From Streptomyces noursei ATCC 11455 (GTDB lineage: Bacteria; Actinomycetota; Actinomycetes; Streptomycetales; Streptomycetaceae): DNA of 64,000 nt. Below are positions 1 to 64,000 of this stretch, piece after piece. A program made the translations under genes and the position numbers. The stretch lies in the NCBI RefSeq assembly GCF_001704275.1, contig NZ_CP011533.1, forward strand, positions 8,184,001 through 8,248,000, read 5' to 3'. The notes beneath the pieces were generated by a model. That model was not told where the DNA came from and made no database searches. It saw only the letters and a list, made by a program, of their open reading frames with translations. Each line of letters starts with the position of its first letter. Within the stretch, counting starts at the first letter, position 1.

Positions 1-690
1 TCACAGCCGATGCGGCGGTGCGGAGCGCGCGATGCGGAATCCCACGTCGTCGATCCGGAAGGTCGGGTGGCTGCGCCGCCGCACCGATGCCCGGCAGCTC
101 CAGTGCTCGTCGGCCCATCCACCACCACGGAGTACCCGGTAGGTGCCGTACACCTCGGCGTCGTAGACGTCCCAGCACCAGTCCCACACGTTGCCCAGCA
201 TGTCGTACAGGCCCCAGGCGTTGGGCTGCTTGTCGCCAACAGGGTGGATCCGCCCACCGGAGTTGCCCTGGTGCCAGGCGACCTCGTCGAGCCGGCCGTA
301 CCGCGGGCCGGTGGTACCCGCACGGCAGGCGTGCTCCCATTCGGCCTCGGTCGGCAGTCGGTACCCGTCCGCGAAACCGTCCCATTCGGCCGTCTCGGCG
401 GTGGTGTCGAGGCGGTACGCGGGCGTCAACCCCTCACGCTGGGACAGCGCGTTGCAGAACTGGACCGCGTCCCACCACGAGACGCCCTCCACGGGCAGCC
501 GGTCGCCTCGGGCGCTACTCGGCCGCCGACCGGTGACCCGCGCGTACCGCGACTGCGTGACCGGGAACGCCGACAGCTGGAACGGTGCGACCTCGACGTG
601 CCAACCTCTCTGCGTCCGCCGGTCCGACAGCGTCACCTGTCCCGGCGGGACCGCGACCATCGTGTTTTCTGCTTCTGTCCCCGTGTCCAT
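1..690 (-). CDS. SUMF1/formylglycine-generating-enzyme-fold protein
   Basis: 229 aa, complete; the stop is at the first three bases of the window. It reads as the sulfatase-modifying-factor (FGE) fold: a PVEGVSWWDA block, then GYRLPTEAEWEHACR, NAWGLYDMLGNVWDWCWD and a C-terminal VLRGGGWADE / DDVGFRIAR block in the usual order. Family members either convert a sulfatase Cys to formylglycine or serve as C-type-lectin-like or iron-binding domains. The cysteine pair used by true FGEs is not clearly present and no sulfatase lies in the window, so the substrate is unknown. A second ATG at 660 is possible; 690 is kept for its weak GGTGG upstream. The TetR gene upstream is on the same strand, 42 bp away. 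Confidence 0.85.
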   Translation of the reverse strand: MDTGTEAENTMVAVPPGQVTLSDRRTQRGWHVEVAPFQLSAFPVTQSRYARVTGRRPSSARGDRLPVEGVSWWDAVQFCNALSQREGLTPAYRLDTTAETAEWDGFADGYRLPTEAEWEHACRAGTTGPRYGRLDEVAWHQGNSGGRIHPVGDKQPNAWGLYDMLGNVWDWCWDVYDAEVYGTYRVLRGGGWADEHWSCRASVRRRSHPTFRIDDVGFRIARSAPPHRL

Positions 691-732
691 GATCTGCCAC
701 CCTATCGGCGCCTCCCGCGGTTCTGCCGATTC

Positions 733-1461
733 TCAGCGGGGAGCGGTCCGCGGCTCTCCCAGTGCGGTGAGGATGTCGCGGACGGTGTGGTCGAAGAGCG
801 GGGCGGGGTCGGTCAGGGCGAAGTCGAGGTGGCCGAAGACCTCCACGGCCACGGCTCCGTACAGGCGGGCCCAGCAGGAGACGAAGACGTAGATGACCTC
901 CAGGGGCACGGGTTCGCCGGAGAGGTGTTCGCGCACCTCCTCCAACTGGACGGTCCAGGCCGGGTCGAGGTCGGCGGGTGACTTGATGTTTCCGCGGCGC
1001 CATAGCTGGACCATCAGGTCCAGGACAACGCCTCCGAAGCGCCAGCCGGGGTCGTGTGCGGCGGAGCCGGGTGCGGTGTCGGCGTCCGTGAGCGGTTTGG
1101 CGAACAGCAGCCCGAACTCCTGGGGGTGGGCCAGTGCCCAGCGGCGCAGCTCGCGGCACACTTCGCCCAGCTGCCGCCCCGGTTCGGAGGCGGGGTGGCG
1201 GTCGCGGGCCGCTGCCAGGGTCGTGGCCAACTCGTCGTAGAGGGACGAGGCCAGTGCCTGGATCAGGTCCCGGTGTGCGGCGTAATAGCGGTAGAGGGCG
1301 GGTGCGGTCATGCCCATTTCGCGGGCGATGGCCCGCAGCGTGACGGCGGCCGGGCCTTCCTCGACCAGGAGCCGTCTGCCGGTGCTCAGGATCTCGGTCA
1401 GCGCCTCTTCGCGGACGCGGTGACGGCGCCTGCCTGTGGGGGTTCCCGGAGTGCTCGGCAC
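733..1461 (-). CDS. TetR/AcrR-family transcriptional regulator
   Basis: 242 aa from a GTG start. The N-terminal helix-turn-helix (about residues 16-62) has the TetR pattern ILSTGRRLLVEEGPAAVTL...AIAREMGMTAPALYRYY. The C-terminal ligand domain has the long form often called TetR_C_33/WHG. It diverges from the darcynin-like gene at 1558, and the 96-bp gap carries two AAAGTTAACG elements, so it probably represses itself and that gene. The ligand cannot be read from sequence. Confidence 0.88.
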   Translation of the reverse strand: MPSTPGTPTGRRRHRVREEALTEILSTGRRLLVEEGPAAVTLRAIAREMGMTAPALYRYYAAHRDLIQALASSLYDELATTLAAARDRHPASEPGRQLGEVCRELRRWALAHPQEFGLLFAKPLTDADTAPGSAAHDPGWRFGGVVLDLMVQLWRRGNIKSPADLDPAWTVQLEEVREHLSGEPVPLEVIYVFVSCWARLYGAVAVEVFGHLDFALTDPAPLFDHTVRDILTALGEPRTAPR

Positions 1462-1482
1462 GGCGACCCGTCCGCCTTCCGC

Positions 1483-1535
1483 TTGACAAAGTTAACGCCT
1501 ATCACTTTACCTTCTCCCGAAAGTTAACGGTGTTA
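1483..1535. promoter_or_regulatory. Divergent control region with GTTAAC repeats
   Basis: AAAGTTAACG occurs at 1488-1497 and 1520-1529, 32 bp apart (about three helical turns). The second copy is part of a near-palindrome GTTAAC-ggt-GTTAGC (1523-1537 region). TTGACA at 1483-1488 overlaps the first copy and could be a -35 element. The layout suits TetR dimers repressing both promoters. Confidence 0.5.
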
Positions 1536-1557
1536 GCAATCTCTTCGGGGGAACCTC

Positions 1558-1905
1558 ATGAAGTACGGCATCGTCCTCACCTACACAGTCACCGAGCGGT
1601 GGTTGGCACTGTCGCGCGAGCAGCGCAACGCGATGCGTGCGGCGCATCTGGAGCCGGTCTTCGCCGCCTACGCGGACCGTGTGACGGCCCGTTTCTTCGA
1701 CGCCGAGGCGTTCACCGGGCGGGTCTCGGACTTCGCCGTGCTGGAGACCGAGGACCTGGGCGCGTACTACTTCCTCATCGAGGCCCTGCGCGACACCCCT
1801 GTGATCAGCGAGGGCTACCTCACCTTCGCCGACATCTTCCTCGGCGTCGAGGACGGCTTCCAGGCGTACGAGCAGGCCCTGTCGCACCGGATCGCATCCC
1901 GGTGA
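1558..1905 (+). CDS. Darcynin-family protein
   Basis: 115 aa, starting at ATG after GGGGGAACCTC. It begins MKYGIVLTYTVTERWLALSR and continues with AAYADRVTARFFDAEAF, YFLIEALRDTP and YLTFADIFLGVEDGFQAYE, the pattern I recall for darcynin-family proteins, small single-domain proteins of unknown biochemical role. No signal peptide or membrane segment. The divergent TetR gene and shared operator-like region suggest inducible expression. Confidence 0.75.
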   Translation: MKYGIVLTYTVTERWLALSREQRNAMRAAHLEPVFAAYADRVTARFFDAEAFTGRVSDFAVLETEDLGAYYFLIEALRDTPVISEGYLTFADIFLGVEDGFQAYEQALSHRIASR

Positions 1906-2084
1906 TCGTGCGTGAGGGATGCCGGCGGCCCCGGCGACTGAGCTGGGGTTCCGGCGTCAGAACGAGTACGTCCGCTACCGCAAGCCGGCGTAGCCTGCCG
2001 CTTCGGATCGGGGCGCTGCGTCAGCGTCGCGCGCGGCGGGGATGGTCCGCGATGACGGTCCCGCAGCGGCGCGCGGTGCCTGTG

Positions 2085-2459
2085 CTACCGCTGGGCAGAG
2101 CACGCCACCGGTTGGCCGGGGTCTCCCTTGCGTTGGGCCAGAACGTGGTCGTCGCCTTCCGTCAGGAGGCAGTGCGCCACGCTCCTGCCGGTCGGTACGA
2201 CTTCGAGGCGTGGAGTGTGCCCGCCGTCCTCCTGGGTGCTCCAGGTGGCTCCGCTCACCTTGGCCGGCACGCTGACCGCTCCGTTGGGGCCGTCGATGTA
2301 GTCGTGCCGGACGGATTTGAGGGTGCCTCCTTCGGTCCATGCCTTGTACGTCACGTCAGTGCTCGTGGCACCGCAGGCCGACAGGAGTCCACAGGTGACA
2401 AGCAGCCCTGCCGTCATGGTGATGCGCTTCGTGGCCGCTGATATGGGGAACGCGGGCAT
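2085..2459 (-). CDS. Secreted lipoprotein, MmpS-like beta-sandwich
   Basis: 124 aa. A signal peptide with lipobox LLSAC puts Cys at about residue 29. The mature part (VTYKAWTEGG...VKVSGATW...VAHCLLTEGDDHVLAQ...VACSAQ) resembles the small MmpS-type fold, with two Cys positioned for a disulfide. MmpS proteins usually partner MmpL exporters, and none is nearby. Start chosen for AGAGG eight bases upstream. It ends the leftward run after the FAD oxidoreductase (28 bp gap) and may be cotranscribed with it. Confidence 0.65.
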   Translation of the reverse strand: MPAFPISAATKRITMTAGLLVTCGLLSACGATSTDVTYKAWTEGGTLKSVRHDYIDGPNGAVSVPAKVSGATWSTQEDGGHTPRLEVVPTGRSVAHCLLTEGDDHVLAQRKGDPGQPVACSAQR

Positions 2460-2487
2460 GAACTTGGCCTCTCGCTCGGTGAGTTGT

Positions 2488-3645
2488 TCATGTGGGTGTG
2501 GGGTCGGGGAAGGATCTGTCGCCGAAGAGGACTCGGCTTGCCGCGGCCCGGCCGAACGGTGTGCGCAGCAGGGTGAATGCCGCTGCCGCCGTGGTCGGCG
2601 TCCGTACCTGGGCCAAGAGCCGGCGCAGTGTGAGTCGTCCGCGGAAGCGGGGGCGGAGTGCGGCTCCGTCGTAGTGGGTGAGCGTTTCCGGTGTTCCGGT
2701 GCGCAGTGCGTCGTCGAGGATCTCGGCTGCGAGTTTCGACTGTCGCAGGCACGGGTCCAGACCGCCGGCGGTGAGTGGGGAGACCGCGCCCGCCGCGTCG
2801 CCCACGAGAAGCCCGTCGGCGCAGCTGATCCGGCGCAGCAGGCCGCCGACGGGTATGGGGCCTGCGCGCCGCTCCACCGTTTCGGGACGTTGGACGCCTC
2901 TCAGTCCGGGCGCCGAGGCGCTGAACCGCTCCATGGCCCGGCGAAGACCGTCCGGATAGCGGTCGGCATAGCCTGCGACTCCGACATGGGCGTGTTGCCC
3001 GTCGTTGATCACCCAGGCCAGGTAGCCGGGGGCGAGCGAGGGGTCGAGCACGCAGTGGAATGTCGGTGGCTGGTCGCTTCCGGGGAGTTCGAAGACCTCT
3101 TCGGCGCCGACGATCAGGTGGTGGTTGCGGTCGAGAGCGAGGTCGCGGGCGACTCTTGAGCGGGCCCCGTCGGCACCCACGACGAAGCGGGCCCGGACCG
3201 CGGTCGGCCCGTCGCGTCCGGCCAGGTGGAAGGTGTTGCCCTGTCGGCCGGTGTAGCGCGTGCCCAGTGCGATCCGTACGCCGGCGTCGAGCGCGGTGGC
3301 GGCCGACGCTTCGTAGAGCGGTGCCATGTCGCCGACCCGGTATTCGTCGCGCGGGCTGGTGAGGCTGACCGGGCGGCGGAGGTTCGGGGGATAGAGGACC
3401 ACGCGTCGGATCGGTGGCCCAAGGCAGTCGGGGGGCAGCGGGAAGTCGTCGAGTGTCTTGTGTACGAAGATTCCGGTGGTGCGGATCGCGCCGGCAAGAC
3501 TGGTTCGGCGTTCGACCAGGAGCACGTCGTGGCCTTGTCGGGCGAGGAGCGTGGCGGTGTTCAGTCCGGCCAGTCCGGCCCCGACCACCAGTACGTCGGC
3601 GCTGTCGGTGCCCTCGGGGCGGCAGGAGAGGCGTGCTGTCGTCAT
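2488..3645 (-). CDS. FAD-dependent oxidoreductase, geranylgeranyl-reductase-like
   Basis: 385 aa from the ATG at 3645, which has AAGGAAG nine bases upstream; the open frame continues further upstream but that part is not protein-like. The N-terminal dinucleotide fold VLVVGAGLAGLNTATLLARQ ends in VER, and the second FAD motif is GDAAGAVSPLTAGGLD near residue 300. This matches the geranylgeranyl reductase/ChlP-type group of NAD(P)/FAD oxidoreductases, which reduce isoprenoid double bonds or hydroxylate small molecules. No isoprenoid genes are adjacent, so the substrate is unknown. Confidence 0.82.
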   Translation of the reverse strand: MTTARLSCRPEGTDSADVLVVGAGLAGLNTATLLARQGHDVLLVERRTSLAGAIRTTGIFVHKTLDDFPLPPDCLGPPIRRVVLYPPNLRRPVSLTSPRDEYRVGDMAPLYEASAATALDAGVRIALGTRYTGRQGNTFHLAGRDGPTAVRARFVVGADGARSRVARDLALDRNHHLIVGAEEVFELPGSDQPPTFHCVLDPSLAPGYLAWVINDGQHAHVGVAGYADRYPDGLRRAMERFSASAPGLRGVQRPETVERRAGPIPVGGLLRRISCADGLLVGDAAGAVSPLTAGGLDPCLRQSKLAAEILDDALRTGTPETLTHYDGAALRPRFRGRLTLRRLLAQVRTPTTAAAAFTLLRTPFGRAAASRVLFGDRSFPDPTPT

Positions 3646-3937
3646 GGTCTGCTCGCTTCCTTGTGGTGTCCGTGATCGGTGCGTCCGTGCGATGGGTGCG
3701 TTCAGTGCGCTCGGTGCGTTCGCTGCGCGGCAGGCGCCGACTGGCGGCAGGCGACGGTAAGGCGACGGCCCGGCCGCGGGGCGCGGTGTGAGGGGTGCGG
3801 TGTGCGGGCGCCGTCGTCCGGTCGTCACGGGGGGAGCTTGTTGAAGATCAGGTGGAGCGGATGGCGCGGCAGGGGCGGCCGGGGGCGTCGTAGCCGGCGG
3901 GCGTGTGCGGGTGGCCGGCCGGCTACCGCGGCCACGG

Positions 3938-4219
3938 CTACTGCGGCGAGGAACCGGCCGGGACGGAAGCCCCGGATTCCTGCGCGGTCCCGTTCCCGTT
4001 CCCATCCCCGGGGCCGTCGGGCTCCCAGCGCAGCAGGTCTCCGGGCTGGCAGTCGAGCACCTCGCACAGTGCGGCGAGCGTGGTGAAGCGCACCGCCTTG
4101 GCGCGGCCGTTCTTGAGCACAGCCAGGTTGGCGGGTGTGATCCCCACCCGGTCCGCCAGTTCGCCCACGGACATCTTCCGCTTGGCCAGCATCACGTCGA
4201 TGTCGACGACGATCGGCAT
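3938..4219 (-). CDS. XRE/Cro-type small DNA-binding protein
   Basis: 93 aa. The HTH fills residues 8-66 (DVMLAKRKMSVGELADRVGI...LAVLKNGRAKAVRF..LAALCEVLDCQPGDLL), the YozG-like form. The Gly/Asn/Ser-rich tail looks disordered. Its ATG shares one base with the stop of the DUF2975 gene (TGATG), so the two are translationally coupled. This pairing of a short XRE protein with a DUF2975 membrane protein is common in actinobacteria. The 17-bp inverted repeat upstream of the pair is the likely autoregulatory site. Confidence 0.85.
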   Translation of the reverse strand: MPIVVDIDVMLAKRKMSVGELADRVGITPANLAVLKNGRAKAVRFTTLAALCEVLDCQPGDLLRWEPDGPGDGNGNGTAQESGASVPAGSSPQ

Positions 4220-4716
4220 CAGATCACCTCGGCCAACTCGGCCCCCAGCTGAGACGCCTCGGCGTCGCGTGCGACGGCCTGGGCGAGCAGCATCCGCAGT
4301 ACGAGCACGATGAGCGCGATCCCGAAGACCGCCAGACACACCCCGCCCAGCAGGGCCACCACGCCCGGGGGGACGACGTGGCCCGACGCCAGGACCGCCC
4401 CGAGTGCGAACACCAGGAGCGCGGCCGCCACGAACGCGCCGATCACGAGATGGACGTAGCGGAACGCGGCGTGGGAGAACACGGTTCCGCGTTGCACCAT
4501 CGTCACCAGCCGCCACACGCAGACCAGCACGACCTGGACCGTCACGACGCCCAGGAACGCGATCAGGAGGACCGGAGCCCGGCGGTCCGCAAGGACGGTC
4601 TCCTGGATGGCGCCCGTCAGCATCAACACCATCACCGCCTGGGCGCACACCGATCCGGCGTGCAGCGTCACCATCACGGCGCGCAGCCCCAGCACTGTCA
4701 GCTTTCCCAACGCCAC
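4219..4716 (-). CDS. DUF2975-family membrane protein
   Basis: 165 aa with four hydrophobic segments, at about residues 8-35, 48-70, 88-110 and 117-140. It has the DUF2975 pattern LLIAFLGVVTVQVVLVCVWRL followed by VQRGTVFS. Function is unknown; these proteins occur with a small XRE partner, as here (coupled stop/start). First gene of a two-gene operon, with an inverted repeat 27 bp upstream of the start. Confidence 0.8.
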   Translation of the reverse strand: MALGKLTVLGLRAVMVTLHAGSVCAQAVMVLMLTGAIQETVLADRRAPVLLIAFLGVVTVQVVLVCVWRLVTMVQRGTVFSHAAFRYVHLVIGAFVAAALLVFALGAVLASGHVVPPGVVALLGGVCLAVFGIALIVLVLRMLLAQAVARDAEASQLGAELAEVI

Positions 4717-4742
4717 TCCTTCAATCGAGTCACGATGGAAAT

Positions 4743-4759
4743 CTATTGATTATCGATAG
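4743..4759. promoter_or_regulatory. Inverted-repeat operator of the DUF2975/XRE operon
   Basis: CTATTGA-tta-TCGATAG: 7-bp arms with one mismatch around a 3-bp centre, in an AT-rich patch just upstream of the operon. Likely bound by the XRE protein encoded second in the operon. Confidence 0.5.
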
Positions 4760-5190
4760 GTGTGGCAAGTTGCGTGCGTCGAAACGACCTCGGGCGGTCC
4801 TGTCCGGGGGAGGGGGTAGGGGGGCGGACGCGGGTCGTGGGTCGTGGGTCGTGGCCGGTTCAAGCCGATATCGGGCGAGCGTGTAGTAATCGGGCCCTGT
4901 CGTGAAGCCCTGCGGTGTCGGGGTGTCCGCTGTGTCGTCCCGGTGAAGATCGGCGGCCGGGCGGGGTGCGCCCCGGGTGAGGTGCGGCGATGGCTCCCGC
5001 GAGCTGTGATCGCGAGGGAAATGGGGTCATCAGTTTCCCCAATGTTTACCTGACGGACACCATAGTTGGGCCTACTAAGGCGCCAGCTTGTTCAGCTATG
5101 ACATCGGACAGGTGCTCACCCCCCACGTGCATCCCCTGTGTGGCCCCACAGGAAACCCCTCAATCCTCTGTGCGTACCCCTGGAGAGACC
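4760..5190. other. Non-coding stretch before the solute-binding lipoprotein
   Basis: No convincing gene. It holds three tandem GGGTCGT units (about 4831-4852), a GC-rich hairpin GGGGTGCGCCCC near 4965, and a near-palindrome TAGTTGGGCCTACTA at 5063-5077, 114 bp before the GTG at 5191, which may be an operator. Confidence 0.4.
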
Positions 5191-6345
5191 GTGACCGTCC
5201 CCCTGCCGAGAACCGCCGTCCTCACCGGTGTTCTCGCCACCGCCGCCGTGTTCACCCTCAGTGCCTGTGGCGCGGACTCCGCCACCTCGGCCGCTGGTGG
5301 CGGACGGAGCGCGGCCGCCGCGACCACGGCCAAGGATGTCGGCGGCATGGACGCCCTGGCTGAGGAGGCCAAGAAGGAGGGCACGCTGCATGCGATCGCG
5401 CTGCCCCGTGACTGGGCCAACTACGGCGCCCTGATCGACGGCTTCGAGAAGAAGTACGGCGTCAAGGTCGAGGTCGAGAACCCCGGCGGCGCCAGCCAGG
5501 ACGAGATCAGCGCGGTCACCTCGCGCAAGGGCCAGGACAACGCGCCCGACGTCCTCGACCTCGGCAGTTCCTTCGCGCAGAGCGCCGCCCAGCAGGGGCT
5601 GCTCGCTCCGTACATGGTCGCCGGTTTCACCGACATCCCCGACGACCAGAAGGACTCGATCGGCCGTTGGTCGAACGACTACGGCGGCTATATCTCCTTC
5701 GGCTGCGACGCCAAGCGGGTGCGGACCTGCCCGACCAGTTTCAAGGATCTGCTCAAGCCGCAGTACAAGGGGCAGGTCGCGCTCAACGGCGACCCCGGCA
5801 AGTCGGGTTCGGCGTTCGGTGCCGTGTACGCGGCCGCCCTCGCCAGCGGCGGCTCCTTCGACGACATCCAGCCCGGTATCGACTTCTTCGCCAAGCTGAA
5901 GAAGAACGGCAACTTGACGCCCGTCGCCTCCACCCCGGCCACCATCGAGAAGGGGCGGACGCCGATCAGCATCGACTGGGACTACCTCAACACCGGGTAC
6001 ACCGACGACTTCAAGTCCAAGGGCCTCGACTGGACGGTCGCGGTCCCCTCGGACGGCCAGTTCTCCCAGTACTACTCGCAGGCCATCAACAAGACTGCGC
6101 CGCACCCCGCGGCCGCGCGCCTGTGGCAGGAGTACCTGTACAGCGCCGAGGGCCAGAACCTCAGGCTCAAGGGATACGCCCGCCCGGCCCTGATGACCGC
6201 CATGAAGGAAGCCGGCACGCTCGACCAGGCCGCGGCGGCGAAGCTGCCGAAGGTCACCGGCACGCCGACCTTCCCCACCGAGTCCCAACAGAGCAGCGCC
6301 AGGTTCGTCATATCCCAGAGCTGGGGCCAGGCCGTCTCCGGATGA
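5191..6345 (+). CDS. ABC transporter solute-binding lipoprotein
   Basis: 384 aa from GTG at 5191 (GGAGAG just upstream; the frame is open further upstream but without a signal peptide). Signal peptide ends in lipobox LSAC, so it is anchored on the outer membrane face. The body is a type-2 periplasmic binding fold: MDALAEEAKKEGTLHAIALPRDWANYGALIDGFEKKYG, then DVLDLGSSFA and KGQVALNGDPGKSGSAFGAVYAAALA. This pattern suits the Fe3+/spermidine/aminoethylphosphonate-type binders. No permease or ATPase is adjacent, so it is an orphan binder or works with a distant transporter. Confidence 0.85.
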   Translation: MTVPLPRTAVLTGVLATAAVFTLSACGADSATSAAGGGRSAAAATTAKDVGGMDALAEEAKKEGTLHAIALPRDWANYGALIDGFEKKYGVKVEVENPGGASQDEISAVTSRKGQDNAPDVLDLGSSFAQSAAQQGLLAPYMVAGFTDIPDDQKDSIGRWSNDYGGYISFGCDAKRVRTCPTSFKDLLKPQYKGQVALNGDPGKSGSAFGAVYAAALASGGSFDDIQPGIDFFAKLKKNGNLTPVASTPATIEKGRTPISIDWDYLNTGYTDDFKSKGLDWTVAVPSDGQFSQYYSQAINKTAPHPAAARLWQEYLYSAEGQNLRLKGYARPALMTAMKEAGTLDQAAAAKLPKVTGTPTFPTESQQSSARFVISQSWGQAVSG

Positions 6346-6494
6346 CCGCGACGTGAACCAGGGCCGACGCGGTGCCGCCGCCTTCTCCCGGCGGCGGCGC
6401 CGCACGGCCGGCCGGCTCGCCCCGGCACCGTGCCGGCACCGTGCGGGATGTCAACTTCCCATATGGTGAGGGCCGTTGAGCTCCCGGGTGTGGA

Positions 6495-6626
6495 TCAGGC
6501 GTCGGACACCAGGAGTCGGTACCCGACGTCGATGGTGTCGAGGGTGAGGAGTTCGGCGTAGCGGGTGTGCCAGCGGCCGGTCGTCAGGTCGTCCGCGAGT
6601 CGGGTCAGGCCGGGCGCGAGGGCCAC
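6495..6626 (-). pseudogene. C-terminal remnant of a SAM-dependent methyltransferase
   Basis: The last 43 codons (GLTRLADDLTTGRWHTRYAELL..D..DVGYRLLV) match the C-terminus typical of Streptomyces class I methyltransferases. Upstream of about 6630 the frame loses similarity, where a plus-strand acyl-CoA dehydrogenase remnant begins. Only the tail survives. Confidence 0.6.
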
Positions 6627-6629
6627 CGC

Positions 6630-6840
6630 CCCGGCCTGACCCGCGAACCCGTCACGGGACAACTGGGCATGCGCGCGGCGCACATCGCGCACCTGCGCCT
6701 CGACGGGGTCCGGGTCCCCCGCGACAACGTCGTCGCGCGCCCCGGGCCCGGCCTGTCGCACGTCGTGGCCACCGCCCTCGACCACGGGCGCTTCACCGTC
6801 GCCTGGGGCTGCGTCGGCATGGCCGAGACCTGCCTGGAAT
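6630..6840 (+). pseudogene. Acyl-CoA dehydrogenase remnant (FkbI-like)
   Basis: About 70 codons. GQLGMRAAHIAHLRLDGVRVP, then GLSHVVATALDHGRFTVAWGCVGMAETCLE is the central part of acyl-CoA dehydrogenases of the FkbI type, which act in methoxymalonyl-ACP supply. Both ends are missing: the 5' side abuts the methyltransferase tail and the 3' side runs into a different gene's remnant after CLE. Confidence 0.6.
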
Positions 6841-6841
6841 G

Positions 6842-7040
6842 TCGCGCGGGGTCGGCCCCGCCTTCATCGGCCACGTGGTCCGCGAGACGCTCGCCGCCGG
6901 GCGCCGCCCCGCCGCGGAGTTCGTCCCCACCGACGTGAACCGCGTGATGCCGGTGAACCTCCGGTTCGGCGGTTTCGAGGTGGCCGAGCGGACGGCGGGG
7001 CGGCTCCTGCTGCACTACGCGGCGCCGGAGCCGCCGGCCG
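6842..7040 (+). pseudogene. C-terminal remnant resembling FkbH
   Basis: GHVVRETLAAGRRPAAEFVPTD-VNRVMPVNLRFGGFEVAERT followed by LLLHYA resembles the C-terminal acetyltransferase-like end of FkbH-type proteins (glyceryl-ACP formation). It is fused in frame to the following dehydrogenase start. The family call rests on a short stretch. Confidence 0.45.
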
Positions 7041-7074
7041 CTGAGGACGGTCCGGTGCGGGTCGTCGCGGAGCG

Positions 7075-7721
7075 GGCCCGGCGCCGCACGGTGGGCGTCG
7101 TCGGCGCGGGCACCATGGGCATCGGGATCGCGCTGTGCGCCTCCGAGGCGGGCTTCGACGTGGTGGTCGTGGACCGCGCCCCGGAGGCGCTGGCGGCCGG
7201 CCCGCGGCGGATGCGCGAGGACGTCCGCCTGATTTGCCTGCTGCGCGGCCCCCGCCCGCCGCCCCGGCCACGTCATCGGTACGCACGTCATGAACCCGGC
7301 GCACCTCAAGGACACCGTCGAGGTGATCAGGGGCGCCGGCACCGGCGAGGACACCCTCCGCCGGACCCTGGACCTGCTCACCGCCCTGGGCAAGAAGGCG
7401 ATCGTGGTGCGGGACGCCCCCGGCTTCGTCTCCCACCGGGTGCTGATGGCCACGATCAACGACGCGGCGACCGTCCTTGAGGAGGGCACGGCCGACGCCG
7501 AGACCGTGGACCGTGTCTTCCAGGAGTGCTTCGGGCACGCCATGGGACCCCTGCGCACCGCGGACCTGATCGGACTCGACACCGTGCCGGATTCCCTGCA
7601 CGTGCTGCTCGAATGTCCGGCGGACCGGCGCTACACGCCCCGTGCGCTGCTCACGGACCTGGTGCAGCAGGGCCACGTGGGAAGGAAGGGCGGCCGCGGG
7701 TTCCATTCCTATCTGCGGTGA
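7075..7721 (+). pseudogene. 3-hydroxyacyl-CoA dehydrogenase remnant (FkbK-like), internally deleted
   Basis: The N-terminal NAD fold (VGVVGAGTMGIGIALCASEAGFDVVVVDR) is read in one frame to about 7230. The C-terminal part (VIGTHVMNPAHLKDTVEVIRG...GFVSHRVLMATINDA...GPLRTADLIGLD...GRKGGRGFHSY) is in another frame from about 7267. The section between, normally about 80-90 residues including part of the NAD domain, is absent, so the gene is dead. In the FK520-type cassette FkbK oxidises glyceryl-ACP. Confidence 0.75.
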
Positions 7722-7751
7722 GCTGCACTCCTGACGGCGGGGCAGGAACAC

Positions 7752-7787
7752 CCGCAGGCCGTCGAACACGACCTGCGGGGCCCGCTG
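7752..7787 (+). repeat. Imperfect direct repeat, copy 1
   Basis: Shares CCGTCGAACACGA-Y-CTGCG and flanking bases with 8944-8980. The two copies lie about 1.19 kb apart on either side of the ketopantoate reductase gene. On the minus strand both could encode Q-(V/I)-VFDGLR, so they may derive from one coding sequence. Confidence 0.5.
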
Positions 7788-7972
7788 TTCCCAAGGAATC
7801 CCTTGGGAACGGGCAAGCAATCCCGAGGATTGACGCCCTTTCGCTCCTCATCGATGATCGTTCCGGGCCCAGGGCGGCAACCCGTCGCGCCCCTCCTGCC
7901 GCGTCCGGACCGGTGGAGGCGGCCGACGGGTGCCGACCCGCAGGGGCCCACCAGCTGAGAGGAGCCCCACCC

Positions 7973-8896
7973 ATGTCGGACACCCGTCCGCTCACCGGCG
8001 TCCCCGCCCCGCCCCCGTCCCGCTCGACCGTGGCCGTACTCGGCCCCGGAGGAGTCGGTGGACTCCTCGCCGCGCTGCTCGCCCGCGCCGGACACCGGGT
8101 GATCTGCCTCGCCGGCGACGAGACCGCACACACCCTGCAGCACGGCGGAATCCGGGTGCACAGTGGGCAGTTCGGCGACTTCACCGTCCCGGTCGAGGCG
8201 GACACCCTCCTGCGCGTACCGGTCGACCTGTGCCTGATGTCGGTCAAGCACACCGCGCTCGACACGGCGCTCGACCGCGTGCCACCCGGTCTCCTCGACG
8301 GCGGCCTCGTACTGCCCCTGCTCAACGGCATCGAGCACCTGGACACCCTGCGGGCACGCCACGGCGCGCGGCGGGTGGTGCCGGCCGTGATCCGCGTCGA
8401 GTCGACCCGCACCGCGCCGGGAGTAATCGTGCACGGCAGTCCGTTCGTCGAGATCGACGTGGCCGGTGCGCCGGACCGTCTCGCCCCGCTCGCCGCGCTG
8501 CTCACGGCCGCCGGCGTGGACACCCGGGTGATGCCCGAAGAGAACGCCGTCCTGTGGGCCAAACTCGCCTTCCTGGCTCCCTTCGCCCTCCTCACCACCC
8601 GCTACCGCCTGCCGATCGGCGACGTCCGGTCCGAGCGGCGCGCGGAGTTGGCGGCGCTGGTCGAGGAGACCGCCGCGGTGAGCCGGTCCTGCGGCGGGCC
8701 GGGGGATGCCGCTCAACTCCTGGCGCGCTACGACACCTTTCCGGCAGGCAGCAAGTCGTCCATGCAACGCGACGCGGAGGCGGGCCGCCCGCTGGAACTC
8801 GACGCGATCGGGGGCGCCGTGCTGCGCGCGGCAGAGCGACACGGGATTCCCGTACCGCTCCTGGAGCGCCTGGTGACGGAACTGTCGGCCGGCTGA
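7973..8896 (+). CDS. 2-dehydropantoate 2-reductase (ketopantoate reductase) family
   Basis: 307 aa from ATG at 7973, with GAGAGGAG nine bases upstream. Rossmann motif VAVLGPGGVGGLLAALLARAGH near residue 20; later SVKHTALDTAL, PLLNGIEHLD, a Lys in ENAVLWAKLAF and the C-terminal SSMQRDAEAGRPLELDAIGG, all in the order of PanE/ApbA. The classical enzyme reduces ketopantoate to pantoate with NADPH in pantothenate synthesis. No other pan genes are near, and many actinobacterial paralogs act in secondary metabolism, so the substrate is open. Confidence 0.88.
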   Translation: MSDTRPLTGVPAPPPSRSTVAVLGPGGVGGLLAALLARAGHRVICLAGDETAHTLQHGGIRVHSGQFGDFTVPVEADTLLRVPVDLCLMSVKHTALDTALDRVPPGLLDGGLVLPLLNGIEHLDTLRARHGARRVVPAVIRVESTRTAPGVIVHGSPFVEIDVAGAPDRLAPLAALLTAAGVDTRVMPEENAVLWAKLAFLAPFALLTTRYRLPIGDVRSERRAELAALVEETAAVSRSCGGPGDAAQLLARYDTFPAGSKSSMQRDAEAGRPLELDAIGGAVLRAAERHGIPVPLLERLVTELSAG

Positions 8897-8943
8897 GCGG
8901 CGGCGTTCGGGCGGTCTGGCGGTCCGCCGGAACGTGACGGCCC

Positions 8944-8980
8944 CCGGAGACCGTCGAACACGATCTGCGCGGGCGTGCTG
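8944..8980 (+). repeat. Imperfect direct repeat, copy 2
   Basis: Partner of 7752-7787: CCGTCGAACACGA is identical (8951-8963) and the following 16-17 bases are mostly conserved. Confidence 0.5.
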
Positions 8981-8982
8981 CG

Positions 8983-9014
8983 CCGGGTGACCGTGACGGG
9001 TCACGATCACCCGG
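8983..9014. terminator. Bidirectional terminator hairpin
   Basis: Nested inverted repeat: CCGGGTGA / TCACCCGG outside and GTGAC-gg-GTCAC inside. It sits between the convergent ketopantoate reductase and MFS genes. No T-run, as usual in streptomycetes. Confidence 0.6.
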
Positions 9015-9017
9015 GCG

Positions 9018-10244
9018 TCATGCCTCGTTCGGGGTGAGCTCGGTCTGTTGGGCCGGTGCGGGTGCGGGCTCCTTCGCCGCCCTGCGCTCGGGCGCGGTGA
9101 GCAGCGCGAAGCCCGCCACCAGCGCGGCGATGACGGCGGAGGCCGGCGCCAGCCAGAGCACACCGGCGACGGAGAGCACCGCACCGCCGATGCCGGCGCC
9201 GAGCGCGGTGCCGACGTAGTTCATCGACCCGTTCAGGCTCAGGGCGACGGTGGCCACGTCGCCACCCGCGACGAAGACCCGGCTCTGCTGCGGGATGAAC
9301 AGTGCGGAACCCATCAGGCCGAGGATGAACAGTGCCACCAGGGTGGGCACGAACCAGTGCTGGACCACGGCCAGCAGGGCCGATCCGAGGGTGACGATGC
9401 CCAGCCCGGTGGTGAGCACGGTCAGCGAGGAGAACCGGTCCGCGAACTTGCCGACCAGCCGATTGCCCAGGAAGAAGCCCGCGCCGTAGACCAACAGCGC
9501 GCCCAGGATCGCGTTGCTGCTGCCCGAGGTGCTGACCCCGACGATGGCCGCGGAGTAGGAGGAGATCAGGAACGTGGGCGCGAGCACCAGGGCGCTCACC
9601 GCGAGGAGGATGAGGATGCGCGGGTTCACGAGCACCGCGAGCCGCTCCCGCATCGTCGTCGCGGGCAGCGTCATCGACGGCATGGCGATGCCCGCGAGCA
9701 CCGCGGCCAGCGCTGCCAACACGACGATCGTCCACAGGGTGCCGCGCCAGCCCCACATCTGACCGATCAGCAGCCCGAAGGGCACGCCGAGGACCGCGGC
9801 GAGGCTGGGCCCCGCACCGATCACCGCGAAGGCCCGGGCCCGCTGTTCGGGCGGGGCCAACACCCCGGCGACGGCGAAGGCGTTGGCCTGGAACGCGGCT
9901 GCGCCCAGCGCGGCGACGACCCGGCCCACCAGCACGACCGCGTAGGTCGGCCCCGCGGCCTGGAGCACCATGCCGACCAGGAAGGCGATCATGCCCGCAC
10001 CGATGACGAGGCGCCGGTCCATCCGGCCCGTCAGCGTGGCGATGACGGGCGAGCCGATCGCGTAGGCGACGGCGAAGGCGGTGGTGAGCTGACCGGCGGT
10101 GGAGGTGCTCACCACCAGGTCCTTGGAGATGTCGGGGAGCAGTCCCGGCAACACGAATCCGTCGACACCGAGCACGAACGTGCCGATGGCCAAGATGACT
10201 AACCGCCAGGTCGGCGATGAATTCGATGATTGTGGAATCGTCAT
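9018..10244 (-). CDS. MFS transporter, DHA1-type drug/metabolite exporter
   Basis: 408 aa with twelve predicted membrane segments. The start of the transport domain (LAIGTFVLGVDGFVLPGLLPDISKDL) and the loop SPVIATLTGRMDRR match DHA1 exporters related to chloramphenicol/arabinose efflux proteins. The tail after residue 385 is Ala/Glu/Pro-rich and cytoplasmic. It diverges from an ArsR-family gene with a 54-bp gap, so expression is probably controlled by that repressor. No clear Shine-Dalgarno precedes the ATG. Substrate unknown. Confidence 0.87.
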   Translation of the reverse strand: MTIPQSSNSSPTWRLVILAIGTFVLGVDGFVLPGLLPDISKDLVVSTSTAGQLTTAFAVAYAIGSPVIATLTGRMDRRLVIGAGMIAFLVGMVLQAAGPTYAVVLVGRVVAALGAAAFQANAFAVAGVLAPPEQRARAFAVIGAGPSLAAVLGVPFGLLIGQMWGWRGTLWTIVVLAALAAVLAGIAMPSMTLPATTMRERLAVLVNPRILILLAVSALVLAPTFLISSYSAAIVGVSTSGSSNAILGALLVYGAGFFLGNRLVGKFADRFSSLTVLTTGLGIVTLGSALLAVVQHWFVPTLVALFILGLMGSALFIPQQSRVFVAGGDVATVALSLNGSMNYVGTALGAGIGGAVLSVAGVLWLAPASAVIAALVAGFALLTAPERRAAKEPAPAPAQQTELTPNEA

Positions 10245-10291
10245 ATCGTGGAAGGTAGTCTATGATTCGATGACGGTCAAAGAATGGAGGG
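10221..10291. promoter_or_regulatory. Shared control region, MFS/ArsR pair
   Basis: ATTCGATGA occurs at 10221-10229 and 10265-10273, 44 bp apart, in the AT-rich divergent region (the left copy is inside the first MFS codons). GGAGGG at 10286-10291 is the ribosome site of the ArsR gene. Candidate operator for the winged-helix regulator. Confidence 0.4.
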
Positions 10292-10298
10292 TCTGCGG

Positions 10299-10658
10299 AT
10301 GCCACGCACACTGCCCGAGCCGTCCGTCGACTCGTTCGACCTGACGGTCATCCTGAGCGCGCTCGCCGACCCCGGGAGGCGCACGCTGATGCGGGCGCTC
10401 TACGACTCCGTCGACCCGATCGACTGCGCGATCCTGGTGGCACGGGTGGACCTGGGCCTGAGCAACCCGACCATCTCCCACCACTACCGGGTGCTGCGGG
10501 AGGCGGGCCTGACGAGAACGGTCGCCGACGGCCGCAAGCGGGTGGTCCGCGTCCGCCGCGACGACATGGAGCACCGCTTCCCCGGCCTGCTGCAGGCGAT
10601 CCTCGGGGCCCCCGAGCGCGACGGGGGCCAAGCCGAGGCCCGGGAAGAGCGGGTGTGA
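10299..10658 (+). CDS. ArsR/helix-turn-helix winged regulator
   Basis: 119 aa from ATG at 10299, chosen because GGAGGG lies seven bases upstream. Winged-helix core: LSALADPGRRTLMRALYD, then LSNPTISHHYRVLREAGLTRTVADGRKRVVRVRRDDM. No cysteine metal site of the classical ArsR type is visible, so it likely senses an organic ligand or redox state. Divergent from the MFS gene, its likely target. Confidence 0.82.
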   Translation: MPRTLPEPSVDSFDLTVILSALADPGRRTLMRALYDSVDPIDCAILVARVDLGLSNPTISHHYRVLREAGLTRTVADGRKRVVRVRRDDMEHRFPGLLQAILGAPERDGGQAEAREERV

Positions 10659-10665
10659 GCGCCGG

Positions 10666-11535
10666 TCATTCGGCGGACGCGGCACCCAGCCATTTCCGTG
10701 TGGTGGACACCACCGTCGAACCGTCGAGGTCGGCCAACTTCCCGGCCACGAACTCCTTCGCGAACTGCGAGGTCTGGATTCGGAACGGCGGCGCCGGGTC
10801 GGCCAGCACGTCCAGCACGGTCGCCGCGACCTCCTCCGGGGTCTGTGCCGACGCGAGCATCGCGGGGGTGTACTCCAGGTAGTTGCCGAACGCGGGCGTG
10901 TAAGGGCCCGCCGAGGCCAGCATGGCGGGGCGGTCCAGATCGATGTTGTCCACGAACGACGACGACACTGGGCCGGGCTCGACGATGGACACCGCCACCC
11001 CCACCGTGTCGGCCACCGGTGCCAGGCTCTCCAAGTACGCCTCGACCGCGGCCTTGGCGGCGCAGTAGGTCTCGTTGAACGGCTGGCCGACGATCCCGCC
11101 GATGCTGCCGATCGTGACCAACCGCCCCCGGCTGGCCCGAAGATGGGGCAGGGCGGCCCGGGTGACCGCGATCGTGCCGAAGAAGTTCGTCTCGAAGGCG
11201 GCGCGGACCTGGTCCATCGTCAGCAGTTCCAACGTCCCGACGCTGCCCGCGCCCGCATTGTTCACCACCGCGTCCAACTGGCCGTACGCCGCCGCCACCT
11301 CCGCCACGGTCTCGGTGAGGGAGGTCTCTTCGGTGATGTCCAGGCGACGGATGTCGAGTGTGACCCCGGCCTGGTCGGCGGCCGTCCGCAACGCGCCGGC
11401 GCGATCGGGGTCGCGCAGCGTCGCGACGACGGTGTAGCCCGCCCGGGCCGCTGCGATCGCGGAGGCCAGTCCGATCCCGGACGACGTCCCGGTGATCAGT
11501 ACGACTCCGCGCGCCGACCCAGCCTTCTCAACCAT
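10666..11535 (-). CDS. SDR-family NAD(P)-dependent oxidoreductase
   Basis: 289 aa, a classical short-chain dehydrogenase: TGTSSGIG nucleotide motif at residues 15-22, NNAG near 90, catalytic Ser in GSIGG and YCAAK active-site Tyr/Lys. The C-terminal extension (PPFRIQTSQFAKEFV) fits the group used for ketone/steroid-like substrates. It is convergent with the ArsR gene (8 bp between stops). Confidence 0.88.
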   Translation of the reverse strand: MVEKAGSARGVVLITGTSSGIGLASAIAAARAGYTVVATLRDPDRAGALRTAADQAGVTLDIRRLDITEETSLTETVAEVAAAYGQLDAVVNNAGAGSVGTLELLTMDQVRAAFETNFFGTIAVTRAALPHLRASRGRLVTIGSIGGIVGQPFNETYCAAKAAVEAYLESLAPVADTVGVAVSIVEPGPVSSSFVDNIDLDRPAMLASAGPYTPAFGNYLEYTPAMLASAQTPEEVAATVLDVLADPAPPFRIQTSQFAKEFVAGKLADLDGSTVVSTTRKWLGAASAE

Positions 11536-11730
11536 GTCTTCTCGCCCTCACTGTGACACCGCGCAGCTGCTGCACGCCCATCGGGACCGATGAAAGAAAT
11601 CAAGAGAAAAGTGCGCGACCGACGTTAACGAAGGGCGCCGAGGCCCTGACACCCCAGAATCTGCGGCCCGTTGCCCCGTGCACCGGCGGGAGAATAGGGG
11701 TGCTTCCGGGGTTGACCACGTCTCGACTCT

Positions 11731-11780
11731 CCTGTCCGCGTCCGTGCGCCTGCCGACGGCGGCGCACGGACGCGGACAGG
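11731..11780. terminator. Very long perfect hairpin
   Basis: A 20-bp perfect stem (11731-11750 with 11761-11780) around a 10-base loop that can itself pair GCC-gac-GGC. It lies 45 bp past the stop of the SBF transporter on the minus strand, in the 289-bp gap 11536-11824, which otherwise shows no gene. Confidence 0.7.
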
Positions 11781-11824
11781 ACGCAGCGGCCGGCAGGGCG
11801 TGCTGCCCCGCTGACCCGACCCAC

Positions 11825-12976
11825 CTAAGGTCTGTCCGATGGGGCGAGCCCCCGGCGACCACTCCGTTTCGCTGACGTTCCCTCATGGGCCTTGCCGGCG
11901 ACCGTGGTTGCTGTGGTTGCAGGAACGGCTGAGGCGGCCGTTTCCGGTGCGGTGGTGGCGGGCGGTGGGGGCTGCCAGCGGCGGGCCAAGTAGGCGCAGA
12001 GCACCAGTTGGAGGGTGTGGTAGAGCATCAGCGGGAGCACCGTGATCCCGATGCGGTCCGGTGGGAAGAGCACGGTGGCCATCGGCAGGCCGCTCGCCAG
12101 GCTCTTGTTGGAACCGCAGAAGACGGCGGTGACCCGGTCGGTGCGGGGCAGGCGGATCAGCCGCGCGGTGCCGTCGGCCAGGAACAGGACCAGGCCGAGC
12201 AGCGCCAGGCAGATCGCGGCCAGCAGGAGCAGTCGCGGCGGCGGGACGCGGTGCCAGATTCCCGTGGTCATCCCGTGGCTGAAGGCGGAGTAGACCACGA
12301 GCAGGATCGAGCCGCGGTCGCACAGGGTGGTCAGTGCCCGGTGGCGGCTCAGCCAGTCGGCGATCCAGCGGCGCAGTGCCTGTCCGGCGAGGAAGGGCAT
12401 GAGGAGTTGGAGTGCGATGTCGACGATCCGGTCGGGGGTGATGGCGAGGGCGCCCGGCCCGGGGCCGCTTCCGGTGTGACTGATGAGGGTGACGGCCAGC
12501 AGCGGGGTGAGGACCACGCCGAGGACGGTGGAGAACGACGCCGAACAGATCGCGGCGGCCACGTTGCCGCGGGCCATCGAGGTGAAGGCGATGGCGGACT
12601 GGACGGTGGAGGGCAGCACCGTCAAGAAGAGGACACCGGCGGCCAGTTCGGAGCTGAGCACGGTCTCCGGCAACAGTCCGACCGCCAGTCCGGCCGCCGG
12701 GAACACCAGGAAGGTGAGGGCGAGGACGGGGAGGTGCAGCCGCCAGTGCCGTACGCCGTCCAGGGCCGCTCGGGGGGAGAGTCGGGCGCCGTAGAGGAAG
12801 AAGAGCAGACCGACCGCCAGGCGGGCGGTGAGCGAGACGCCCTCGGCGGCGGCCCCGTCGGCCGGGGCGACGGCGGCCAGGCCGATGACGCAGAAGAGCG
12901 CGACGATGTACCAGTCGACGCGGCGCAGCAGGCCGCGCGGGACCGGGGCGGTGGTTCCGGGGGAATGGTGCGGCAC
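11825..12976 (-). CDS. Bile acid:sodium symporter (SBF-like) family transporter
   Basis: 383 aa from GTG with GGAGGAAACC upstream. About ten membrane segments. Signature stretches LTVLPSTVQSAIAFTSMARGN and FCGSNKSLASGLPMATVLF are the crossover motifs of the SBF-like (PF13593-type) family, which includes ACR3- and YfeH-like transporters. The last 45 residues are Pro/Ala/Thr-rich and soluble. Substrate unknown. A strong hairpin follows the gene. Confidence 0.86.
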   Translation of the reverse strand: MPHHSPGTTAPVPRGLLRRVDWYIVALFCVIGLAAVAPADGAAAEGVSLTARLAVGLLFFLYGARLSPRAALDGVRHWRLHLPVLALTFLVFPAAGLAVGLLPETVLSSELAAGVLFLTVLPSTVQSAIAFTSMARGNVAAAICSASFSTVLGVVLTPLLAVTLISHTGSGPGPGALAITPDRIVDIALQLLMPFLAGQALRRWIADWLSRHRALTTLCDRGSILLVVYSAFSHGMTTGIWHRVPPPRLLLLAAICLALLGLVLFLADGTARLIRLPRTDRVTAVFCGSNKSLASGLPMATVLFPPDRIGITVLPLMLYHTLQLVLCAYLARRWQPPPPATTAPETAASAVPATTATTVAGKAHEGTSAKRSGRRGLAPSDRP

Positions 12977-13155
12977 GGTTTCCTCCGGGGGACGGCAGCG
13001 GTGCGCTGTGGGCAGGGCAGGGCAGAGTAGAGCGGGAGTAGCGGACAGGGGGCCGCGCCGGGCGGTCGGTCGGGGTGCCGGCGCGGCCCCGCTGTCCGGG
13101 CCTCAGGGCGCGTGCGGGACGGTGCCCGGGCCGGTGTCGGTGCGTCCGAGGGGCG

Positions 13156-14019
13156 TCAGTGCGTGGCCTCGGCCGGGGCCCGGTCGTGGTGGCGGCTGAT
13201 GTTCTGCTCCAGCAGTGTCAGGCACTCGCTGACGCCGACGGCACCCGGAACGTGTTCCGGCAGCCGCCCGTCGGCCTGTTTCAGTTCGGCCAGTGCCTGG
13301 TCGATGGCGGTCTGGGCGGCGAAGAGGCAGGGCGTGCTGTAGATCGCGACGTCGACGCCGAGCTGCTGCAGCTCGGTCAGCGACAGCCGGGGCGACTTGC
13401 CGCCCGCGATCTGGTTGAACAGCAGCGGCTTGTCGCCGATGACGCGGCGCACCTTGTGGATCCAGTCGACGCTGCGCACGCCGTCCACGAGGATCACATC
13501 GGCATCGGTCGCGGCCAGGGCCTTGGCCCGGCGCAGGATCTCCTCTTCTTCGGTGGCGTCGGTGCGGGCGACGACGACCAGGTCCCGGCGGGAGCGGAGG
13601 ACCAGGTCGAGCTTGGCGAGGTACTCCTCCAGCGGCAGCACCTGTTTGCCGTCGACGTGGCCGCAACGCCGCGGACGCTGCTGGTCCTCCAGGATCACCC
13701 CGGAGGCGCCGATGGCCTCCAACTGCTGGACGACATGGCACGCGGTCTCCGGATCGACGTAGCCGTCGTCGATGTCGACCAGCAGATGCTGTTGCGGAAA
13801 GGCCATCCGGAGCCGCTGTACGAAGGCGACGATGTCGGGCCAGGCGATGAAGCCGATGTCCGGCAGGCCGTAGTGGGACGCCGCGAAGCCGAAGCCGGAG
13901 ACGAACATCCCGTCGTAGTGGCGCGCCGCCAGGGACGCGGAGAACATGTCGAAGACGCCGATCAGCGGGGTGGTGCCATCCGCCTGGATCGCGGCTCTTA
14001 ATCGGTTGGGGTGGTTCAC
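13156..14019 (-). CDS. Isocitrate lyase/PEP mutase superfamily enzyme
   Basis: 287 aa from GTG at 14019 with GGAGGG four bases before; the longer upstream frame is not protein-like. A TIM-barrel of the PEP mutase/isocitrate lyase family: FDMFSASLAARHYDGMFVSGFGFAASHYGLPDIGF, then VDIDDGYVDPETA (metal-binding Asp pair), ILEDQ followed by RCGH (equivalent of the KKCGH loop), and VVARTDA. Members form or cleave C-C or C-P bonds (methylisocitrate lyase, PEP mutase, oxaloacetate hydrolase). Context does not decide among these. Tail-less Mg-dependent cytosolic enzyme. Confidence 0.83.
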   Translation of the reverse strand: MNHPNRLRAAIQADGTTPLIGVFDMFSASLAARHYDGMFVSGFGFAASHYGLPDIGFIAWPDIVAFVQRLRMAFPQQHLLVDIDDGYVDPETACHVVQQLEAIGASGVILEDQQRPRRCGHVDGKQVLPLEEYLAKLDLVLRSRRDLVVVARTDATEEEEILRRAKALAATDADVILVDGVRSVDWIHKVRRVIGDKPLLFNQIAGGKSPRLSLTELQQLGVDVAIYSTPCLFAAQTAIDQALAELKQADGRLPEHVPGAVGVSECLTLLEQNISRHHDRAPAEATH

Positions 14020-14115
14020 GGTACCCTCCGATGCGTGGTCGCGTGGACTGCGCGTCGCGGCCGACCCGTTGCCTGCCAAAGCGGTGGTCGGTGCGATGCG
14101 TTCACGGGCCGAACC

Positions 14116-14155
14116 AACCGGGGGCACGCCGATCTGGCGTGCCCCCGGTTTTGTT
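14116..14155 (+). terminator. Strong intrinsic terminator, plus orientation, no obvious gene upstream
   Basis: 15-bp perfect stem AACCGGGGGCACGCC (14116-14130) with 14136-14150, 5-base loop, followed by TTGTT. The T-run is on the plus strand, yet the nearest plus gene starts downstream at 14686 and the gene to the left is divergent. Confidence 0.75.
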
Positions 14156-14685
14156 ATGCCTGAACTGGCCCGTTCGGTGAGCGGCGTTGCGCCCTCCGTG
14201 TCAGAAGGCTAGGAAAAGGATTGGTAATGGCGCAACCATGAATTGGTAATGACCGCTGATGGGCATCGCTTTTGAGCCGTTCGGTGGGCGGCTCTCCGGC
14301 GGCCCGGCAGGCCCCTTGGGGCAACGGCGGCGACGGTGTGGCGGACGGTGAATGCCAGGGAAACCCAGCGACTGTCGGGGGCTGTCGACAGATGGCCTTT
14401 CCGCAGGTGGGGCCGTCGAGTTGGGGTCGTGCCACGCCATCGGCATCGGGTTCGCGGCCGCTTCGGTGACGACCCGTCGGAAGACCGTGGGTGCAGGGGC
14501 ATTACGGCGGATGACTTCACCGGCCCCGGTGTGCGACCTACGGCCGATGTCATGCGGTGTCTGGAGGGTGAGGCGAGGGCGCTGCAGTTGCGACCGCAGG
14601 TGGATGAGTGGAAAGGCGTCCTTCGTGAACGATGGTTCTGCCGCGGTGCACTTGCCCAAAGCGCCTCAACTCCCAGGAGAATTCC
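14156..14685. other. Non-coding stretch upstream of the repetin-like gene
   Basis: 530 bp without a convincing gene. ATTGGTAATG is repeated directly at 14220-14229 and 14242-14251 (22-bp spacing) near the left end. The AGGAGA ribosome site of the next gene is at 14675-14680. Confidence 0.45.
14220..14251. promoter_or_regulatory. Direct repeat ATTGGTAATG x2, 22-bp spacing
   Basis: Two identical 10-mers two helical turns apart, in an AT-richer patch. This spacing is typical of activator sites such as SARP binding repeats. The controlled gene is unclear; 14686 is 435 bp away. Confidence 0.35.
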
Positions 14686-15342
14686 ATGCGTTCTTCGCCC
14701 TACCGCAAGATGGCAGCAACATTGGCGGCACTCGCCGTGCTGGGCACCGTGGCCACGGCGTCGGTCGCGTCGGCCGACGACAGCGGCAAGAGGCCGCGGT
14801 CAGGACCCGCCTACGCGAAGGTGACCGGCAGCGCCGAGTTCGCGCTGCCGTACGTCAAGGACGACGACATCCGTTCGTTCACCTTCGACGCGTCCGCCGC
14901 GCCCTACAGCAGACCGCTTCCAGGCATCCCCACCGGCCTGCCCACCGACGCCCGCGGCACGGTGAAGATCTCCCACTACTCGGCCCAACGCCATGTCACC
15001 TACACCTCGGAGGGACGGGTGGACTGCCTGGTCACCGGCCCGCACACCGCGACCCTGACCGCCGTCATCACCAAGGTCAGCCCCGGTGGACCGCCCTGGG
15101 TGGGCAAGCGGATGGGGTTCAGCGTCTACGACGGCGGCAAGGACAACGCCGGCAGGGACCACGGTGGCTCCCGTGACCGGGTGGGATTCTCGTGGAACGG
15201 TGTGAACCTGCTGCCGGGCGGCACCGCCACGGCGCCGGAGGCCGAGGTCGGCACCTGTATGGCGCCGGCGCCCTACGCCCCGGTCACCAAGGGGGGATAC
15301 ACCGTTCAGCACGCCGACCTGCTGCCGCCGCCCCAGGGCTGA
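14686..15342 (+). CDS. Secreted repetin-like protein
   Basis: 218 aa from ATG at 14686 (AGGAGA, five-base spacer). Signal peptide cleaved around VASA-DD. The mature part has GSAEFALPYVKDDDIRSFTFDA, LPTDARGTVKISHYSA, VDCLVTGPHTATLTAVITKV and GKRMGFSVYD, the recurrent pattern of streptomycete secreted proteins often annotated repetin. Function unknown; probably a beta-rich extracellular protein with two Cys. It stands alone between long spacers. Confidence 0.72.
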   Translation: MRSSPYRKMAATLAALAVLGTVATASVASADDSGKRPRSGPAYAKVTGSAEFALPYVKDDDIRSFTFDASAAPYSRPLPGIPTGLPTDARGTVKISHYSAQRHVTYTSEGRVDCLVTGPHTATLTAVITKVSPGGPPWVGKRMGFSVYDGGKDNAGRDHGGSRDRVGFSWNGVNLLPGGTATAPEAEVGTCMAPAPYAPVTKGGYTVQHADLLPPPQG

Positions 15343-15533
15343 CACCCGAGGCCGTCATCAGGCTACGCATTGCGCAGCACGAGTGGATCGTGCGCTCACG
15401 ACAGCCGGTGGTGTGACACGCGATGCTGATCGTTGTCCCTCCCGGTGCGCGGCCCGCCCGGTCCTGACCCGCTACGGGGGTGTGGGGCAGGACCGGGGCC
15501 GGCGGGGAGGGTTCCCGGCCGTGGGCGTGGGCT

Positions 15534-16604
15534 TCAGAGACGCTTTGCGTTGCGGAGCAACTGGGCGTAGAAGCCGTTGCCGTCGAGTCGGGACACGCCG
15601 CCCGTGTCGCCGATGGTCGGGCCGTTGACCTCCTTGCGGCTGGAGATGAAGACCTTGTGGCCCTCGGTGTCGGGGCCCAGGTACAGGCCGACGTGGTCCA
15701 GGCGCTCGCCGGTGTGCCGATCCATTTTGAAGAACACCAGGTCGCCCGGCTGCAGCACGTCGATGTTCTGCGGGCGTGCGTACCAGGGGCCAGGGCCGGA
15801 CAGCGGGATGACGTCGGTGCCCAGGTGGGAGCGGCCCATGCCGTTCGCGGTGCGGGGGAGGCCGTCGCCCCTGCCGTCGACGGGGGCGAGCGGGTAGCGG
15901 GCCCGGTAGCCGAAGACCAGCCGCATATAGCCGGAGCAGTCCACGGCGCGGTAGCGGGCCGGTTCGGGGCGCTTGGCGGTGCCGTCGCGGAAGGTGTAGG
16001 GGATGCCCAGGTAGTCGAAGAAGTCCGACTGTTCGAGCAGCGGCGTGCCGCGGTGCCTGGTCAGGTCGGGGTTGACCGGGCCGAACTTGGCGTCGCCGGC
16101 GTACGGGATGCCCTGCGGGTCCTTCTTGACGGGTGCCCCGGCGACGTACTGGAAGGCGACGGCGAAGAGATCGTCCTCCTGGCTGCCCCGGTACTTCCGG
16201 AACCAGTCCTGGAACCAGCGTTCCTCCTCGGCCCCGGCACGCCACGCCCGGGGCATCAGACGCACCCAGTCCTCGGTGACCACGCGGGTCGCGGTGTTCG
16301 CGGATTCGTCGAAGGTGCGCGACGGGCCCTTGAGCGTGGCGGTTCGGGACCGGTCGGTGAAGGTGGCCAGGACCTGGCCGCCCTCGCCGCGCAGCACGCT
16401 GCGGTCGGGGTTCTTCAGGCGCTCCCAGGTCTGCCCCCGCTGCCGGTCGGTGGCCGGGCCGGTGAGCGGGGTGTCGGTGACTGCCTGGGCCCGGGGCGCC
16501 TTGTCCTGTGTGTCCCTGCGCAGTTCCACGGTGAGGTAGGCACTGCCGGCCACGAGGGAGAGGACGGTCAGGGCGTGCAGCAGGGGGCGCTTCTTGAGGG
16601 GCAT
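15534..16604 (-). CDS. NlpC/P60-type cysteine peptidase of the poly-gamma-glutamate operon
   Basis: 356 aa. An N-terminal hydrophobic segment (residues 7-26) acts as signal or anchor. The C-terminal catalytic fold has Cys223 in VDCSGYMRLVF and His304 in LDHVGLYLG, the NlpC/P60 pair, with LQPGDLVFF between. Between anchor and catalytic region is a long extracellular stretch. Such enzymes cut gamma-D-glutamyl bonds in peptidoglycan; beside PgsB/PgsC it could release or trim poly-gamma-glutamate instead. Last gene of the leftward operon, 20 bp after pgsC. Confidence 0.75.
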   Translation of the reverse strand: MPLKKRPLLHALTVLSLVAGSAYLTVELRRDTQDKAPRAQAVTDTPLTGPATDRQRGQTWERLKNPDRSVLRGEGGQVLATFTDRSRTATLKGPSRTFDESANTATRVVTEDWVRLMPRAWRAGAEEERWFQDWFRKYRGSQEDDLFAVAFQYVAGAPVKKDPQGIPYAGDAKFGPVNPDLTRHRGTPLLEQSDFFDYLGIPYTFRDGTAKRPEPARYRAVDCSGYMRLVFGYRARYPLAPVDGRGDGLPRTANGMGRSHLGTDVIPLSGPGPWYARPQNIDVLQPGDLVFFKMDRHTGERLDHVGLYLGPDTEGHKVFISSRKEVNGPTIGDTGGVSRLDGNGFYAQLLRNAKRL

Positions 16605-16624
16605 GCGGTGGGGCTCCCGGGCGA

Positions 16625-17107
16625 TCAGGCGGACGGCATGACGCCGAGGAGGATCCCGGCGGTGAGGACGACATAGGCCATGAGCGTCACCGAGCCCGTG
16701 GCCAGCAGGGTCGGGCCCTTGGGCTGGCGCACCAACTGGTAGGCGATCAGGCCCGGCACGATGAAGCCGAGGGTCTGGTTCGCGTACATCAGCGGGAACT
16801 CCAGGGAGAGCACGATCATCACGGTGGCCTGGAGGGTGACGCCGAGCAGCACGACCGCGGCGAACAGCCGCTTGCCGTAGAGGATCACGTACCGCTGCAT
16901 CAGGAGCGTGCCGAGGTAGGTGAGGGCGGTGACGCCGAGCACCATCGCGGCGCGCTGGAGGTCCTCGACGAGGGTCAGGGCCAGCCAGCCCGGGGTGATC
17001 ATGCCGCCGGGGGAGAGGTTGGTCGTGAGATAGCAGATCAGGGAGAAGAGCAGCCCGATCGCGATGCCGATCGCGGCGATCTCGGGGGTGAGGACGGAGG
17101 GGATCAA
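16625..17107 (-). CDS. pgsC: Poly-gamma-glutamate synthesis membrane protein PgsC/CapC
   Basis: About 160 aa from TTG at 17107, which overlaps the pgsB stop (TTGA) and has AGGAG ten bases upstream. A GTG at 17134 is possible but its GAGGA touches the start. Five hydrophobic segments; LLFSLICYLTTNLSPGGMITPGWLA is the recognisable N-terminal block of PgsC/CapC (usual length about 149). It pairs with PgsB in the membrane synthase that makes and exports poly-gamma-glutamate. Confidence 0.85.
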   Translation of the reverse strand: MIPSVLTPEIAAIGIAIGLLFSLICYLTTNLSPGGMITPGWLALTLVEDLQRAAMVLGVTALTYLGTLLMQRYVILYGKRLFAAVVLLGVTLQATVMIVLSLEFPLMYANQTLGFIVPGLIAYQLVRQPKGPTLLATGSVTLMAYVVLTAGILLGVMPSA

Positions 17108-18423
17108 CGGTGCTGTTCTCCTAGGGTGTGCCACTCCTCGCGCGCCTGGGGACGGCGCTGGTCGGGGGCGAGGTGCGGTGTGTACAGCGGCGTGGTGCCG
17201 TCGTGCGGGGTGGTGATCCCGCCGGTGTGGTCGGCGGGGCCCTCGTCCGGCGCGAGCCGCGCGAGGTGCTCCAGGAGCAGTTCGCCCTGGCCGTGGATGT
17301 TGCCGATGGCGACGAGTGAGGAGTCGGGGCCGAGCCGGTCCAGCAACTGCCCCATGAACTCCTCCGGATCGCGCCGGTCCCCGCCGAGGTCCACGGCCCG
17401 GTCCCGGAAGGCGGCAGGGATCGCGTCGATGGCGGACTTGGCCGGGTGGCCGATGACGAAGACCTGCTCCGGGTCGAGTTCGGGGATCAACTCGCCCATC
17501 TGGCCGTTGCGTTCGACGCGGTCCGGGCGGCAGTTGACGACCACGTGGAGGGGGCGGTGGATGGCGCCCAGGTCGAGCAGCTGGTTGATGTTCATCAGCG
17601 TCGACTCGGGGTCGTTGGCCGCGAAGACGTTGGCGAAGCGGAGCCGCTTGCCCTCGGGTGTGCGGTACCGCTCCACGGAGAGGACGCCAGGGTCCGGCGG
17701 GGCGTCGTACATGCCCTGGAGCGCGGTGCGGCGGTCCACGCCGAGGAGTTCGGCGACGGTCAGCGCGATGGCGACGTTCTCCTTGAAGGTGAACCAGCTG
17801 AAGCCGCGCAGCTCCTCGTCGCTGACGGTGTCCGGGTCGGCGTAGACCAGCCGGCAGTTCCGCGCTTCGGCCTCCTCCTGGAGGATGCCGAAGCGGTCCT
17901 TCTCCGCCGTCACGCAGATGCCGTCCACCGGCATGGAACGGGACAGCGAACGCGCCACGTCGTCCAGGGTCGGCCCCATCTCGGCGAGGTGGTCCTCACG
18001 GACGTTGCACAGCACGCCGATCGTGGACCGGATCAGCTTGGACTGGTTGATCTCCTGCAGTGCGGGCATCACCGCCATGCACTCGATGACCAGGGCGTCC
18101 GGCCGGTAGGCGGCGGCGCGGCGCACGATGCCGATCTGCTCGACGACGTTGGCGATCCCGAACTTGCGGTAGACGGGCTCCTCGGTGGCGTCGGGGTGGA
18201 TGAAGCGGGCGGCGGTGCCGGTGGTCTTGGCGACGGTGGTGAGCCGGCCGCCGCGCAGCGCGCCCGCGCACAGGCGGGTGATGGAGCTCTTGCCACGGAT
18301 GCCGTTGACCAGGACGCGGGTCGGGATGCGGTCGAGGTTGGCGAAGTGCCGCCGCTGTTCGACGATTCCGGCGATCAGCAGCACGGCACCGCACACCACG
18401 AGCACGGTGTAGAGGAAAAGCAC
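17104..18423 (-). CDS. pgsB: Poly-gamma-glutamate synthase PgsB/CapB (amide ligase)
   Basis: 439 aa from GTG. An N-terminal membrane segment (residues 1-20) precedes the Mur-ligase-like ATP domain: RVLVNGIRGKSSITRLCAGAL (P-loop), TTGTAARF, IECMAVMPALQEINQSKLIRSTIGVLCNVREDH, TAEKDRFG and the C-terminal ANDPESTLMNINQ, VVNCRPDRVERNGQMG and GNIHGQGELL. These match PgsB/CapB, which ligates glutamate by ATP-dependent amide formation. The last 40 residues form an extra Pro/Asp/His-rich tail (usual length about 400). It starts four bases after the HAMP protein stop. Confidence 0.92.
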   Translation of the reverse strand: MLFLYTVLVVCGAVLLIAGIVEQRRHFANLDRIPTRVLVNGIRGKSSITRLCAGALRGGRLTTVAKTTGTAARFIHPDATEEPVYRKFGIANVVEQIGIVRRAAAYRPDALVIECMAVMPALQEINQSKLIRSTIGVLCNVREDHLAEMGPTLDDVARSLSRSMPVDGICVTAEKDRFGILQEEAEARNCRLVYADPDTVSDEELRGFSWFTFKENVAIALTVAELLGVDRRTALQGMYDAPPDPGVLSVERYRTPEGKRLRFANVFAANDPESTLMNINQLLDLGAIHRPLHVVVNCRPDRVERNGQMGELIPELDPEQVFVIGHPAKSAIDAIPAAFRDRAVDLGGDRRDPEEFMGQLLDRLGPDSSLVAIGNIHGQGELLLEHLARLAPDEGPADHTGGITTPHDGTTPLYTPHLAPDQRRPQAREEWHTLGEQHR

Positions 18424-18427
18424 GGTG

Positions 18428-20662
18428 TCAGGGGGTCCTTCCGGCCGCGGCCGAGGCGCGCGGGGCTCCGTCGTGCGGGCGTTGCTGGTTCTGCAGCTGC
18501 TGGCGGATCAGTTCCAGGCTGCGGGTGACGGCGCCCACCTCGTCGTGGTGACGGGGGAAGAGCACGGTCTTGCGGTCGCCGTCCGCCAGCCGCTCGGCGT
18601 GCACCGCCAGGGCGCGCAACGGTCGGACGACGACGATGTGCAGCCAGCCCAGACAGGCGGCCGCCGCGGTGACGCCGAGCAGGCCGACCAGCACCGTGTG
18701 GTTCTGCCGGGTGTACTCGGGGATGGCGAGCGCGGCAGCGGGCTGCGAGCTGACCACCGTCCACGTCAGGTCCTGGGCCGCGCCGCCGCCCGTGAACGGC
18801 GCGGCGGCGACGATCCGCACCGTGCCGCCGTCCCGCTGCACGGCGGCCGACGCCTCCTTCTTCGCGAGCAGCGGGGCGAGGTGGTCGGGCCGTCGCTGGA
18901 AGGCCCGGTAACCGGTGTTGCTGCCGATGACCCGCCCCTCGGCGTCGACCACGCGGACCTCGCCGAGGCCCGGGCGGCCGAGGAGTCCGTTGAGGAAGTC
19001 GATGCGGAACTCGCCCACCACGGCGGTGCCGCGGCGGCCGGGGATCTCGGCGGTGGCGGTGACGACGGGCTTGGCGCCGCCGTGCCCGCTCACCTGGAAC
19101 GGCTTGTCGGACGGGCCCTTGCCCGGCGTGGTGTGGGGGGCGCGGCCGGCCCTGGCGAGGACCTCGCCGTCCGGCCCGAGTACGAACAGCGACTCGTAGC
19201 GTGGGTGGTCCTGTGCCGCTCGGGCCAGGACGGTCCGCATCGCGTCGGGCGAGGTGGGCTCGCCCATCAGGTCGGCGACGGCGGCGAGGTCGGCGTGTCC
19301 CTCGTCGAGGGCCCGGCGCATCCGGTCGCCGAGTGTCGCGGTGCGCGTCTTCTGGTCGCGGACGGTCTGGGTCGGGATGCGGACGCCGTCGTCGGCCCGG
19401 TTCAGCAGCAGCATCAGCGGCACCGACCAGGCGAGCAGCAGGACCGCGCCGACGGCGAGCAGGGCGCGGGCGCCGAAGCGGTGCCGGCGCGGCGCGGGCT
19501 CCGCGGTGGACTCGGCCGGGGCGCCGCGCAGTTGGCGGCGCAGCCGTTCCAGGGCCGCGCCGATCCGTGCGGCCTCGCCGGACCGCGGCACGGTGACGGG
19601 GCGCGCCAGGTCACCGCGGGTGAGGCGGCGGCTCTCCAGGAACAGCCGGATCAGCGGGTGCTGCACGGTCGACAGCAGCAGGAGCACCGCGAGGCCGCCG
19701 ATGAGCAGCAGGGCGACCGCGGCGGCCAGGCCGAAGGCCGGACCAGCGAGTTGCCCGGCCGGGGCGGCTACGCGGACCTGGGTGACGACGGTCAGGCCGA
19801 GCCCGGCGGCGCCGGCGGACTCGCCCGGGGTGGCGCCCGCCAGTGAGGCGTAGCCGGCGACGGACTGCCCACCCTCCGAGGCGCCCGCGGCGAGGTGGCC
19901 GCTGACGCCCGGGTAGCCGCCCGCGCCCGGCTGCTTGGCGCTGATCGGGTTCTGCTTCGCCCGCTCCGCGGCGGTCCGGCCGAACGAGGTGAGCCGTTCC
20001 CGGTCCGCCGCGTCCCCCAGCGCGCCGCGACTGCCGACCACGCGTCCGTCGGCGGCGACCACACCGATGGCGCGGTGCGCGCCGAGGGTGACGCCGGGCA
20101 CGTTCAGGCTGCTCGCGCCGATCAGGAGTTGCTGCGGTCGTCCGTCCCAGGACAGCAGGGCGAGGGTGAGCAGCCGGGACTGGCCGTCGGGGAGGCGCAC
20201 CACGCGCGGGGCGAGGCCGTCCGCGCCGTCGAGCCGGGTGCGGTCGATCGCGGCGAGCGGGACGTTCTCCCCGCGTGCGCCGAGGAGTTTGCCGGACCTG
20301 ATCTCGATGACGGCGGTGCCGCGCCACTTCTGGTAGACGCTGCCGACCTTGTCCAGGACGGTGTCCGGCGACGCCGGCGGGCCCTGGTTGAACAGGGCGG
20401 CGGTCCGGGTGAGGTCGGTGCGCGACTCGTCGAGCGAGGCGCGCAGCGCGATGGCGGCGTCCTCGGCGACGTACTGCTGGGAGAGGCGCACGGCCTCCGG
20501 CACCCGGCCGTCGTCGGGCGTGCCGAGGGTGAGTGCGGTGATGCCCGCGAGGGACAGGACCAGGGCCGACAGCACGGCGATCGGTGGACGTATCCCGCCG
20601 ATGAGGGACATGTCTGCTCGTCGGCGGACCTTGTGTCGTCGCTTCGGACGCGAAGCGGCCAC
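18428..20662 (-). CDS. Double extracellular-sensor/HAMP membrane protein of the poly-gamma-glutamate operon
   Basis: 744 aa from GTG (AAAGGAG upstream). Two similar modules in tandem: membrane segment (residues 26-46), extracellular dCache-like domain to about 305, membrane segment (309-332) and HAMP-like region; then a second membrane segment (about 393-418), second sensor to about 665, membrane segment (668-690) and terminal HAMP (VVRPLRALAVHAERLADGDR...DEVGAVTRSLELI). No kinase, cyclase or phosphatase domain follows. First gene of the pgs operon, so it may regulate or form part of the polymer synthase rather than signal alone. Confidence 0.75.
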   Translation of the reverse strand: MAASRPKRRHKVRRRADMSLIGGIRPPIAVLSALVLSLAGITALTLGTPDDGRVPEAVRLSQQYVAEDAAIALRASLDESRTDLTRTAALFNQGPPASPDTVLDKVGSVYQKWRGTAVIEIRSGKLLGARGENVPLAAIDRTRLDGADGLAPRVVRLPDGQSRLLTLALLSWDGRPQQLLIGASSLNVPGVTLGAHRAIGVVAADGRVVGSRGALGDAADRERLTSFGRTAAERAKQNPISAKQPGAGGYPGVSGHLAAGASEGGQSVAGYASLAGATPGESAGAAGLGLTVVTQVRVAAPAGQLAGPAFGLAAAVALLLIGGLAVLLLLSTVQHPLIRLFLESRRLTRGDLARPVTVPRSGEAARIGAALERLRRQLRGAPAESTAEPAPRRHRFGARALLAVGAVLLLAWSVPLMLLLNRADDGVRIPTQTVRDQKTRTATLGDRMRRALDEGHADLAAVADLMGEPTSPDAMRTVLARAAQDHPRYESLFVLGPDGEVLARAGRAPHTTPGKGPSDKPFQVSGHGGAKPVVTATAEIPGRRGTAVVGEFRIDFLNGLLGRPGLGEVRVVDAEGRVIGSNTGYRAFQRRPDHLAPLLAKKEASAAVQRDGGTVRIVAAAPFTGGGAAQDLTWTVVSSQPAAALAIPEYTRQNHTVLVGLLGVTAAAACLGWLHIVVVRPLRALAVHAERLADGDRKTVLFPRHHDEVGAVTRSLELIRQQLQNQQRPHDGAPRASAAAGRTP

Positions 20663-20821
20663 CCCGTGCTCCTTTCACCAATCCTGAATCCGCACGTCCA
20701 CCGCCCCATGCGGAGGTACGCCGGAGGTGCGCGGAAGCGCCCCGGACACGTGCGACCCGCAGAGTAAAGAAATGGTTGTGGATTTCTCAATAAAAGTGAA
20801 ATTGCTCTCCGGAGCGGCGTT

Positions 20822-21898
20822 GTGAATCATGACAAAAAGGTGCATACAGGCGACTGGATGGCTCCCCGTATCGTTGGTGTGGCCATGACTGCGCACCGGA
20901 AGTCCCCCACGACCCTCGCCGCTTCGGCGGCCGTCCTGCTCGCCCTGCTCGCCTCGCTCGTCGCCTGCGGCGGCTCGGGCCGTACGGGCGGCTCCGCCGC
21001 GCACGACGCCGGGGCGACGACCCGGCCCGGCGATGCGGCGGAGCCGGGCGGGGCACCGCCGGTCCGGCTCGACCGCCGGATCGCCGCCTACGCCGCCGGG
21101 TTCTCCGAGCACACCGGATACCAGCAGCCCCGCCGCGACGACCGGCGGACGATGGCCGAAGCCGTCGGACTGGTCCTCGACGGCCGGCGCGACGCGGCCG
21201 CGCAACGGCTGAACAGCATCGACTACCAACTGCGCGTCGAAGTCGACGCCGCCACGCACCGCCCGTACGCGGAGATCTCCGACCGTTCGACGCGGAACCC
21301 CGCCCCCCGCGGCTGGGGCCGGGTCTACATCGACCTCTCCGTGCCGGTGCGCTGGTCGGTCCAGGTGCCGCACCCGGTCGCCGACCGGCACACCGAACTG
21401 CTCGGCGCGCGCGTGCTGCTGAACTCCCCCGGGGGCGTCCTGGTCATCGCGGGCGCACACCGTCGCGCCGGCCGCGACGGCGCGGCCGACGTCGCGCACC
21501 GCCGCGACACCGTCTTCGACGCCGTCTGCGACGAACTGGCCGCCCGCGGCTTCCCCGGCATCCAGGTGCACGGCTTCGCCGACGACTCCGCCCCGGGCTA
21601 CGACGTCATCGCCTCGCCCGGCATCGGAAGCGCCGGCCGCGCCGACGGCCGGGCCCTCGCGAACGCCCTGACCGACGACGCCTTCCAGGTGTGCCGGGCC
21701 TGGCTCCGCTCCTGCCCGCTGGAAGGCACCGAGAACGTCCAGGGCCGTGCGGCGGCCGACCGCCATATCCCGTTCCTGCACGTCGAGTTCGCCAACTCCG
21801 TCCGTACGGACAACCGACGGCTGGACCGCGCGGCATCCGCCGTGCAGACCCTCACCCGCGAGTGGACCCGGCACGATCCGACGACGGGACGGCGCTGA
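20822..21898 (+). CDS. Lipoprotein of unknown function divergent from the pgs operon
   Basis: 358 aa from GTG at 20822, chosen for GGAG with a seven-base spacer; ATGs at 20858 and 20885 are alternatives. Signal peptide with lipobox LVAC. The mature part has LLNSPGGVLVIAGAHRRAG, DVAHRRDTVFDAVCDELAARGFPGIQVHGFADDSAPGYDVIASPG, with conserved-looking His/Asp residues that suggest a metal hydrolase-like fold. I cannot name the family. The divergent arrangement with pgsB/C (159 bp shared control region) suggests a role in handling extracellular polymer. Confidence 0.6.
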   Translation: MNHDKKVHTGDWMAPRIVGVAMTAHRKSPTTLAASAAVLLALLASLVACGGSGRTGGSAAHDAGATTRPGDAAEPGGAPPVRLDRRIAAYAAGFSEHTGYQQPRRDDRRTMAEAVGLVLDGRRDAAAQRLNSIDYQLRVEVDAATHRPYAEISDRSTRNPAPRGWGRVYIDLSVPVRWSVQVPHPVADRHTELLGARVLLNSPGGVLVIAGAHRRAGRDGAADVAHRRDTVFDAVCDELAARGFPGIQVHGFADDSAPGYDVIASPGIGSAGRADGRALANALTDDAFQVCRAWLRSCPLEGTENVQGRAAADRHIPFLHVEFANSVRTDNRRLDRAASAVQTLTREWTRHDPTTGRR

Positions 21899-22084
21899 CG
21901 GCGGCCCGGGGGACGCCGACGCCTGTCCGGACGAGGCCGACGACGGTCCGGACGACCACCTCTACCTGGCCGATGCGCAGACCTTCGCCTCCGCCGACCT
22001 GCCGCTCCTCGGCATCGACATCCACATGGACGAGGACGCGGACCCTCGACGGTCGACGCCTCGCTCCATGTCCGACTCGGTCCG

Positions 22085-22558
22085 TCAGAAGCTGAAGCTC
22101 ATCAGCGCCGCGGACGTCGAGCGGGCCGTGGCCTCGAAGAAGCTCACCAACGTCTCGTAGGCCCCCTTCAGATACTCGGGTTCGTCCTCGTCCTCGGGAT
22201 CCCAGATGTCGGGGTACACCTCTTCCTCGGTCATCCGAACCGGGTCGTAATGGGTGACCAGCCGCTCCCACGGCAGCGCCCGCAGCCTCCTCGCCGTGTC
22301 CCGGACGCTCTCGACGTCCCAGGTGAACAGTGAGCCTTCGTCGTCTATCGGGTTACCGTCCATCAGGAACTCAAGGGGCTCGTCGGCCTCGCCGAGCAGG
22401 AACTCCAGGCCGGCCCATGCCTTGTCGAGGTACGCCTCGGGGTTGTCCGGCCGGAGCTCGTCGATCTTCCAGAGGAGATCCCGCGCCCACTCGGGGTCCT
22501 GCTCCGCCCTGTCCAGCTCCTCCGGCGTCACGCACGTGAACGAGATGACCATGCCCAT
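22085..22558 (-). CDS. DUF1877 (YfbM-like) protein
   Basis: 157 aa from the ATG at 22558, since family members begin MGM; ATGs at 22576/22573 are also open. MGMVISFTCVTPEELDRAEQ, then DLLWKIDELRPDNPEAYLDKAWAGLEFLL, and a C-terminal DEPEYLKGAYETLVSFFEAT are the DUF1877 pattern. Cytosolic, acidic, function unknown. The upstream 21899-22084 shows nothing convincing. Confidence 0.82.
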   Translation of the reverse strand: MGMVISFTCVTPEELDRAEQDPEWARDLLWKIDELRPDNPEAYLDKAWAGLEFLLGEADEPLEFLMDGNPIDDEGSLFTWDVESVRDTARRLRALPWERLVTHYDPVRMTEEEVYPDIWDPEDEDEPEYLKGAYETLVSFFEATARSTSAALMSFSF

Positions 22559-22858
22559 GAAGGCAGCCCCCATCATCGAGTCGAGATCGATCCATCGCTA
22601 CGACGAACGAGTGTTCCAGGCCCCACTGACAGTCCGCGCCGACGGCCCGCACGGGGATGTGGACACCGGGGCGAGGCGGGCATCGCATCGCGTGCGTGCC
22701 GTCGCGTGGCCCGGATCAGAAGTGGTAGCAACCGGTCGGGCGTGCAACAGAATTGGTCAGTGCTGAGCATTTCAGGCGAGGCATAGGCGTGCGTCCCTAC
22801 CGTGATCACGCCGTGCCCATCGGCGCGGTGTGACGGAGCGACAGACGAGGGGCGGGCT

Positions 22859-23575
22859 ATGAAGCCACGGTTCGGCATTCTGGTGATGGTCTGTGTCATG
22901 GCATCGGGCGCGGTTGGTACGGGCACGGCCCAGGCTGCGTCCACGTCCACGTCCACGTCCACGTTCACGTTCACGTCTGCCCCTGCGCCGGCCTCGGTGC
23001 CGGCCCGTGCCGCTGTCCAGGCGGAGATCTTCGCCACCACCAACACCGACCAGATCACCGACCCGGCCGACCCGCGACTCAGGACGCGACTGATCCGATT
23101 CGACCGGGAGGTGCGGGACGTCATCCGCTCCCATCACGCCCGCACCGGCAACTCCCGGCTTCTGGACGGGGTGTTCTGGTCATCGGAGCTGAAGAAGGCG
23201 ACGTACGAGCGGTCGCGTGAGTTCGACGTGAACCGTGTCTCCGCCGACGGGCTGCACCACATCGCCGGTGTGCTGGCCAAGCAGTACCACCAGGAGTCGG
23301 TACTGACCTTCCGCTACCTGCCACGGACGGCAGCCGACACCAATGCGGTCGACATCGAGGCGCCGGGAATCGACGCCCGACGCCTCCACGACGCGCTGGT
23401 GGCGGATCCGGCCGCCCGCGACCGGCTGGGCGGCGGCTCCGTCACCACCGGCGGACGGCTGGTCCTGATCGCCCCGCTCGACGACCTCCCCCTGGCCCGG
23501 AAGTTCGTCACCGGGCTCGGCGTCGACTGGGCGACGGCACGGGTGAGGTACGGGGCGGAGGAGTTCGTGAGCTAG
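22859..23575 (+). CDS. Secreted protein of unknown function with Ser-Thr repeat
   Basis: 238 aa from ATG at 22859. Signal peptide to about residue 27 (GTAQA-A), then a Thr/Ser run encoded by six tandem hexamers, an Ala/Pro linker, and a mature domain of about 190 residues (IFATTNTDQITDPADPRLRTRL...DGVFWSSELKKATYERSREFDV...). Family not recognised. Its TAG stop lies in the CTAG target site of the adjacent IS element, so the insertion sits directly behind the gene and leaves it intact. Confidence 0.7.
   Translation: MKPRFGILVMVCVMASGAVGTGTAQAASTSTSTSTFTFTSAPAPASVPARAAVQAEIFATTNTDQITDPADPRLRTRLIRFDREVRDVIRSHHARTGNSRLLDGVFWSSELKKATYERSREFDVNRVSADGLHHIAGVLAKQYHQESVLTFRYLPRTAADTNAVDIEAPGIDARRLHDALVADPAARDRLGGGSVTTGGRLVLIAPLDDLPLARKFVTGLGVDWATARVRYGAEEFVS
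22940..22975 (+). repeat. Hexanucleotide tandem repeat in coding sequence
   Basis: Four TCCACG units followed by two TTCACG units, in frame, encoding alternating Ser/Thr and Phe/Thr just after the signal peptide. Unit changes keep the frame. Confidence 0.85.
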
Positions 23576-24525
23576 GTGTATTGCCCTGTGAGGTTGGGGA
23601 CGCGGCTGGCGGGTGGTTGGCCTGCGAGTGCGGTGTGTCCGCGGTGGTGATTGTAGGTGTGTAGCCATTGTGGGAAGGCTTCGCGTCGTTCGGTTTCCGA
23701 GCGGTAGGGGCGGGCGTAGGCCCATTCGTCGAGCAGGGTGCGGTTGAGGCGTTCGACTTTGCCGTTGGTCTGGGGTCGGTAGGGCCGGGTGCGCTTGTGG
23801 GTGATCCCGGCCGCTGCCAGCGCGTCCCGCCAGTCGTGTGAGCGGTAGCAGGAGCCGTTGTCGGTCAGGACCCGCTCGACGGTGATCCCTGCCTGGGTGA
23901 AGAACGCCTGGGCGCGTTGCCAGAAGGCGGTGGCGGTCTCTTTGCGCTCGTCGGTGTGGATCTCGCTGTAGGCGAGGCGGGAGTGGTCGTCGACGGCGGT
24001 GTGGATGTAGCTGTAGCCGGCGTTCGAGCGGGTCTTGCGGCCTGCTTGCCGGCCGAGCGCCTTGTGGCCGCCGCCGTCGGGAATGTTGCCGAGCTTCTTG
24101 ATGTCCACGTGCACCAACTCTCCTGGTCGTTCACGCTCGTAGCGGCGTATCGCACGGCCGGTGGCACGGTCGAGGTGGGACAGGCGGGCCAGACCGAAGC
24201 GGGTCAGGACGCGGTGCACGGTGGACGGCACCAGGTGGAGCAGGCCCGCGATGCGGGCGGGGCCCCACCGGCGCAGGAGGCGGACCTTGATGATCCGCCG
24301 TTCGGTGCGGGTCGGGGTTCGTCCCGGGCTGCGGTGCGGGCGGCTGGAGTGGTCGGCCATGCCCGCCTGGCCGTGCTCGCGGTAGCGGTCTGCCCATCGC
24401 TGGGCCGTGGTCGGGGAGACCTGGAAACGTTCGGCTGCTCTGCGCAGGGGCCAGCCGTCCTCGACCACACAGCGGGCCAGGCGCAGGCGTCCGGTCTCGG
24501 TCAGGGGTGCATTACGGTGGGGCAT
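23572..24525 (-). CDS. IS481-type DDE transposase
   Basis: 317 aa from ATG at 24525 (AAAGG five bases upstream). N-terminal HTH: RLRLARCVVEDGWPLRRAAERFQVSPTTAQRWADRY. DDE core: first Asp in ELVHVDIKKLG, second in VERVLTDNGSCYRS, Glu in NGKVERLNRTLLDEWAYARPY. Full-length and apparently functional. The reading frame runs out through the left inverted repeat: the last sense codon uses one IS base and the TAG stop is entirely in the flanking CTAG. Confidence 0.92.
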   Translation of the reverse strand: MPHRNAPLTETGRLRLARCVVEDGWPLRRAAERFQVSPTTAQRWADRYREHGQAGMADHSSRPHRSPGRTPTRTERRIIKVRLLRRWGPARIAGLLHLVPSTVHRVLTRFGLARLSHLDRATGRAIRRYERERPGELVHVDIKKLGNIPDGGGHKALGRQAGRKTRSNAGYSYIHTAVDDHSRLAYSEIHTDERKETATAFWQRAQAFFTQAGITVERVLTDNGSCYRSHDWRDALAAAGITHKRTRPYRPQTNGKVERLNRTLLDEWAYARPYRSETERREAFPQWLHTYNHHRGHTALAGQPPASRVPNLTGQYT

Positions 24526-24645
24526 GAGGGCCTTTCTGTCGGTGTAGACGTCGCAATCCACACCGAACCGGAAGGCCCTCACCCGTTCAAGATCCCCCAG
24601 CCGAGACCTGGCTCACCCGTCCACAACCTCCCCGGACAGAACAGC
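23577..24645 (-). mobile_element. IS481-family insertion sequence
   Basis: About 1.07 kb. Terminal inverted repeats: 23577-23604 (begins TGTATTGCC) and 24616-24643 read inward (begins TGTTCTGTCC), about 21 of 28 matching with a shared GAGGTTG core. CTAGG flanks both sides (23572-23576, 24646-24650), the likely target duplication. The right edge could be 24643 or 24645. One complete transposase gene inside. Confidence 0.82.
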
Positions 24646-24735
24646 CTAGGGCGCTGCTGACGGCGGTCTGAAGGCGGCGGGGCATCTCCGTGATCCGCCG
24701 TTCGGTGTCCGGGCGGTGTGGGCGCTACGGGAGCG

Positions 24736-25314
24736 TCACCAGATGCCGGGGACGAGCCTGCGGGTCCGGGCGGCGTAGGACCTGTACTCCTCGCCCAGGG
24801 CGTCGAGCAGCATCCGCTCCTCGACGTGGATGCGGTACCCCACCGGGATCAGAGCGCACGCGGTGAGCACCAGCGCGGAGGCGACGTTGTCGGTGCGGAG
24901 TGCGAGAACCAGGCCGGCGATCAGGATGCCGGTGTAGGCGGGGTGTCGTACCCAGCGGTACGGTCCCGAGCTGACGACCCGGTGGCCGTGTTGGATGTGC
25001 ACGGTGCCGCGGAAGAAGCGGCCCAGCGTGACGATGGCCCACAGGCGGAGGCCCACCGCGGCCCAGGCCACCAGAAGCACGGTGACTTCCAGGGCCGGCG
25101 CGTCCGTGGAGTAGGACAGGCCGGGCAACGCGTGCCGGAGCGGCGCCGCCAGCGCGATTCCGCCGCCGATCAGCACCGTGAAGATCAGCAGGCTGAGCCA
25201 CTCGGTGCGCTCGGTTCGCGCACTGCGGGTCCGTTGCCGGATCTGGAGCAGGATCTCGGCCGCCGCCCAGACCCAGAGAGTGAGGGTGAGTGCGGTGTTG
25301 ATGACGTGGTGCAT
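24736..25314 (-). CDS. Isoprenylcysteine carboxyl methyltransferase (ICMT/PEMT)-fold membrane protein
   Basis: 192 aa from ATG at 25314, with GGAGG eight bases upstream. Four to five membrane segments, then the SAM-binding end typical of the family: VVSSGPYRWVRHPAYTGILIAGLVLAL and RIHVEERMLLDALGEEYRSYAARTRRLVPGIW. The family methylates carboxyl groups of membrane-embedded prenyl-Cys proteins or small lipophilic substrates; the bacterial substrates are mostly unknown. It is divergent from the double-glycine peptide gene at 25755. Confidence 0.85.
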   Translation of the reverse strand: MHHVINTALTLTLWVWAAAEILLQIRQRTRSARTERTEWLSLLIFTVLIGGGIALAAPLRHALPGLSYSTDAPALEVTVLLVAWAAVGLRLWAIVTLGRFFRGTVHIQHGHRVVSSGPYRWVRHPAYTGILIAGLVLALRTDNVASALVLTACALIPVGYRIHVEERMLLDALGEEYRSYAARTRRLVPGIW

Positions 25315-25754
25315 CAGGGCACCTCCCGGCCGTCCAGGATCCCGTACCTCGCCACGGGATCGTGCGATGTCACCATCGCACCCGGAGCGGGTGGAGCGGC
25401 TCAACTCATGGGTGGAGAGCGGGTGGAGAGCCCCCCGCATACCGTCCCGGGCGCCGGTTTCTTCGTCCTTTATTCCCCCGAAGCGGTCCCCGTCGGGCGC
25501 GATCAGGGGGGTACCCGAGAGTAGCGGGACACGGCAGTCGTGCCCTGATGCTGTCGACCAATCCTGGGCCCTGTGTGAATTCTGCCTTCCGTTTAAAAAC
25601 CTGGTGTGTGCGGTGAGTGAAGGGTGTGCCGTTTCGTTCTTCTCGACCCGCGCGAGCGTGCAATCTAAAGCATGGCGGGAGTCGTTCAAGGGGCTCCCGC
25701 TGCAGTGCGCCACGCATTGCGACTCACTTCTAGAGAAAAAGGACGCTCATCATC
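25315..25754. other. 440-bp spacer upstream of the double-glycine peptide
   Basis: No convincing gene. It includes AT-richer patches (TTTAAAAACC near 25590; ATCTAAAGC near 25662) that could be promoter elements, and AAAAAGGA about 11 bases before the peptide ATG. A long leftward frame extends upstream of the ICMT gene here but is not protein-like. Confidence 0.4.
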
Positions 25755-25964
25755 ATGAGCAACACCTCCGGCATTGAGACCCGCGAGATAGCCGACGACG
25801 ACCTCGACAACGTCGCGGGTGGTCTCTCCGTCAGCGGCTCCCTGAATGGCCTGACCGCCACGTTCGCCCCGGGCCCGAATGGCCTGCCCATCCTGACCGG
25901 CGGCTCCGTGAAGTCCCTCAGCATCACTGTCTCGGACATCCCCCTGGGCCCGATCGGTCACTGA
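25755..25964 (+). CDS. Small peptide with double-glycine-type leader (putative RiPP precursor)
   Basis: 69 aa. Residues 1-23 look like a leader: acidic, with EIADDDLDNVAGG ending in Gly22-Gly23, the pattern cut by peptidase-containing exporters (and found in precursors annotated as type A2 lantipeptides). The remaining 46 residues have seven Ser, four Thr, no Cys, no Trp and no Tyr, and are rich in Gly/Pro/Leu (GPNGLPILTGG, SDIPLGPIGH). Without Cys it cannot form ordinary lanthionines. No synthetase, protease or exporter is adjacent. The gene has a ribosome site upstream and a hairpin 100 bp downstream. Family call is inference. Confidence 0.7.
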   Translation: MSNTSGIETREIADDDLDNVAGGLSVSGSLNGLTATFAPGPNGLPILTGGSVKSLSITVSDIPLGPIGH

Positions 25965-26063
25965 GATACCACCCGCGGCTGAGACGCGGCTATAGCGCGG
26001 TGCTCGGCCGATGGGACCCGCAACCACCCCGGCTGGATGTGGGGTGATTCGGGGTTCTGCGTG

Positions 26064-26106
26064 ACGTCGGCCTTCAAGACCTGATGATGGTCTTGAAGGC
26101 CGACGT
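26064..26106. terminator. Perfect 18-bp hairpin between convergent genes
   Basis: ACGTCGGCCTTCAAGACC (26064-26081) pairs perfectly with 26089-26106 around a 7-base loop. It lies 100 bp after the double-glycine peptide and 90 bp after the convergent 26197-26610 gene. The rest of 25965-26196 shows nothing. Confidence 0.75.
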
Positions 26107-26196
26107 TGTCATATGGGGTGGTGGTTGTTGACGGGTCTGTGCCCCTGGTGGGGCGGGCGCGTCGGGCCCGTGCTCCGCAGCCCGCCCCTGAGGCTC

Positions 26197-26610
26197 CTAC
26201 CCCCTCTCGGCCTCGAATCTCGCGTACAGATCGCGGTCGCGCCACGAATCGGAGAACGCTTCCAGCATCGCCTCGTAGAGTCGAAGATGACTGACGTCCC
26301 TCAAGGGCGCGGAGATGCGGCGGGAAATGGCTTCCTCCACCGCGGGCCACCGCAACTCGTGCATGACGAAGGAGACCAGTTCGACGACGCCTTCCCGCAT
26401 CGTATCGATCAACGAGACGAGCTCTGCCTCGAATTGCGGCTGCCAGTCGGGGTTACTTCGCAGTAACTCAAGCGCGCGCTCCAGATTCGCTTCAAGAGCC
26501 TCGACTCCGCATGAACGTTCGGCGGAATCCAGGATATCTTGAACGATGCTCTGAAAGCGTGTGAGGGGATCAGCAGTCGGGCTTTCCCCAGGCGGCGTTG
26601 TACTTCCCAT
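26197..26610 (-). CDS. Small helical protein overlapping the toxin-like gene (candidate immunity protein)
   Basis: 137 aa from ATG at 26610, overlapping the previous gene's 3' end by 41 bp in another frame. Largely alpha-helical and acidic: RFQSIVQDILDSAERSCGVEALEANLERALELLRSN, then LVSLIDTMREGVVELVSFVMHELRWPAVEEAI. No signal peptide or named family recognised. The overlap implies translational coupling to the membrane protein with the toxin-like tail; a small gene in that place often encodes immunity, but this is inference. Confidence 0.6.
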   Translation of the reverse strand: MGSTTPPGESPTADPLTRFQSIVQDILDSAERSCGVEALEANLERALELLRSNPDWQPQFEAELVSLIDTMREGVVELVSFVMHELRWPAVEEAISRRISAPLRDVSHLRLYEAMLEAFSDSWRDRDLYARFEAERG

Positions 26611-28549
26611 CCGCATTGAGTCCGTTTCTGTTGAATGCGTCGACGGCCGCCTTCTGCGCGCGTGCCCCGTAAGGCCGGTAGTGTCCGGACTTGTTGTCGA
26701 GATAGACGACCTGGCCGCCCTTGGTCTTGAACTCGCCGGCGGCCAGCACCGGGTTGCCACGGGCGAGGTTGATATGCCCTGCCGTTCTCTTGCCGATGAC
26801 GAGATCGCCGTTCTCCAGTACCACGTAGAGGTAGTTTCCGGATCGCTCCAGCGCGGTTTTCGGCGGAATCGGTTTGAACCAGTCGGGCTTGTCCTCGGGA
26901 ATCAGGTTCGAGAAGGAGCCCGGGTCGTCGTCGCCGTCCTGGGCGAGGGTCCGTGCCGTGCCCGCCTGTGCGTGGTACGCGTGGAATCCGCCGGTCGAGA
27001 GGCTGGTGCTGGGGCGGAAGCCGTTGGACTTGCTGCAGCCCGTGTTGTCGCGTTCCCGCTTCACGCCGTCGACGAGCTTCTGGACCTCGACGGTGGCCAG
27101 TGCTCGGGCGGTGATCAGCCATTGGGCGTTGTAGGGGATGCGGTACTGGACCGGCCGGCCGCCGTTCGCGCGGGAACGGGCCTGGGCATCGGCCTTCTTC
27201 TGGGCCTCGACCGACGCGAAGACCGGGCCGGCGCCCGGATCGGAGCACGACAGGTTGCCGGAGACGGAGGTGCCGGCGACGGCGAACGAGCTCGGCGAGC
27301 TGGTGCAGCGGCCGGCGGACCTGCCGTCGATGCTGAAGGAGGCGGTCATGACGGCGGTGACCTGGCCGCCCGTGAGGCGGCTCTTCGCGCTGGTGGTGAT
27401 CTGGCCGACGAAGCCGCTGTTGGCGGTGCACCCGCCCGAGCTGCACTTCACGGTTCCGGAGCCGTTGAGGGCCAGGGATATGCCACTGTCGGTGGCGTCG
27501 CTGAGCTCCTTGGTCTGCTTCTCCAGGTTGCTGAACATCGGCTCGACGGCATCGCCGGTGACCGGGGTCAGGTCCATGCCCTGGGAGTCGCTCCCCGCGA
27601 GCGGGCCTTCGGTGACCGTCGGGGTCCGCGGCGGCTCCTCGTGGGAATCCCGCGCCGCCATCGGCCTCATCGCCGCCGAGAGTGGTCGCGTCCCCTCGGT
27701 GGAGCCGCCGGTCGACCGCGACGGCCCGTAGGGCTCCAGGCGCAGCACGCGGTACGGCTTCTGTGCGGTGATGAGCAGTCGGCCCGCCGGCGTGTCCGCC
27801 GCGAGGGCCGCCGTGCCGTTCACCGTGGCGGGCCGCTGCTGGATCGATGCGCCGGGCGACGGTGCGTCGGCCATGTCGTCCAGGAGCCCGGAGAGCAGCA
27901 TCGCCAGCACGGCCGGCGACGGTGTGCGCTTGACGACGTCGTCAGCCGAACCGGAACTGCCGTCCCCGGCGGCCCATTTGCCGGCGTCCGTGGCGCCGGA
28001 CGAGTCCTGTCTGCGGGTGAAGGTCTTGCCGCCCACGTGCAGGATCGCGCGGTCGGGCCGGCTGCCGTAGCCCGTGGTGCCGTAGCGACTGCCGGAGGCG
28101 GTGACCGTGATGTCGCGTGTGCTGAGACCGGCGGAAGAGGAGTCCTTGTACTGCAGTCCGGGGGCCGCGGCCAGCACGGCCAGGGCCTGTTGGAACGGCT
28201 CCAGGTTCTGCTTGGCCGCCGGCTGGCGCGAGCCGGAGGTGGTGTTCCAGAGCAGTACTCCGGCCACCAGCGCCAGGACCAGCGCTCCGACCGAGCCGAA
28301 GAGGAGGAAACGCCCGCGCCGCCCCGACGGGAGCAGCCGCTGCGCCGGGCCGCCGCCGGTCGCCGGTTCCGAGGCCGGGGGGCCGTAGGGGAAGCCCTGT
28401 GGAGGCACGTGCGGGGCCTGCGGTGGCAGTGGAGGCCCGAAGGTGCCGGGTGGCGGGCCGAACCGGCCGGGCTCCGGCGGCCCTTCCGGGCTTCCCGGCT
28501 GCCCCTCCTGCGGTGGCCACTGGCCGTCCTGGCGTGTCGGCTCCGTCAT
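26570..28549 (-). CDS. Membrane-anchored protein with C-terminal toxin-like domain
   Basis: 659 aa from ATG with AGGGGG six bases upstream. Residues 1-78 are Pro/Gly/Gln-rich and cytosolic; one membrane segment at about 82-102; the rest is extracellular. The middle carries repeated beta-like segments with four Cys (VKCSSGGCTANSG...CTSSPSS...LSCSDPG). The last 75 residues (ENGDLVIGKRTAGHINLARG.PVLAAGEFKTKGGQVVYLDNKSGHYRPYG...AVDAFNRNG) resemble C-terminal domains of polymorphic-toxin-like proteins with an SGHY.P motif. Toxicity is inferred, not shown. An 11-bp-spaced repeat box lies 313 bp upstream. Confidence 0.65.
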   Translation of the reverse strand: MTEPTRQDGQWPPQEGQPGSPEGPPEPGRFGPPPGTFGPPLPPQAPHVPPQGFPYGPPASEPATGGGPAQRLLPSGRRGRFLLFGSVGALVLALVAGVLLWNTTSGSRQPAAKQNLEPFQQALAVLAAAPGLQYKDSSSAGLSTRDITVTASGSRYGTTGYGSRPDRAILHVGGKTFTRRQDSSGATDAGKWAAGDGSSGSADDVVKRTPSPAVLAMLLSGLLDDMADAPSPGASIQQRPATVNGTAALAADTPAGRLLITAQKPYRVLRLEPYGPSRSTGGSTEGTRPLSAAMRPMAARDSHEEPPRTPTVTEGPLAGSDSQGMDLTPVTGDAVEPMFSNLEKQTKELSDATDSGISLALNGSGTVKCSSGGCTANSGFVGQITTSAKSRLTGGQVTAVMTASFSIDGRSAGRCTSSPSSFAVAGTSVSGNLSCSDPGAGPVFASVEAQKKADAQARSRANGGRPVQYRIPYNAQWLITARALATVEVQKLVDGVKRERDNTGCSKSNGFRPSTSLSTGGFHAYHAQAGTARTLAQDGDDDPGSFSNLIPEDKPDWFKPIPPKTALERSGNYLYVVLENGDLVIGKRTAGHINLARGNPVLAAGEFKTKGGQVVYLDNKSGHYRPYGARAQKAAVDAFNRNGLNADGKYNAAWGKPDC

Positions 28550-29198
28550 GGATTCCCCCTAGGCCGTCGGTGTCGACGCAGCGATGCCGTCACGCCACCG
28601 GCGCTCTTAGATTCCCCAACTGCCCTGCGAGCAGCGGAGGTTCATTGTTCTGCACGGCCGGCTCGGGCACCAGATCGCCGCGCGCCGGGGAGCCTGTCCG
28701 CACCCGGCGCGGCACCCCTCTTCGCGTCCGCGATCACGAGGCCGCGGACGACGCGGCTGGTGTTGCCAGACCGCCCCCGTCGCAGATCCCGCTGCCTCCG
28801 CTGACCCCAACTCCCCGACATGTCAAGGCCATCCGCCTCGCCGCAGGGTAGGGAGTGTGAGTGAAATGGGGATGAAATCGCGGGCTGTTGGGCGTCGAGG
28901 CCGGCAGCGGCGGCCCTCGCCATGGTCGGCGGCCCACGGCCGCGCGTGACCCGGGGGAGCCGGTCGGCCGGGCCGCCGTGCGGGAGGCCGGCGGTCACCG
29001 GAGGGGGAGCTCCATGCCTGCCAGGCACGCATGGTGAACATCGAGTCGCGTCACGCGACCGCGGGTGTGATGATGAAACCGACACGTGGGGCTGCCACAG
29101 CCATCACCGTGCAGGACGCGGGCTATTGCTTCACGCAACGGTTGGTGCGCCGCGTCAAGAGCGAAATGCACCTTTTTCCTGAATTTTCAAAAAAATCC
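28550..29198. other. Long spacer between divergent toxin-like gene and the 54-residue peptide
   Basis: About 650 bp without a gene I can support; open frames here have no protein-like composition. It holds the repeat box 28862-28878 and, at 29168-29206, an AT-rich island unusual for this genome just before the peptide promoter. Confidence 0.4.
28862..28878 (-). promoter_or_regulatory. Direct-repeat box A (TGAAAT-N5-TGAAAT)
   Basis: Plus-strand TGAAAT at 28862-28867 and 28873-28878, 11 bp apart, reading TTTCAT.../TTTCAC... on the minus strand. Upstream of the minus-strand gene starting at 28549. Matches boxes at 31862 and 37202. Resembles the 11-bp repeat sites of SARP/AfsR- or PhoP-type activators. 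Confidence 0.45.
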
Positions 29199-29227
29199 TT
29201 GTTTGCGACGTTGGGGCGACGTAGTGT
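29199..29227 (+). promoter_or_regulatory. Candidate HrdB-type promoter of the 54-residue peptide
   Basis: TTGTTT (29199-29204), 17-bp spacer, TAGTGT (29222-29227), preceded by an AT-rich tract with an A7 run. Predicted leader of about 120 bases before the ATG at 29356. Confidence 0.45.
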
Positions 29228-29355
29228 CGAGAGCGTCGTAGCCAGGCGTTCCGTCTGGGCGAGCCTGATGGACCCACCTTGCGGGCGCACTGAATCGCCA
29301 CCGGAAAGACGATCCGGGAAGGGTTGCGGCAAGGCTCGATGCACAGGAGGCGAAG

Positions 29356-29520
29356 ATGACCTTCAAGGCACTCTTCCCCCGCTACCGCGTGAATGATCGG
29401 GGTCGTTACGTACGCGGCGGTGGCTGCGGTGACTGGGGCTGGTGTGACGATGACGACTACGGCTACTTCCGTCGTCCCTTCCGGGGGCGCGGCGGCAACG
29501 TCGTCGTCATCATCCGTTGA
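29356..29520 (+). CDS. 54-residue peptide with CGDWGWC motif (putative modified-peptide precursor)
   Basis: ATG at 29356 has a perfect AGGAGG five bases upstream; stop TGA at 29518-29520. Residues 1-20 are basic (FPRYRVNDRGRYVR), then GGG-CGDWGWC-DDDD (Cys24 and Cys30 five residues apart, Trp27 and Trp29 between), then YGYFRRPFRGRGG and a hydrophobic tail NVVVIIR. No signal peptide. Promoter-like sequence upstream and a nested hairpin downstream make a self-contained unit. I do not recognise the family. The leader/core-like layout and paired Cys/Trp suggest a ribosomal peptide precursor, or alternatively a small RNA- or metal-binding protein. Confidence 0.65.
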   Translation: MTFKALFPRYRVNDRGRYVRGGGCGDWGWCDDDDYGYFRRPFRGRGGNVVVIIR

Positions 29521-29593
29521 AAGCTCGATCCGCCGTCATGGCACTCGCCTGACTGCGAGGGCGACGCCCTCCTGGGCTGTTGGTCCTCCTCGT

Positions 29594-29630
29594 GCCCGGC
29601 GCGCACCGCAAGATGCGGCTCGCGCCGGGC
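29594..29630 (+). terminator. Nested terminator hairpin after the 54-residue peptide
   Basis: GCCCGGCGCG (29594-29603) pairs with 29621-29630; inside it CCGCA-aga-TGCGG. It ends 74 bp after the peptide stop. The following 29631-30020 shows no gene. Confidence 0.65.
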
Positions 29631-30020
29631 GTCGGGCCGTCGCCGAACCGTCCGGCGACACCCGCTGCGCCCAGGGAAACCGACACGGGTCACCACAACG
29701 CCGGAGCTGTGGGCTGCCCGTGTGCACGGCGGCTTCCGTAGGTCTCGTGCCCCGGAAGTCGCAGGCGCGCGCCTGATTCTGACGTTCCTTCAGGTCGCCC
29801 GGACGCGGTTCCCGGCGCGGTTCCCCACGCCGTTCGACATCTCCCCAGCTCCGAATATCCGCACCTCTGGGTCTCCGCATCTCCGCCGTCGACACCCCCG
29901 CGATCCAGAGCGAGGCGCTCCCGGATCGGCTCGACTCGACCTGTCCGAATATGGCGGAGACGAACTGGACGGGCCGTTGGCACGCTGGTCCACTCCTACC
30001 GCGAGCAGGACGTCGCGCAG

Positions 30021-30854
30021 ATGCTTCTCTGGGCGGCGATGCTGTCGGGGATCGGGCCCGCCGCCGCACTGTCCGCCTTCGGCATCGACGTGGTGCGCGA
30101 TCTGCCGGTCGGCGAGGGCCTGCAGGACCACTACATGACGCTGCTGGACTTCCGTACCGAGGTCGAGTCCCTGATCAGCGCCGCGAGCCCGGAGAACGCC
30201 GCGCTGCTGCAGAGCGCGGGGCGCGGCCCGCTGACCTCCAACCTCGGCGAGACCGGCGGCTTCTTCCGCAGCCGGGACGGTCTGGCCGCCCCGGACGTCC
30301 AGTTCCACGCCGCCGCCGCGCTCTACCGCCAGGAGGGGCTCGGCCCGGCCGCCGAGCACGGCTTCGCCTTCGGCCCGTGCGTGCTCGCCCCCACCAGCCG
30401 CGGCAACGTGACACTGCGCTCCGCGCGCCCGGACGCCGCGCCGCGCATCGTGCACAACTACCTGACGACGGCCCAGGATCGGGACTGTATCGTCGCCGGT
30501 ATCCGGATCGCCCTGGAGATCGCGGCGCAGCGGGCGATCACCGACGTCGCCACGGGGCCGTTCGCCGACACACCGCGGGCCTCGGACTCCGACGCGGAGC
30601 TCCTGGCCTGGGCGCAGCGGTCCGGACATACGCTGTACCACCCGACGTCGACCTGCGCGATCGGCGCGGTGGTCGACCCCGAGCTGCGCGTGTTCGACGT
30701 GGCGGGCCTGCGGGTCGTCGACGCCTCGGTGTTCCCGACAGTGCCGCGCGGGAACACCAACGCGCCCACGATCATGGCCGCGGAGAAGGCGGCCGACCTC
30801 ATCACGGGCAGCGCCGGCAAGGACGACAACGGCGCCGAGGGAGCCGTGCGATGA
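30021..30854 (+). pseudogene. GMC-family oxidoreductase, 5'-truncated
   Basis: The open frame begins inside the family's LLMLSGIGPA signature (here MLLWAAMLSGIGPAAAL) and continues to a normal C-terminus: GEGLQDHYM, FAFGPCVLAPTSRGNVTLRS, then the catalytic end GHTLYHPTSTCAIGAVVDPELRVFDVAGLRVVDASVFPTVPRGNTNAPTIMAAEKAADLI with both active-site regions. The first half, about 220-250 residues including the FAD-binding GxGxxG, is absent and not found upstream. Probably a dead remnant of a choline-dehydrogenase/glucose-oxidase-type enzyme. Confidence 0.8.
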
Positions 30855-30899
30855 CGCCCTCCTGACCGACGGCCGACCGGCCGCGGACGATCGCACGCA

Positions 30900-30942
30900 C
30901 ACGTCCCGGAACCGAGGCACCCGCCGTCGGTTCCGGGACGTG
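30900..30942. terminator. Perfect 16-bp hairpin between convergent units
   Basis: CACGTCCCGGAACCGA (30900-30915) pairs with 30927-30942 across an 11-base loop, between the GMC remnant and the PE-PPE hydrolase. The surrounding 190 bp holds nothing else. Confidence 0.7.
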
Positions 30943-31045
30943 CGTGATCAACAGCGCGGGGACCGCCCGCCGAGCGCGCGCGAGCGCGTTTCTCCGCGGC
31001 ACTCGTCGATCGACGTGCCCACGGTCGCGCCTGATTGACGGCCGA

Positions 31046-31792
31046 TCAGGCGTCGTACCACCTGATGCCGTCGCCGCCGTCCTGGCCGATGGTCTGCGTC
31101 ATGATGTTGCCGTCCTGCCAGTACTTGGGGTGCTGGTTCAGGAAGCCGGGGATGGACTGGAGCGAGGTGGCGTCGCACGCCAGGTCGGTGCGGATGCAGA
31201 AGCGCTGCACCGGGACGCCGTCGAACTTCGTCAGGCCGGCGCCCGTCGAGGTGAAGCCGAGGGCGCTCCAACCCTTCGGGACCCGGGACCAGATGCCGGT
31301 GCCGGGCTGCATGGGGTCGGCGTACAGCATGCCGTTCACCTGCGAGCGGGGGATGTCGGTGCCGCCACCGGCTATCGTCTGGAGCACCTGGTCCGCCACC
31401 TGTGCGCCCTGCGAGTAGCCGACGATCGTGAGGCGGGCGTTCGGGTCGCGGCGGTGGGTGTCCTCGGCGGCGGCCAGCAGGTTGCGGTACCCCTCGCGCA
31501 CGCTCGCGTCGTAGCTCGGCGCGTTGACGTCGGGGGCGTTGTGGCCGTTGAGCCAGGGGCCGGCGCTCGCCGGGTAGCAGACCGGTACGGGGATGCCGCC
31601 GTTGAGGTGCTTGTTGGCGAAGGCGTAGGTGGAGGTGCAGTCGGGCGACGGCGCCGCCGAGCCTGTGCCGCCGACCTCCAGGTAGTAGTGGCGCACCGGA
31701 TCGGCGTGGGCGACGGTGGGGGTGACGGCGGTGACGGCCACCATGGCCGCCGCCGCACCGACCGCCTTCTTCCATGTGCTGAGCAAGGTCAT
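31046..31792 (-). CDS. Secreted PE-PPE-domain alpha/beta hydrolase
   Basis: 248 aa from ATG at 31792 (GAGGAG upstream); longer frames upstream are not protein-like. Signal peptide to about residue 31 (VAHA-DP). Mature part: RLTIVGYSQGAQVADQVLQ carries the nucleophile elbow (GYSQG), followed by VNGMLYADPMQPGTGIW and a late HPKYW region that may give the catalytic His. This is the PE-PPE/cutinase-like serine hydrolase group, esterases acting on lipids or polyesters. Direct-repeat box B is 70 bp upstream. Confidence 0.85.
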   Translation of the reverse strand: MTLLSTWKKAVGAAAAMVAVTAVTPTVAHADPVRHYYLEVGGTGSAAPSPDCTSTYAFANKHLNGGIPVPVCYPASAGPWLNGHNAPDVNAPSYDASVREGYRNLLAAAEDTHRRDPNARLTIVGYSQGAQVADQVLQTIAGGGTDIPRSQVNGMLYADPMQPGTGIWSRVPKGWSALGFTSTGAGLTKFDGVPVQRFCIRTDLACDATSLQSIPGFLNQHPKYWQDGNIMTQTIGQDGGDGIRWYDA

Positions 31793-31861
31793 CGCTCTGC
31801 TTCTCCTCGAGCTGGTTCGGGCACAACTGCTGTGCCACGAGCAGACGTTATCCGCTGGCGT

Positions 31862-31878
31862 TGGAATGGGGATGAAAC
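31862..31878 (-). promoter_or_regulatory. Direct-repeat box B (TGGAAT-N5-TGAAAC)
   Basis: TGGAAT 31862-31867 and TGAAAC 31873-31878 with the same GGGGA spacer as box A, 70 bp upstream of the PE-PPE hydrolase start on the minus strand. Confidence 0.5.
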
Positions 31879-31917
31879 CGCTGGATGCTTTACGGAATCG
31901 ACGGGGATCGGTCGAGG

Positions 31918-32643
31918 TCATTCCGGTAGCGCTTCCGTTCGAAGGCGTTCGGCGAGCGCGGAGAACAGGTAGAGATTCGGCATCTTGGACCCCGTTGGGG
32001 TCAGTGTGTGGTGCTTTCCGCGGATGGTGAGCGTGATGGCCCCGTTCTTCATTGCGAGTTGCTGCACCTGGGGCCATTGCACGGAAAACTCTCCCGAACC
32101 GACCTCTTCCGCGGTCAACCAGATATCCCCGAAGGCGAGGTGCTCGCCTTTGCGAAGGGCCGCCCAGGCCCGCGGAAGCTGGGCATGGGCGATGGCCCGT
32201 TGAATCGCCGGCCCCCATTTCGCCGCCTCGCCGTCCTCCGGTCTGCGATACAGCACGATGCGTTTCCGCTCGACGTCGGTGAGCGTATAGGTGCAGGCGG
32301 TTCCGACGAGCGCCGAGATGCCGCGCGGCCGGGCGCTGTTCTGGAACACGGCGGTGGCGTCGTAACGGACGACATGAATCCGCCCCTTGACGGCCACCGT
32401 CATTCCGCTTTCGTAGAGGTCCAGTCGGGCGTTCGCGCACACCTTCGGCGCGGACGATCTGCCGTACCGGGCGAGGGCCGGCAGGAGCCGGATCGCCCGG
32501 ATCGGGCCGCCCTGCGCGGGGCCCCGGAGCACGGTCGCCGCATACGTGGCGAGCCGTCGACCGAGGTGCGCGCGGCCGGCCGCCGCGGAGATCCGCGCCA
32601 ACAGCAGCTCCTCACCGCGGGTGCGCGGCGTCGGTGTGGTCAT
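31918..32643 (-). CDS. DUF6585-like protein coupled to the LuxR-SARP regulator
   Basis: 241 aa. ATG overlaps the regulator stop by four bases (ATGA), so translation is coupled. No signal peptide. The pattern NARLDLYESGMTVAVKGRIHVVRYDATAVFQ followed by YTLTDVERKRIVL, then a C-terminal GAITLTIRGKHHTL is what I recall for DUF6585 proteins, perhaps built from two PH-like beta units. Function unknown. Context (SARP regulator, divergent NACHT gene) suggests a regulatory or conflict-linked role. Confidence 0.6.
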   Translation of the reverse strand: MTTPTPRTRGEELLLARISAAAGRAHLGRRLATYAATVLRGPAQGGPIRAIRLLPALARYGRSSAPKVCANARLDLYESGMTVAVKGRIHVVRYDATAVFQNSARPRGISALVGTACTYTLTDVERKRIVLYRRPEDGEAAKWGPAIQRAIAHAQLPRAWAALRKGEHLAFGDIWLTAEEVGSGEFSVQWPQVQQLAMKNGAITLTIRGKHHTLTPTGSKMPNLYLFSALAERLRTEALPE

Positions 32644-33701
32644 GGCGTGGTCGGGGCGAGGCGGGCGTCGCTGCCGCGCACGATCATCTGGTGCGTCTGC
32701 CTGAGCAGTCGGCTCGGCGACACCCCCAACTCGTCGGCCAGACGCCGCCGGGTGCGTTCGAAGACGGTCAGAGCGTCGGCCTGCCGGCCGGTGCGGTACA
32801 GCGCGCGCATCAGCATCGCGGCGACCGGCTCGTTCAGCGGCTGCGCCACGGCCAGGGCCCACAGTTCGCTGATCGCCTCGGAGTGCCGGCCCAGTTGCAG
32901 CTGCCAGTCCAGCTTGCGCTGCACGAGGGCGATCCGGCGCTCGGTCAGCCGCAGCCGCTCCAGTTCGGCGAACGGGCCCGGCAGCCCGGCCAACGGCTCC
33001 CCGCGGAACAGGTCCAACGCCCGGGTACAGATGCCGACCGCCTCGGCCAGTTCGCCGGCCCGCTCGGCCGCCCCGGCGGCGGTGACCAGCTGCTCCATGC
33101 GCGCCACATCCACCTCGACCGCGCCGGGGACCAGCCGGTAGCCGCATCGGTCGCGCTGGATCACCGAGTCCGTGGCGTTCTCCGAGCGGAGGATCTTCCG
33201 CAGCCGATAGATGTACACCGGCACCACTTTCGTGATCGGCGGCTCCAACCCCCACACCCCGTCCAGCAGCTCCTCCTGGCTGACCGTCCGGTCCGAGCAG
33301 AGCGACAGCGAGGCCAGCACGGCCTGCTGGCGCAGGTGCCCCAGGTCCACCGGCTGCCCCTCGCGCCAGGCCCGCACCGGCCCGAGAACGGAGATCCGCA
33401 CCTGCGGCTCGGGTGCCGCGCGCAGGGCGGTCCGCGGCTCCGGGCTCGCCGGCACACGAGGGCCGCGGCCGGGGACGACCAGCCCGCAGTCGAAGGCGTG
33501 GACGATGGCGGCGGCCCGGTCGCGCAGTTCGAGCTTGGCGAGGATCCGGGCGAGGTGTCCGTCGACCACGCCCTCGGACAGCGTGAGGGCGTCGGCGATC
33601 TCGGTGTTCGTCAGGCCGCAGCCGACCGCGTGGAGCACCTCGCGCTCCTTGTGCGTGAGCGGGGGGACGGTCGGTTGACCGAGGGTCGCGGTGGTCGGCA
33701 T
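32640..33701 (-). CDS. LuxR-type HTH fused to a SARP-family regulator
   Basis: 353 aa. N-terminal GerE/LuxR HTH at about residues 13-70 (LTHKEREVLHAVGCGLTNTEIADALTLSEGVVDGHLARILAKL). Then an OmpR-like DNA-binding domain at about 100-190 (ISVLGPVRAWREGQPVDLG...QEELLDGVWGLEPP...VYIYRLRKIL) and a bacterial transcriptional activation domain to about 345 (VDVARMEQLV...ELWALAVAQPLNEPVAAMLMRALYRTGRQADAL). SARPs bind 11- or 22-bp direct repeats and activate secondary-metabolism genes. Two DNA-binding domains in one short protein is unusual. Operon with the DUF6585-like gene, divergent from the NACHT gene (163-bp gap). Confidence 0.87.
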   Translation of the reverse strand: MPTTATLGQPTVPPLTHKEREVLHAVGCGLTNTEIADALTLSEGVVDGHLARILAKLELRDRAAAIVHAFDCGLVVPGRGPRVPASPEPRTALRAAPEPQVRISVLGPVRAWREGQPVDLGHLRQQAVLASLSLCSDRTVSQEELLDGVWGLEPPITKVVPVYIYRLRKILRSENATDSVIQRDRCGYRLVPGAVEVDVARMEQLVTAAGAAERAGELAEAVGICTRALDLFRGEPLAGLPGPFAELERLRLTERRIALVQRKLDWQLQLGRHSEAISELWALAVAQPLNEPVAAMLMRALYRTGRQADALTVFERTRRRLADELGVSPSRLLRQTHQMIVRGSDARLAPTTP

Positions 33702-33864
33702 CGCGGGCTCTCCTGACGTGACGTGAAGCGGTCGGGCGTTGCCGTCGACGCTGGTCCCGGAGCGGTCCGTCGGACAGGCCAGCAGACCGGCCGTATCCGG
33801 CCGGTGGCCGCGCTAGAGTCCCTCACCTGGGGAAACCGATGGGCAGGGGGAAGGGCCGTGATCT

Positions 33865-36210
33865 GTGACCAGTGAGTTCAGCGCCCTGTTGAAACGGCTG
33901 CGGCGCGAGGCGAGGATGACGCAGGAGGCGTTGGCCGAGCGTGCCGGAGTGGGCGTGCGCACCATTCGCGGGCTGGAGACCGGCGAGCGCGCCGACCCAC
34001 GGGTGACCACGGTGCGGCTGCTGGCCGACGCGCTCGGGCTGAGCCCCGAGGACCGCGAGCGGCTGCTGGCGGCCGCCGTCCACCGGACCGTCGACGACGG
34101 CCGCCCTGACGACTCGACGCCGCCCCCCGAACCGGCCGCCGGCGGCCCACCGGGGTCGGCGTTGCACCAGACCCTGGCCGACGTGGCCGAGCAGGTCGCG
34201 CAGACGGTCGCCGCCCGCTGGCAGCGCGAGGAGGAACAGCGGCAGGTCCACGATCCCTACCCGCTGCCGGTGCGCTGGCGGCCGGTCGCCGAGGAACTGA
34301 CCGATCACTGGGCCAACATCCGTCGACTGCCCGCCGGGGGGACGCACGGCCCGCTGGACCTGAGCGGGCAACTGGACGAGATCGTGGACGTGTATCGGCG
34401 GCTCCCGTCCGGGCGGCTGGTGGTGCTGGGCCGCTCAGGTTCCGGGAAGTCGATCCTCGCCGTGCGATTCGTGCTGGACCACCTGAAGTCGCGGGGCCGC
34501 GCCGACGCCGTACCGGTGATCTTCAGCATCGGCTCGTGGGACCCGACCGCCATCACCCTCCGGGACTGGCTGGCCGCGCAACTGACCCGCGACCAGCCCG
34601 GTTTGGCCGCCGCGGGACCCGGCGGGTCGAGCCTGGCCGCCGCGCTGGTCGAGACCGGCCGGATACTCCCCGTGCTGGACGGCTTCGACGAGATCGCCGA
34701 CGGACTGCGCCGCCCCGCGCTGGAGGCGCTCAACGCCACCACCCTGCCGCTGCTGCTGACGAGCCGCCCGTCCGAGTACGCCGCCGCGGTGGCGGAGACC
34801 GACGTGCTCACCTCCGCCGCCGCGGTGGAACTCACCGATCTCGGCCTGACCGATCTGGCCGACTACCTGCCGCGCACCACCCGCAAGGCCCGCGGCGGAG
34901 GCCGCCCCTCGGCGACCGCCTGGGATCCCGTGCTGAGCGAACTGCGGGAGCGACCGCACAGCCAGGCCGCCGCCAACCTCGCCGCGGTGCTGACCACTCC
35001 GCTGATGGTCACCCTCGCCCGCGCCGTCTACAGCGACACCCCCGACCACGACCCGGCCGCGCTCCTCGACACCCGGCGCTTCCGCACCCCCGAGGAACTG
35101 GAGGACCACCTCCTCGACAACTTCACCGCCACCGTCTACCGCCCCCGGCCCGGGCACCTTCCCGGCAACGGGGCGCGCCGCACCTTCGACCCGGAACGCG
35201 CCCAGTACTGGCTCGGCTATCTGGCCCACCACCTGACCCGCCTCGACACCCCCGACCTGGAGTGGTGGCGGCTGGGGCACGGACTGCGCCGGATACCCCG
35301 CACGCTGGTGACCTCGCTGGTGATCTGTGTGGCCATCGGGCTGGTCGACGGCGTGGTCGGCACCCTCTTCGACTCCGTCGCCTTCCAACTCGCGGACGGG
35401 CTGGTGGCGGGGCTCTTCGGCGGGCTTCTCTTCGGCATCGCCTACTGGTTCATGGTCGCGGCCAAGGACACGGCCGTGGAACCGTCCGGCGTGCGCATGA
35501 AGATCTTCGGCAGAGAACGGCGGACCGGACGGAGCCCCCTTCGCCGCCTGGCCATCGGGGTGCTCTGCGGGCTGGTGTTCGGCATCGGCTACGGCTTCGT
35601 CCGCGGGGTGGTCAACGGCCTCCGGTTCCACGTCGGCATCCCCCTCGTCCTGTCCGGCAGCCTCGGCGACGGCCTCATCTACGGCGTGATGTTCGCGCTG
35701 GCCGCCGGCCCCACCTTCGGCCTGCTGACCCTCTTCGAGACCCCGCTCGACATCCGGTCCGCCGTCAACCCGGTCGGCCTCCTGCGGACGAACGGCCGGA
35801 CGGTCGTCACCCAAGTCCTACTCTGGGCGCCCACCTTCGGCATCCTGGTCGGCTTCGGCTCCATGCTGGCGGTACGGCCCATGGCGGCGCTCCTGGGCCC
35901 GGTCGTCTGGAACGTCACGGCCGCGCTCAAACTCGGTGTCATCAGCGCTCTCGGCGGCGCCCTCGGCTACATGTTCAGCCTGACCTGCTGGGGCCAGTGG
36001 ACGGTCTTCTCCCGGATCTGGCTGCCGCTGACCGGCCGGCTGCCCTGGTCCATCGTCACCTTCCTCGAGGACGCCTACCAGCGCGGCGTGCTCCGCCAGG
36101 CCGGCGCGGTCTACCAGTTCCGCCACGCCCGCCTGCAGCACCACCTCGCCCGCGCCTACCGGTCACCGCGCCCCCGCCAGCCGACCGAACGGGGAACCGG
36201 CGACCCCTGA
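33865..36210 (+). CDS. XRE-NACHT NTPase with polytopic membrane domain
   Basis: 781 aa from GTG. XRE HTH at residues 6-62; linker; conserved RQVHDPYPLPVRW at about 126; NACHT with Walker A GRSGSGKS (189-196) and Walker B ILPVLDGFDEIA (267-278), then the arginine-rich ADYLPRTTRK and winged-helix region; from about 485 roughly six membrane segments; C-terminal RQAGAVYQFRHARLQHHLA. It resembles STAND NTPases of bacterial conflict systems, where NTP-driven assembly triggers an effector, here probably the membrane part. Closely similar in its NACHT and membrane parts to the protein at 56015-58819. Confidence 0.85.
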   Translation: MTSEFSALLKRLRREARMTQEALAERAGVGVRTIRGLETGERADPRVTTVRLLADALGLSPEDRERLLAAAVHRTVDDGRPDDSTPPPEPAAGGPPGSALHQTLADVAEQVAQTVAARWQREEEQRQVHDPYPLPVRWRPVAEELTDHWANIRRLPAGGTHGPLDLSGQLDEIVDVYRRLPSGRLVVLGRSGSGKSILAVRFVLDHLKSRGRADAVPVIFSIGSWDPTAITLRDWLAAQLTRDQPGLAAAGPGGSSLAAALVETGRILPVLDGFDEIADGLRRPALEALNATTLPLLLTSRPSEYAAAVAETDVLTSAAAVELTDLGLTDLADYLPRTTRKARGGGRPSATAWDPVLSELRERPHSQAAANLAAVLTTPLMVTLARAVYSDTPDHDPAALLDTRRFRTPEELEDHLLDNFTATVYRPRPGHLPGNGARRTFDPERAQYWLGYLAHHLTRLDTPDLEWWRLGHGLRRIPRTLVTSLVICVAIGLVDGVVGTLFDSVAFQLADGLVAGLFGGLLFGIAYWFMVAAKDTAVEPSGVRMKIFGRERRTGRSPLRRLAIGVLCGLVFGIGYGFVRGVVNGLRFHVGIPLVLSGSLGDGLIYGVMFALAAGPTFGLLTLFETPLDIRSAVNPVGLLRTNGRTVVTQVLLWAPTFGILVGFGSMLAVRPMAALLGPVVWNVTAALKLGVISALGGALGYMFSLTCWGQWTVFSRIWLPLTGRLPWSIVTFLEDAYQRGVLRQAGAVYQFRHARLQHHLARAYRSPRPRQPTERGTGDP

Positions 36211-36342
36211 CCGGCCGGACGCGGCGCGGGGCCCCGCACACCACCGGGGGTTCCGGCCCCCGTTTCCCCGTTTCCCCGCTTCCCGGTGTCCCGTTGCTGT
36301 TCTCTGGTCTCCGCTCCCCGCTCCCCACTCCCCGCCTTCCGG

Positions 36343-37023
36343 TCAGAAGGGTTCGGCGAAGCGCGAGATCAGCAGATCGTCCAGTTCCTGACCGAGGTCC
36401 TTCGGGACGATCGCCCCGCCGTAGACCAACGCGACCTCACCCACCGCGAGATCCGGGGACAGGCAGTACTTCAGACGGTCGCCATCGGTCGTGATCTTCA
36501 GCAGGCGCCGCGCTGAAATGCGCGCTCGGCCCTCCCCGTCGGCGTCGCCGTCGGGAAGCCCCGCCAACTCGACGACGGTGCGCATGTCGACGGGCCGTGC
36601 CACGCCGAACGCCTCCCTGCGCTGCGAGACGAACCCGGCATGAACCTCGCGTAGGAACACCTGCACCGCTTCCGGGAAACTCTCCCAGAATTCCGGTTCC
36701 TCGAAAGTGCCGGGATCGTAGCCGACCCAGGAAACCAGTTCCCGGTCCTCCGTCTCCAGGACATAAACCAAAACGGGGGAGTCGTCGGTGATACAGACGC
36801 GCACATCGACGCAGCGTGTGTTCAACACCTCGGCGAACTCGGGGACGAGGTCGAGAAATCCCTGGTTCCACAGCGACAATGCCAGCCGCCGACGCTCTTC
36901 CGGGCCGGCCGCAAAGGCGATCGGCCGCCATTCTTGAGGAATCCGGGCGACCTCGCCACAAGCGGCCCCGACGAACGTCAACGACCAATCATTCAACGTG
37001 GCGGCGATTTCTTCAGGGGCCAT
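36343..37023 (-). CDS. Uncharacterised acidic cytosolic protein
   Basis: 226 aa from ATG at 37023 (GAGG seven bases upstream). Composition and blocks such as VYVLETEDRELVSWVGYDPGTFEEPEFWESFPEAVQVFLREVHAGF look like SMI1/KNR4-like immunity-type proteins, but I cannot confirm the family. The C-terminus (VALVYGGAIVPKDLGQELDDLLISRFAEPF) is amphipathic. Direct-repeat box C is 179 bp upstream. Convergent with the NACHT gene; the gap 36211-36342 has a long pyrimidine-rich tract. Confidence 0.6.
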   Translation of the reverse strand: MAPEEIAATLNDWSLTFVGAACGEVARIPQEWRPIAFAAGPEERRRLALSLWNQGFLDLVPEFAEVLNTRCVDVRVCITDDSPVLVYVLETEDRELVSWVGYDPGTFEEPEFWESFPEAVQVFLREVHAGFVSQRREAFGVARPVDMRTVVELAGLPDGDADGEGRARISARRLLKITTDGDRLKYCLSPDLAVGEVALVYGGAIVPKDLGQELDDLLISRFAEPF

Positions 37024-37201
37024 ATCCAACCTCGGTACTGGCTCTTGAGCGGTCGGTCGACAACGTCCGCCGGCGCTACGCCCCTCCCCGACGGCGCCCA
37101 AGGGCGCGGTGCGTTCTCTGCTCCGGTACCTTCCGCCTCTCCTCCGGCGCCTGGTGCCCGGGGGTTCTCGGCGGTGACATCTGGATCATCGTGGAAAGCG
37201 C

Positions 37202-37218
37202 TGAAATGCCGATGAAAC
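37202..37218 (-). promoter_or_regulatory. Direct-repeat box C (TGAAAT-N5-TGAAAC)
   Basis: TGAAAT 37202-37207 and TGAAAC 37213-37218, 11 bp apart, with a further TGGAAA ten bases before. Upstream of the minus-strand gene at 37023. Confidence 0.45.
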
Positions 37219-37301
37219 GCTCCCGTTGCCCTGCTCCGCCCTGCCCTGTCCTGCGGGGCGGGGGCGGGGGTGGGCAGTCCGGTGCGTGGCGGTGGTCGGG
37301 T

Positions 37302-37455
37302 TCAGATCCCGCGTTCGATCATGTCGATGACGTGCCGGGCGGCGTCGTCGGCCTGGGTGGGGTTCAGGCCCCGCAGCGGGCCGTCGATCAGGAGCGCGGC
37401 GAGGCCGTGCGCCCGGCAGCCCGCCCGCACACTCCTGGCCAAGTCCGTCCACACA
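37302..37455 (-). pseudogene. C-terminal remnant, probably a TetR-type regulator
   Basis: About 47 codons ending at a normal stop: RAGCRAHGLAALLIDGPLRG then DDAARHVIDMIERG reads like the end of a TetR-family regulator. The 5' part is replaced at about 37456 by the TnpB remnant. Confidence 0.4.
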
Positions 37456-37456
37456 A

Positions 37457-37817
37457 TGCCGGATGGGCGGCGTTCGTGAACATGTTGGAGTACAAAGCCG
37501 GACGGTACGGCCGGACGTTCATCAAGATCGGCCGGTTCGAGCCGGCTTCGCAGGTCTGCTCGGCCTGCGGCGTCAAGGACGGCCCCAAGCCCCTGCACAT
37601 CCGACAGTGGAAGTGTGGGGCCTGTGGCGCCTGCCTGGACAGAGACACAACGCGGCGGTCAACGTCGCAAAGGCCGCCGGACTGGCGGTGACGGCCCGTG
37701 GAGCGCAGGTAGGACCGGAACATGTTCCGGCACAGCGCGTTGAAGCAGGAGCCCACCGAGACGGTCAGCCGACCGTGGTGGGAATCACCTCCTTCTGGGA
37801 AGGTGAGCGGAAGTCAA
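37457..37817 (+). mobile_element. IS200/IS605-type remnant: tnpB 3' end
   Basis: Encodes the TnpB C-terminus: GWAAFVNMLEYKAGRYGRTF, KIGRFEPASQVCSACGVKDGPKPLHIRQWKCGACGACLDRD (zinc ribbon with four Cys and the last RuvC Asp). A frameshift at about 37640 moves the rest (HNAAVNVAKAAGLAVTARGAQV) to another frame. The 5' two-thirds are missing. The end at 37783-37817 (ATCACCTCCTTC..GAAGGTGAGCGG then AGTCAA) looks like the right-end hairpin of such elements, where the omega RNA 3' end would lie. Dead as a nuclease gene. Confidence 0.75.
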
Positions 37818-37879
37818 TTCCCTTCGATCGAGAAGAAGTACAGCCGCCCGATCACGGAGTGGAAGGACCTCATCCGCTC

Positions 37880-38481
37880 CTCGCCCCTGCCGGACAGTAC
37901 GGTGAGCGCGAGCGCCGTGAGGTTCACGCGGACGTCGTTGTAGGCCCAGCCCTCACCGGGAGGCCCGCCCGCCGACTCGGTGCCCTCGCGGGTGCTCTGC
38001 GCGTCCGCCCACGTCGGCTTGCCCCACAACTCGCCCTCCCACTGACTGGTCTGGTCGAGGAGGTGGCGCCAGGTGATCGCGCGTCCGTGGGGGTCGGCGA
38101 ACTGGGGGAGGTCCACCGACTCCGCGACCGGCTCGTCCAGGCGCAGCTTCCCGTCGTCGAACGCGACACCGCCCACCAGCGACAGCACGCTCTTGGTGGC
38201 ACTGAACACCATCTCGGCGCGGGTTGGATCGCCCCACGCGGCGATGACCGTGCCGCGCCGCACCATGACGCCGCTGGGCCCCGCCCGTCCAACAGCGGGC
38301 CCACGACCCCCTCCCAGGCATCCCCGGGCCGGCCGCCCCGCTCCAGGACCTCCCCGTCGTGCCGCGACGTCACCGCATCCCCGTCGACCACGCCGACTGC
38401 ACCATCCCGGTCGCCCATGCCGCTCATGCCGTTGGCACCGCTCATGTCGTTCATGTCGTTCATGTCGTTCATGCAGCTCAT
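37880..38481 (-). pseudogene. Serine hydrolase/beta-lactamase-family gene, frameshifted and truncated
   Basis: Begins MSC-MND-MND-MND; the N-terminal half (AVTSRHDGEVLERGGRPGDAWEG) is in one frame until about 38280. Then the frame changes to VMVRRGTVIAAWGDPTRAEMVFSATKSVLSLVGGVAFDDGKLRLDEPV...WRHLLDQTSQWEG...GWAYNDVRVNLTALALT. SATK is the class C/PBP nucleophile motif and YND the second motif. After LSGRGEE similarity stops, so the C-terminal half, with the KTG-like motif, is missing beside the TnpB remnant. Confidence 0.75.
38442..38473 (-). repeat. 9-bp tandem repeat, Met-Asn-Asp codons
   Basis: TCATGTCGT in three perfect copies plus a partial fourth, encoding MND repeats at the N-terminus of the broken serine hydrolase. 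Confidence 0.85.
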
Positions 38482-38609
38482 GGTGCACCTCGGAGCCCCC
38501 GTGCCCGGGGCGCGAAGCGTCCGTTCGGCGATGAGGACGAAGGGGGCGGTGCCCGGCACCACCCACCTGATGTCCCGTCAACTCACCTTGAGGCAGCGGT
38601 CAGCGGCTC

Positions 38610-39065
38610 TCAGCCGCAGTGGTCGTTCTCCCGGTGGCTGTAGCCCGCGCCGACGACGCCGCCCCAGTCGACGCACGCCCCGCGGGCGTTGACCCACACC
38701 GGACCGGCGTACGTGGTGTAGTCGCCCTCGTCCGAGATCCGCGTCGAGGAGTCGTCGGAGCGCGCGAGGGAGACCGCCATGGGGATGGGCCCGCCCGTCC
38801 CCTTGCGGACGCTGACCGCGCAGTTGCTCCCGGAGGACTTCTGGTACGTGAGGTACACCGTGCCCTCGTTTCCGACCGGCAGGGAGTCTATGACCACGAA
38901 ACCCGGGCCGCAGACGCCGTTGTAGGCCCCCGCCGTCGCCGCGTCGGCGGTACCCGGGACCGCGATGACCGATGCCGCGGCGATGCCCGCGACCGTGCCG
39001 AACGTTGCCAGTCGACGCCCCGCGGAGGAAGCGGAGAACCGTCTCATTCTGTCGCCCAGTGCCAT
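38610..39065 (-). CDS. Spore-associated protein A (SapA)-like secreted protein
   Basis: 151 aa from ATG at 39065; an ATG at 39047 is also possible. Signal peptide ends GTADA-A. Mature part: AYNGVCGPGFVVIDSLPVGNEGTVYLTYQKSSGSNCAVSVRKG and GDYTTYAGPVWVNARGACVDWGG, with four to five Cys, as in the SapA family found on Streptomyces spores and aerial hyphae. Role unknown, extracellular. Standalone gene. Confidence 0.82.
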   Translation of the reverse strand: MALGDRMRRFSASSAGRRLATFGTVAGIAAASVIAVPGTADAATAGAYNGVCGPGFVVIDSLPVGNEGTVYLTYQKSSGSNCAVSVRKGTGGPIPMAVSLARSDDSSTRISDEGDYTTYAGPVWVNARGACVDWGGVVGAGYSHRENDHCG

Positions 39066-39337
39066 TCTTCGACTCGCCTTCCTGACGATCTTCAAAGGCT
39101 CAAAGCTAAGGCGACGCGGAGCGGTACGGCAGGGGCGATTCGGCCAACGCTGGCTGGAACCCGGTATGCGGTGCACGGCGGACCCCGGGCGTTTCCGCCG
39201 CCCCTCGGAGGGCCGCGTCCGGGCGACAGGCACGGCCACAGGCAGCGCGGACGGAGGTGTCGTCCCTCGTGTTTTGTCGTGAGCACGCTTTCGCTACCAT
39301 CCGGTAGGCCGATCAACGATGCTCCACGAGAGGACAG

Positions 39338-41707
39338 ATGATGGACGTTCAGGATCGTCTGCCACCGGAGCACGACGAGGCCGGCGCCGGGGACCCGGAC
39401 GCCTCGGGCGCCCCCGCCGGGATCGGCCGACGGAGGTTCCTCGGCTACGTCCTGGCGGCACCCACCCTCGCGGTCGCCGCGCAACTGGGCGACGCGGTGG
39501 CCGGGAGCACCCCGGCGCAGGCCGCGGTCGGCTCGCTCCCCGAGGTGACCGAGCTGTTCGACCTCAACGACATGCTCACGACGGCGGCCCTGCCGACGTC
39601 CGGACTCATCACCATCCACGTGCACGCCGACGGCACGGCCTCGTTCGCGCTGCCGCGCGCCGAAGTGGGCCAGGGCATCACCACGTCCACCGCGATGCTG
39701 ATCGCCGAGGAACTGGACCTGCCGCTGGAGAAGATCCGCGTCACCCTCGCCGACGCGCGCCCGGAGCTGCTCTTCAACCAGCTCACCGGCGGCTCCAACA
39801 CCACCATCTCCACCTACACGCCGATCCGGGTCGCCGCCGCGATCGCCAGGAAGCGCCTTCTGGCGGCCGCGGCCGAGCAGCTCGGCGCCGAACTCTCCAC
39901 GCTGACCAGCAAGGCCGGGGTGATCACCGCCCCGAACGGCCGGAGCGCCACCTACGGTTCGCTGGCGGAGAAGGCCGCGAGCCTGAAGACCCTACGGGTG
40001 GCCACTGACCTCAAGCCGCGCTCCGCGTTCTCGGTCATCGGCACCGCGCGCAATCGCGTGGACGCGCTGGAGAGTGTGACCGGCCGCAAGCAGTTCGCCA
40101 TGGACCTGCACGTGCCGGGCGCGGCGCCGACCATGGTGTGCCGACCGCCCACGATCAACGGCACGGTGCGGTCCGTGCAGAACCTCGACGCGGTACGGGC
40201 GATGCCGGGCGTGACCGATGTCGCGACCATCCCGACGGGCGTGGCGGTCCGTGCGCGGACCTTCGGCCAGTGCATCGACGCGGTGCGCGCGCTGAAGGTC
40301 ATCTGGGGGCCGGGGACGGCGGAGCGGGCTTCGGACGAGACCGTCCTGCGTGAGCTGAGGGCGGCCGAACTCCCGCTCGCCGTACCGAAGTTGGGCCCGC
40401 TCGCCAAGACCGTCGAGGGCTCCTTCACCTTCCATTTCGCCAGCAACAGCGCGCTGGAACCCAACTGCGCGGTGGCCGACGTGCGGGCGGACCGGGCGGA
40501 GATCTGGGCGGCGCTCAAGTCGCCGATCGTCGCCCAGGGGGCGATCGCGGCGAAGCTGGGCCTGTTGCCGCACGCGGTCACGGTGCATGTCACCGAGGGC
40601 GGCGGCTCGTTCGGCCGCAAGCTGTTCTTCGACGCGGCCCTCGAGGCCGCCGAGATCTCCAAGGCGATGGGCAAGCCGGTCAAGCTCATGTGGCACCGCA
40701 CCGACGAGTTCCGGCAGGGCCGTACGCATCCGATGGCCACCTCGCGCATACGGGCCTCGTACGCGCTGGGCAAGGTGCTCACCTACGAACAGCGTCACAC
40801 CTCGGTATCCACCGACTTCGGCCACGGCCTCGGGGAGATCATCACGGCGACCGCCGCGAAGCTGCCGGTGGGTGACCTCACCTTCTCCGAGACCATCTTC
40901 ACCCTCACCCAGCAGTCGCCCTACGACCTCGGGCTCACCACCCAACTGCTCAACGAGGTGGACAAGGGCTTCAACACCGGCAGCATGCGCAACATCTACT
41001 CGCCCAACGTCCGGTGTGCGCAGGAGCTGATCATCGACCGGCTCGCGGACGAGATGGGCAAGGACCGTCTGCGCTTCCGCCAGCAGCTCGTCAAGAACGA
41101 CCGGGCCAGGGCCGTCCTGGATAAGGTCGCCGAACTCGGCGGCTGGGGGCGGAAGTTGCCCGCGGGCGTGGCGCAGGGCATCGCCGTGCACCCCGAGTAC
41201 CACGGGGTCGTCGCCGTGCTCGCCGAGATCGACTGCCGGCCGGAGACCACCGGGCGGAAGGTCCCCGACGCCTACACCGGACCGCGTGTCACCAAGGTCG
41301 TCTGCGCCGTCGACGTCGGCCTCGCCGTCAACCCGAAGGGCCTCCAGGCCCAGATGATGGGCGGAATCATGGACGGCATCGCGATCACGCTCAGCTCGGG
41401 CCTGCACCTCAAGGACGGCGCGTTCCTGGAGGGCAGTTGGGACAACTACTTCTACACCCGGCAGTGGAACACCCCGCCCGAGCTGGAGATCGTGGTCATG
41501 CCGCCGACCACCGGCAAGCCCGGCGGTGCGGGGGAGTTGGCGGTCGGCGCCGCCTCGGCCGCGGTCGCCTGCGCGTACGGCGAGGCCACCGGCACCATGC
41601 CGACGACGTTCCCGATCAACCACTCCGGTCCGCTCGGCTTCGAGCCGCTGCCGACCGTGCCCCCGATCCCGCAATCGCCGACCGACGGCCTGGACCGCGC
41701 CTACTAG
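39338..41707 (+). CDS. Molybdopterin-dependent oxidoreductase large subunit (isoquinoline 1-oxidoreductase/aldehyde-oxidase type)
   Basis: 789 aa. Twin-arginine signal GRRRFLGYVLAAPTLAVAAQ near residue 30, so exported folded by Tat. Xanthine-oxidase-family landmarks: EVGQGITTSTAMLIAEELD, TGGSNTT, VEGSFTFHFASNSALEPNCAVAD, EGGGSFGRKLFFDAALEAA, MRNIYSPN and the catalytic Glu in GGAGELAVGAA. It lacks its own iron-sulfur domain, supplied by the next gene 17 bp downstream. It oxidises aldehydes or N-heterocycles; substrate not readable. Confidence 0.9.
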   Translation: MMDVQDRLPPEHDEAGAGDPDASGAPAGIGRRRFLGYVLAAPTLAVAAQLGDAVAGSTPAQAAVGSLPEVTELFDLNDMLTTAALPTSGLITIHVHADGTASFALPRAEVGQGITTSTAMLIAEELDLPLEKIRVTLADARPELLFNQLTGGSNTTISTYTPIRVAAAIARKRLLAAAAEQLGAELSTLTSKAGVITAPNGRSATYGSLAEKAASLKTLRVATDLKPRSAFSVIGTARNRVDALESVTGRKQFAMDLHVPGAAPTMVCRPPTINGTVRSVQNLDAVRAMPGVTDVATIPTGVAVRARTFGQCIDAVRALKVIWGPGTAERASDETVLRELRAAELPLAVPKLGPLAKTVEGSFTFHFASNSALEPNCAVADVRADRAEIWAALKSPIVAQGAIAAKLGLLPHAVTVHVTEGGGSFGRKLFFDAALEAAEISKAMGKPVKLMWHRTDEFRQGRTHPMATSRIRASYALGKVLTYEQRHTSVSTDFGHGLGEIITATAAKLPVGDLTFSETIFTLTQQSPYDLGLTTQLLNEVDKGFNTGSMRNIYSPNVRCAQELIIDRLADEMGKDRLRFRQQLVKNDRARAVLDKVAELGGWGRKLPAGVAQGIAVHPEYHGVVAVLAEIDCRPETTGRKVPDAYTGPRVTKVVCAVDVGLAVNPKGLQAQMMGGIMDGIAITLSSGLHLKDGAFLEGSWDNYFYTRQWNTPPELEIVVMPPTTGKPGGAGELAVGAASAAVACAYGEATGTMPTTFPINHSGPLGFEPLPTVPPIPQSPTDGLDRAY

Positions 41708-41724
41708 TAGCGCAAGGAGCGACC

Positions 41725-42201
41725 GTGCCCCAACACACCTTCATCCTCAACGGCAAGCCCGTCACGGTGGACGTCGAGGACGACGTACGGCTGCTGTGGG
41801 TGCTGCGCGACGTCCTGGGCGTGACCGGGCCGAAGTACGGCTGCGGCCTCGGCGTCTGCCAGGCATGCACCAGTCACATCAACGGCAAGGCGTTCAACCC
41901 CTGTTCGGTGCCGCTCAAGGACGTCCGGCCGGACGACGAGGTCACCACCATCGAGGGACTGCCGGCCACCGTCGGCAAGGACCTGCACCCCATGCAGGAG
42001 GCATGGCTGGAGTACGACGTCGCCCAGTGCGGCTACTGCCAGCCGGGCCAGATCATGGCCGCGGTCGCCAAGGTCAAGCAGGCCCGCGCCACCGGCCGCG
42101 AGATCACCGAGGCCGACCTGGACGAGATCCGCAACGTCTGCCGCTGCGGTACCTACCACCGCATCCGCGAGGCCATCGTGGAGGGCGCGAAGCACTTCTA
42201 G
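41725..42201 (+). CDS. (2Fe-2S) subunit of the molybdopterin oxidoreductase
   Basis: 158 aa from GTG at 41725 (AAGGAG upstream). Plant-type 2Fe-2S motif GPKYGCGLGVCQACTSHINGK with a fourth Cys in NPCSVPL, then the second cluster motif VAQCGYCQPGQIMAA and NVCRCGTYHRIREAI. Standard small-subunit layout (IorA/CoxS type). No signal of its own; it probably travels to the periplasmic side with the Tat-bearing large subunit. Confidence 0.92.
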   Translation: MPQHTFILNGKPVTVDVEDDVRLLWVLRDVLGVTGPKYGCGLGVCQACTSHINGKAFNPCSVPLKDVRPDDEVTTIEGLPATVGKDLHPMQEAWLEYDVAQCGYCQPGQIMAAVAKVKQARATGREITEADLDEIRNVCRCGTYHRIREAIVEGAKHF

Positions 42202-42283
42202 GGCCTACCAGGCGATCGGGTAGCGGACGGGTGCCCGCCCGTGCGGCCAGGCCGACAGGTGCGGCCCGTAGATCACAATCAAA

Positions 42284-42305
42284 ATGTTGGTTGAATCGCA
42301 AACAT
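42284..42305. promoter_or_regulatory. Possible MarR operator
   Basis: ATGTT (42284-42288) and AACAT (42301-42305) form a gapped inverted repeat in an AT-rich patch, 72 bp before the MarR gene. Weak evidence. Confidence 0.3.
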
Positions 42306-42376
42306 GATTTCGCCTGGTCGTTCGAACGGGCAGGCTCGCTCTCCGGCGGCACCCGAGGGAACGGTACAAAAGCGGG

Positions 42377-42898
42377 ATGGTGCGACAAGAGCGGGGCGGC
42401 CGACAGCGAACTCCGGCCGGGCCGCCGGCGGACGACCTGCACGAGACCGTGGAGGAGGTCGCCGCGGCCGTCATGACGGCGTCCCGGCTGTTCGTCGCGC
42501 TGTCCGCGCGGGCGCTCGCCGAGACCGAACCGACGCTGACACTGCCGCAACTGCGCACCCTGGTGGTCCTGCACGGCGAGGGGCCGGTCAAACTGGTCGC
42601 GCTCGCCGCGGGGCTGGACGTGAACCCCTCGACCGCGATGCGCATGGTCGACAAGCTGGAGGCCCGCGGCCTCGTGGACCGTCGGTTGAACCCCGACAAC
42701 CGTCGCGAGGTCATCCTCGGCCTCAAGCCGCAGGGCCGGCGCCTGGTCGAAAAGGTCATGGCCCACCGGCACCAGGAGATCCAGGCCATCGTGGCCAGTC
42801 TCCCGGCCGACCGGCGTGCCGAGCTGGTGCGGGGGCTGCGCGCCCTGACCGATGCGGCCGGCGAACGGGCCGTCGATTCGCTGACCGAGCGGTACTGA
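42377..42898 (+). CDS. MarR-family transcriptional regulator
   Basis: 173 aa. Winged-helix core at about residues 48-125: LPQLRTLVVLHGEGPVKLVALAAGLDVNPSTAMRMVDKLEARGLVDRRLNPDNRREVILGLKPQG. Helical dimerisation parts on both sides. Downstream of the molybdenum oxidoreductase genes in the same direction (176 bp), so it may control them; the gap has an AT-rich inverted repeat. Confidence 0.87.
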   Translation: MVRQERGGRQRTPAGPPADDLHETVEEVAAAVMTASRLFVALSARALAETEPTLTLPQLRTLVVLHGEGPVKLVALAAGLDVNPSTAMRMVDKLEARGLVDRRLNPDNRREVILGLKPQGRRLVEKVMAHRHQEIQAIVASLPADRRAELVRGLRALTDAAGERAVDSLTERY

Positions 42899-43274
42899 CC
42901 GGCCTGTTTCCCGGAGCGCCGACCGCGGCGCGAACGCGCCGACGCGCGAACGGGGCCCTCGCCGCGACGAAGGCCCCGTGAGGCTCAGGTGGGGACGGCG
43001 TCCGGGGCACGTCGACGGTAGCCCGGGAGCAGGCGTTGCCGGTGGTGCTCCTCGGCCAGGTCGTGCCGTCGCGCGTGCAGCAGATGGTGGAGGGTGACCG
43101 TCCCCACGACGCGTCGTCCGCGGATCTTCTCCGACCCGTGGCGCGCCATCGCACCGCGGTGCCGCGTCGCTCCCTTGCGCGGCCCGTTCACCGCTGCGAC
43201 CCGCCATGTCGCGGAGCGCCCGTGTACACCGCTCGCCCGCCTGACGACAGGCACGTCCCCCGCTCCAGGAGGGG
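42899..43274. other. Spacer between MarR gene and 3-hydroxybutyrate dehydrogenase
   Basis: 376 bp. It holds a terminator-like hairpin ACGGGGCC (42950-42957) / GGCCCCGT (42972-42979). A leftward frame at about 42985-43146 could encode a His/Arg-rich 54-residue peptide, but no ribosome site or recognisable family supports it. Confidence 0.4.
42950..42979 (+). terminator. Terminator hairpin after the MarR gene
   Basis: 8-bp perfect stem ACGGGGCC / GGCCCCGT, 14-base loop, 51 bp after the stop. Confidence 0.55.
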
Positions 43275-44102
43275 TCAGCGGATGGTCCAACCCCCGTCGA
43301 GGGGGAGGGAGATGCCGGTGATGCCGTCGGCGTGCGGGGTGCACAGCCACACCACGGCCCGGGCCACCTCTTCCGGCTCGATCAGGCGCTTGAGGGCCGT
43401 GCGCTCCAGCATCACGCGCGAGACCACCTCGTCCTCCGGGATCCCGTGGGTGCGGGCCTGGGCGGCGATCTGCTCCTCGACCAACGGCGTACGCACATAG
43501 CCGGGGCTGACGCAGTTGCTGGTCACACCGTGCGCGGCGGCTTCCAGGGCGACGACCTTGCTCAGGCCCTCGAGTGCGTGCTTGGCCGCCACATAGGCCG
43601 ACTTGTAGGGACTGGCACGCAGCCCGTGGACGGAGGAGATGTTGACCACCCGCCCCCACCCGCGCTCGTACATCCGCGGCAGGGTGCGGCGCAGGAGGCG
43701 GAACGGGGCCTCCACCATCACCCGCTGCATCAACGCGAAGCGCTCCGGCGGGAAGGAGTGGAGGGGGGCGACGTGCTGCAGTCCGGCGTTGTTGACCAGT
43801 ACGTCCGCGTCGTCGGGAAGGGTGTCCACCGCCTCCGGGACGGACAGGTCGACGATGTGCGCGGCGCCGCCGATCTCCTCGGCGAGCTGCTGGGCCGCCG
43901 CCCGGGAGCGGTCCACCACGTGGACGAAGGCCCCCTCGGCGGAGAGCGCCAGCGCGCAGGCCCGCCCGATGCCGCTGGCGGCCCCGGTGACCATGGCGGT
44001 CCGCCCGGCCAGGCATCCGGCGCCGGCCGCTCCCCGATCGGCGGCGTCGCGCGCCACGCCCGCCGCGTACGGCCCCTCGCCGGGGCGGTGACTGGTGTGC
44101 AT
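43275..44102 (-). CDS. 3-hydroxybutyrate dehydrogenase-like SDR
   Basis: 275 aa from ATG at 44102. SDR landmarks: MVTGAASGIGRACALAL, DVLVNNAGLQHVAPLHSFPPERF, NISSVHGLRASPYKSAYVAAKHALEG and the end ITGISLPLDGGWTIR. NAGLQHVAP and VHGLRAS with the AYVAAK active site are characteristic of bacterial BdhA, which oxidises 3-hydroxybutyrate to acetoacetate with NAD. About 35 N-terminal residues precede the fold and may be mis-started. Divergent from the extracellular PHB depolymerase, whose product it would use. Confidence 0.85.
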   Translation of the reverse strand: MHTSHRPGEGPYAAGVARDAADRGAAGAGCLAGRTAMVTGAASGIGRACALALSAEGAFVHVVDRSRAAAQQLAEEIGGAAHIVDLSVPEAVDTLPDDADVLVNNAGLQHVAPLHSFPPERFALMQRVMVEAPFRLLRRTLPRMYERGWGRVVNISSVHGLRASPYKSAYVAAKHALEGLSKVVALEAAAHGVTSNCVSPGYVRTPLVEEQIAAQARTHGIPEDEVVSRVMLERTALKRLIEPEEVARAVVWLCTPHADGITGISLPLDGGWTIR

Positions 44103-44453
44103 GGCCGCAACGATAGGAACGGCGCGGCGGTCGGCACATGGGGTCACCCCACACATTCCCCCGTGGCGAGGTGGTGTGCGCGGCCATCTCCGGGGCGATG
44201 GCGGGCCGGACGGCCGCGGGGGCGTGCCGCCCCGTCGCGGGCGGTGCGGCGCCGCAATGGCGTGCGCCGCCACAGGCCCCGGTGCCTCCATGTGCCCACC
44301 GCCCCTACCCGCCCGCCACCCCGACCCGTAACGTCCGGCACAGGCAGGCCAAGCGGCGCCCACACAGGCATCCCGCAGGACGGGACACGGGCGGGACGCC
44401 GAACCGCGCACCGCTCCCCTCCAGGTCCGCTCGCTCAGATCCGTCCCCTTCAG
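44103..44453. other. Spacer between dehydrogenase and PHB depolymerase
   Basis: Very GC-rich, no gene supported. It presumably holds both divergent promoters; no clear -35/-10 seen. Confidence 0.35.
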
Positions 44454-44516
44454 ATCCGCCGTCCGCCGTCCGCCGTCCGCCGTCCGCCGTCCGCCGTCCG
44501 CCGTCCGCCGTCCGCA
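44454..44516 (+). repeat. 7-bp tandem repeat GTCCGCC
   Basis: Seven perfect GTCCGCC copies (44461-44509) flanked by one variant unit on each side. It ends 16 bp before the PHB depolymerase ATG, so it lies in the leader or promoter. Confidence 0.95.
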
Positions 44517-44532
44517 GATCCGGGAGCCCCCC

Positions 44533-45537
44533 ATGCAACTGTCCATGCCCCGCAGTCATCTCGTCCGCCTCAGGGTCGCCGTCGTGCTCGGCGCCCTCGC
44601 CGCGTGCCTGGGCCTCCTCGCCCCGACCGTACCGCCCGCGGCGGCCGCGGCCGGCGGACTCCAACGCGTCCCCGACTTCGGTCCCAACCCCGGCAACCTG
44701 GAGATGTACCAGTACGCGCCGGCCGACTTACCGCCGGGCGCGCCCCTCGTCGTCGCCCTGCACGGCTGCACCCAGAGCGCCGACGACTACTACGCGCACT
44801 CCGGCTGGCCCAAGTACGCCGACAGGTACGGCTTCGCGCTGGTCCTCCCGCAGACCGGAGCGGTCAACAACCCGCTCTCGTGCTTCAGTTGGTTCGACTC
44901 GACCAAGGACACCCGGGGTAACGGCGAGGCGGCGTCCGTCGTCCAGATGGTCCGGCACGCCGTGGCGCAGTTCGGCTCGGACTCCCACCGCGTCTTCGTC
45001 ACCGGCCTGTCCGCGGGTGGGGGCATGACCGCCGACCTGCTGGCCGACTACCCCGACGTCTTCGCCGGCGGCTCGATCGACGCCGGACTGCCCGCCCACT
45101 GTGCGACCAGTCAAGTCCAGGCATCCGGCTGCCAGTTCGGCGGACAGAACCTCACGCCCGCCCAGTGGGGCGACAAGGTCCGCGGCGCCCACCCCGGCTA
45201 CTCCGGCTCCTGGCCGCGCGTCGCGATCTGGCAGGGCACCGCGGACTTCACCGTCCGTCCGGTGAACGCCACCGAGCTGAGGGACCAGTGGACCGATGTC
45301 TGGGGCATCGGCCAGACACCGTCGAGCACCCGCGGCCTCCCCGGCGGCACCACCGAGAGCAGCTACGACGACGCCGGTGGACGGGCCGCCGTCCGGGTCT
45401 ACACGATCTCCGGAATGGGCCACGGCCTCCCCGTCGATCCCGGATCGGGCGCCGACCAGTGCGGCACCACCGGCACCTACTACCTCGACGCGATCTGCTC
45501 CAGCTACTACACGGCGCGGTTCTTCGGCCTGGGCTGA
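44533..45537 (+). CDS. Extracellular PHB depolymerase-family esterase
   Basis: 334 aa from ATG (GGGAG, six-base spacer). Signal peptide to about residue 40. Esterase-PHB domain: oxyanion block VVALHGCTQSADDY, lipase box GLSAGGG (Ser160), IDAGLPAHC, and a C-terminal ISGMGHGLPVDPG with the catalytic His. This is the dPHB/acetylxylan-esterase-like family; the divergent 3-hydroxybutyrate dehydrogenase favours polyhydroxybutyrate. No separate substrate-binding domain, so it may act on short or amorphous polymer. Confidence 0.87.
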   Translation: MQLSMPRSHLVRLRVAVVLGALAACLGLLAPTVPPAAAAAGGLQRVPDFGPNPGNLEMYQYAPADLPPGAPLVVALHGCTQSADDYYAHSGWPKYADRYGFALVLPQTGAVNNPLSCFSWFDSTKDTRGNGEAASVVQMVRHAVAQFGSDSHRVFVTGLSAGGGMTADLLADYPDVFAGGSIDAGLPAHCATSQVQASGCQFGGQNLTPAQWGDKVRGAHPGYSGSWPRVAIWQGTADFTVRPVNATELRDQWTDVWGIGQTPSSTRGLPGGTTESSYDDAGGRAAVRVYTISGMGHGLPVDPGSGADQCGTTGTYYLDAICSSYYTARFFGLG

Positions 45538-45572
45538 GTCAGGGGTGGTGCGGCGCGAGGCCGCGGGGGCGG

Positions 45573-45955
45573 CTATGCCTCGGCCACGGCGATGTAGAAC
45601 GTCACGGCCGCGAGGAAGGGCCCTTCGGCGAGGTGCGCCAGTCAGCGTTCCGCCGCGTCCTGGGTGAAGTAGCCGGCGGTGACGGCGCGCCGCGTGGTGC
45701 GTGCCAGCCCGAGGATCTGGTCGGCGACCCGGACGTCCCGGAAGACCGAGGTGGCGGGGACGACCGAGGGCACCGTGAAACCGCTCTCGGCCGCCAGACG
45801 GGGCAGCTGTATGCCGACGGCCGCGTTGCGCACCACCTCGTCGGCGGTGCGGGCCCGGGCCGCGTCGGCCATCGCCTGGTCGCGGTCGATCCCGATCGCC
45901 GTACCGGCGGCGGCGTGGCCGCCGGTGCCGCTGTGGTGGGCGCGGACCGCCCCGT
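45573..45955 (-). pseudogene. Methyltransferase remnant with internal deletion and in-frame stop
   Basis: The frame reads GTAIGIDRDQAMADAARART, then jumps to the C-terminal EVVRNAAVGIQLPRLAAESGF...VFRDVRVADQILGLARTT..AVTAGYFTQDAAER. The middle of the SAM-methyltransferase fold is absent. A TGA (45642-45644) stands where Trp is expected, and the true end (LAHLAEGPFLAAVTFYIAVAEA) continues in frame to TAG at 45573-45575. The N-terminus is cut by the TetR gene's 3' end. Confidence 0.75.
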
Positions 45956-46587
45956 CATCCGGCGCCGTGAGCGTCCTCGGCGCCTTCGGTGTCTTCGACG
46001 AAGAGGCGGTCCAGATATTGATCGATGGCCGTGAGGGTGTCCTTGGGCTCGATCACCTGCAGTTCGAGGAGGGTGGTGAAACCGGTGAGGGCGAGCAGCA
46101 GATGGGTCTCGACCACCGGGTCCCGGTCGGGGTGGACGTACCCGTCGGCGATGGCCCGGCGGAGCAACTGCTCGACGGCGGCCCGCCCTTGGGCGATGCC
46201 GTCCCGCGCCCGCGCGCGGATGTTCTCGTCGTGCAGCGCCTCCAGGACGAACGCGGCGCTCATCCGGCTGGTCGCGCGGGCGTCGGCGTGCAGCGGGAGC
46301 AGTTCCGTGAGCATCACCCGGAGCACGTCGCGGGGGTGCGGACGGTCGCCGAGCTCGGCCAGGCCCCGATCGACGCGCAGCGTGGTCTGCTCGGCGGCGA
46401 AGTCCATCGCGAAGGTGAGCATCGCCTCGCGGGTGGCGAAGTAGTGCTGCAACTGGCCGTGGGACATTCCCGCCTCGCGCGCGACCTCGCGCAGCGAGAG
46501 CTGGGTGACGCCGCGTTGCTCGACCACCCGCCACAGTGCTCGGGCGATCGCTTCGCGGCGTTCGCGATGATCCACCTGTTTCGGCAT
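45955..46587 (-). CDS. TetR/AcrR-family regulator
   Basis: 210 aa from ATG at 46587 (the frame opens upstream at 46644 but that part lacks protein character). HTH: REAIARALWRVVEQRGVTQLSLREVAREAGMSHGQLQHYFATREAML. The C-terminal domain has the BetI-like arrangement (SRMSAAFVLEALHDENIRARARDGIAQGRAAVEQLLRRAI). Its stop touches the methyltransferase remnant, its probable former target. Confidence 0.86.
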   Translation of the reverse strand: MPKQVDHRERREAIARALWRVVEQRGVTQLSLREVAREAGMSHGQLQHYFATREAMLTFAMDFAAEQTTLRVDRGLAELGDRPHPRDVLRVMLTELLPLHADARATSRMSAAFVLEALHDENIRARARDGIAQGRAAVEQLLRRAIADGYVHPDRDPVVETHLLLALTGFTTLLELQVIEPKDTLTAIDQYLDRLFVEDTEGAEDAHGAG

Positions 46588-46770
46588 CGTCGGTTTCCGT
46601 GCGGGCCTCTCCGCGAGCTTTCCCGTGCGGCTGACATGGTACAACCGTCGCCGCGCACCCTTCGGGCGATGTGTCGTATAGGCGGCTCTTGTCCGTCATC
46701 GGCGTGCCTGGGGCAACGGCTCCCCGGTCGGCGGCTGTTCGGCCGTGCCACGTCGTCGGTGGCCGGGCGG

Positions 46771-47286
46771 TCAGTCCGTCGCGTCCCCGGCGCGGTCGTC
46801 CCCGGCGGGCCCGGAGCGTGCCATCCTGAACTCCCTCCCGGGCTCCCCTTCCCGCACCAACTGCACCCGCCCGGTCCGTTGGAAGCCGTGGCGGGCATAG
46901 AGTCGTTCCGCGGGTGCGTTGCCCTCCGTCACCCACAGCTCCACCCGCGGAAAGCCGTGGTCCTGTGCCCAGCGCAACGCCGTCAGTAGCAGTAGGTCAC
47001 CGGTCCCGCGCCCGCGCGCCGAGGGGTGGACCCACATCGACACGACCTGCGCGATGCCCGGAGCCTCCGGGACGACGCCGATCAGCCCGCATGCCTCGTC
47101 CCCGTCCTCGGCGAGGAACTGGCCGCCGCGGGCCAGGCGCGCACGCCACTGCTCCTGGGTGAATGCCTGCTCCCGCTCCAGGGTGGAGCCGAACGCCTGC
47201 GGCGCATCGGCCAGCGCTGCCAGGCGGAGCGTGCGATAGCGGGCCCAGTCCTCGACTTCCAGGGGGCGCACGGAGGGTGTCGTCAT
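46771..47286 (-). CDS. GNAT-family N-acetyltransferase
   Basis: 171 aa from ATG at 47286. RYRTLRLAALADAPQAFGSTLERE opens the fold; acetyl-CoA motif A is VVSMWVHPSARGRGTGDLLL (R-G-R-G-T-G), followed by VELWVTEGNAPAERLYARHGFQRTG. Single-domain cytosolic acetyltransferase of unknown amine substrate. Divergent from the MarR-GNAT gene, whose palindromic operator could control both. Confidence 0.88.
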   Translation of the reverse strand: MTTPSVRPLEVEDWARYRTLRLAALADAPQAFGSTLEREQAFTQEQWRARLARGGQFLAEDGDEACGLIGVVPEAPGIAQVVSMWVHPSARGRGTGDLLLLTALRWAQDHGFPRVELWVTEGNAPAERLYARHGFQRTGRVQLVREGEPGREFRMARSGPAGDDRAGDATD

Positions 47287-47367
47287 GGGGGAGACCCTGC
47301 CCGGGGCGATCGTCGAGGGCAAGGCGGTTTCCCGATCCCGGATGCGGGCCGTTCGCTTCCCCCAGCT

Positions 47368-47389
47368 TTCTCTGACTAGAGTCAGAGAA
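47368..47389. promoter_or_regulatory. 22-bp palindromic operator at the MarR-GNAT start
   Basis: Arms TTCTCTGACT and AGTCAGAGAA are perfect inverted repeats around AG. The last base is the A of the MarR-GNAT ATG (47389), so a bound repressor would block initiation directly. It also lies 82 bp from the divergent GNAT start. Confidence 0.75.
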
Positions 47390-48291
47390 TGGCTGACGCG
47401 ACGGAGATCGAGCAGGTGCGGCGGTTCAACCGCGCCGTCACCGAGCGGGTGGGCGTGCTGCACGACCGGTATCTGGGCCGTGACCGACCCGTCGGCGAGG
47501 CCCGGCTGCTCTGGGAGATCGGCGAGCAGGGCCGGGACGTGCGCCGGCTGCGCGAGCGACTGGGGCTCGACTCCGGGTACGTCAGCCGGCTGCTGCGTTC
47601 CCTGGAACGGGAGGGCCTGGTGACGGTGGAACCGCACCACCAGGACCGGCGGATGCGCACCGCTCGCCTCACCGACGCGGGCCGCGCGGAGCGCGCCGTG
47701 CTCGATCACCGCAGCGACGAGCTGGCCGGCTCCCTGCTGGAGCCGCTCAACGCCGACCAGCGCGCCCGACTGGTCGCCGCCATGGCCGACGTCGACCGAC
47801 TGCTGACCGCCGCCACGGTCGCGCTGGAGACCGTCGCCCCGGACCACCCCGATGCCCAGTACTGCCTGCGGTCCTACTTCACCGAACTGCAGGAGCGGTT
47901 CGAGACGGGCTTCGACCCCGCACGGAGCCTGCTGCCCGACGCGGGCGAACTCGGCCCTCCGCACGGGCTGTTGCTGGTCGCCCGGCTGCACGGCGAACCC
48001 GTCGGTTGCGCCGGCCTGAAGCTCCCGGCCGACGCGCCCGCCGAGGTCAAACGCATGTGGGTCGCTCCCCAGGCCCGGGGCCTGGGCCTCGGTCGCCGGT
48101 TCCTGGCCGAACTGGAGGAGCGGGCCGCCCGACACGGCAGCGACCGGCTGCGCCTCGACACCAACCGGGCGCTGACCGCCGCGATCGGCCTGTACCGCGC
48201 CTGCGGCTTCGAGGAGGTCGCCGCGTTCAACCAGGAGCGCTACGCCCATCACTGGTTCGAGAAGCGGATCGCCGGGTCGCCGTCCGCGTGA
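47389..48291 (+). CDS. MarR-GNAT fusion regulator/acetyltransferase
   Basis: 300 aa. Residues 1-145: MarR winged helix (LLWEIGEQGRDVRRLRERLGLDSGYVSRLLRSLEREGLVTVEPHHQDRRMRTARLTDAG). Residues 150-300: GNAT with VKRMWVAPQARGLGLGRRFLAELEE and LDTNRALTAAIGLYRACGFEEVAAFN. Such fusions are common in actinobacteria and likely couple ligand acetylation to derepression. No normal leader separates operator and ATG, so it may be leaderless. Its 3' end overlaps the convergent TetR gene by 43 bp. Confidence 0.9.
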   Translation: MADATEIEQVRRFNRAVTERVGVLHDRYLGRDRPVGEARLLWEIGEQGRDVRRLRERLGLDSGYVSRLLRSLEREGLVTVEPHHQDRRMRTARLTDAGRAERAVLDHRSDELAGSLLEPLNADQRARLVAAMADVDRLLTAATVALETVAPDHPDAQYCLRSYFTELQERFETGFDPARSLLPDAGELGPPHGLLLVARLHGEPVGCAGLKLPADAPAEVKRMWVAPQARGLGLGRRFLAELEERAARHGSDRLRLDTNRALTAAIGLYRACGFEEVAAFNQERYAHHWFEKRIAGSPSA

Positions 48292-48959
48292 GGAGGGCGC
48301 GCGGCGGCGGCCGGATCGCCGCCCGGGCCGTGGTCGAGCGGATGCTCGGAGTCGGCCGCATCCGGGGCGCGCAGCGCGTCGACGAAGCGGTCCACCGTCG
48401 CGGTCTGCGCCTTCGGGGGAAAGCGCTCGGGGTCGAACAGTGCCTGGACCACCAAGCCGTGGGCGAAGGCGACGGCCATGGTGGCGAGTTGGTCGAGGTC
48501 GGCGCCGGCGGGGAGTTCGTCGAGCGCCATGGCGGCTTCCAGATGGGGGCGGACCGCCGCGCGGATGCGGACGTAGCGTTCCGCCTGGTCGGCGTGGAGC
48601 CCCTGGTCGGCGAGGGCCAGGTCCCAGGAGCTGACCCAGATCCGGTTGCGGGCGGTGTTCTCCTGGCCGATCGGCAGGAAGTCCAACAGGACGGCGCGGA
48701 GCGCGGCGAGCCCCTCGCGCGGGCGGGCCCGTCGGGGGCGTTCCGCGCTGCTCTTCTCCAGCAGTTCCAGGGCATGGACGACCAGGGCCCGCTTGGTGGG
48801 GAAGTAGTGCATCAGCAGGCCGGTGGAGACGTCCATCTCGGCCGCCACGGCGCGCAGGGTCAGGCCGCCGAACCCCTTGGCGGCCAGTACCCGCCACACC
48901 GCCTGGGAGACGTCCTCGCGGCGGGATTCGTGATCGACGGGAGCGGGCGGCATAAGCAT
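48249..48959 (-). CDS. TetR/AcrR-family regulator
   Basis: 236 aa (ATG at 48953 also possible). HTH: REDVSQAVWRVLAAKGFGGLTLRAVAAEMDVSTGLLMHYFPTKRALV. The ligand domain has RNRIWVSSWDLALADQGLHADQAERYVRIRAAVRPHLEAA, as in the BetI/TetR_C_6 group. Divergent from the GNAT gene at 49043; the AT-richer gap (ACCGAACGCTTGTTAT region, 48971-48986) could be its operator. Confidence 0.87.
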   Translation of the reverse strand: MLMPPAPVDHESRREDVSQAVWRVLAAKGFGGLTLRAVAAEMDVSTGLLMHYFPTKRALVVHALELLEKSSAERPRRARPREGLAALRAVLLDFLPIGQENTARNRIWVSSWDLALADQGLHADQAERYVRIRAAVRPHLEAAMALDELPAGADLDQLATMAVAFAHGLVVQALFDPERFPPKAQTATVDRFVDALRAPDAADSEHPLDHGPGGDPAAAARPPHADGDPAIRFSNQ

Positions 48960-49042
48960 CTAGAATACGTACCGAACGCTTGTTATGCACCTTCGTCCGC
49001 CGGCCGACGCGCTGGCGGAGCGATCGACCGATGGAGGACCCC

Positions 49043-49585
49043 GTGTTCGCCTTGCCGCTTGATGACAGCGCCGAGCTGCGGCCCTTGGAGCCCTGGCAGG
49101 CACAGGAGTTCCTCGACCACATCGATCGCGCCCGGCCCACCGTGGACCCCTGGATCCCGTGGGCGACGCGGAGCACGGACCTGGCGTCCGCGATCAACGT
49201 CCTCCAGGGCTACGCCGACGGCCAGGCCAAGGACGGTGCGCGGATCTACGGCATCTGGCTGGAGGGCGTGCTGGTCGGCGGCGTGATGTTCCCGCAGTTC
49301 GATGCCGCGCTGGGGGTCTGCGAGATCGGTTGCTGGTTGGAAGCGGCCGGCGAAGGCCGTGGACTGGTGCACCGGGCGAGCCGGATCCTGATCGACTGGG
49401 CGTTCCGCGAGCGCGGGATGAGCCGCGTGGAATGGCGCACCAGCCCGGCCAACAAGCGCAGCGTCGCTGCGGCCCGCCGCCTGGGCATGCGCCGCGACGG
49501 TGTGCTGCGCAGCCAGTTCCCGTACGGGGGAGTCCGGCACGACACCGAGGTCTGGTCGGTCCTCGCGGACGAGTGGACGGGCTGA
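49043..49585 (+). CDS. RimJ/RimL-type GNAT acetyltransferase
   Basis: 180 aa from GTG at 49043, chosen for GGAGG with a five-base spacer over the ATG at 49031. FALPLDDSAELRPLEPWQAQEF, then VCEIGCWLEAAGEGRGLVHRASRILIDWAFRERGMSRVEWRTSPANKRSVAAARRLGMRRDGVLR is the ribosomal-protein-acetyltransferase-like pattern; family members acetylate protein N-termini or small molecules. Probably controlled by the divergent TetR. Confidence 0.88.
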   Translation: MFALPLDDSAELRPLEPWQAQEFLDHIDRARPTVDPWIPWATRSTDLASAINVLQGYADGQAKDGARIYGIWLEGVLVGGVMFPQFDAALGVCEIGCWLEAAGEGRGLVHRASRILIDWAFRERGMSRVEWRTSPANKRSVAAARRLGMRRDGVLRSQFPYGGVRHDTEVWSVLADEWTG

Positions 49586-49787
49586 GGCGACCGCCCGCCG
49601 CCCCGCCGGTCGACGGGGCGGCGCCGCGGTCTTCATGACCCCGTAAACGCCAAGGCCAAGCCCGCACCAGCCACTACAAACGACGCGGCCACAGCCCATA
49701 AAACGGCCCAACCATCAGCACAAACACCGTTGCAGTATTAGGGCCTGTCCGCCCAGTCATCGGGGGATGACGGGCACGGCGGTCGGC

Positions 49788-51440
49788 TCACACCGTCGGC
49801 AGATAGCGCGGTGCCCGCCAGGCGTGCAGCCGGTGCTCCACCGCGGCCCCCAGCGCCAGGAGCCGGCCGTCCTGGTGGCCACCGGCCATCAGGAGCAGAC
49901 CCACCGGCAACTCGTGCACGAACCCGGCGGGCACCGACAGCGAGGGGTAGCCCGCCACGGCCGCGGGGGTCGAGGACGGGACGATGTCGTTGTCGCCCCG
50001 CGCGCAGTCGGTCGTCCAGGCCGGTGGATTCGTCGGCGCGGCGATCGCGTCCAGCCGATGGGCGGCCATGGTCTCGTCGATCGAACGCCGGGAGAGATCC
50101 CGCAACTCGGCCCGTGCGGCGCGGTATTGCGGGTCGGTGGTGGGCGGCGCGGCAAGGGCCCGCTCGAACAGCTCCTGGCCGGCGAAGCAGGTCCGCTCCG
50201 CCGGGTGGGCCCGGTTGAACGCGATCAGCCCGGCGAGGTCCCGCGGCCCGTCGCGGGTGGTGAGATAGGCGTCGATGTCCCGGTGGAACTCGGAGAGCAG
50301 CGCCGGGAATTCGAGCTCCGCCAGGCGCTTCTGGTACGGCGGCGTCACCTCGACGACCTCGGCGCCCGCGCTGCGCAGCTTCGCCGCGGTCCGGGTCGTC
50401 ACGGCATCCACGGCCGGTCCCAGCTCGGGCAGCCGCCACAGGCCGATCCGTTTGCCGCGCAGCGTGCCGGCGCGGCTCAGTTCGTCCGGGGAGCCGAGGA
50501 GGTCGGCCGCATCGCCCGGCCGCCGGGCGTCGCCACCGGTGAGCACCGACAGGGTCAGTGCGGCGTCGACCACATGGCGTGCCATGGGCCCCGCGGTGTC
50601 CTGCTCGGCCGAGATCGGGACCACGCCGGCCTGACTGACCAGTCCCAGGGTGGGCTTGTGGCCGACCACCCCGTTCATGCCGGCCGCGCACACGATGGAG
50701 CCGTCCGTCTCGGTGCCGATCGCCACCTGCGCCAGGGACGCGGCCAGCGCGGCGGCCGAACCGGCGGACGACCCGCACGGGTTCCGGTCCAGGACATAGG
50801 GGTTGTGGGTCTGCCCGCCGACCGCCGACCAGCCCGAGGTCGGCTTGGTCGCACGGAAGTTCGCCCACTCGGACAGATTGGTCTTGCCGAGGAGCACCGC
50901 GCCCGCGTCGCGCAGCCGGGTCACCAGGACGGCGTCGCGCTGCGGCGGTCGGCCGGCCAGCGCCAGCGACCCGGCCGTCGTGGGCAGGTCGTGGGTGTCC
51001 ACGTTGTCCTTCAGCAGCACGGGGATGCCGTCGAGCGGGCCGCGGGCCGCACCGCGGCGATGCCGGGCGTCGCTGGCCGCCGCCTGCTCCAGGGCCGTCG
51101 GGTCGGTGCGCAGCACCGCGTTGACCTTCGGGTCGACGGCCTCGATCCGGCGCAGATAGGCGGCGGTCAGCGCCGACGAGGTCAGCGACCCGTCCGCCAT
51201 ACGGGCCTGCAGTTCCGGAATCGTCACGGTGTCCAGATCGACCCCCAGGCGCGCGGACTCCCGATGCGTGGACTCCGGGCCCGCCGACCCCGTGCCGGTG
51301 GCCGAATCCTCCGGTGTCCGCCGGTCGTCCGCGCCGCCACCGGCCGCCTGCGCGCGCGGATTCGGCGCGCCCGCGCACAGGGAGCCGGCGACCAACACGG
51401 CGGCCACCATGGCAATGCTCCGCTTCCTCATGCTCCTCAT
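49788..51440 (-). CDS. Secreted amidase-signature enzyme
   Basis: 550 aa. Signal peptide (AMVAAVLVAGSLCAGA, possibly lipid-modified at Cys22) then the amidase signature fold: Lys144 in LLKDNVD, cis-Ser at about 224 in CGSSAGSAAALA and nucleophile Ser248 in GTETDGSIVCAAGMNG. C-terminal ARGDNDIVPSSTPAAVAGYPSLSVPAGF is also typical. Hydrolyses amide bonds outside the cell; family members act on peptides, aryl amides or acylamides. ATG at 51431 is an alternative start. Divergent from the kinase gene. Confidence 0.9.
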   Translation of the reverse strand: MRSMRKRSIAMVAAVLVAGSLCAGAPNPRAQAAGGGADDRRTPEDSATGTGSAGPESTHRESARLGVDLDTVTIPELQARMADGSLTSSALTAAYLRRIEAVDPKVNAVLRTDPTALEQAAASDARHRRGAARGPLDGIPVLLKDNVDTHDLPTTAGSLALAGRPPQRDAVLVTRLRDAGAVLLGKTNLSEWANFRATKPTSGWSAVGGQTHNPYVLDRNPCGSSAGSAAALAASLAQVAIGTETDGSIVCAAGMNGVVGHKPTLGLVSQAGVVPISAEQDTAGPMARHVVDAALTLSVLTGGDARRPGDAADLLGSPDELSRAGTLRGKRIGLWRLPELGPAVDAVTTRTAAKLRSAGAEVVEVTPPYQKRLAELEFPALLSEFHRDIDAYLTTRDGPRDLAGLIAFNRAHPAERTCFAGQELFERALAAPPTTDPQYRAARAELRDLSRRSIDETMAAHRLDAIAAPTNPPAWTTDCARGDNDIVPSSTPAAVAGYPSLSVPAGFVHELPVGLLLMAGGHQDGRLLALGAAVEHRLHAWRAPRYLPTV

Positions 51441-51561
51441 GAAAATCAGCGCACTACAGGCCGCCGGACCGGCACAAGGGCCTTTCGCGTCGCCCTCCCG
51501 TCAGCGCACCCGCGCGGTTGCGGGATACTGCGGTACGCAACTGCTGGTACGGGGGGTACGG

Positions 51562-53556
51562 GTGCGACCGCTGGCAAAGGACGATCCGCGACAGATCGGA
51601 CCGTTCCGCATTATCGGGCTGCTCGGTGGCGGCGGGATGGGACGGGTCTATCTCGGCCGCGCGGGCGACGGCCGGACGGTCGCGGTGAAGACCGCGCGGT
51701 CCGAACTCGCCGACGACCACGGTTTCCGCAAGCGGTTCGCCCGCGAGGTGGCCGCCGCCGGTCGGGTCGGGGGACCGTTCGTCGCGCCGGTGGTCGATGC
51801 CGCGCCGCAGGACGACGTGCCGTGGATGGCGACCGAGTACGTACCGGGCCTCCCGCTCAGCTCCGCCGTGCACGACTGGGGGCCGCTGCCCGAGCACACG
51901 GTGCGGCTGCTCACGGCCGGACTGCTCCAGGCCCTGTCGGCGGTGCAGGAACAGGGTCTGGTGCACCGGGACCTCAAGCCGTCCAACATCCTGCTCACCG
52001 CCGCCGGCCCACGGGTCATCGACTTCGGCATCGCGCACTCCGCCGCGGACACCGCGCTGACCGTGACCGGCACCGCCCTCGGCACCCCGGGTTTCATGGC
52101 GCCCGAGCAACTGGTCATGACCGGCCCCGACATCACCGGGGCGGCGGACGTGTTCGCCCTCGGCGGCGTGATCGTCTACGCGGCGACCGGCGACGGCCCG
52201 TACGGGAGCGCCGAACCGCAGGTCCTGATGTACCGCACCGTGCACGAGCAGCCGCAGATCGACCACCTTCCGCACGCGCTCAAGGAGTTGGCGGCGGCAT
52301 GCCTGGCGAAGGAGCCGCGGCGGCGGCCCGCGCTCCCCGACCTGGTGGCGCGGGTGGGCGCACCGGGCCCGTACGGTGACTGGCTGCCGGAACCGATCAC
52401 CGAACAACTCCGCCGGCTGTCCAGCCAACTCGGCGACCCCCGCGCCCAGGACACCGCCACGCCGCCGCCCCCGGCCCAGGCACCCGCGAGCGTCGGCTTC
52501 GAGGGACTGCCGACCCGCACGATGACGGATCCCCCGCAACCCCCGCCGTCCGCCGCTCCGCCCCGGCAGCCCCACCGCCCCGGCCCACCACCGCCACCGG
52601 AGGGGCAGCCCCCGGCCACGGGGCCGAGCCGCCGCCGGATGCTCGCCGCCTTGACCGCCGCCGGGGTCGTCGCCGGTGGCGGGGCACTGGCCTGGACGCT
52701 CCGGCCGGACGGCGGGGCGCAGGGCACCGATGGTGCCGGCGCCGCGGCCAAGCCCGGCGGGACCGGGCAACCGGACGGCCGGCTGCCACAGGCGATACGC
52801 GACAAGGGCACCGTCACCGTCGGCTCGGACCTCACCTACGCCCCGATGGAGTTCGTCGGCAACGGCGGGCCCACCGGTCTCGACGTCGATCTGGCCGAGG
52901 CCCTCGGCCGCGAACTGGGCGTGCGCTGCACGTTCCAGAACGCCGCCTTCGACTCCCTCCTCACCGGCCTCGACGCGGGCAGGTTCGACCTGGTCATGTC
53001 GGCGGTGGTCGACACCAAGGACCGTCAGGAGGGGCGCGCGACCGGCTCGACGACGCGCCGCGGCGTCGACCTGATCGACTACTTCACGTCCGGGCTCTCG
53101 CTCGTCGTCCGCAACGGCAACCCGGAGGGCATCCGCAAGGTGGCGGACCTCTCGGGCAAGCCGGTCGCGGTCCAGCGCGGCTCGGTCGCACAGGGCTACC
53201 TCGACGAGGTGAGCCGGCAGTTCCCCGCGCAGCTGACGCTGCGCAAGTTCGACACACCCGACGAGGTCTACGCCGACGTCGCCCAACGCCGTTCGCTCGC
53301 CTGCCTCGACGACTTCGCGGTCGCGGCCTACACCGCGGCGACCCACTCCGGCGGCGGCGCCCTCCAACTCTGCGGCCCACAGCTCGACCCGGTGCCCTTC
53401 GGCATCGCCGTCGCCAAGACCGACACGGCCCTGCGCGACGCCGTGCGGGAGGCGCTCGACCGCCTCATCGCGAGCGGCGCGTACGCGAAGATCCTCAAGC
53501 AGTGGCACGTCGAGGGCGGGGCGGTGCCGCGGGCCGTCGTCAACGGCGGGCGGTAG
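51562..53556 (+). CDS. Ser/Thr protein kinase fused to an extracellular solute-binding domain
   Basis: 664 aa from GTG. Kinase at residues 15-270: GGGGMGRVY loop, Lys43 (VAVKTA), HRDLKPSN (Asp137), DFG (154-156) and GTPGFMAPEQ. Pro-rich linker 296-355, one membrane segment 358-380, then outside a type-3 solute-binding domain (about 408-655: KGTVTVGSDLTYAPMEFVGNGGPTGLDVDLAEALGRELG, FDLVMSAVVDTKDR, GKPVAVQRGSVAQGYLDE, PFGIAVAKTDTALRDAVREAL). It looks like a one-protein receptor kinase sensing an amino-acid-like ligand. PIG-L gene follows 47 bp downstream. Confidence 0.92.
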   Translation: MRPLAKDDPRQIGPFRIIGLLGGGGMGRVYLGRAGDGRTVAVKTARSELADDHGFRKRFAREVAAAGRVGGPFVAPVVDAAPQDDVPWMATEYVPGLPLSSAVHDWGPLPEHTVRLLTAGLLQALSAVQEQGLVHRDLKPSNILLTAAGPRVIDFGIAHSAADTALTVTGTALGTPGFMAPEQLVMTGPDITGAADVFALGGVIVYAATGDGPYGSAEPQVLMYRTVHEQPQIDHLPHALKELAAACLAKEPRRRPALPDLVARVGAPGPYGDWLPEPITEQLRRLSSQLGDPRAQDTATPPPPAQAPASVGFEGLPTRTMTDPPQPPPSAAPPRQPHRPGPPPPPEGQPPATGPSRRRMLAALTAAGVVAGGGALAWTLRPDGGAQGTDGAGAAAKPGGTGQPDGRLPQAIRDKGTVTVGSDLTYAPMEFVGNGGPTGLDVDLAEALGRELGVRCTFQNAAFDSLLTGLDAGRFDLVMSAVVDTKDRQEGRATGSTTRRGVDLIDYFTSGLSLVVRNGNPEGIRKVADLSGKPVAVQRGSVAQGYLDEVSRQFPAQLTLRKFDTPDEVYADVAQRRSLACLDDFAVAAYTAATHSGGGALQLCGPQLDPVPFGIAVAKTDTALRDAVREALDRLIASGAYAKILKQWHVEGGAVPRAVVNGGR

Positions 53557-53603
53557 GGTCGCCGCACCCCGTCTGCCCCGTCGTGGAAGGTGACCGACCG
53601 GCC

Positions 53604-54353
53604 ATGTCCCTGCCGAGCCTCCTGGCGGTGTTCGCCCACCCGGACGACGAGTCCCTATCGGCGGGCGGGCTGCTCGCCCGCCACGCGGCCGCCGGGGCGC
53701 GGACCGCGGTCGTCACGGCCACCTGGGCGGCGGAGACCCGGCGCGCCGCGGAACTGGCCGACGCACTGCGCATCCTCGGGGCTGGCGCCCCGCGCCTGCT
53801 GGGCTACGCCGATGCCGGCGCGCCGCAGTCGGCCCCGGGCCGCGCCCGGTTCTGCGCGGCGCCGCTCGACGAGTCGGTGCGGCTCGTGGTCGGACACATC
53901 CGGGAGTTCCGCCCCGACATCGTCGTCACGCACGACGCCTACGGCGGACTGACCGGCCACACGGACCACCGCCACACGCACCGGGTGACCACGCTCGCGG
54001 TCCAGGCCGCCGGATGGGAACAGCTCTACCCGGACGCCGGCGCCCCCTGGCAGCCGAGCGCGCTCCACCTGGCCACGCACCCGCACTCCGCCGCACGGGC
54101 GTTGGGAGACCGCCTCGTCAGGGCAGGCCGGGCGCGATACAGCGTCCCCGACGAGTGGGTCACCGCGACCGTCGATGTGAGCCCGTGGCTGGAGCAGAAG
54201 CTCGGCGCCGTACTGGCCCACCGCACCGAGGTCGAGCGCGGTGCCCTGCCGGGGCGCATCGCCGGCCTCCCCCCAGCCGATCGGGCCCGCCTGCTGTCCA
54301 CCGAGTGGTACATCCACCACGGGTGCCCGGGGTTCACGCACCGGGCAGGCTAG
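53604..54353 (+). CDS. PIG-L-family deacetylase
   Basis: 249 aa from ATG. LLAVFAHPDDESLSAGGLLARHAAAGARTAVVTATWA is the family's zinc site (AHPDDE), completed by HTDHRHTH near residue 118 and the Asp in DIVVTHDAYG. Members deacetylate GlcNAc conjugates (MshB, Mca-like) or other amides. Same direction as the kinase-SBP gene and probably cotranscribed. Substrate unknown. Confidence 0.9.
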   Translation: MSLPSLLAVFAHPDDESLSAGGLLARHAAAGARTAVVTATWAAETRRAAELADALRILGAGAPRLLGYADAGAPQSAPGRARFCAAPLDESVRLVVGHIREFRPDIVVTHDAYGGLTGHTDHRHTHRVTTLAVQAAGWEQLYPDAGAPWQPSALHLATHPHSAARALGDRLVRAGRARYSVPDEWVTATVDVSPWLEQKLGAVLAHRTEVERGALPGRIAGLPPADRARLLSTEWYIHHGCPGFTHRAG

Positions 54354-54507
54354 GGTCTGTCCGGCCCGGCGCCCCCGGCACGACGGGTGCGCCGCATATG
54401 GATCACGACAATTCCCCTCTGAAGTGGGCGAGTTGGGGCCTCTGCGGTGCTTAAGGTGCCGGTCTCGGTGCGGGCGCCGCGCCGCGCACACTCAGGGGGA
54501 GGCTGGT

Positions 54508-54822
54508 ATGCCGAACAGCGCGAAGGGGTCCGTGGACCCGACGGCCCAGGAGGCTTCCGCGAGCGCCGACGACGTGGAGGTGTCGGATCTGGCCGGCTAC
54601 CTCAAGCACCTCACGGACCGGATCCTGCCAGGGGTCGAGAGCCGACGGGACGGCGCGCGGGCCGCCGACCGGCCGGATGTCGCGGCCGCGTACGCCGAAG
54701 TGGCTCACCTCATGATGGAGTCCGTGGAGGCCCTGCGGAACGTCGCCGAAGGACTGGGCGAGGGGCTGGGCGAGGAGACGGGCGAGGGGCCGCTCGCGCA
54801 GGAGGAACGCCAGGCAGGGTGA
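54508..54822 (+). CDS. Small acidic protein of unknown function
   Basis: 104 aa from ATG with GGGGGAGG seven bases before. Mostly helical: VEVSDLAGYLKHLTDRILPGVESRRDGARAADRPDVAAAYAEVAHLMMESVEALRNVAEGLGEGLGE. No signal or membrane segment. Family not recognised. Convergent with the DUF6801 gene. Confidence 0.65.
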   Translation: MPNSAKGSVDPTAQEASASADDVEVSDLAGYLKHLTDRILPGVESRRDGARAADRPDVAAAYAEVAHLMMESVEALRNVAEGLGEGLGEETGEGPLAQEERQAG

Positions 54823-54866
54823 GCCATCGCGCGCCTGCCTGGCGTTGCGCTCCTCGGCGCCGGCGT

Positions 54867-55889
54867 CTACTTGCGGCGCGCCCGGAAGCGGAGGGCGAAG
54901 ACGAGGGCGAGCGCCCCCACCGCAAGCGCTCCCACGGCCAGCAGGACCAGGCTCCGGGTGTGCTGACTGCCGATCGCGGTGGTGCTGCCGGACGGGACGG
55001 CCGCGCCGAGCGCGCTCGTGCCGGACCGCTCCCCGCCCTCCGGGTGCCGAGCCCCACTGGACTTCCCGTCACGGGAGTTCGGGCCGGCCGCGCCGCCCGC
55101 CTCGCCCGGAGCGCCGGATGCGCTCGAGCCGGGCGTGCCGTCGGTGGTGGACGGCCCGGTGTGCGCCGCGGACCCGGGCCCGGCGGCGTCGGAGCCGGCC
55201 GAGCCGTTGCTCCCGGTCGTCGTCGAGCCGGCCGACGGGTTCGCCGTGATGGCGAAGGACGCCACCACGTCGTTCTGTCGCGGGGCCAGTTTGCACGGCA
55301 CGTCGATCGGGCCCCGGAACACCTTGCCGTCGGCTTCCCTGGGCACGACGTGCAGGACGAGGTCGCCCACGGTGATCTGCGCCCTGCCCGGCCGGTCGAA
55401 GGTACGCGACGGTGCGGTGCCGGTCGCCCGGACGACGAGCGAACCGGAGTCCGGGACGGTGGTCCTGGGAACCTGGAACGGCACGGTGGTGGTTCCGCCG
55501 CCGTGCGGCGCGACCACGCGGACCTGGGCGTCCGCCCGGCCCTCGACGCTCTTCACGCCGAGCCAGTTCAGCCCGCTGGTGACGGCCGAACCCAACGGCG
55601 CCCCGGCGCGGATGACGAACCGCGGGGTGGGCTGCCCGACCGCGGTCGAGGTGGGGACGTCCGCGTCGATCCGCACCCTTGCGGTCTGAGTGAACGACTG
55701 GATCGAGCAGGTGTAGGCGAGCGTGCGCGACACCGGATCCGCCGCCGCCGGGGCGGCGCCGGTGACTCCCACGATTCCGCCGGCCACCCCCACCGTCGTC
55801 GCCACGGTGACGACACGACGGGCCACCGGACCCCTCAGGACGGCGCGGGCCGCACCGCGCCGGTGTCGGCTTCCTTCTGCACTGATCAT
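54867..55889 (-). CDS. Cell-surface DUF6801-type protein with C-terminal membrane anchor
   Basis: 340 aa from ATG at 55889 (GGAGG, five-base spacer). Signal peptide ends PAAAD-P. The mature domain TLAYTCSIQSFTQTARVRIDADVPTSTAVGQPTPRFVIRAG and later VFRGPIDVPCKLAPRQNDVVASF (two Cys, likely disulfide) matches DUF6801. Then a Ser/Gly/Ala-rich stalk (about 225-305) and a final membrane segment ending RFRARRK. No LPXTG signal. Probably displayed on the wall face of the membrane; function unknown. Confidence 0.8.
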   Translation of the reverse strand: MISAEGSRHRRGAARAVLRGPVARRVVTVATTVGVAGGIVGVTGAAPAAADPVSRTLAYTCSIQSFTQTARVRIDADVPTSTAVGQPTPRFVIRAGAPLGSAVTSGLNWLGVKSVEGRADAQVRVVAPHGGGTTTVPFQVPRTTVPDSGSLVVRATGTAPSRTFDRPGRAQITVGDLVLHVVPREADGKVFRGPIDVPCKLAPRQNDVVASFAITANPSAGSTTTGSNGSAGSDAAGPGSAAHTGPSTTDGTPGSSASGAPGEAGGAAGPNSRDGKSSGARHPEGGERSGTSALGAAVPSGSTTAIGSQHTRSLVLLAVGALAVGALALVFALRFRARRK

Positions 55890-56014
55890 CTTGCCTCCCC
55901 CATAAGGCAGCTGTGTCTGTACGACGAGCATCCGTCCGCCGTGTCATAGCCGTGTCACCGCCCGGAACCAACCCGTCATCGGATCGGCCACCGGGGTAGG
56001 CGAGTATCGCGAAC

Positions 56015-58819
56015 TCAGCTGTCCAGGAAGGGACGTTGGTCGTCGCGCTCCCGGAAGGTCTGAGCCAGATGGTCCCGGAGTTCGGCGTGGCGGAACTGGT
56101 ATACCGCACCGGCCTGACGCAACACGCCCCGCTCGCAGGCGTCGTTGAGGAAGGCGATCAGAGCCCACGGCACGCGTCCGGTCAGTGGCAGCCAGATGCG
56201 CGACAGCGCCACCCACTGCCCCCAGGCGGTCCAGCTGAGCCCGTAGCCGAGCCCGCATCCGAAGGCCGCTTCGCCCGCGAACACCAGACCGGCCAGGAAC
56301 CCGCGCATCGGCCCTTCGACGATCCCGTTGGCGACCCCGGCCGCCAGTCCGAAGACGAGTGCCCACACGAGCATGTGGAAGACCACGTTCTTGCGGTTGT
56401 CGTTCAGCAGCGCGGCGGGGCGGACGGCGGATCTGATGTCACTGGGCACTTCGAGCCAGGCAACGATGCCCAACACCAGTCCGATCCCGAGCCCGGCGCC
56501 GGGCACGAACATGAGCGCCCCCAGGAGGCCGCCGTCGAGCCCGTCCGCCAGTCCGAGCGGCCCGACCACCCCCCTGTCCACCAGCACCAACACCAGCGCG
56601 ATCGGGGTGCCGAAGGCGAGCCCGACCGTGAACCGGGGGAGGAACCGCGCACGCCTCCGTCTCCCCCTGCCGAAGAGCCGCACGCGGAACCGCGACGGCT
56701 CCGTCGCACCCCGGGAGATGAACGCGTACACCATCCCGAACGCGAACCCGACCACGAGCCCGTGCAGCAGCCCGACGACGAGCCCACGAACGAGCGCGAA
56801 CCGGGCGCCGTGCGAGGTGGCGACCAGGTCGACGGGGAGGTTGCCGACCGCGGTGGTGACGCCGAAGGACAGCGCGGCGAGGAATCCGACCACCAGCACC
56901 CGGGTGGAGCGGCGCAGGGTGGTGCCCAGTTGCCACCAGGCGAGGTCGGCGGTGTCGAGTCGGGTGAGGTGCGCGGCGAGGTAGCCGAGCCAGTGGTGGG
57001 CGCGTTCGGGGTCCCAGTGCCGTCGGCGGCGACGGCCGGTGGCGGGGTCGCTGTCGGTCGGCGGGCGGTGGTAGGCGGTGGGCGTGAACGCGGCCAGGAG
57101 GTGTTTGCGCAGGTCGTCGGCGGTGCGGAAGCGGGTGGTGTCGAGCAGCTCGGAAGGGTCCCGGCCGGGCGCGTCGCTGTAGATGGTGCGTGCCATGGCG
57201 ACCATCAGCGGGGTGGTGAGCACCGTGGCGACGTTGTGGGCGCCCCGGTCGCGCGGCCGGGTGCCGAGCCTGGCCAGGACGGGTTCCCACACCGTGCCGT
57301 GCAGCCCGCCGTCCACGCCGGGGCGACTGGCGCGCGGCAGGTAGTCGGCGAGGTCGCCGAGGGTGAGGTCGTCCAGCTGGACGACGGCCGCGGCGCTGAG
57401 CACGTCGGTCGCCGCCACCGCCTGGGCGTACTGCGCGGGGCGGCTGGTGAGCAGCAGCGGAGTGGTGGTGGCGTTGAGCTTGTCGAGCGCTTCCCCCTGC
57501 AGGCCGCTTGCGATCTCGTCGAACCCGTCGAGGACGGGCAGGATCCGGCCGGTGTCCACCAGGGCGCCGGCCAGGTTGCGCCCGGGCATGTCGGGGTCCC
57601 GGGCCGCCAGGCCGTAGTCGCGCACCAACTGGTCGCACATCCAGTCGCGCAGCGAGGTGCTCCGGGGGTCCCACGCGCCCAGGCCGAAGATCACGGGTAC
57701 CGGGTCGTCGGGGGAGCGGTCGCCGAGCCGGTCGAGGACGAAGCGCAGGGTGAGGATCGTCTTGCCCGAACCGGCCGCACCGAGCACCACCAGCCGAGCG
57801 GACGGAACGGACCGGTACACCCGCACCATGTGCTGAAGTCGGCCGGCCAGCGGCAGTGGGCCCGGGTCCGTTCCGGGTGCGGACCGGCGGATGTTGGCCC
57901 AGTGGTCGAACAGTCCCGCGTCCGCGAGCCGGAACCGCACGGTCAGCGGCATCGGGTCGTGCACCTTGCGCCGCCGCTCCTCCCTGTCCCACTGGTCGTG
58001 GACCGTGGCGGCGAGTTTCCTGACCGCCTCCCGCAGCTCCGGCGGGCCGTCGGGCGGCGGTGGGGACGGGCGGGGGAGCCGGTCGAGTCGGTCGGCATCG
58101 GGCGGCAGGCCGATGAGCTCGCCCAACTCGCCGATCCGGGCCGGGGACAGCCCCGCGTACCAGCGGTGCACCGGGCGCGCGGTGAGTCTGCCGAGCCCGT
58201 CGGAGCGGTGGTGCTCGCTGACGATGCCGATCAGGCACCCTTCGCTCCACACCGCGGCCCCCGACATCCCTTCCCAGGGCGAACGGTCCGGGGCCTGGTC
58301 GTGCTCCGGGGCCGCCAGCCTGGCGATCTCCAGGGTGCCCTGGCGCTGGTTCGACAGCGGGACGGCCTGGCCGAGTGCGTGGTGGGTGTCCCGGTAGGAG
58401 GCGAGGGGATCGCGCTCCGGCGACGCGGCGTCGCGGCGCAGCTTGAACCTCGGGAACCCGAGCGCCGCGCAGTCCACCGGCTGCCCGACGCGGGCGAATC
58501 GCACCGGCGGCACCTCGACGGCGTACCGCTCGTCGGGGCCCGCCCCGTCCGCGATCTTCAGCAGGGCGATGTCCGCGGGGACGTCCGCCCAGACCGTCTC
58601 GCCGGGCACGTCCCGCACGCTGCCGTCCTGATGGACGAACCGCACCTGAACCGATGCCGCGTCGCCGATCACGTGCGCGGCGGTGAGCACCACGTCCCCG
58701 GTCATCCGGTAGCCCGAGCCGCGCCGGCCCGCGCCCGAGGGGCGGGTGGTGATGATCTGGACCGCCCGTGCCGGGTCGAGTCCCGCCGGCTCCCCGGTCC
58801 CGCTCGGCGCGGGAGTCAC
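56015..58819 (-). CDS. Trypsin-like peptidase-NACHT-membrane protein (conflict-system type)
   Basis: 934 aa. Residues 15-235: trypsin-like domain with His49 (TAAHVIG), Asp83 (PADIALLKI) and Ser186 (GMSGAAVW), an apparently intact triad. About 285: RKVHDPMPLTVRF. NACHT with Walker A GAAGSGKT (347-354) and Walker B ILPVLDGFDEIA (426-437). From about 655 six or so membrane segments; C-terminus RQAGAVYQFRHAELRDHLAQTF. No signal peptide, so the protease faces the cytosol. Fusion of protease, STAND NTPase and membrane part fits NTP-dependent biological-conflict systems. Start overlaps the Trypco2 stop by four bases. Confidence 0.88.
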   Translation of the reverse strand: MTPAPSGTGEPAGLDPARAVQIITTRPSGAGRRGSGYRMTGDVVLTAAHVIGDAASVQVRFVHQDGSVRDVPGETVWADVPADIALLKIADGAGPDERYAVEVPPVRFARVGQPVDCAALGFPRFKLRRDAASPERDPLASYRDTHHALGQAVPLSNQRQGTLEIARLAAPEHDQAPDRSPWEGMSGAAVWSEGCLIGIVSEHHRSDGLGRLTARPVHRWYAGLSPARIGELGELIGLPPDADRLDRLPRPSPPPPDGPPELREAVRKLAATVHDQWDREERRRKVHDPMPLTVRFRLADAGLFDHWANIRRSAPGTDPGPLPLAGRLQHMVRVYRSVPSARLVVLGAAGSGKTILTLRFVLDRLGDRSPDDPVPVIFGLGAWDPRSTSLRDWMCDQLVRDYGLAARDPDMPGRNLAGALVDTGRILPVLDGFDEIASGLQGEALDKLNATTTPLLLTSRPAQYAQAVAATDVLSAAAVVQLDDLTLGDLADYLPRASRPGVDGGLHGTVWEPVLARLGTRPRDRGAHNVATVLTTPLMVAMARTIYSDAPGRDPSELLDTTRFRTADDLRKHLLAAFTPTAYHRPPTDSDPATGRRRRRHWDPERAHHWLGYLAAHLTRLDTADLAWWQLGTTLRRSTRVLVVGFLAALSFGVTTAVGNLPVDLVATSHGARFALVRGLVVGLLHGLVVGFAFGMVYAFISRGATEPSRFRVRLFGRGRRRRARFLPRFTVGLAFGTPIALVLVLVDRGVVGPLGLADGLDGGLLGALMFVPGAGLGIGLVLGIVAWLEVPSDIRSAVRPAALLNDNRKNVVFHMLVWALVFGLAAGVANGIVEGPMRGFLAGLVFAGEAAFGCGLGYGLSWTAWGQWVALSRIWLPLTGRVPWALIAFLNDACERGVLRQAGAVYQFRHAELRDHLAQTFRERDDQRPFLDS

Positions 58820-59115
58820 TGTTCGTGGGCGTCGGCCGGGCCGGAGACGAACGGGTGAGCGTTCGTCCCGGCCAGGGTCGGCTGCAGGGCCAGTTTGATG
58901 CGTTGGGTCGTGGTGGCGCCGGCGGTCGCCTCCGCCCCGGCCTCCACCACCCAGAACCGCACCTTCGCCCCGCCCTGTGCCGTCCGCTCCAGCGCGACCG
59001 ACACCTCCAGCTCGACGGGTCCCAGTTCGAAGCGAAGCGCCTCACCCTCCGCGGCGGTGATCGCCTGTTCCAGCTCCGCCCTGAGATCCCTGATCACACT
59101 GGCTAACTCGATCAC
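58816..59115 (-). CDS. Trypco2-domain protein (trypsin-co-occurring domain 2)
   Basis: 99 aa, starting MIELASVIRDLRAELEQAITAAEGEALRFELGPVELEVSVALERTA, then GGAKVRFWVVEAGAEA and RIKLALQPT. A short helix followed by four or so beta strands is the Trypco2 pattern, named for co-occurrence with trypsin-like conflict proteins. Translationally coupled (ATGA) to the trypsin-NACHT gene and probably its regulatory partner or trigger. Confidence 0.87.
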   Translation of the reverse strand: MIELASVIRDLRAELEQAITAAEGEALRFELGPVELEVSVALERTAQGGAKVRFWVVEAGAEATAGATTTQRIKLALQPTLAGTNAHPFVSGPADAHEQ

Positions 59116-59194
59116 GCCAGGCTCCTTTGCCCGTCACCGGCAACCGACCCCCGTTACCCGATACCCAGGACCGTGGCCCGATGATGCGTCGCGG

Positions 59195-59785
59195 CTACGA
59201 GGCGGTGCCGAAATCCTGCGTCCAGTAGTTGCCGGGCTGTGCGAGGCCGACGCCGATCTCCTTGAACGAGCAGTCGAGGATGTTGCGCTTGTGGCCGGCG
59301 CTGGACATCCAGCCCACCATCACGCTCTCCGGGGTGGTGTAGCCGTAGGCGACGTTCTCGCCGTAGCTGTTCCAGTGGTAGCCGGCGCTCGTGAGCCGGG
59401 CACCCGGGTCGGACCCGTCGGATCCGGTATGCGACATGTTGTGGTGGTCCGCCATGTCCTTGCTGTGGGCTTGGGCGGCCTTTGTCAGCTTTGCGTTGAG
59501 GGTCAAGGGGGAGCAGCCGGCCTTGCCGCGCTCCTTGTTGACGAGTTCCAGTACGCGGGCCGTCGTGCCGGAGGTCGGCGCGGCGGAGGCGGCGGAGGCG
59601 GCGGCGTTCGGAGCCGAGGCGGGTGCCGCCGACACCGCGCCCGTCCGGTGGTGGTGGAAGTGCCCTGCCTCGTAGGGCTGTTCGCCGCGGCAGGCCATGG
59701 CGACGGAGGGGACGCCCACGGCGGCCACGGCGAGGGCGGCGACCGTTATCCGCCGGTGGTTCCGCGTCCTGCGGTGCTTGCTCAT
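59195..59785 (-). CDS. Secreted CAP (SCP/PR1-like) domain protein
   Basis: 196 aa from ATG at 59785 (GAGG upstream). Signal peptide of about 31 residues, a His/Ala/Ser-rich linker, then the CAP domain (residues 75-196): RVLELVNKERGKAGCSPLTLNAKLTKAAQAHSKDMADHHNMSHTGSDGSDPGARLTSAGYHWNSYGENVAYG...VMVGWMSSAGHKRNILDCSFKEIGVGLA. The conserved His and Glu of the CAP cavity are present. Extracellular, often in wall or sporulation contexts; biochemical role unsettled. Confidence 0.9.
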   Translation of the reverse strand: MSKHRRTRNHRRITVAALAVAAVGVPSVAMACRGEQPYEAGHFHHHRTGAVSAAPASAPNAAASAASAAPTSGTTARVLELVNKERGKAGCSPLTLNAKLTKAAQAHSKDMADHHNMSHTGSDGSDPGARLTSAGYHWNSYGENVAYGYTTPESVMVGWMSSAGHKRNILDCSFKEIGVGLAQPGNYWTQDFGTAS

Positions 59786-60443
59786 GCGTGACCTCGCTCG
59801 TTCGTTGCGGTTCGCCGTCGGACGGTCGGGTCCGCCCCGTTCCCGGTGCCTGGGTGGGGCGGGCGCCGCGCCGGCCGTCATTCTGAGAAGCGCCGCATAT
59901 CCGGGGCAATGGGGCTTTCTCCTACCCGTGGTAGTAGGCCCCGTACCGGCTTGTCACGGGCGGATGGTCGTGCTGCCCGGCTCCCCGCGGACTCCCTTTG
60001 GGTCTGGCGTGACGTCAGGGGCCGGTGGTGCGCCGTTGAATGGGTGAAAGGGTCAGGGAGGCCGGCGGGCGCCGCCCGATGTGCGCGTCATCGCCAGATC
60101 AAGGCGGACAAAGCCCAATTTGTCGCCGTGGCGGGCTCTACTATGCGCCGTAGTTCGCGGCGCCGGCCCGTATGACGGATGTCACGGGCGGGGGCGGAGC
60201 GGGGCCGAGCGGGGTTCGGGGGCGCGTCGCGCGTGCATGTCGCGGACTGTCCGGCGTGGCGTCCCGTGGTGTCTGTGGCGCGCGGAAGGGGCGGCGGACG
60301 AGGGCCCCCGCGGCCCCCGCCGCCTGACGACCCTCGCGCCATACGCGATCCCGCGCCACCGACTGAGGCACGCCCCGCAACGCGCGGGCCTGCCCCGGTC
60401 AGCGCGCCATCCCCTGGATCCCACCTGACGAGAGCAGGAATCC
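59786..60443. other. 658-bp spacer, no gene supported
   Basis: Between the CAP gene (left) and the broken aldehyde dehydrogenase. It contains a possible structured element near 59910-59945 (GGGGC...CTAC-ccgtg-GTAG...GCCCC) and GC-rich sequence. No ribosome site or protein-like frame convinced me. Confidence 0.4.
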
Positions 60444-61803
60444 ATGGTCCGTGAACGAACCCATGAGCCCGTCCGCGACATCACCCACTTCGTGGGCGGC
60501 ACCCACACCCCGGGAACCTCGGGGTCCTACGGCGACGTATGCGACCCCAACACCGGCCGGGGGTCCAGGCCCGGGTCCCGCTCGCCACCCGCGGTGAGAC
60601 CGAGGCCGCCATCGCCGACGCGCCCGAGGCCAACGCGGCCTGGACGTCGTGGAGTTCGCCGCCGGCGTCCCGCACCTGCTGAAGGGCGAGTTCACCGACA
60701 ATGCCGGCACCGGAATCGACGTCCACTTGCTGCACGCCCCGATCGGGGTGGCCGCCGGCATCACCCCGTTCAACTTCCCCGCGATGATTCCGCTCTGGCC
60801 GGCGGCACCGACCCTGGCCTGCGGGAACGCCGTCATCCTCAATCCCTCCGAGCGTGCCCCGTCCGTCCCGCTGCGGATCGCCGAACTGTTCCTGGCGGCG
60901 GGGCTGCCGCCGGGCGTGCTGAACGTCGTCAACGGCGGCAAGGAAGCCGTCGACACCCTGCTGACGGCCCCCAGGGTCGGGGCGCCCGGCTTCGGCGGCT
61001 CCACGCCGATCGCCGCCCACGTGTATGCCACCGCCGCCGCCCACGGCAAGCGCGCGCAGTGCTTCGGCGGCGCCAAGAACCACCTGATCGTGATGCCGGA
61101 CGCCGACCTCGACCAGGCGGTGGACGCGTTGATCGGTGCCGGCTACGGCTCGGCGGACGAGCGCTGCATGGCGGTCTCCGTGGCGCGTCCCCGTCGGCGA
61201 GGGCCACCGCCGAGGCGCTCGTCGCGCGACTGGCGGAGCGCATCGGAGGGCTGCGGGTGGGCCGGAGCGACGACCCCGAGGCGGACTTCGGGTCGCTGGT
61301 CGGCCGGGACGCGGTGGACCGGGTGCGTTCCTATGTCGATGCGGGGGTGGCCGAGGGCGCCGAACTCGTCGTCGACGGCCGGGACTTCGCCCTGCCGGGC
61401 CACGAGGACGGGTTCTTCGCCGGGGCGTCGCTCTTCGACCGCGTCACGCCGGACATGCGGATCTACCAGGAGGAGATCTTCGGGCCCGTACTGTCCGTCG
61501 TCCGCGCCGCCGACTACGAGGAGGCCCTGCGGCTGCCCAGCGAGCACGCCTTCGGCAACGGCGTCGCCCTGTTCACCCGGGACGGCGACACGGCGCGCGA
61601 CTTCACCCGGCGGGTGAACACCGGCATGGTCGGCGTCAACGTGCCCATTCCGGTGCCGGTCGCCCACCACACCTTCGGCGGCTTGGAAGCGCTCCGGCTT
61701 CGGCGACCTCAACCAGCACGGACCGGACGCCATCCGCTTCTATACCCGCACCAAGACCGTGACCTTCGTCGACAAGCGCCCGCCCCGCTTCACCCACCGC
61801 TGA
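60444..61803 (+). pseudogene. Methylmalonate-semialdehyde dehydrogenase (MmsA-like), multiply frameshifted
   Basis: The start (MVRERTHEPVRDITHFVGGTHTPG) and GRGVQARVPLA.. are in different frames. About 60 residues before [24 protein letters not shown] are deleted. A long good stretch follows ([54 protein letters not shown] with the catalytic Cys). It shifts at about 61190 to [25 protein letters not shown]...[13 protein letters not shown], and again at about 61685 to GFGDLNQHGPDAIRFYTRTKTVT. At least three shifts plus the deletion make it non-functional. The intact enzyme converts (methyl)malonate semialdehyde to acyl-CoA. Confidence 0.85.
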
Positions 61804-61879
61804 CCCGTCCAGCCACCGGCCGGGCCGCACCCGTCGGGTGCGGCGCAGGAGCGTTGGCCCGGCCTTGGCGATGCACCTG

Positions 61880-62035
61880 ACACGCGGTACCTTCTCTTCG
61901 ATAGCGACGACGGCGAAGCGGAAGCCGGTGGAAATCCGGCACGGTCGCGCCACTGTGTGCGACACGCCCCCCGGGGGTGTGTCGTGAGTCAGACCCGCGG
62001 CCCTCGTCCTGTGCACCACCGAGATGGGACGCGAA
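61880..62035 (+). promoter_or_regulatory. Cobalamin (B12) riboswitch
   Basis: Contains GGAAGCCGGTGGAAATCCGGC, then the B12-box sequence GCGCCACTGTG (about 61947-61957), a GACACGC / GTGTGTC stem and the closing GAGTCAGACCCGCGG. This is the conserved core of adenosylcobalamin-type riboswitches, just upstream of the cobalt transporter genes. It should switch cbtBA off when B12 is plentiful. Confidence 0.9.
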
Positions 62036-62056
62036 CTCCCAGAAGGAGGTTCTGCC

Positions 62057-62278
62057 ATGGCGCAGACCGTTGCCCAGCCGACATCCACCACTCCCGTCGT
62101 TCCCGCCACGCTGCCGCTGAAGGCGATCGCTCCGTGGGCGGTCTTCTTCGGCGTTCTGATGCTCGTCCTGCTCTACTTCGTGGGCGCGGAGCAGGGCGCC
62201 ACGTCCGTGTTCAGCGGCACCGACGTGCACGAGTGGGTCCACGACGCCCGCCACCTGCTCGGTTTCCCCTGCCACTGA
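62057..62278 (+). CDS. cbtB: Cobalt transporter subunit CbtB
   Basis: 73 aa from ATG (AAGGAGG upstream). One membrane segment (about residues 22-45) and the short C-terminal metal site VHEWVHDARHLLGFPCH, rich in His with a final Cys-His, as in CbtB. Works with CbtA in cobalt uptake for B12 synthesis. Under the cobalamin riboswitch; cbtA follows after 21 bp. Confidence 0.92.
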   Translation: MAQTVAQPTSTTPVVPATLPLKAIAPWAVFFGVLMLVLLYFVGAEQGATSVFSGTDVHEWVHDARHLLGFPCH

Positions 62279-62299
62279 CGCAAGGGACGCCCCAGCCGC

Positions 62300-63052
62300 A
62301 TGAACTCCGCAACGGTAAGAAATCTGCTCGTACGAGGCATGCTCGCCGGCCTGGGCGCCGGCGTGCTGGCCCTCGTCGTCGCCTACGTCCTCGGTGAGCC
62401 GAGCGTCAACAGCGCGATCGGTTTCGAGGAGGCCCACTCCCACGAGCACGAGATGGAGGTCGTCTCCCGCACTCTGCAGTCCACCGCCGGTCTCGCCACC
62501 GGCGTCCTGGTCTACGGAGTGGCCTTCGGCGGCATCGCCGCCCTCGCCTTCTGCTTCGCACTCGGCCGCGTCGGACGCTTCGGCCCCCGGGCCACCGCAC
62601 TGCTGCTGTCCGGCACCGCACTGCTGGCCGTGTACGTCGTGCCGTTCCTGAAGTACCCGGCCAACCCGCCGTCGGTGGGCGACCCGGACACCATCGGCAA
62701 GCGCACCACGCTGTACTTCCTGATGATGGTGCTCAGCGTCCTCCTGGCGGTCGCCGCCACCCAGCTGGGCAAGCGCCTCGCGCCCAGCCTGGGCACCTGG
62801 TGGGCGACCGTGGTCGCGGTGGCCGCCTTCGTCGTCGTGATCGGGCTGGCGTACCAGTTCCTGCCGGTCGTCAACGAGGTGCCGAAGGACTTCCCGGCCG
62901 CCCTGCTGTGGCGGTTCCGGCTCTCCGCACTGGCCGTCCAGGCCGTGCTGTGGGGCGGATTCGGGCTGCTCTTCGGTGAGTTGGCCGAGCGGCAGCTGCA
63001 TCCCGCGCCGGCGAGAGCCTCGTCCGGACACACGGTTCCCGCCTCGAACTGA
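62300..63052 (+). CDS. cbtA: Cobalt transporter subunit CbtA
   Basis: 250 aa with six membrane segments. N-terminal LLVRGMLAGLGAGVLALVVAYVLGEPSVNSAIGFEEA followed by His-rich HSHEHE, then FLKYPANPPSVGDPDTIGKRTTLYF, the CbtA signature. Part of the cbtBA unit; a strong terminator follows. Confidence 0.93.
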   Translation: MNSATVRNLLVRGMLAGLGAGVLALVVAYVLGEPSVNSAIGFEEAHSHEHEMEVVSRTLQSTAGLATGVLVYGVAFGGIAALAFCFALGRVGRFGPRATALLLSGTALLAVYVVPFLKYPANPPSVGDPDTIGKRTTLYFLMMVLSVLLAVAATQLGKRLAPSLGTWWATVVAVAAFVVVIGLAYQFLPVVNEVPKDFPAALLWRFRLSALAVQAVLWGGFGLLFGELAERQLHPAPARASSGHTVPASN

Positions 63053-63067
63053 ACGGGTTTGGGACAC

Positions 63068-63102
63068 AAAAGGGCCCTTCGGAACTCTCCGAGGGCCCTT
63101 TT
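63068..63102 (+). terminator. Intrinsic terminator after cbtA
   Basis: AAAAGGGCCC...GGGCCCTTTT: stem of about 15 bp with one bulge and loop ACTC, ending in a T4 run, 16 bp after the cbtA stop. Confidence 0.85.
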
Positions 63103-63218
63103 GCGTTATGCCGGACACGACGACGGAGGTCACGGTCACACACCACGGGCGGGCCGGTCCGGCCCGCCCGATCGGGGCACGGGTCGGGGCCGCCGGAGGC
63201 GACGAGCGGAGGAGCCGT

Positions 63219-63494
63219 ATGGCCAGAACCCCCCAGCCGCGTCACATCACCCTCGGCGGCCGTGCGGCGGTGGCGCTGACCCTTGAGGAGTACGAGCGAC
63301 TGATCGCGAGCCGCCGCCAGATCGGCGGCCAGAGCGCGCGGGTACGGGTGCTCGCCCAGCAGGTCAAACGGACCGAGCGACTGCTCTCGGAGCTGGAGGC
63401 CCTGGTCGGTGGCCCCGACGGCCGCACCGACACCGACCGCCTGCGCCGCGCGATCGCGGAGCTGCTCCGCCGCCACCGGGACGAGGCCCACTGA
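63219..63494 (+). CDS. Small coiled-coil-like protein of unknown function
   Basis: 91 aa from ATG at 63219, chosen for GGAGGAG just upstream (the frame is open further up). HITLGGRAAVALTLEEYERLIASRRQIGG opens like an antitoxin/DNA-binding N-terminus, followed by a long helix (RVRVLAQQVKRTERLLSELEALVGG). Family not recognised. Convergent with the histidine phosphatase, next to the cobalt genes. Confidence 0.6.
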   Translation: MARTPQPRHITLGGRAAVALTLEEYERLIASRRQIGGQSARVRVLAQQVKRTERLLSELEALVGGPDGRTDTDRLRRAIAELLRRHRDEAH

Positions 63495-63521
63495 CCCCAC
63501 GCGGCACACCCGCCGCAGCCG

Positions 63522-64000
63522 TCAGCTGCCGGGCTCCGCGCCGGAGGCGAGGGCGCGCCCGAGCCGCAGGTTCCAGCGCCCGGACCGACCGCTGACCTCG
63601 GTGGCCGTGAGCGGGGGCACGTCGATCCGCCAGAACGCCTCCTCGGGCGCGCCCAGCACGTGTACCACCACCGCCCGTACGACCTCCGGTTCGACCACGG
63701 CGAGCGTCCTGCCGTCGGCCCGGCCGCAGGCGTCCAGCCACTGCGCGACACGCCCGCACAGGTCCCGCACCGACTCGCCGCCGTGCGGCGCCGCGCCGGG
63801 CTCGGTCAGCCACCGGGCCACCGCCTCGGGCTCGGCCGCCGCCACGTCGTCGAGGGTCCGCCCCGACCAGCGGCCGACGTCCAGGCCCGCGAGCTCCGGG
63901 CCCGACGGGTCGCCGTCGAGGCCGAGCGCCGCGGCCGTCTCCCGACAGCGCACGCTGGGCGAGACACGGACCCGGCCGGCGGCCGGCAGGGCACCGGCCG
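63522..64000 (-). CDS. Histidine phosphatase family protein, 5' part beyond the window
   Basis: Only the C-terminal 159 codons or so are present. VSPSVRCRETAAALG, then AGLDVGRWSGRTLDDVAAAEPEAVARWLTEPGAAPHGGESVRDLCGRVAQWLD, and LAVVEPEVVRAVVVHVLGAP at the position of the second catalytic His (here Glu-Pro-Glu rather than the usual SHG-type sequence). The RHG motif lies off the right edge. Its place next to cbtBA suggests an alpha-ribazole-phosphatase-like role in B12 metabolism, though the altered late motif could mean loss of activity. Confidence 0.78.
   Translation of the reverse strand, partial: AGALPAAGRVRVSPSVRCRETAAALGLDGDPSGPELAGLDVGRWSGRTLDDVAAAEPEAVARWLTEPGAAPHGGESVRDLCGRVAQWLDACGRADGRTLAVVEPEVVRAVVVHVLGAPEEAFWRIDVPPLTATEVSGRSGRWNLRLGRALASGAEPGS

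Follow-up and report, generated by a model that had tools for sequence, protein, structure and literature searches.

The window analyzed here is a stretch of 64,000 nucleotides (positions 8184001 to 8248000) from the one-contig, 9.82-Mb genome of Streptomyces noursei ATCC 11455, and it contains a small gene for a peptide with a double-glycine leader (Table 1). The leader ends in DLDNVAGG, and the core that follows contains no Cys, Trp, or Tyr; the calculated average mass of the unmodified core is 4414.0 Da. The original prediction, made from the DNA of the window, had described a cysteine-free Ser/Thr core. The absence of Cys stands, and the core is Ser/Thr rich only to a moderate degree (11 of 46 residues, 24%). 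The same prediction took the open reading frame to be a real gene, and this was borne out by 50 homologs in a single-sequence search (weakest E value, 7.1e-19), by 77 matches obtained with a profile, and by purifying selection. A Pfam scan of the 69-residue peptide gave no match at E ≤ 1, and an NCBIfam scan gave nothing over a cut-off and no domain annotation; in particular, neither scan placed the peptide over the cut-off in PF04604 (class II lanthipeptide/type A lantibiotic). The first 31 residues weakly resemble the CTB family bacteriocin model NF038167 (E value, 0.011), a family to which the peptide was not assigned, its 15.9 bits lying below the curated cut-off of 32.

Table 1. Features of the peptide locus, followed by features of the exporter locus in the same genome
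Feature	Position	Strand	Description
ICMT-like methyltransferase	24736-25314	-	Pfam ICMT, 65 bits
Transposase	23572-24582	-	rve and IS481 leucine-zipper domains; near the peptide gene
Extent common to copies elsewhere	25547..26122	+	about -208 to about +376 of the start codon, at most
Upstream motif TCC..TT...GTG...GTGAAG, candidate promoter/operator	25588..25622	+	near-invariant columns in 15 upstream regions
Two adjacent hairpins, upstream or leader RNA	25674..25720	+	94.7% and 97.1% of cells paired
Ribosome site AAGGA	25739..25743	+	within -20 to -8 in 31/31 copies
6-bp hairpin enclosing the start codon (GCTCAT/ATGAGC)	25745..25760	+	pairing across 31 copies
GG-leader peptide gene	25755..25964	+	69 aa, ATG to TGA; open reading frame, homologs, purifying selection
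Leader, residues 1-23	25755..25823	+	E(-13) I(-12) D(-8) L(-7) V(-4) G(-2) G(-1)
Core, residues 24-69	25824..25961	+	46 residues; sequence and predicted structure
Downstream hairpin, 19 bp, probable terminator	26063..26107	+	-37.7 kcal/mol, z -8.7
659-residue protein	26570-28549	-	no Pfam/NCBIfam match over cut-off; among related loci, elsewhere only in L006
C39-peptidase ABC exporter (NHLM-type PCAT)	G000:C1:7956542-7958674		about 250 kb from the peptide gene
DIT1/PvcA-like protein	L005:17298-18686	-	PF05141, 238 bits; about 4 kb past the second ABC gene

A scan of public genomes returned 31 loci, one of which (L036) was an exporter locus and was dropped, leaving 30 loci in 26 genomes and, with the window, 31 copies of the gene. 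The separate ribosome site noted earlier lies at 25739-25743, and AAGGA was found in every copy. The terminator hairpin that had been proposed is real and has a 19-bp stem, but no T-run stands behind it and a terminator scan did not list it. Many relatives carry a similar downstream hairpin; for 9 of the 31 copies, the 250 bases behind the gene gave none, a count in which one sequence (L024) contributes few downstream bases. The upstream motif matched its own genome at one place with at most one mismatch, and a reversed-pattern control gave no match. Across 15 sequences, the two adjacent hairpins showed four pairs in which both sides had changed, which supports them modestly; two relatives, when each was folded as a single sequence, gave different structures. 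The hairpins are possibly a cis-regulatory RNA. All six pairs of the hairpin enclosing the start codon can form in 13 of the 31 copies and at least five in 28 of 31, the hairpin being energetically weak in some. The Ser2 codon is AGC in all 31 copies; the commonest Ser codon later in these genes is TCC.

By their flanking DNA, the 31 copies fall into about 20 unrelated neighborhoods, groups that were set by hand and between which some short, non-collinear DNA matches occur. When 3.2 kb per locus was compared with the window, similarity between neighborhoods ended beyond the shared flanks of the gene, and the gene thus behaves as a self-contained unit. Neither an HlyD nor a C39 exporter match was present in the DNA around any of the 30 loci, and no steady partner gene or linked immunity gene recurred across the roughly 20 neighborhoods. 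Consistent with the earlier statement that no maturation enzyme lies beside the gene, no known one was found among the neighbors scanned with Pfam and NCBIfam. The nearest enzyme had been called a divergent ICMT-fold membrane methyltransferase. It matches Pfam ICMT at 65 bits, but the NCBIfam equivalog model gave 84 bits against a cut-off of 160. A tie between this gene and the peptide did not survive comparison, as a match to this methyltransferase is present at only 1 of the 30 related loci; together with the other neighbors tested, it occurs at most in L006. The nearby transposase was found by tblastn in none of L006 to L036.

Among the 50 homologs, those listed with an organism are all from Streptomyces. 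A profile of 33 rows (A1), comprising the window peptide and 32 of these homologs, accounted for the 77 matches, at E ≤ 0.001. The nearest named locus is that of Streptomyces noursei A-2-1, where the peptide is identical and long flanking pieces are 93 to 98% identical. Two family members occur at separate places in each of four genomes (L011/L012, L013/L016, L019/L035, and L020/L034). Column consensus averages 0.87 for the leader, 0.84 for residues 24 to 66, and 0.81 for the core as a whole, and the median pairwise dN/dS among 23 ungapped genes is about 0.24 for the leader and 0.38 to 0.48 for the core. The leader is therefore the more constrained part, and the core is nearly as conserved and not variable. 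Stronger conservation of the leader, which the original prediction had put forward as a check, is thus evident in a dN/dS of about half that of the core and slight in the consensus (0.87 versus 0.81). Even conservation across the core, together with its annotation as a structural domain, had been named as evidence against that prediction; the core is indeed conserved, yet it carries no structural-domain annotation.

AlphaFold2, run on the A1 alignment, gave a mean pLDDT of 79, with blocks of 93 to 96 over residues 31 to 60 and a pTM of 0.40, and placed strands at residues 20-31, 34-39, 45-51, and 54-66. The core is accordingly predicted by the model to be a four-stranded β-sheet. Several positions exchange V, I, and L, as in a buried sheet; a formal amphipathicity test on the peptide was negative. 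With a consensus of 0.81 to 0.84 and a predicted β-sheet, the core departs from the pattern of a RiPP precursor in which a conserved leader precedes a variable core.

When the peptide was used to query its own genome, a second peptide with a similar leader was found at 7955157 (E value, 0.0026). It is followed by genes for an HlyD protein, a C39-peptidase ABC protein, and a second ABC subunit. The C39 ABC protein belongs to TIGR03796 (1011 bits; cut-off, 853) and the second subunit to TIGR03797 (878 bits; cut-off, 709), while the HlyD protein scored 138 bits, under the model cut-off of 156. The exporter's own precursor matched PF04604 at 22.0 bits (cut-off, 21.7); the NCBIfam scan took this precursor without its first two residues. 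The exporter protein is the one PF03412 (C39) match in the whole genome. The nearest solved structure to its C39 domain is LahT (6mpz; E value, 1.2e-40), and the alignment includes the ECGAASLAM and FNH segments, which we take to be the sites of the catalytic Cys and His. Six further open reading frames by the exporter encode a dehydrogenase, an aminotransferase, a LysR regulator, a PHP protein, a binding protein, and the DIT1/PvcA-like protein; Pfam identified no known RiPP enzyme among them.

Over the last 16 leader residues, the window peptide and the exporter's precursor agree at 11. We built a second profile (A2) from 16 exporter-adjacent precursors, leaving out the window's family, and searched the genome with it blind at E ≤ 10. 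Only two places were returned, the exporter's precursor (2.2e-28) and the window gene (9.4e-8), the latter matched over positions 1 to 35. Among the sequence comparisons, this blind test is the strongest point for a link between the gene and the exporter. Leader positions -12, -7, -4, -2, and -1 agree, exchanges between I, L, V, and M aside, in all 31 family members, all 16 exporter-adjacent precursors, and all 57 of the other unlinked precursors described below. The leader had been likened to those processed by PCAT-type exporters, and the agreement of these positions, together with a matching PCAT and like precursors in the same genome, upholds that assignment. The label "orphan," in the sense of a peptide without an exporter, has to be given up in favor of a probable exporter about 250 kb away.

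We surveyed 295 Streptomyces genomes drawn evenly from a larger group, scoring up to 20 family candidates and three exporter candidates per genome; the resulting counts of 9/295, 211/295, and 218/295 are lower bounds. The exporter was over the cut-off in at least 218 of the genomes; roughly three quarters of the Streptomyces species sampled carry an NHLM-type PCAT. The window's family was matched strongly and over its full length in at least 9 of the 295. Weaker, leader-only matches, where given loci, lay with HlyD and the start of a C39 exporter in 21 of 21 cases (L047-L067).

Co-occurrence with an exporter had been proposed as a check, and it was observed at the level of whole genomes. After 27 genomes were searched and that of L036 was dropped as an exporter locus, the exporter was over the cut-off in 24 of the 26 family genomes; of the other two, one carries a fragment of it at a contig edge (623 bits) and the other is a MAG. 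Against the background of at least 218/295, this gave a Fisher p of 0.024, or 0.005 with the fragment counted. A C39 match was present in 24 of the 26 genomes, exactly one in 20 of them and more than one in 4. Peptides bearing the A2 leader were found in 58 of 60 exporter-positive genomes, the lowest numbered (G002-G088) and chosen independently of the peptide result, versus 4 of 77 exporter-negative genomes, defined as having no survey match that passed the curated cut-off. In three of these four exceptions an HlyD gene adjoins the peptide, in two cases together with the start of an exporter, which gives them the look of split or diverged systems; G180, one of these three, also yielded two additional A2 rows, both interrupted by a stop within the matched segment. 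The remaining exception, G001, is a 79% complete MAG whose locus has the same sequence as the locus of the MAG among the family genomes.

Precursors away from an exporter proved not to be peculiar to the window's family. In 21 of the 60 exporter-positive genomes, two or more precursors are separated by 0.5 Mb or more or are placed on separate contigs, so that at most one can lie beside any given exporter. A set of 51 genomes, enriched in that it was picked for two or more family-search matches and drawn without the window's own genome, G175, G194, G265, and G289, provided 113 rows, 51 of them the best of their genome and 62 secondary. Fifty-seven of the secondary rows were fetched; the other five were excluded as window-family members (three) or for an internal stop (two). 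With starts picked by script, all 57 loci (L135-L191) encode peptides of 63 to 81 residues that have the same kind of leader and other cores, and no HlyD or exporter match was present in 2 kb of any of them. The cores form two large, loose groups (26 and 22 members), one group of 4, and five singletons, none of which joins the window's core, and Cys is present in 10 of the 57. Judged by these comparisons, the window gene is one family of a wider set. The L170 peptide contains the stretch HGHHGHHGHH, and the L183 peptide contains GLPGLPGLP repeats. At four loci from another genus of the family (L128-L131), the precursors beside the exporter have cores that open with GGLSVSGG, GGVSVSGG, or GGISISGG, as the core of the window peptide similarly does, a resemblance suggesting that the scattered gene arose from one next to an exporter.

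We consider it probable that the gene encodes the precursor of an unmodified, β-structured peptide that is exported in trans, and that its family is one among several unlinked cargoes. This reading draws on the shared leader, the single C39 domain detected, the co-occurrence, the conservation, the self-contained and unlinked unit, and a comparison in which no conserved partner was found. We infer that the 23-residue leader would dock on the C39 peptidase domain of the NHLM-type PCAT about 250 kb away, that the peptidase would cleave after Gly23 of the GG motif, and that the transporter would release the 46-residue core unmodified, to fold outside the cell as a small β-sheet. The exporter type would be shared between an adjacent "house" precursor and several unlinked cargo families.

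The original prediction had left the choice between a RiPP precursor and a secreted unmodified peptide; the latter is now the better option and the former is disfavored. For the gene to be a true RiPP precursor, an enzyme encoded elsewhere would have to alter Ser/Thr or other core residues before export. Some homologs do carry the database name "Type A2 lantipeptide," and NHLP and N11P precursors are described, in the parts of that paper available to us, as distant from modification and export genes (PMC2887384). Yet the core lacks Cys for thioether rings, no known RiPP enzyme stands among the Pfam-scanned neighbors of the peptide or the exporter, no gene is common to the neighborhoods, and the core is predicted to fold unmodified, all of which make this alternative unlikely. 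A modification by the neighboring ICMT-like methyltransferase is highly improbable: the adjacency that speaks for it exists in the window's genome and in S. noursei A-2-1, whereas none of the other 29 loci has a match to this methyltransferase (five with less than 5 kb of upstream sequence), and carboxyl methylation of the ICMT type would need a Cys, which the core lacks. Rather less likely than a RiPP precursor is a relic or a small cytoplasmic protein that retains its exporter-type N terminus by descent and is not exported. Its distance from the exporter and the GGLSVSGG-like start of its core would suit such an origin, but the leader is the most constrained part at a dN/dS of about 0.24, the GG and docking positions are kept in all 31 copies, and the exporter accompanies the family in 24 of 26 genomes.

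If the product is indeed an unmodified peptide exported in trans, its role is a matter of guesswork. Action as an accessory extracellular peptide on neighboring hyphae or competitors is our best guess, held at somewhat less than even confidence, and "accessory extracellular peptide" is the safest statement of role. For a classic self-toxic bacteriocin, linked immunity is expected; such a bacteriocin fits poorly because none was seen in about 20 neighborhoods. A general developmental role does not fit a family present in about 9 of 295 genomes, a lower bound.

More broadly, and with confidence a little short of even, we suggest that one Streptomyces NHLM-type PCAT serves as a cargo port, secreting its house peptide together with strain-specific, unlinked, and mostly Cys-free peptides that share a leader. 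The window's core would then be a new, unmodified, self-folding four-stranded β microprotein, and the genes would move as promoter-gene-terminator units. If so, strains could change their repertoire of secreted peptides without moving the exporter. Mining only beside exporters would score the window gene as a stray hypothetical, whereas one rule, a shared leader and one C39 domain, would place it, along with 57 further unlinked peptides, on a single route of secretion used by antibiotic-producing soil bacteria, and would predict masses to seek in culture media. The peptide itself appears folded, conserved, and probably unmodified where variable, modified cores are expected.

The arrangement has partial counterparts in known systems. 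Prochlorosin precursors have a shared leader and scattered genes; the prochlorosins are lanthionine peptides with Cys, and ProcM modifies their precursors. The window core, in contrast, is without Cys, and no synthetase was found nearby. The likeness to ProcA/ProcM is that many precursors there use one shared enzyme, with 29 ProcAs and one LanM in a table of the LanT survey, which in the portion accessible to us also describes orphan transporters with peptides that are possibly encoded elsewhere (PMC3951391). NHLP and N11P precursors were reported by Haft and colleagues, in the sections we could consult, at sites distant from modification and export genes, with the TIGR03794/03796/03797 cassette, so that the same exporter type and remote precursors are common to both (PMC2887384). 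The window peptide was not assigned to NHLP or N11P: its leader has 23 residues, versus their average of 70 to 83, and it has no nitrile-hydratase or Nif11 match. It also differs in having no TOMM or Lan enzyme among the neighbors scanned. As far as the available text of these two sources goes, distant precursors (PMC2887384) and orphan transporters (PMC3951391) make the principle one that is already known. Our literature search, which included leader motif strings and extended to few subscription journals, returned no paper on the Streptomyces family or its scattered cargo. The accessible part of a Streptomyces genome paper mentions a "type A2 lantipeptide" gene clustered with a Peptidase_C39 gene (PMC13047742), and the three-gene export cassette type seen here is also that of cyanobacterial bacteriocin clusters, according to the portion of that study available (PMC3140520). 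The closest parallels to the leader are the LahT and PCAT1 substrates. In the available extract of the PCAT1 cryo-electron microscopy study, docking occurs via positions -7 and -12, specificity resides at -4, and the cargo is not specifically recognized; the window leader likewise has hydrophobic residues at -12, -7, and -4 and ends in GG, while its -8 residue is Asp and that of the PCAT consensus is Glu (PMC6959990). LahT, as the available excerpt of another study states, cleaves many noncognate leaders (PMC10885120). Unlike the LahT and PCAT1 systems, the window precursor lies about 250 kb from its probable transporter, and its core is conserved and predicted to be folded.
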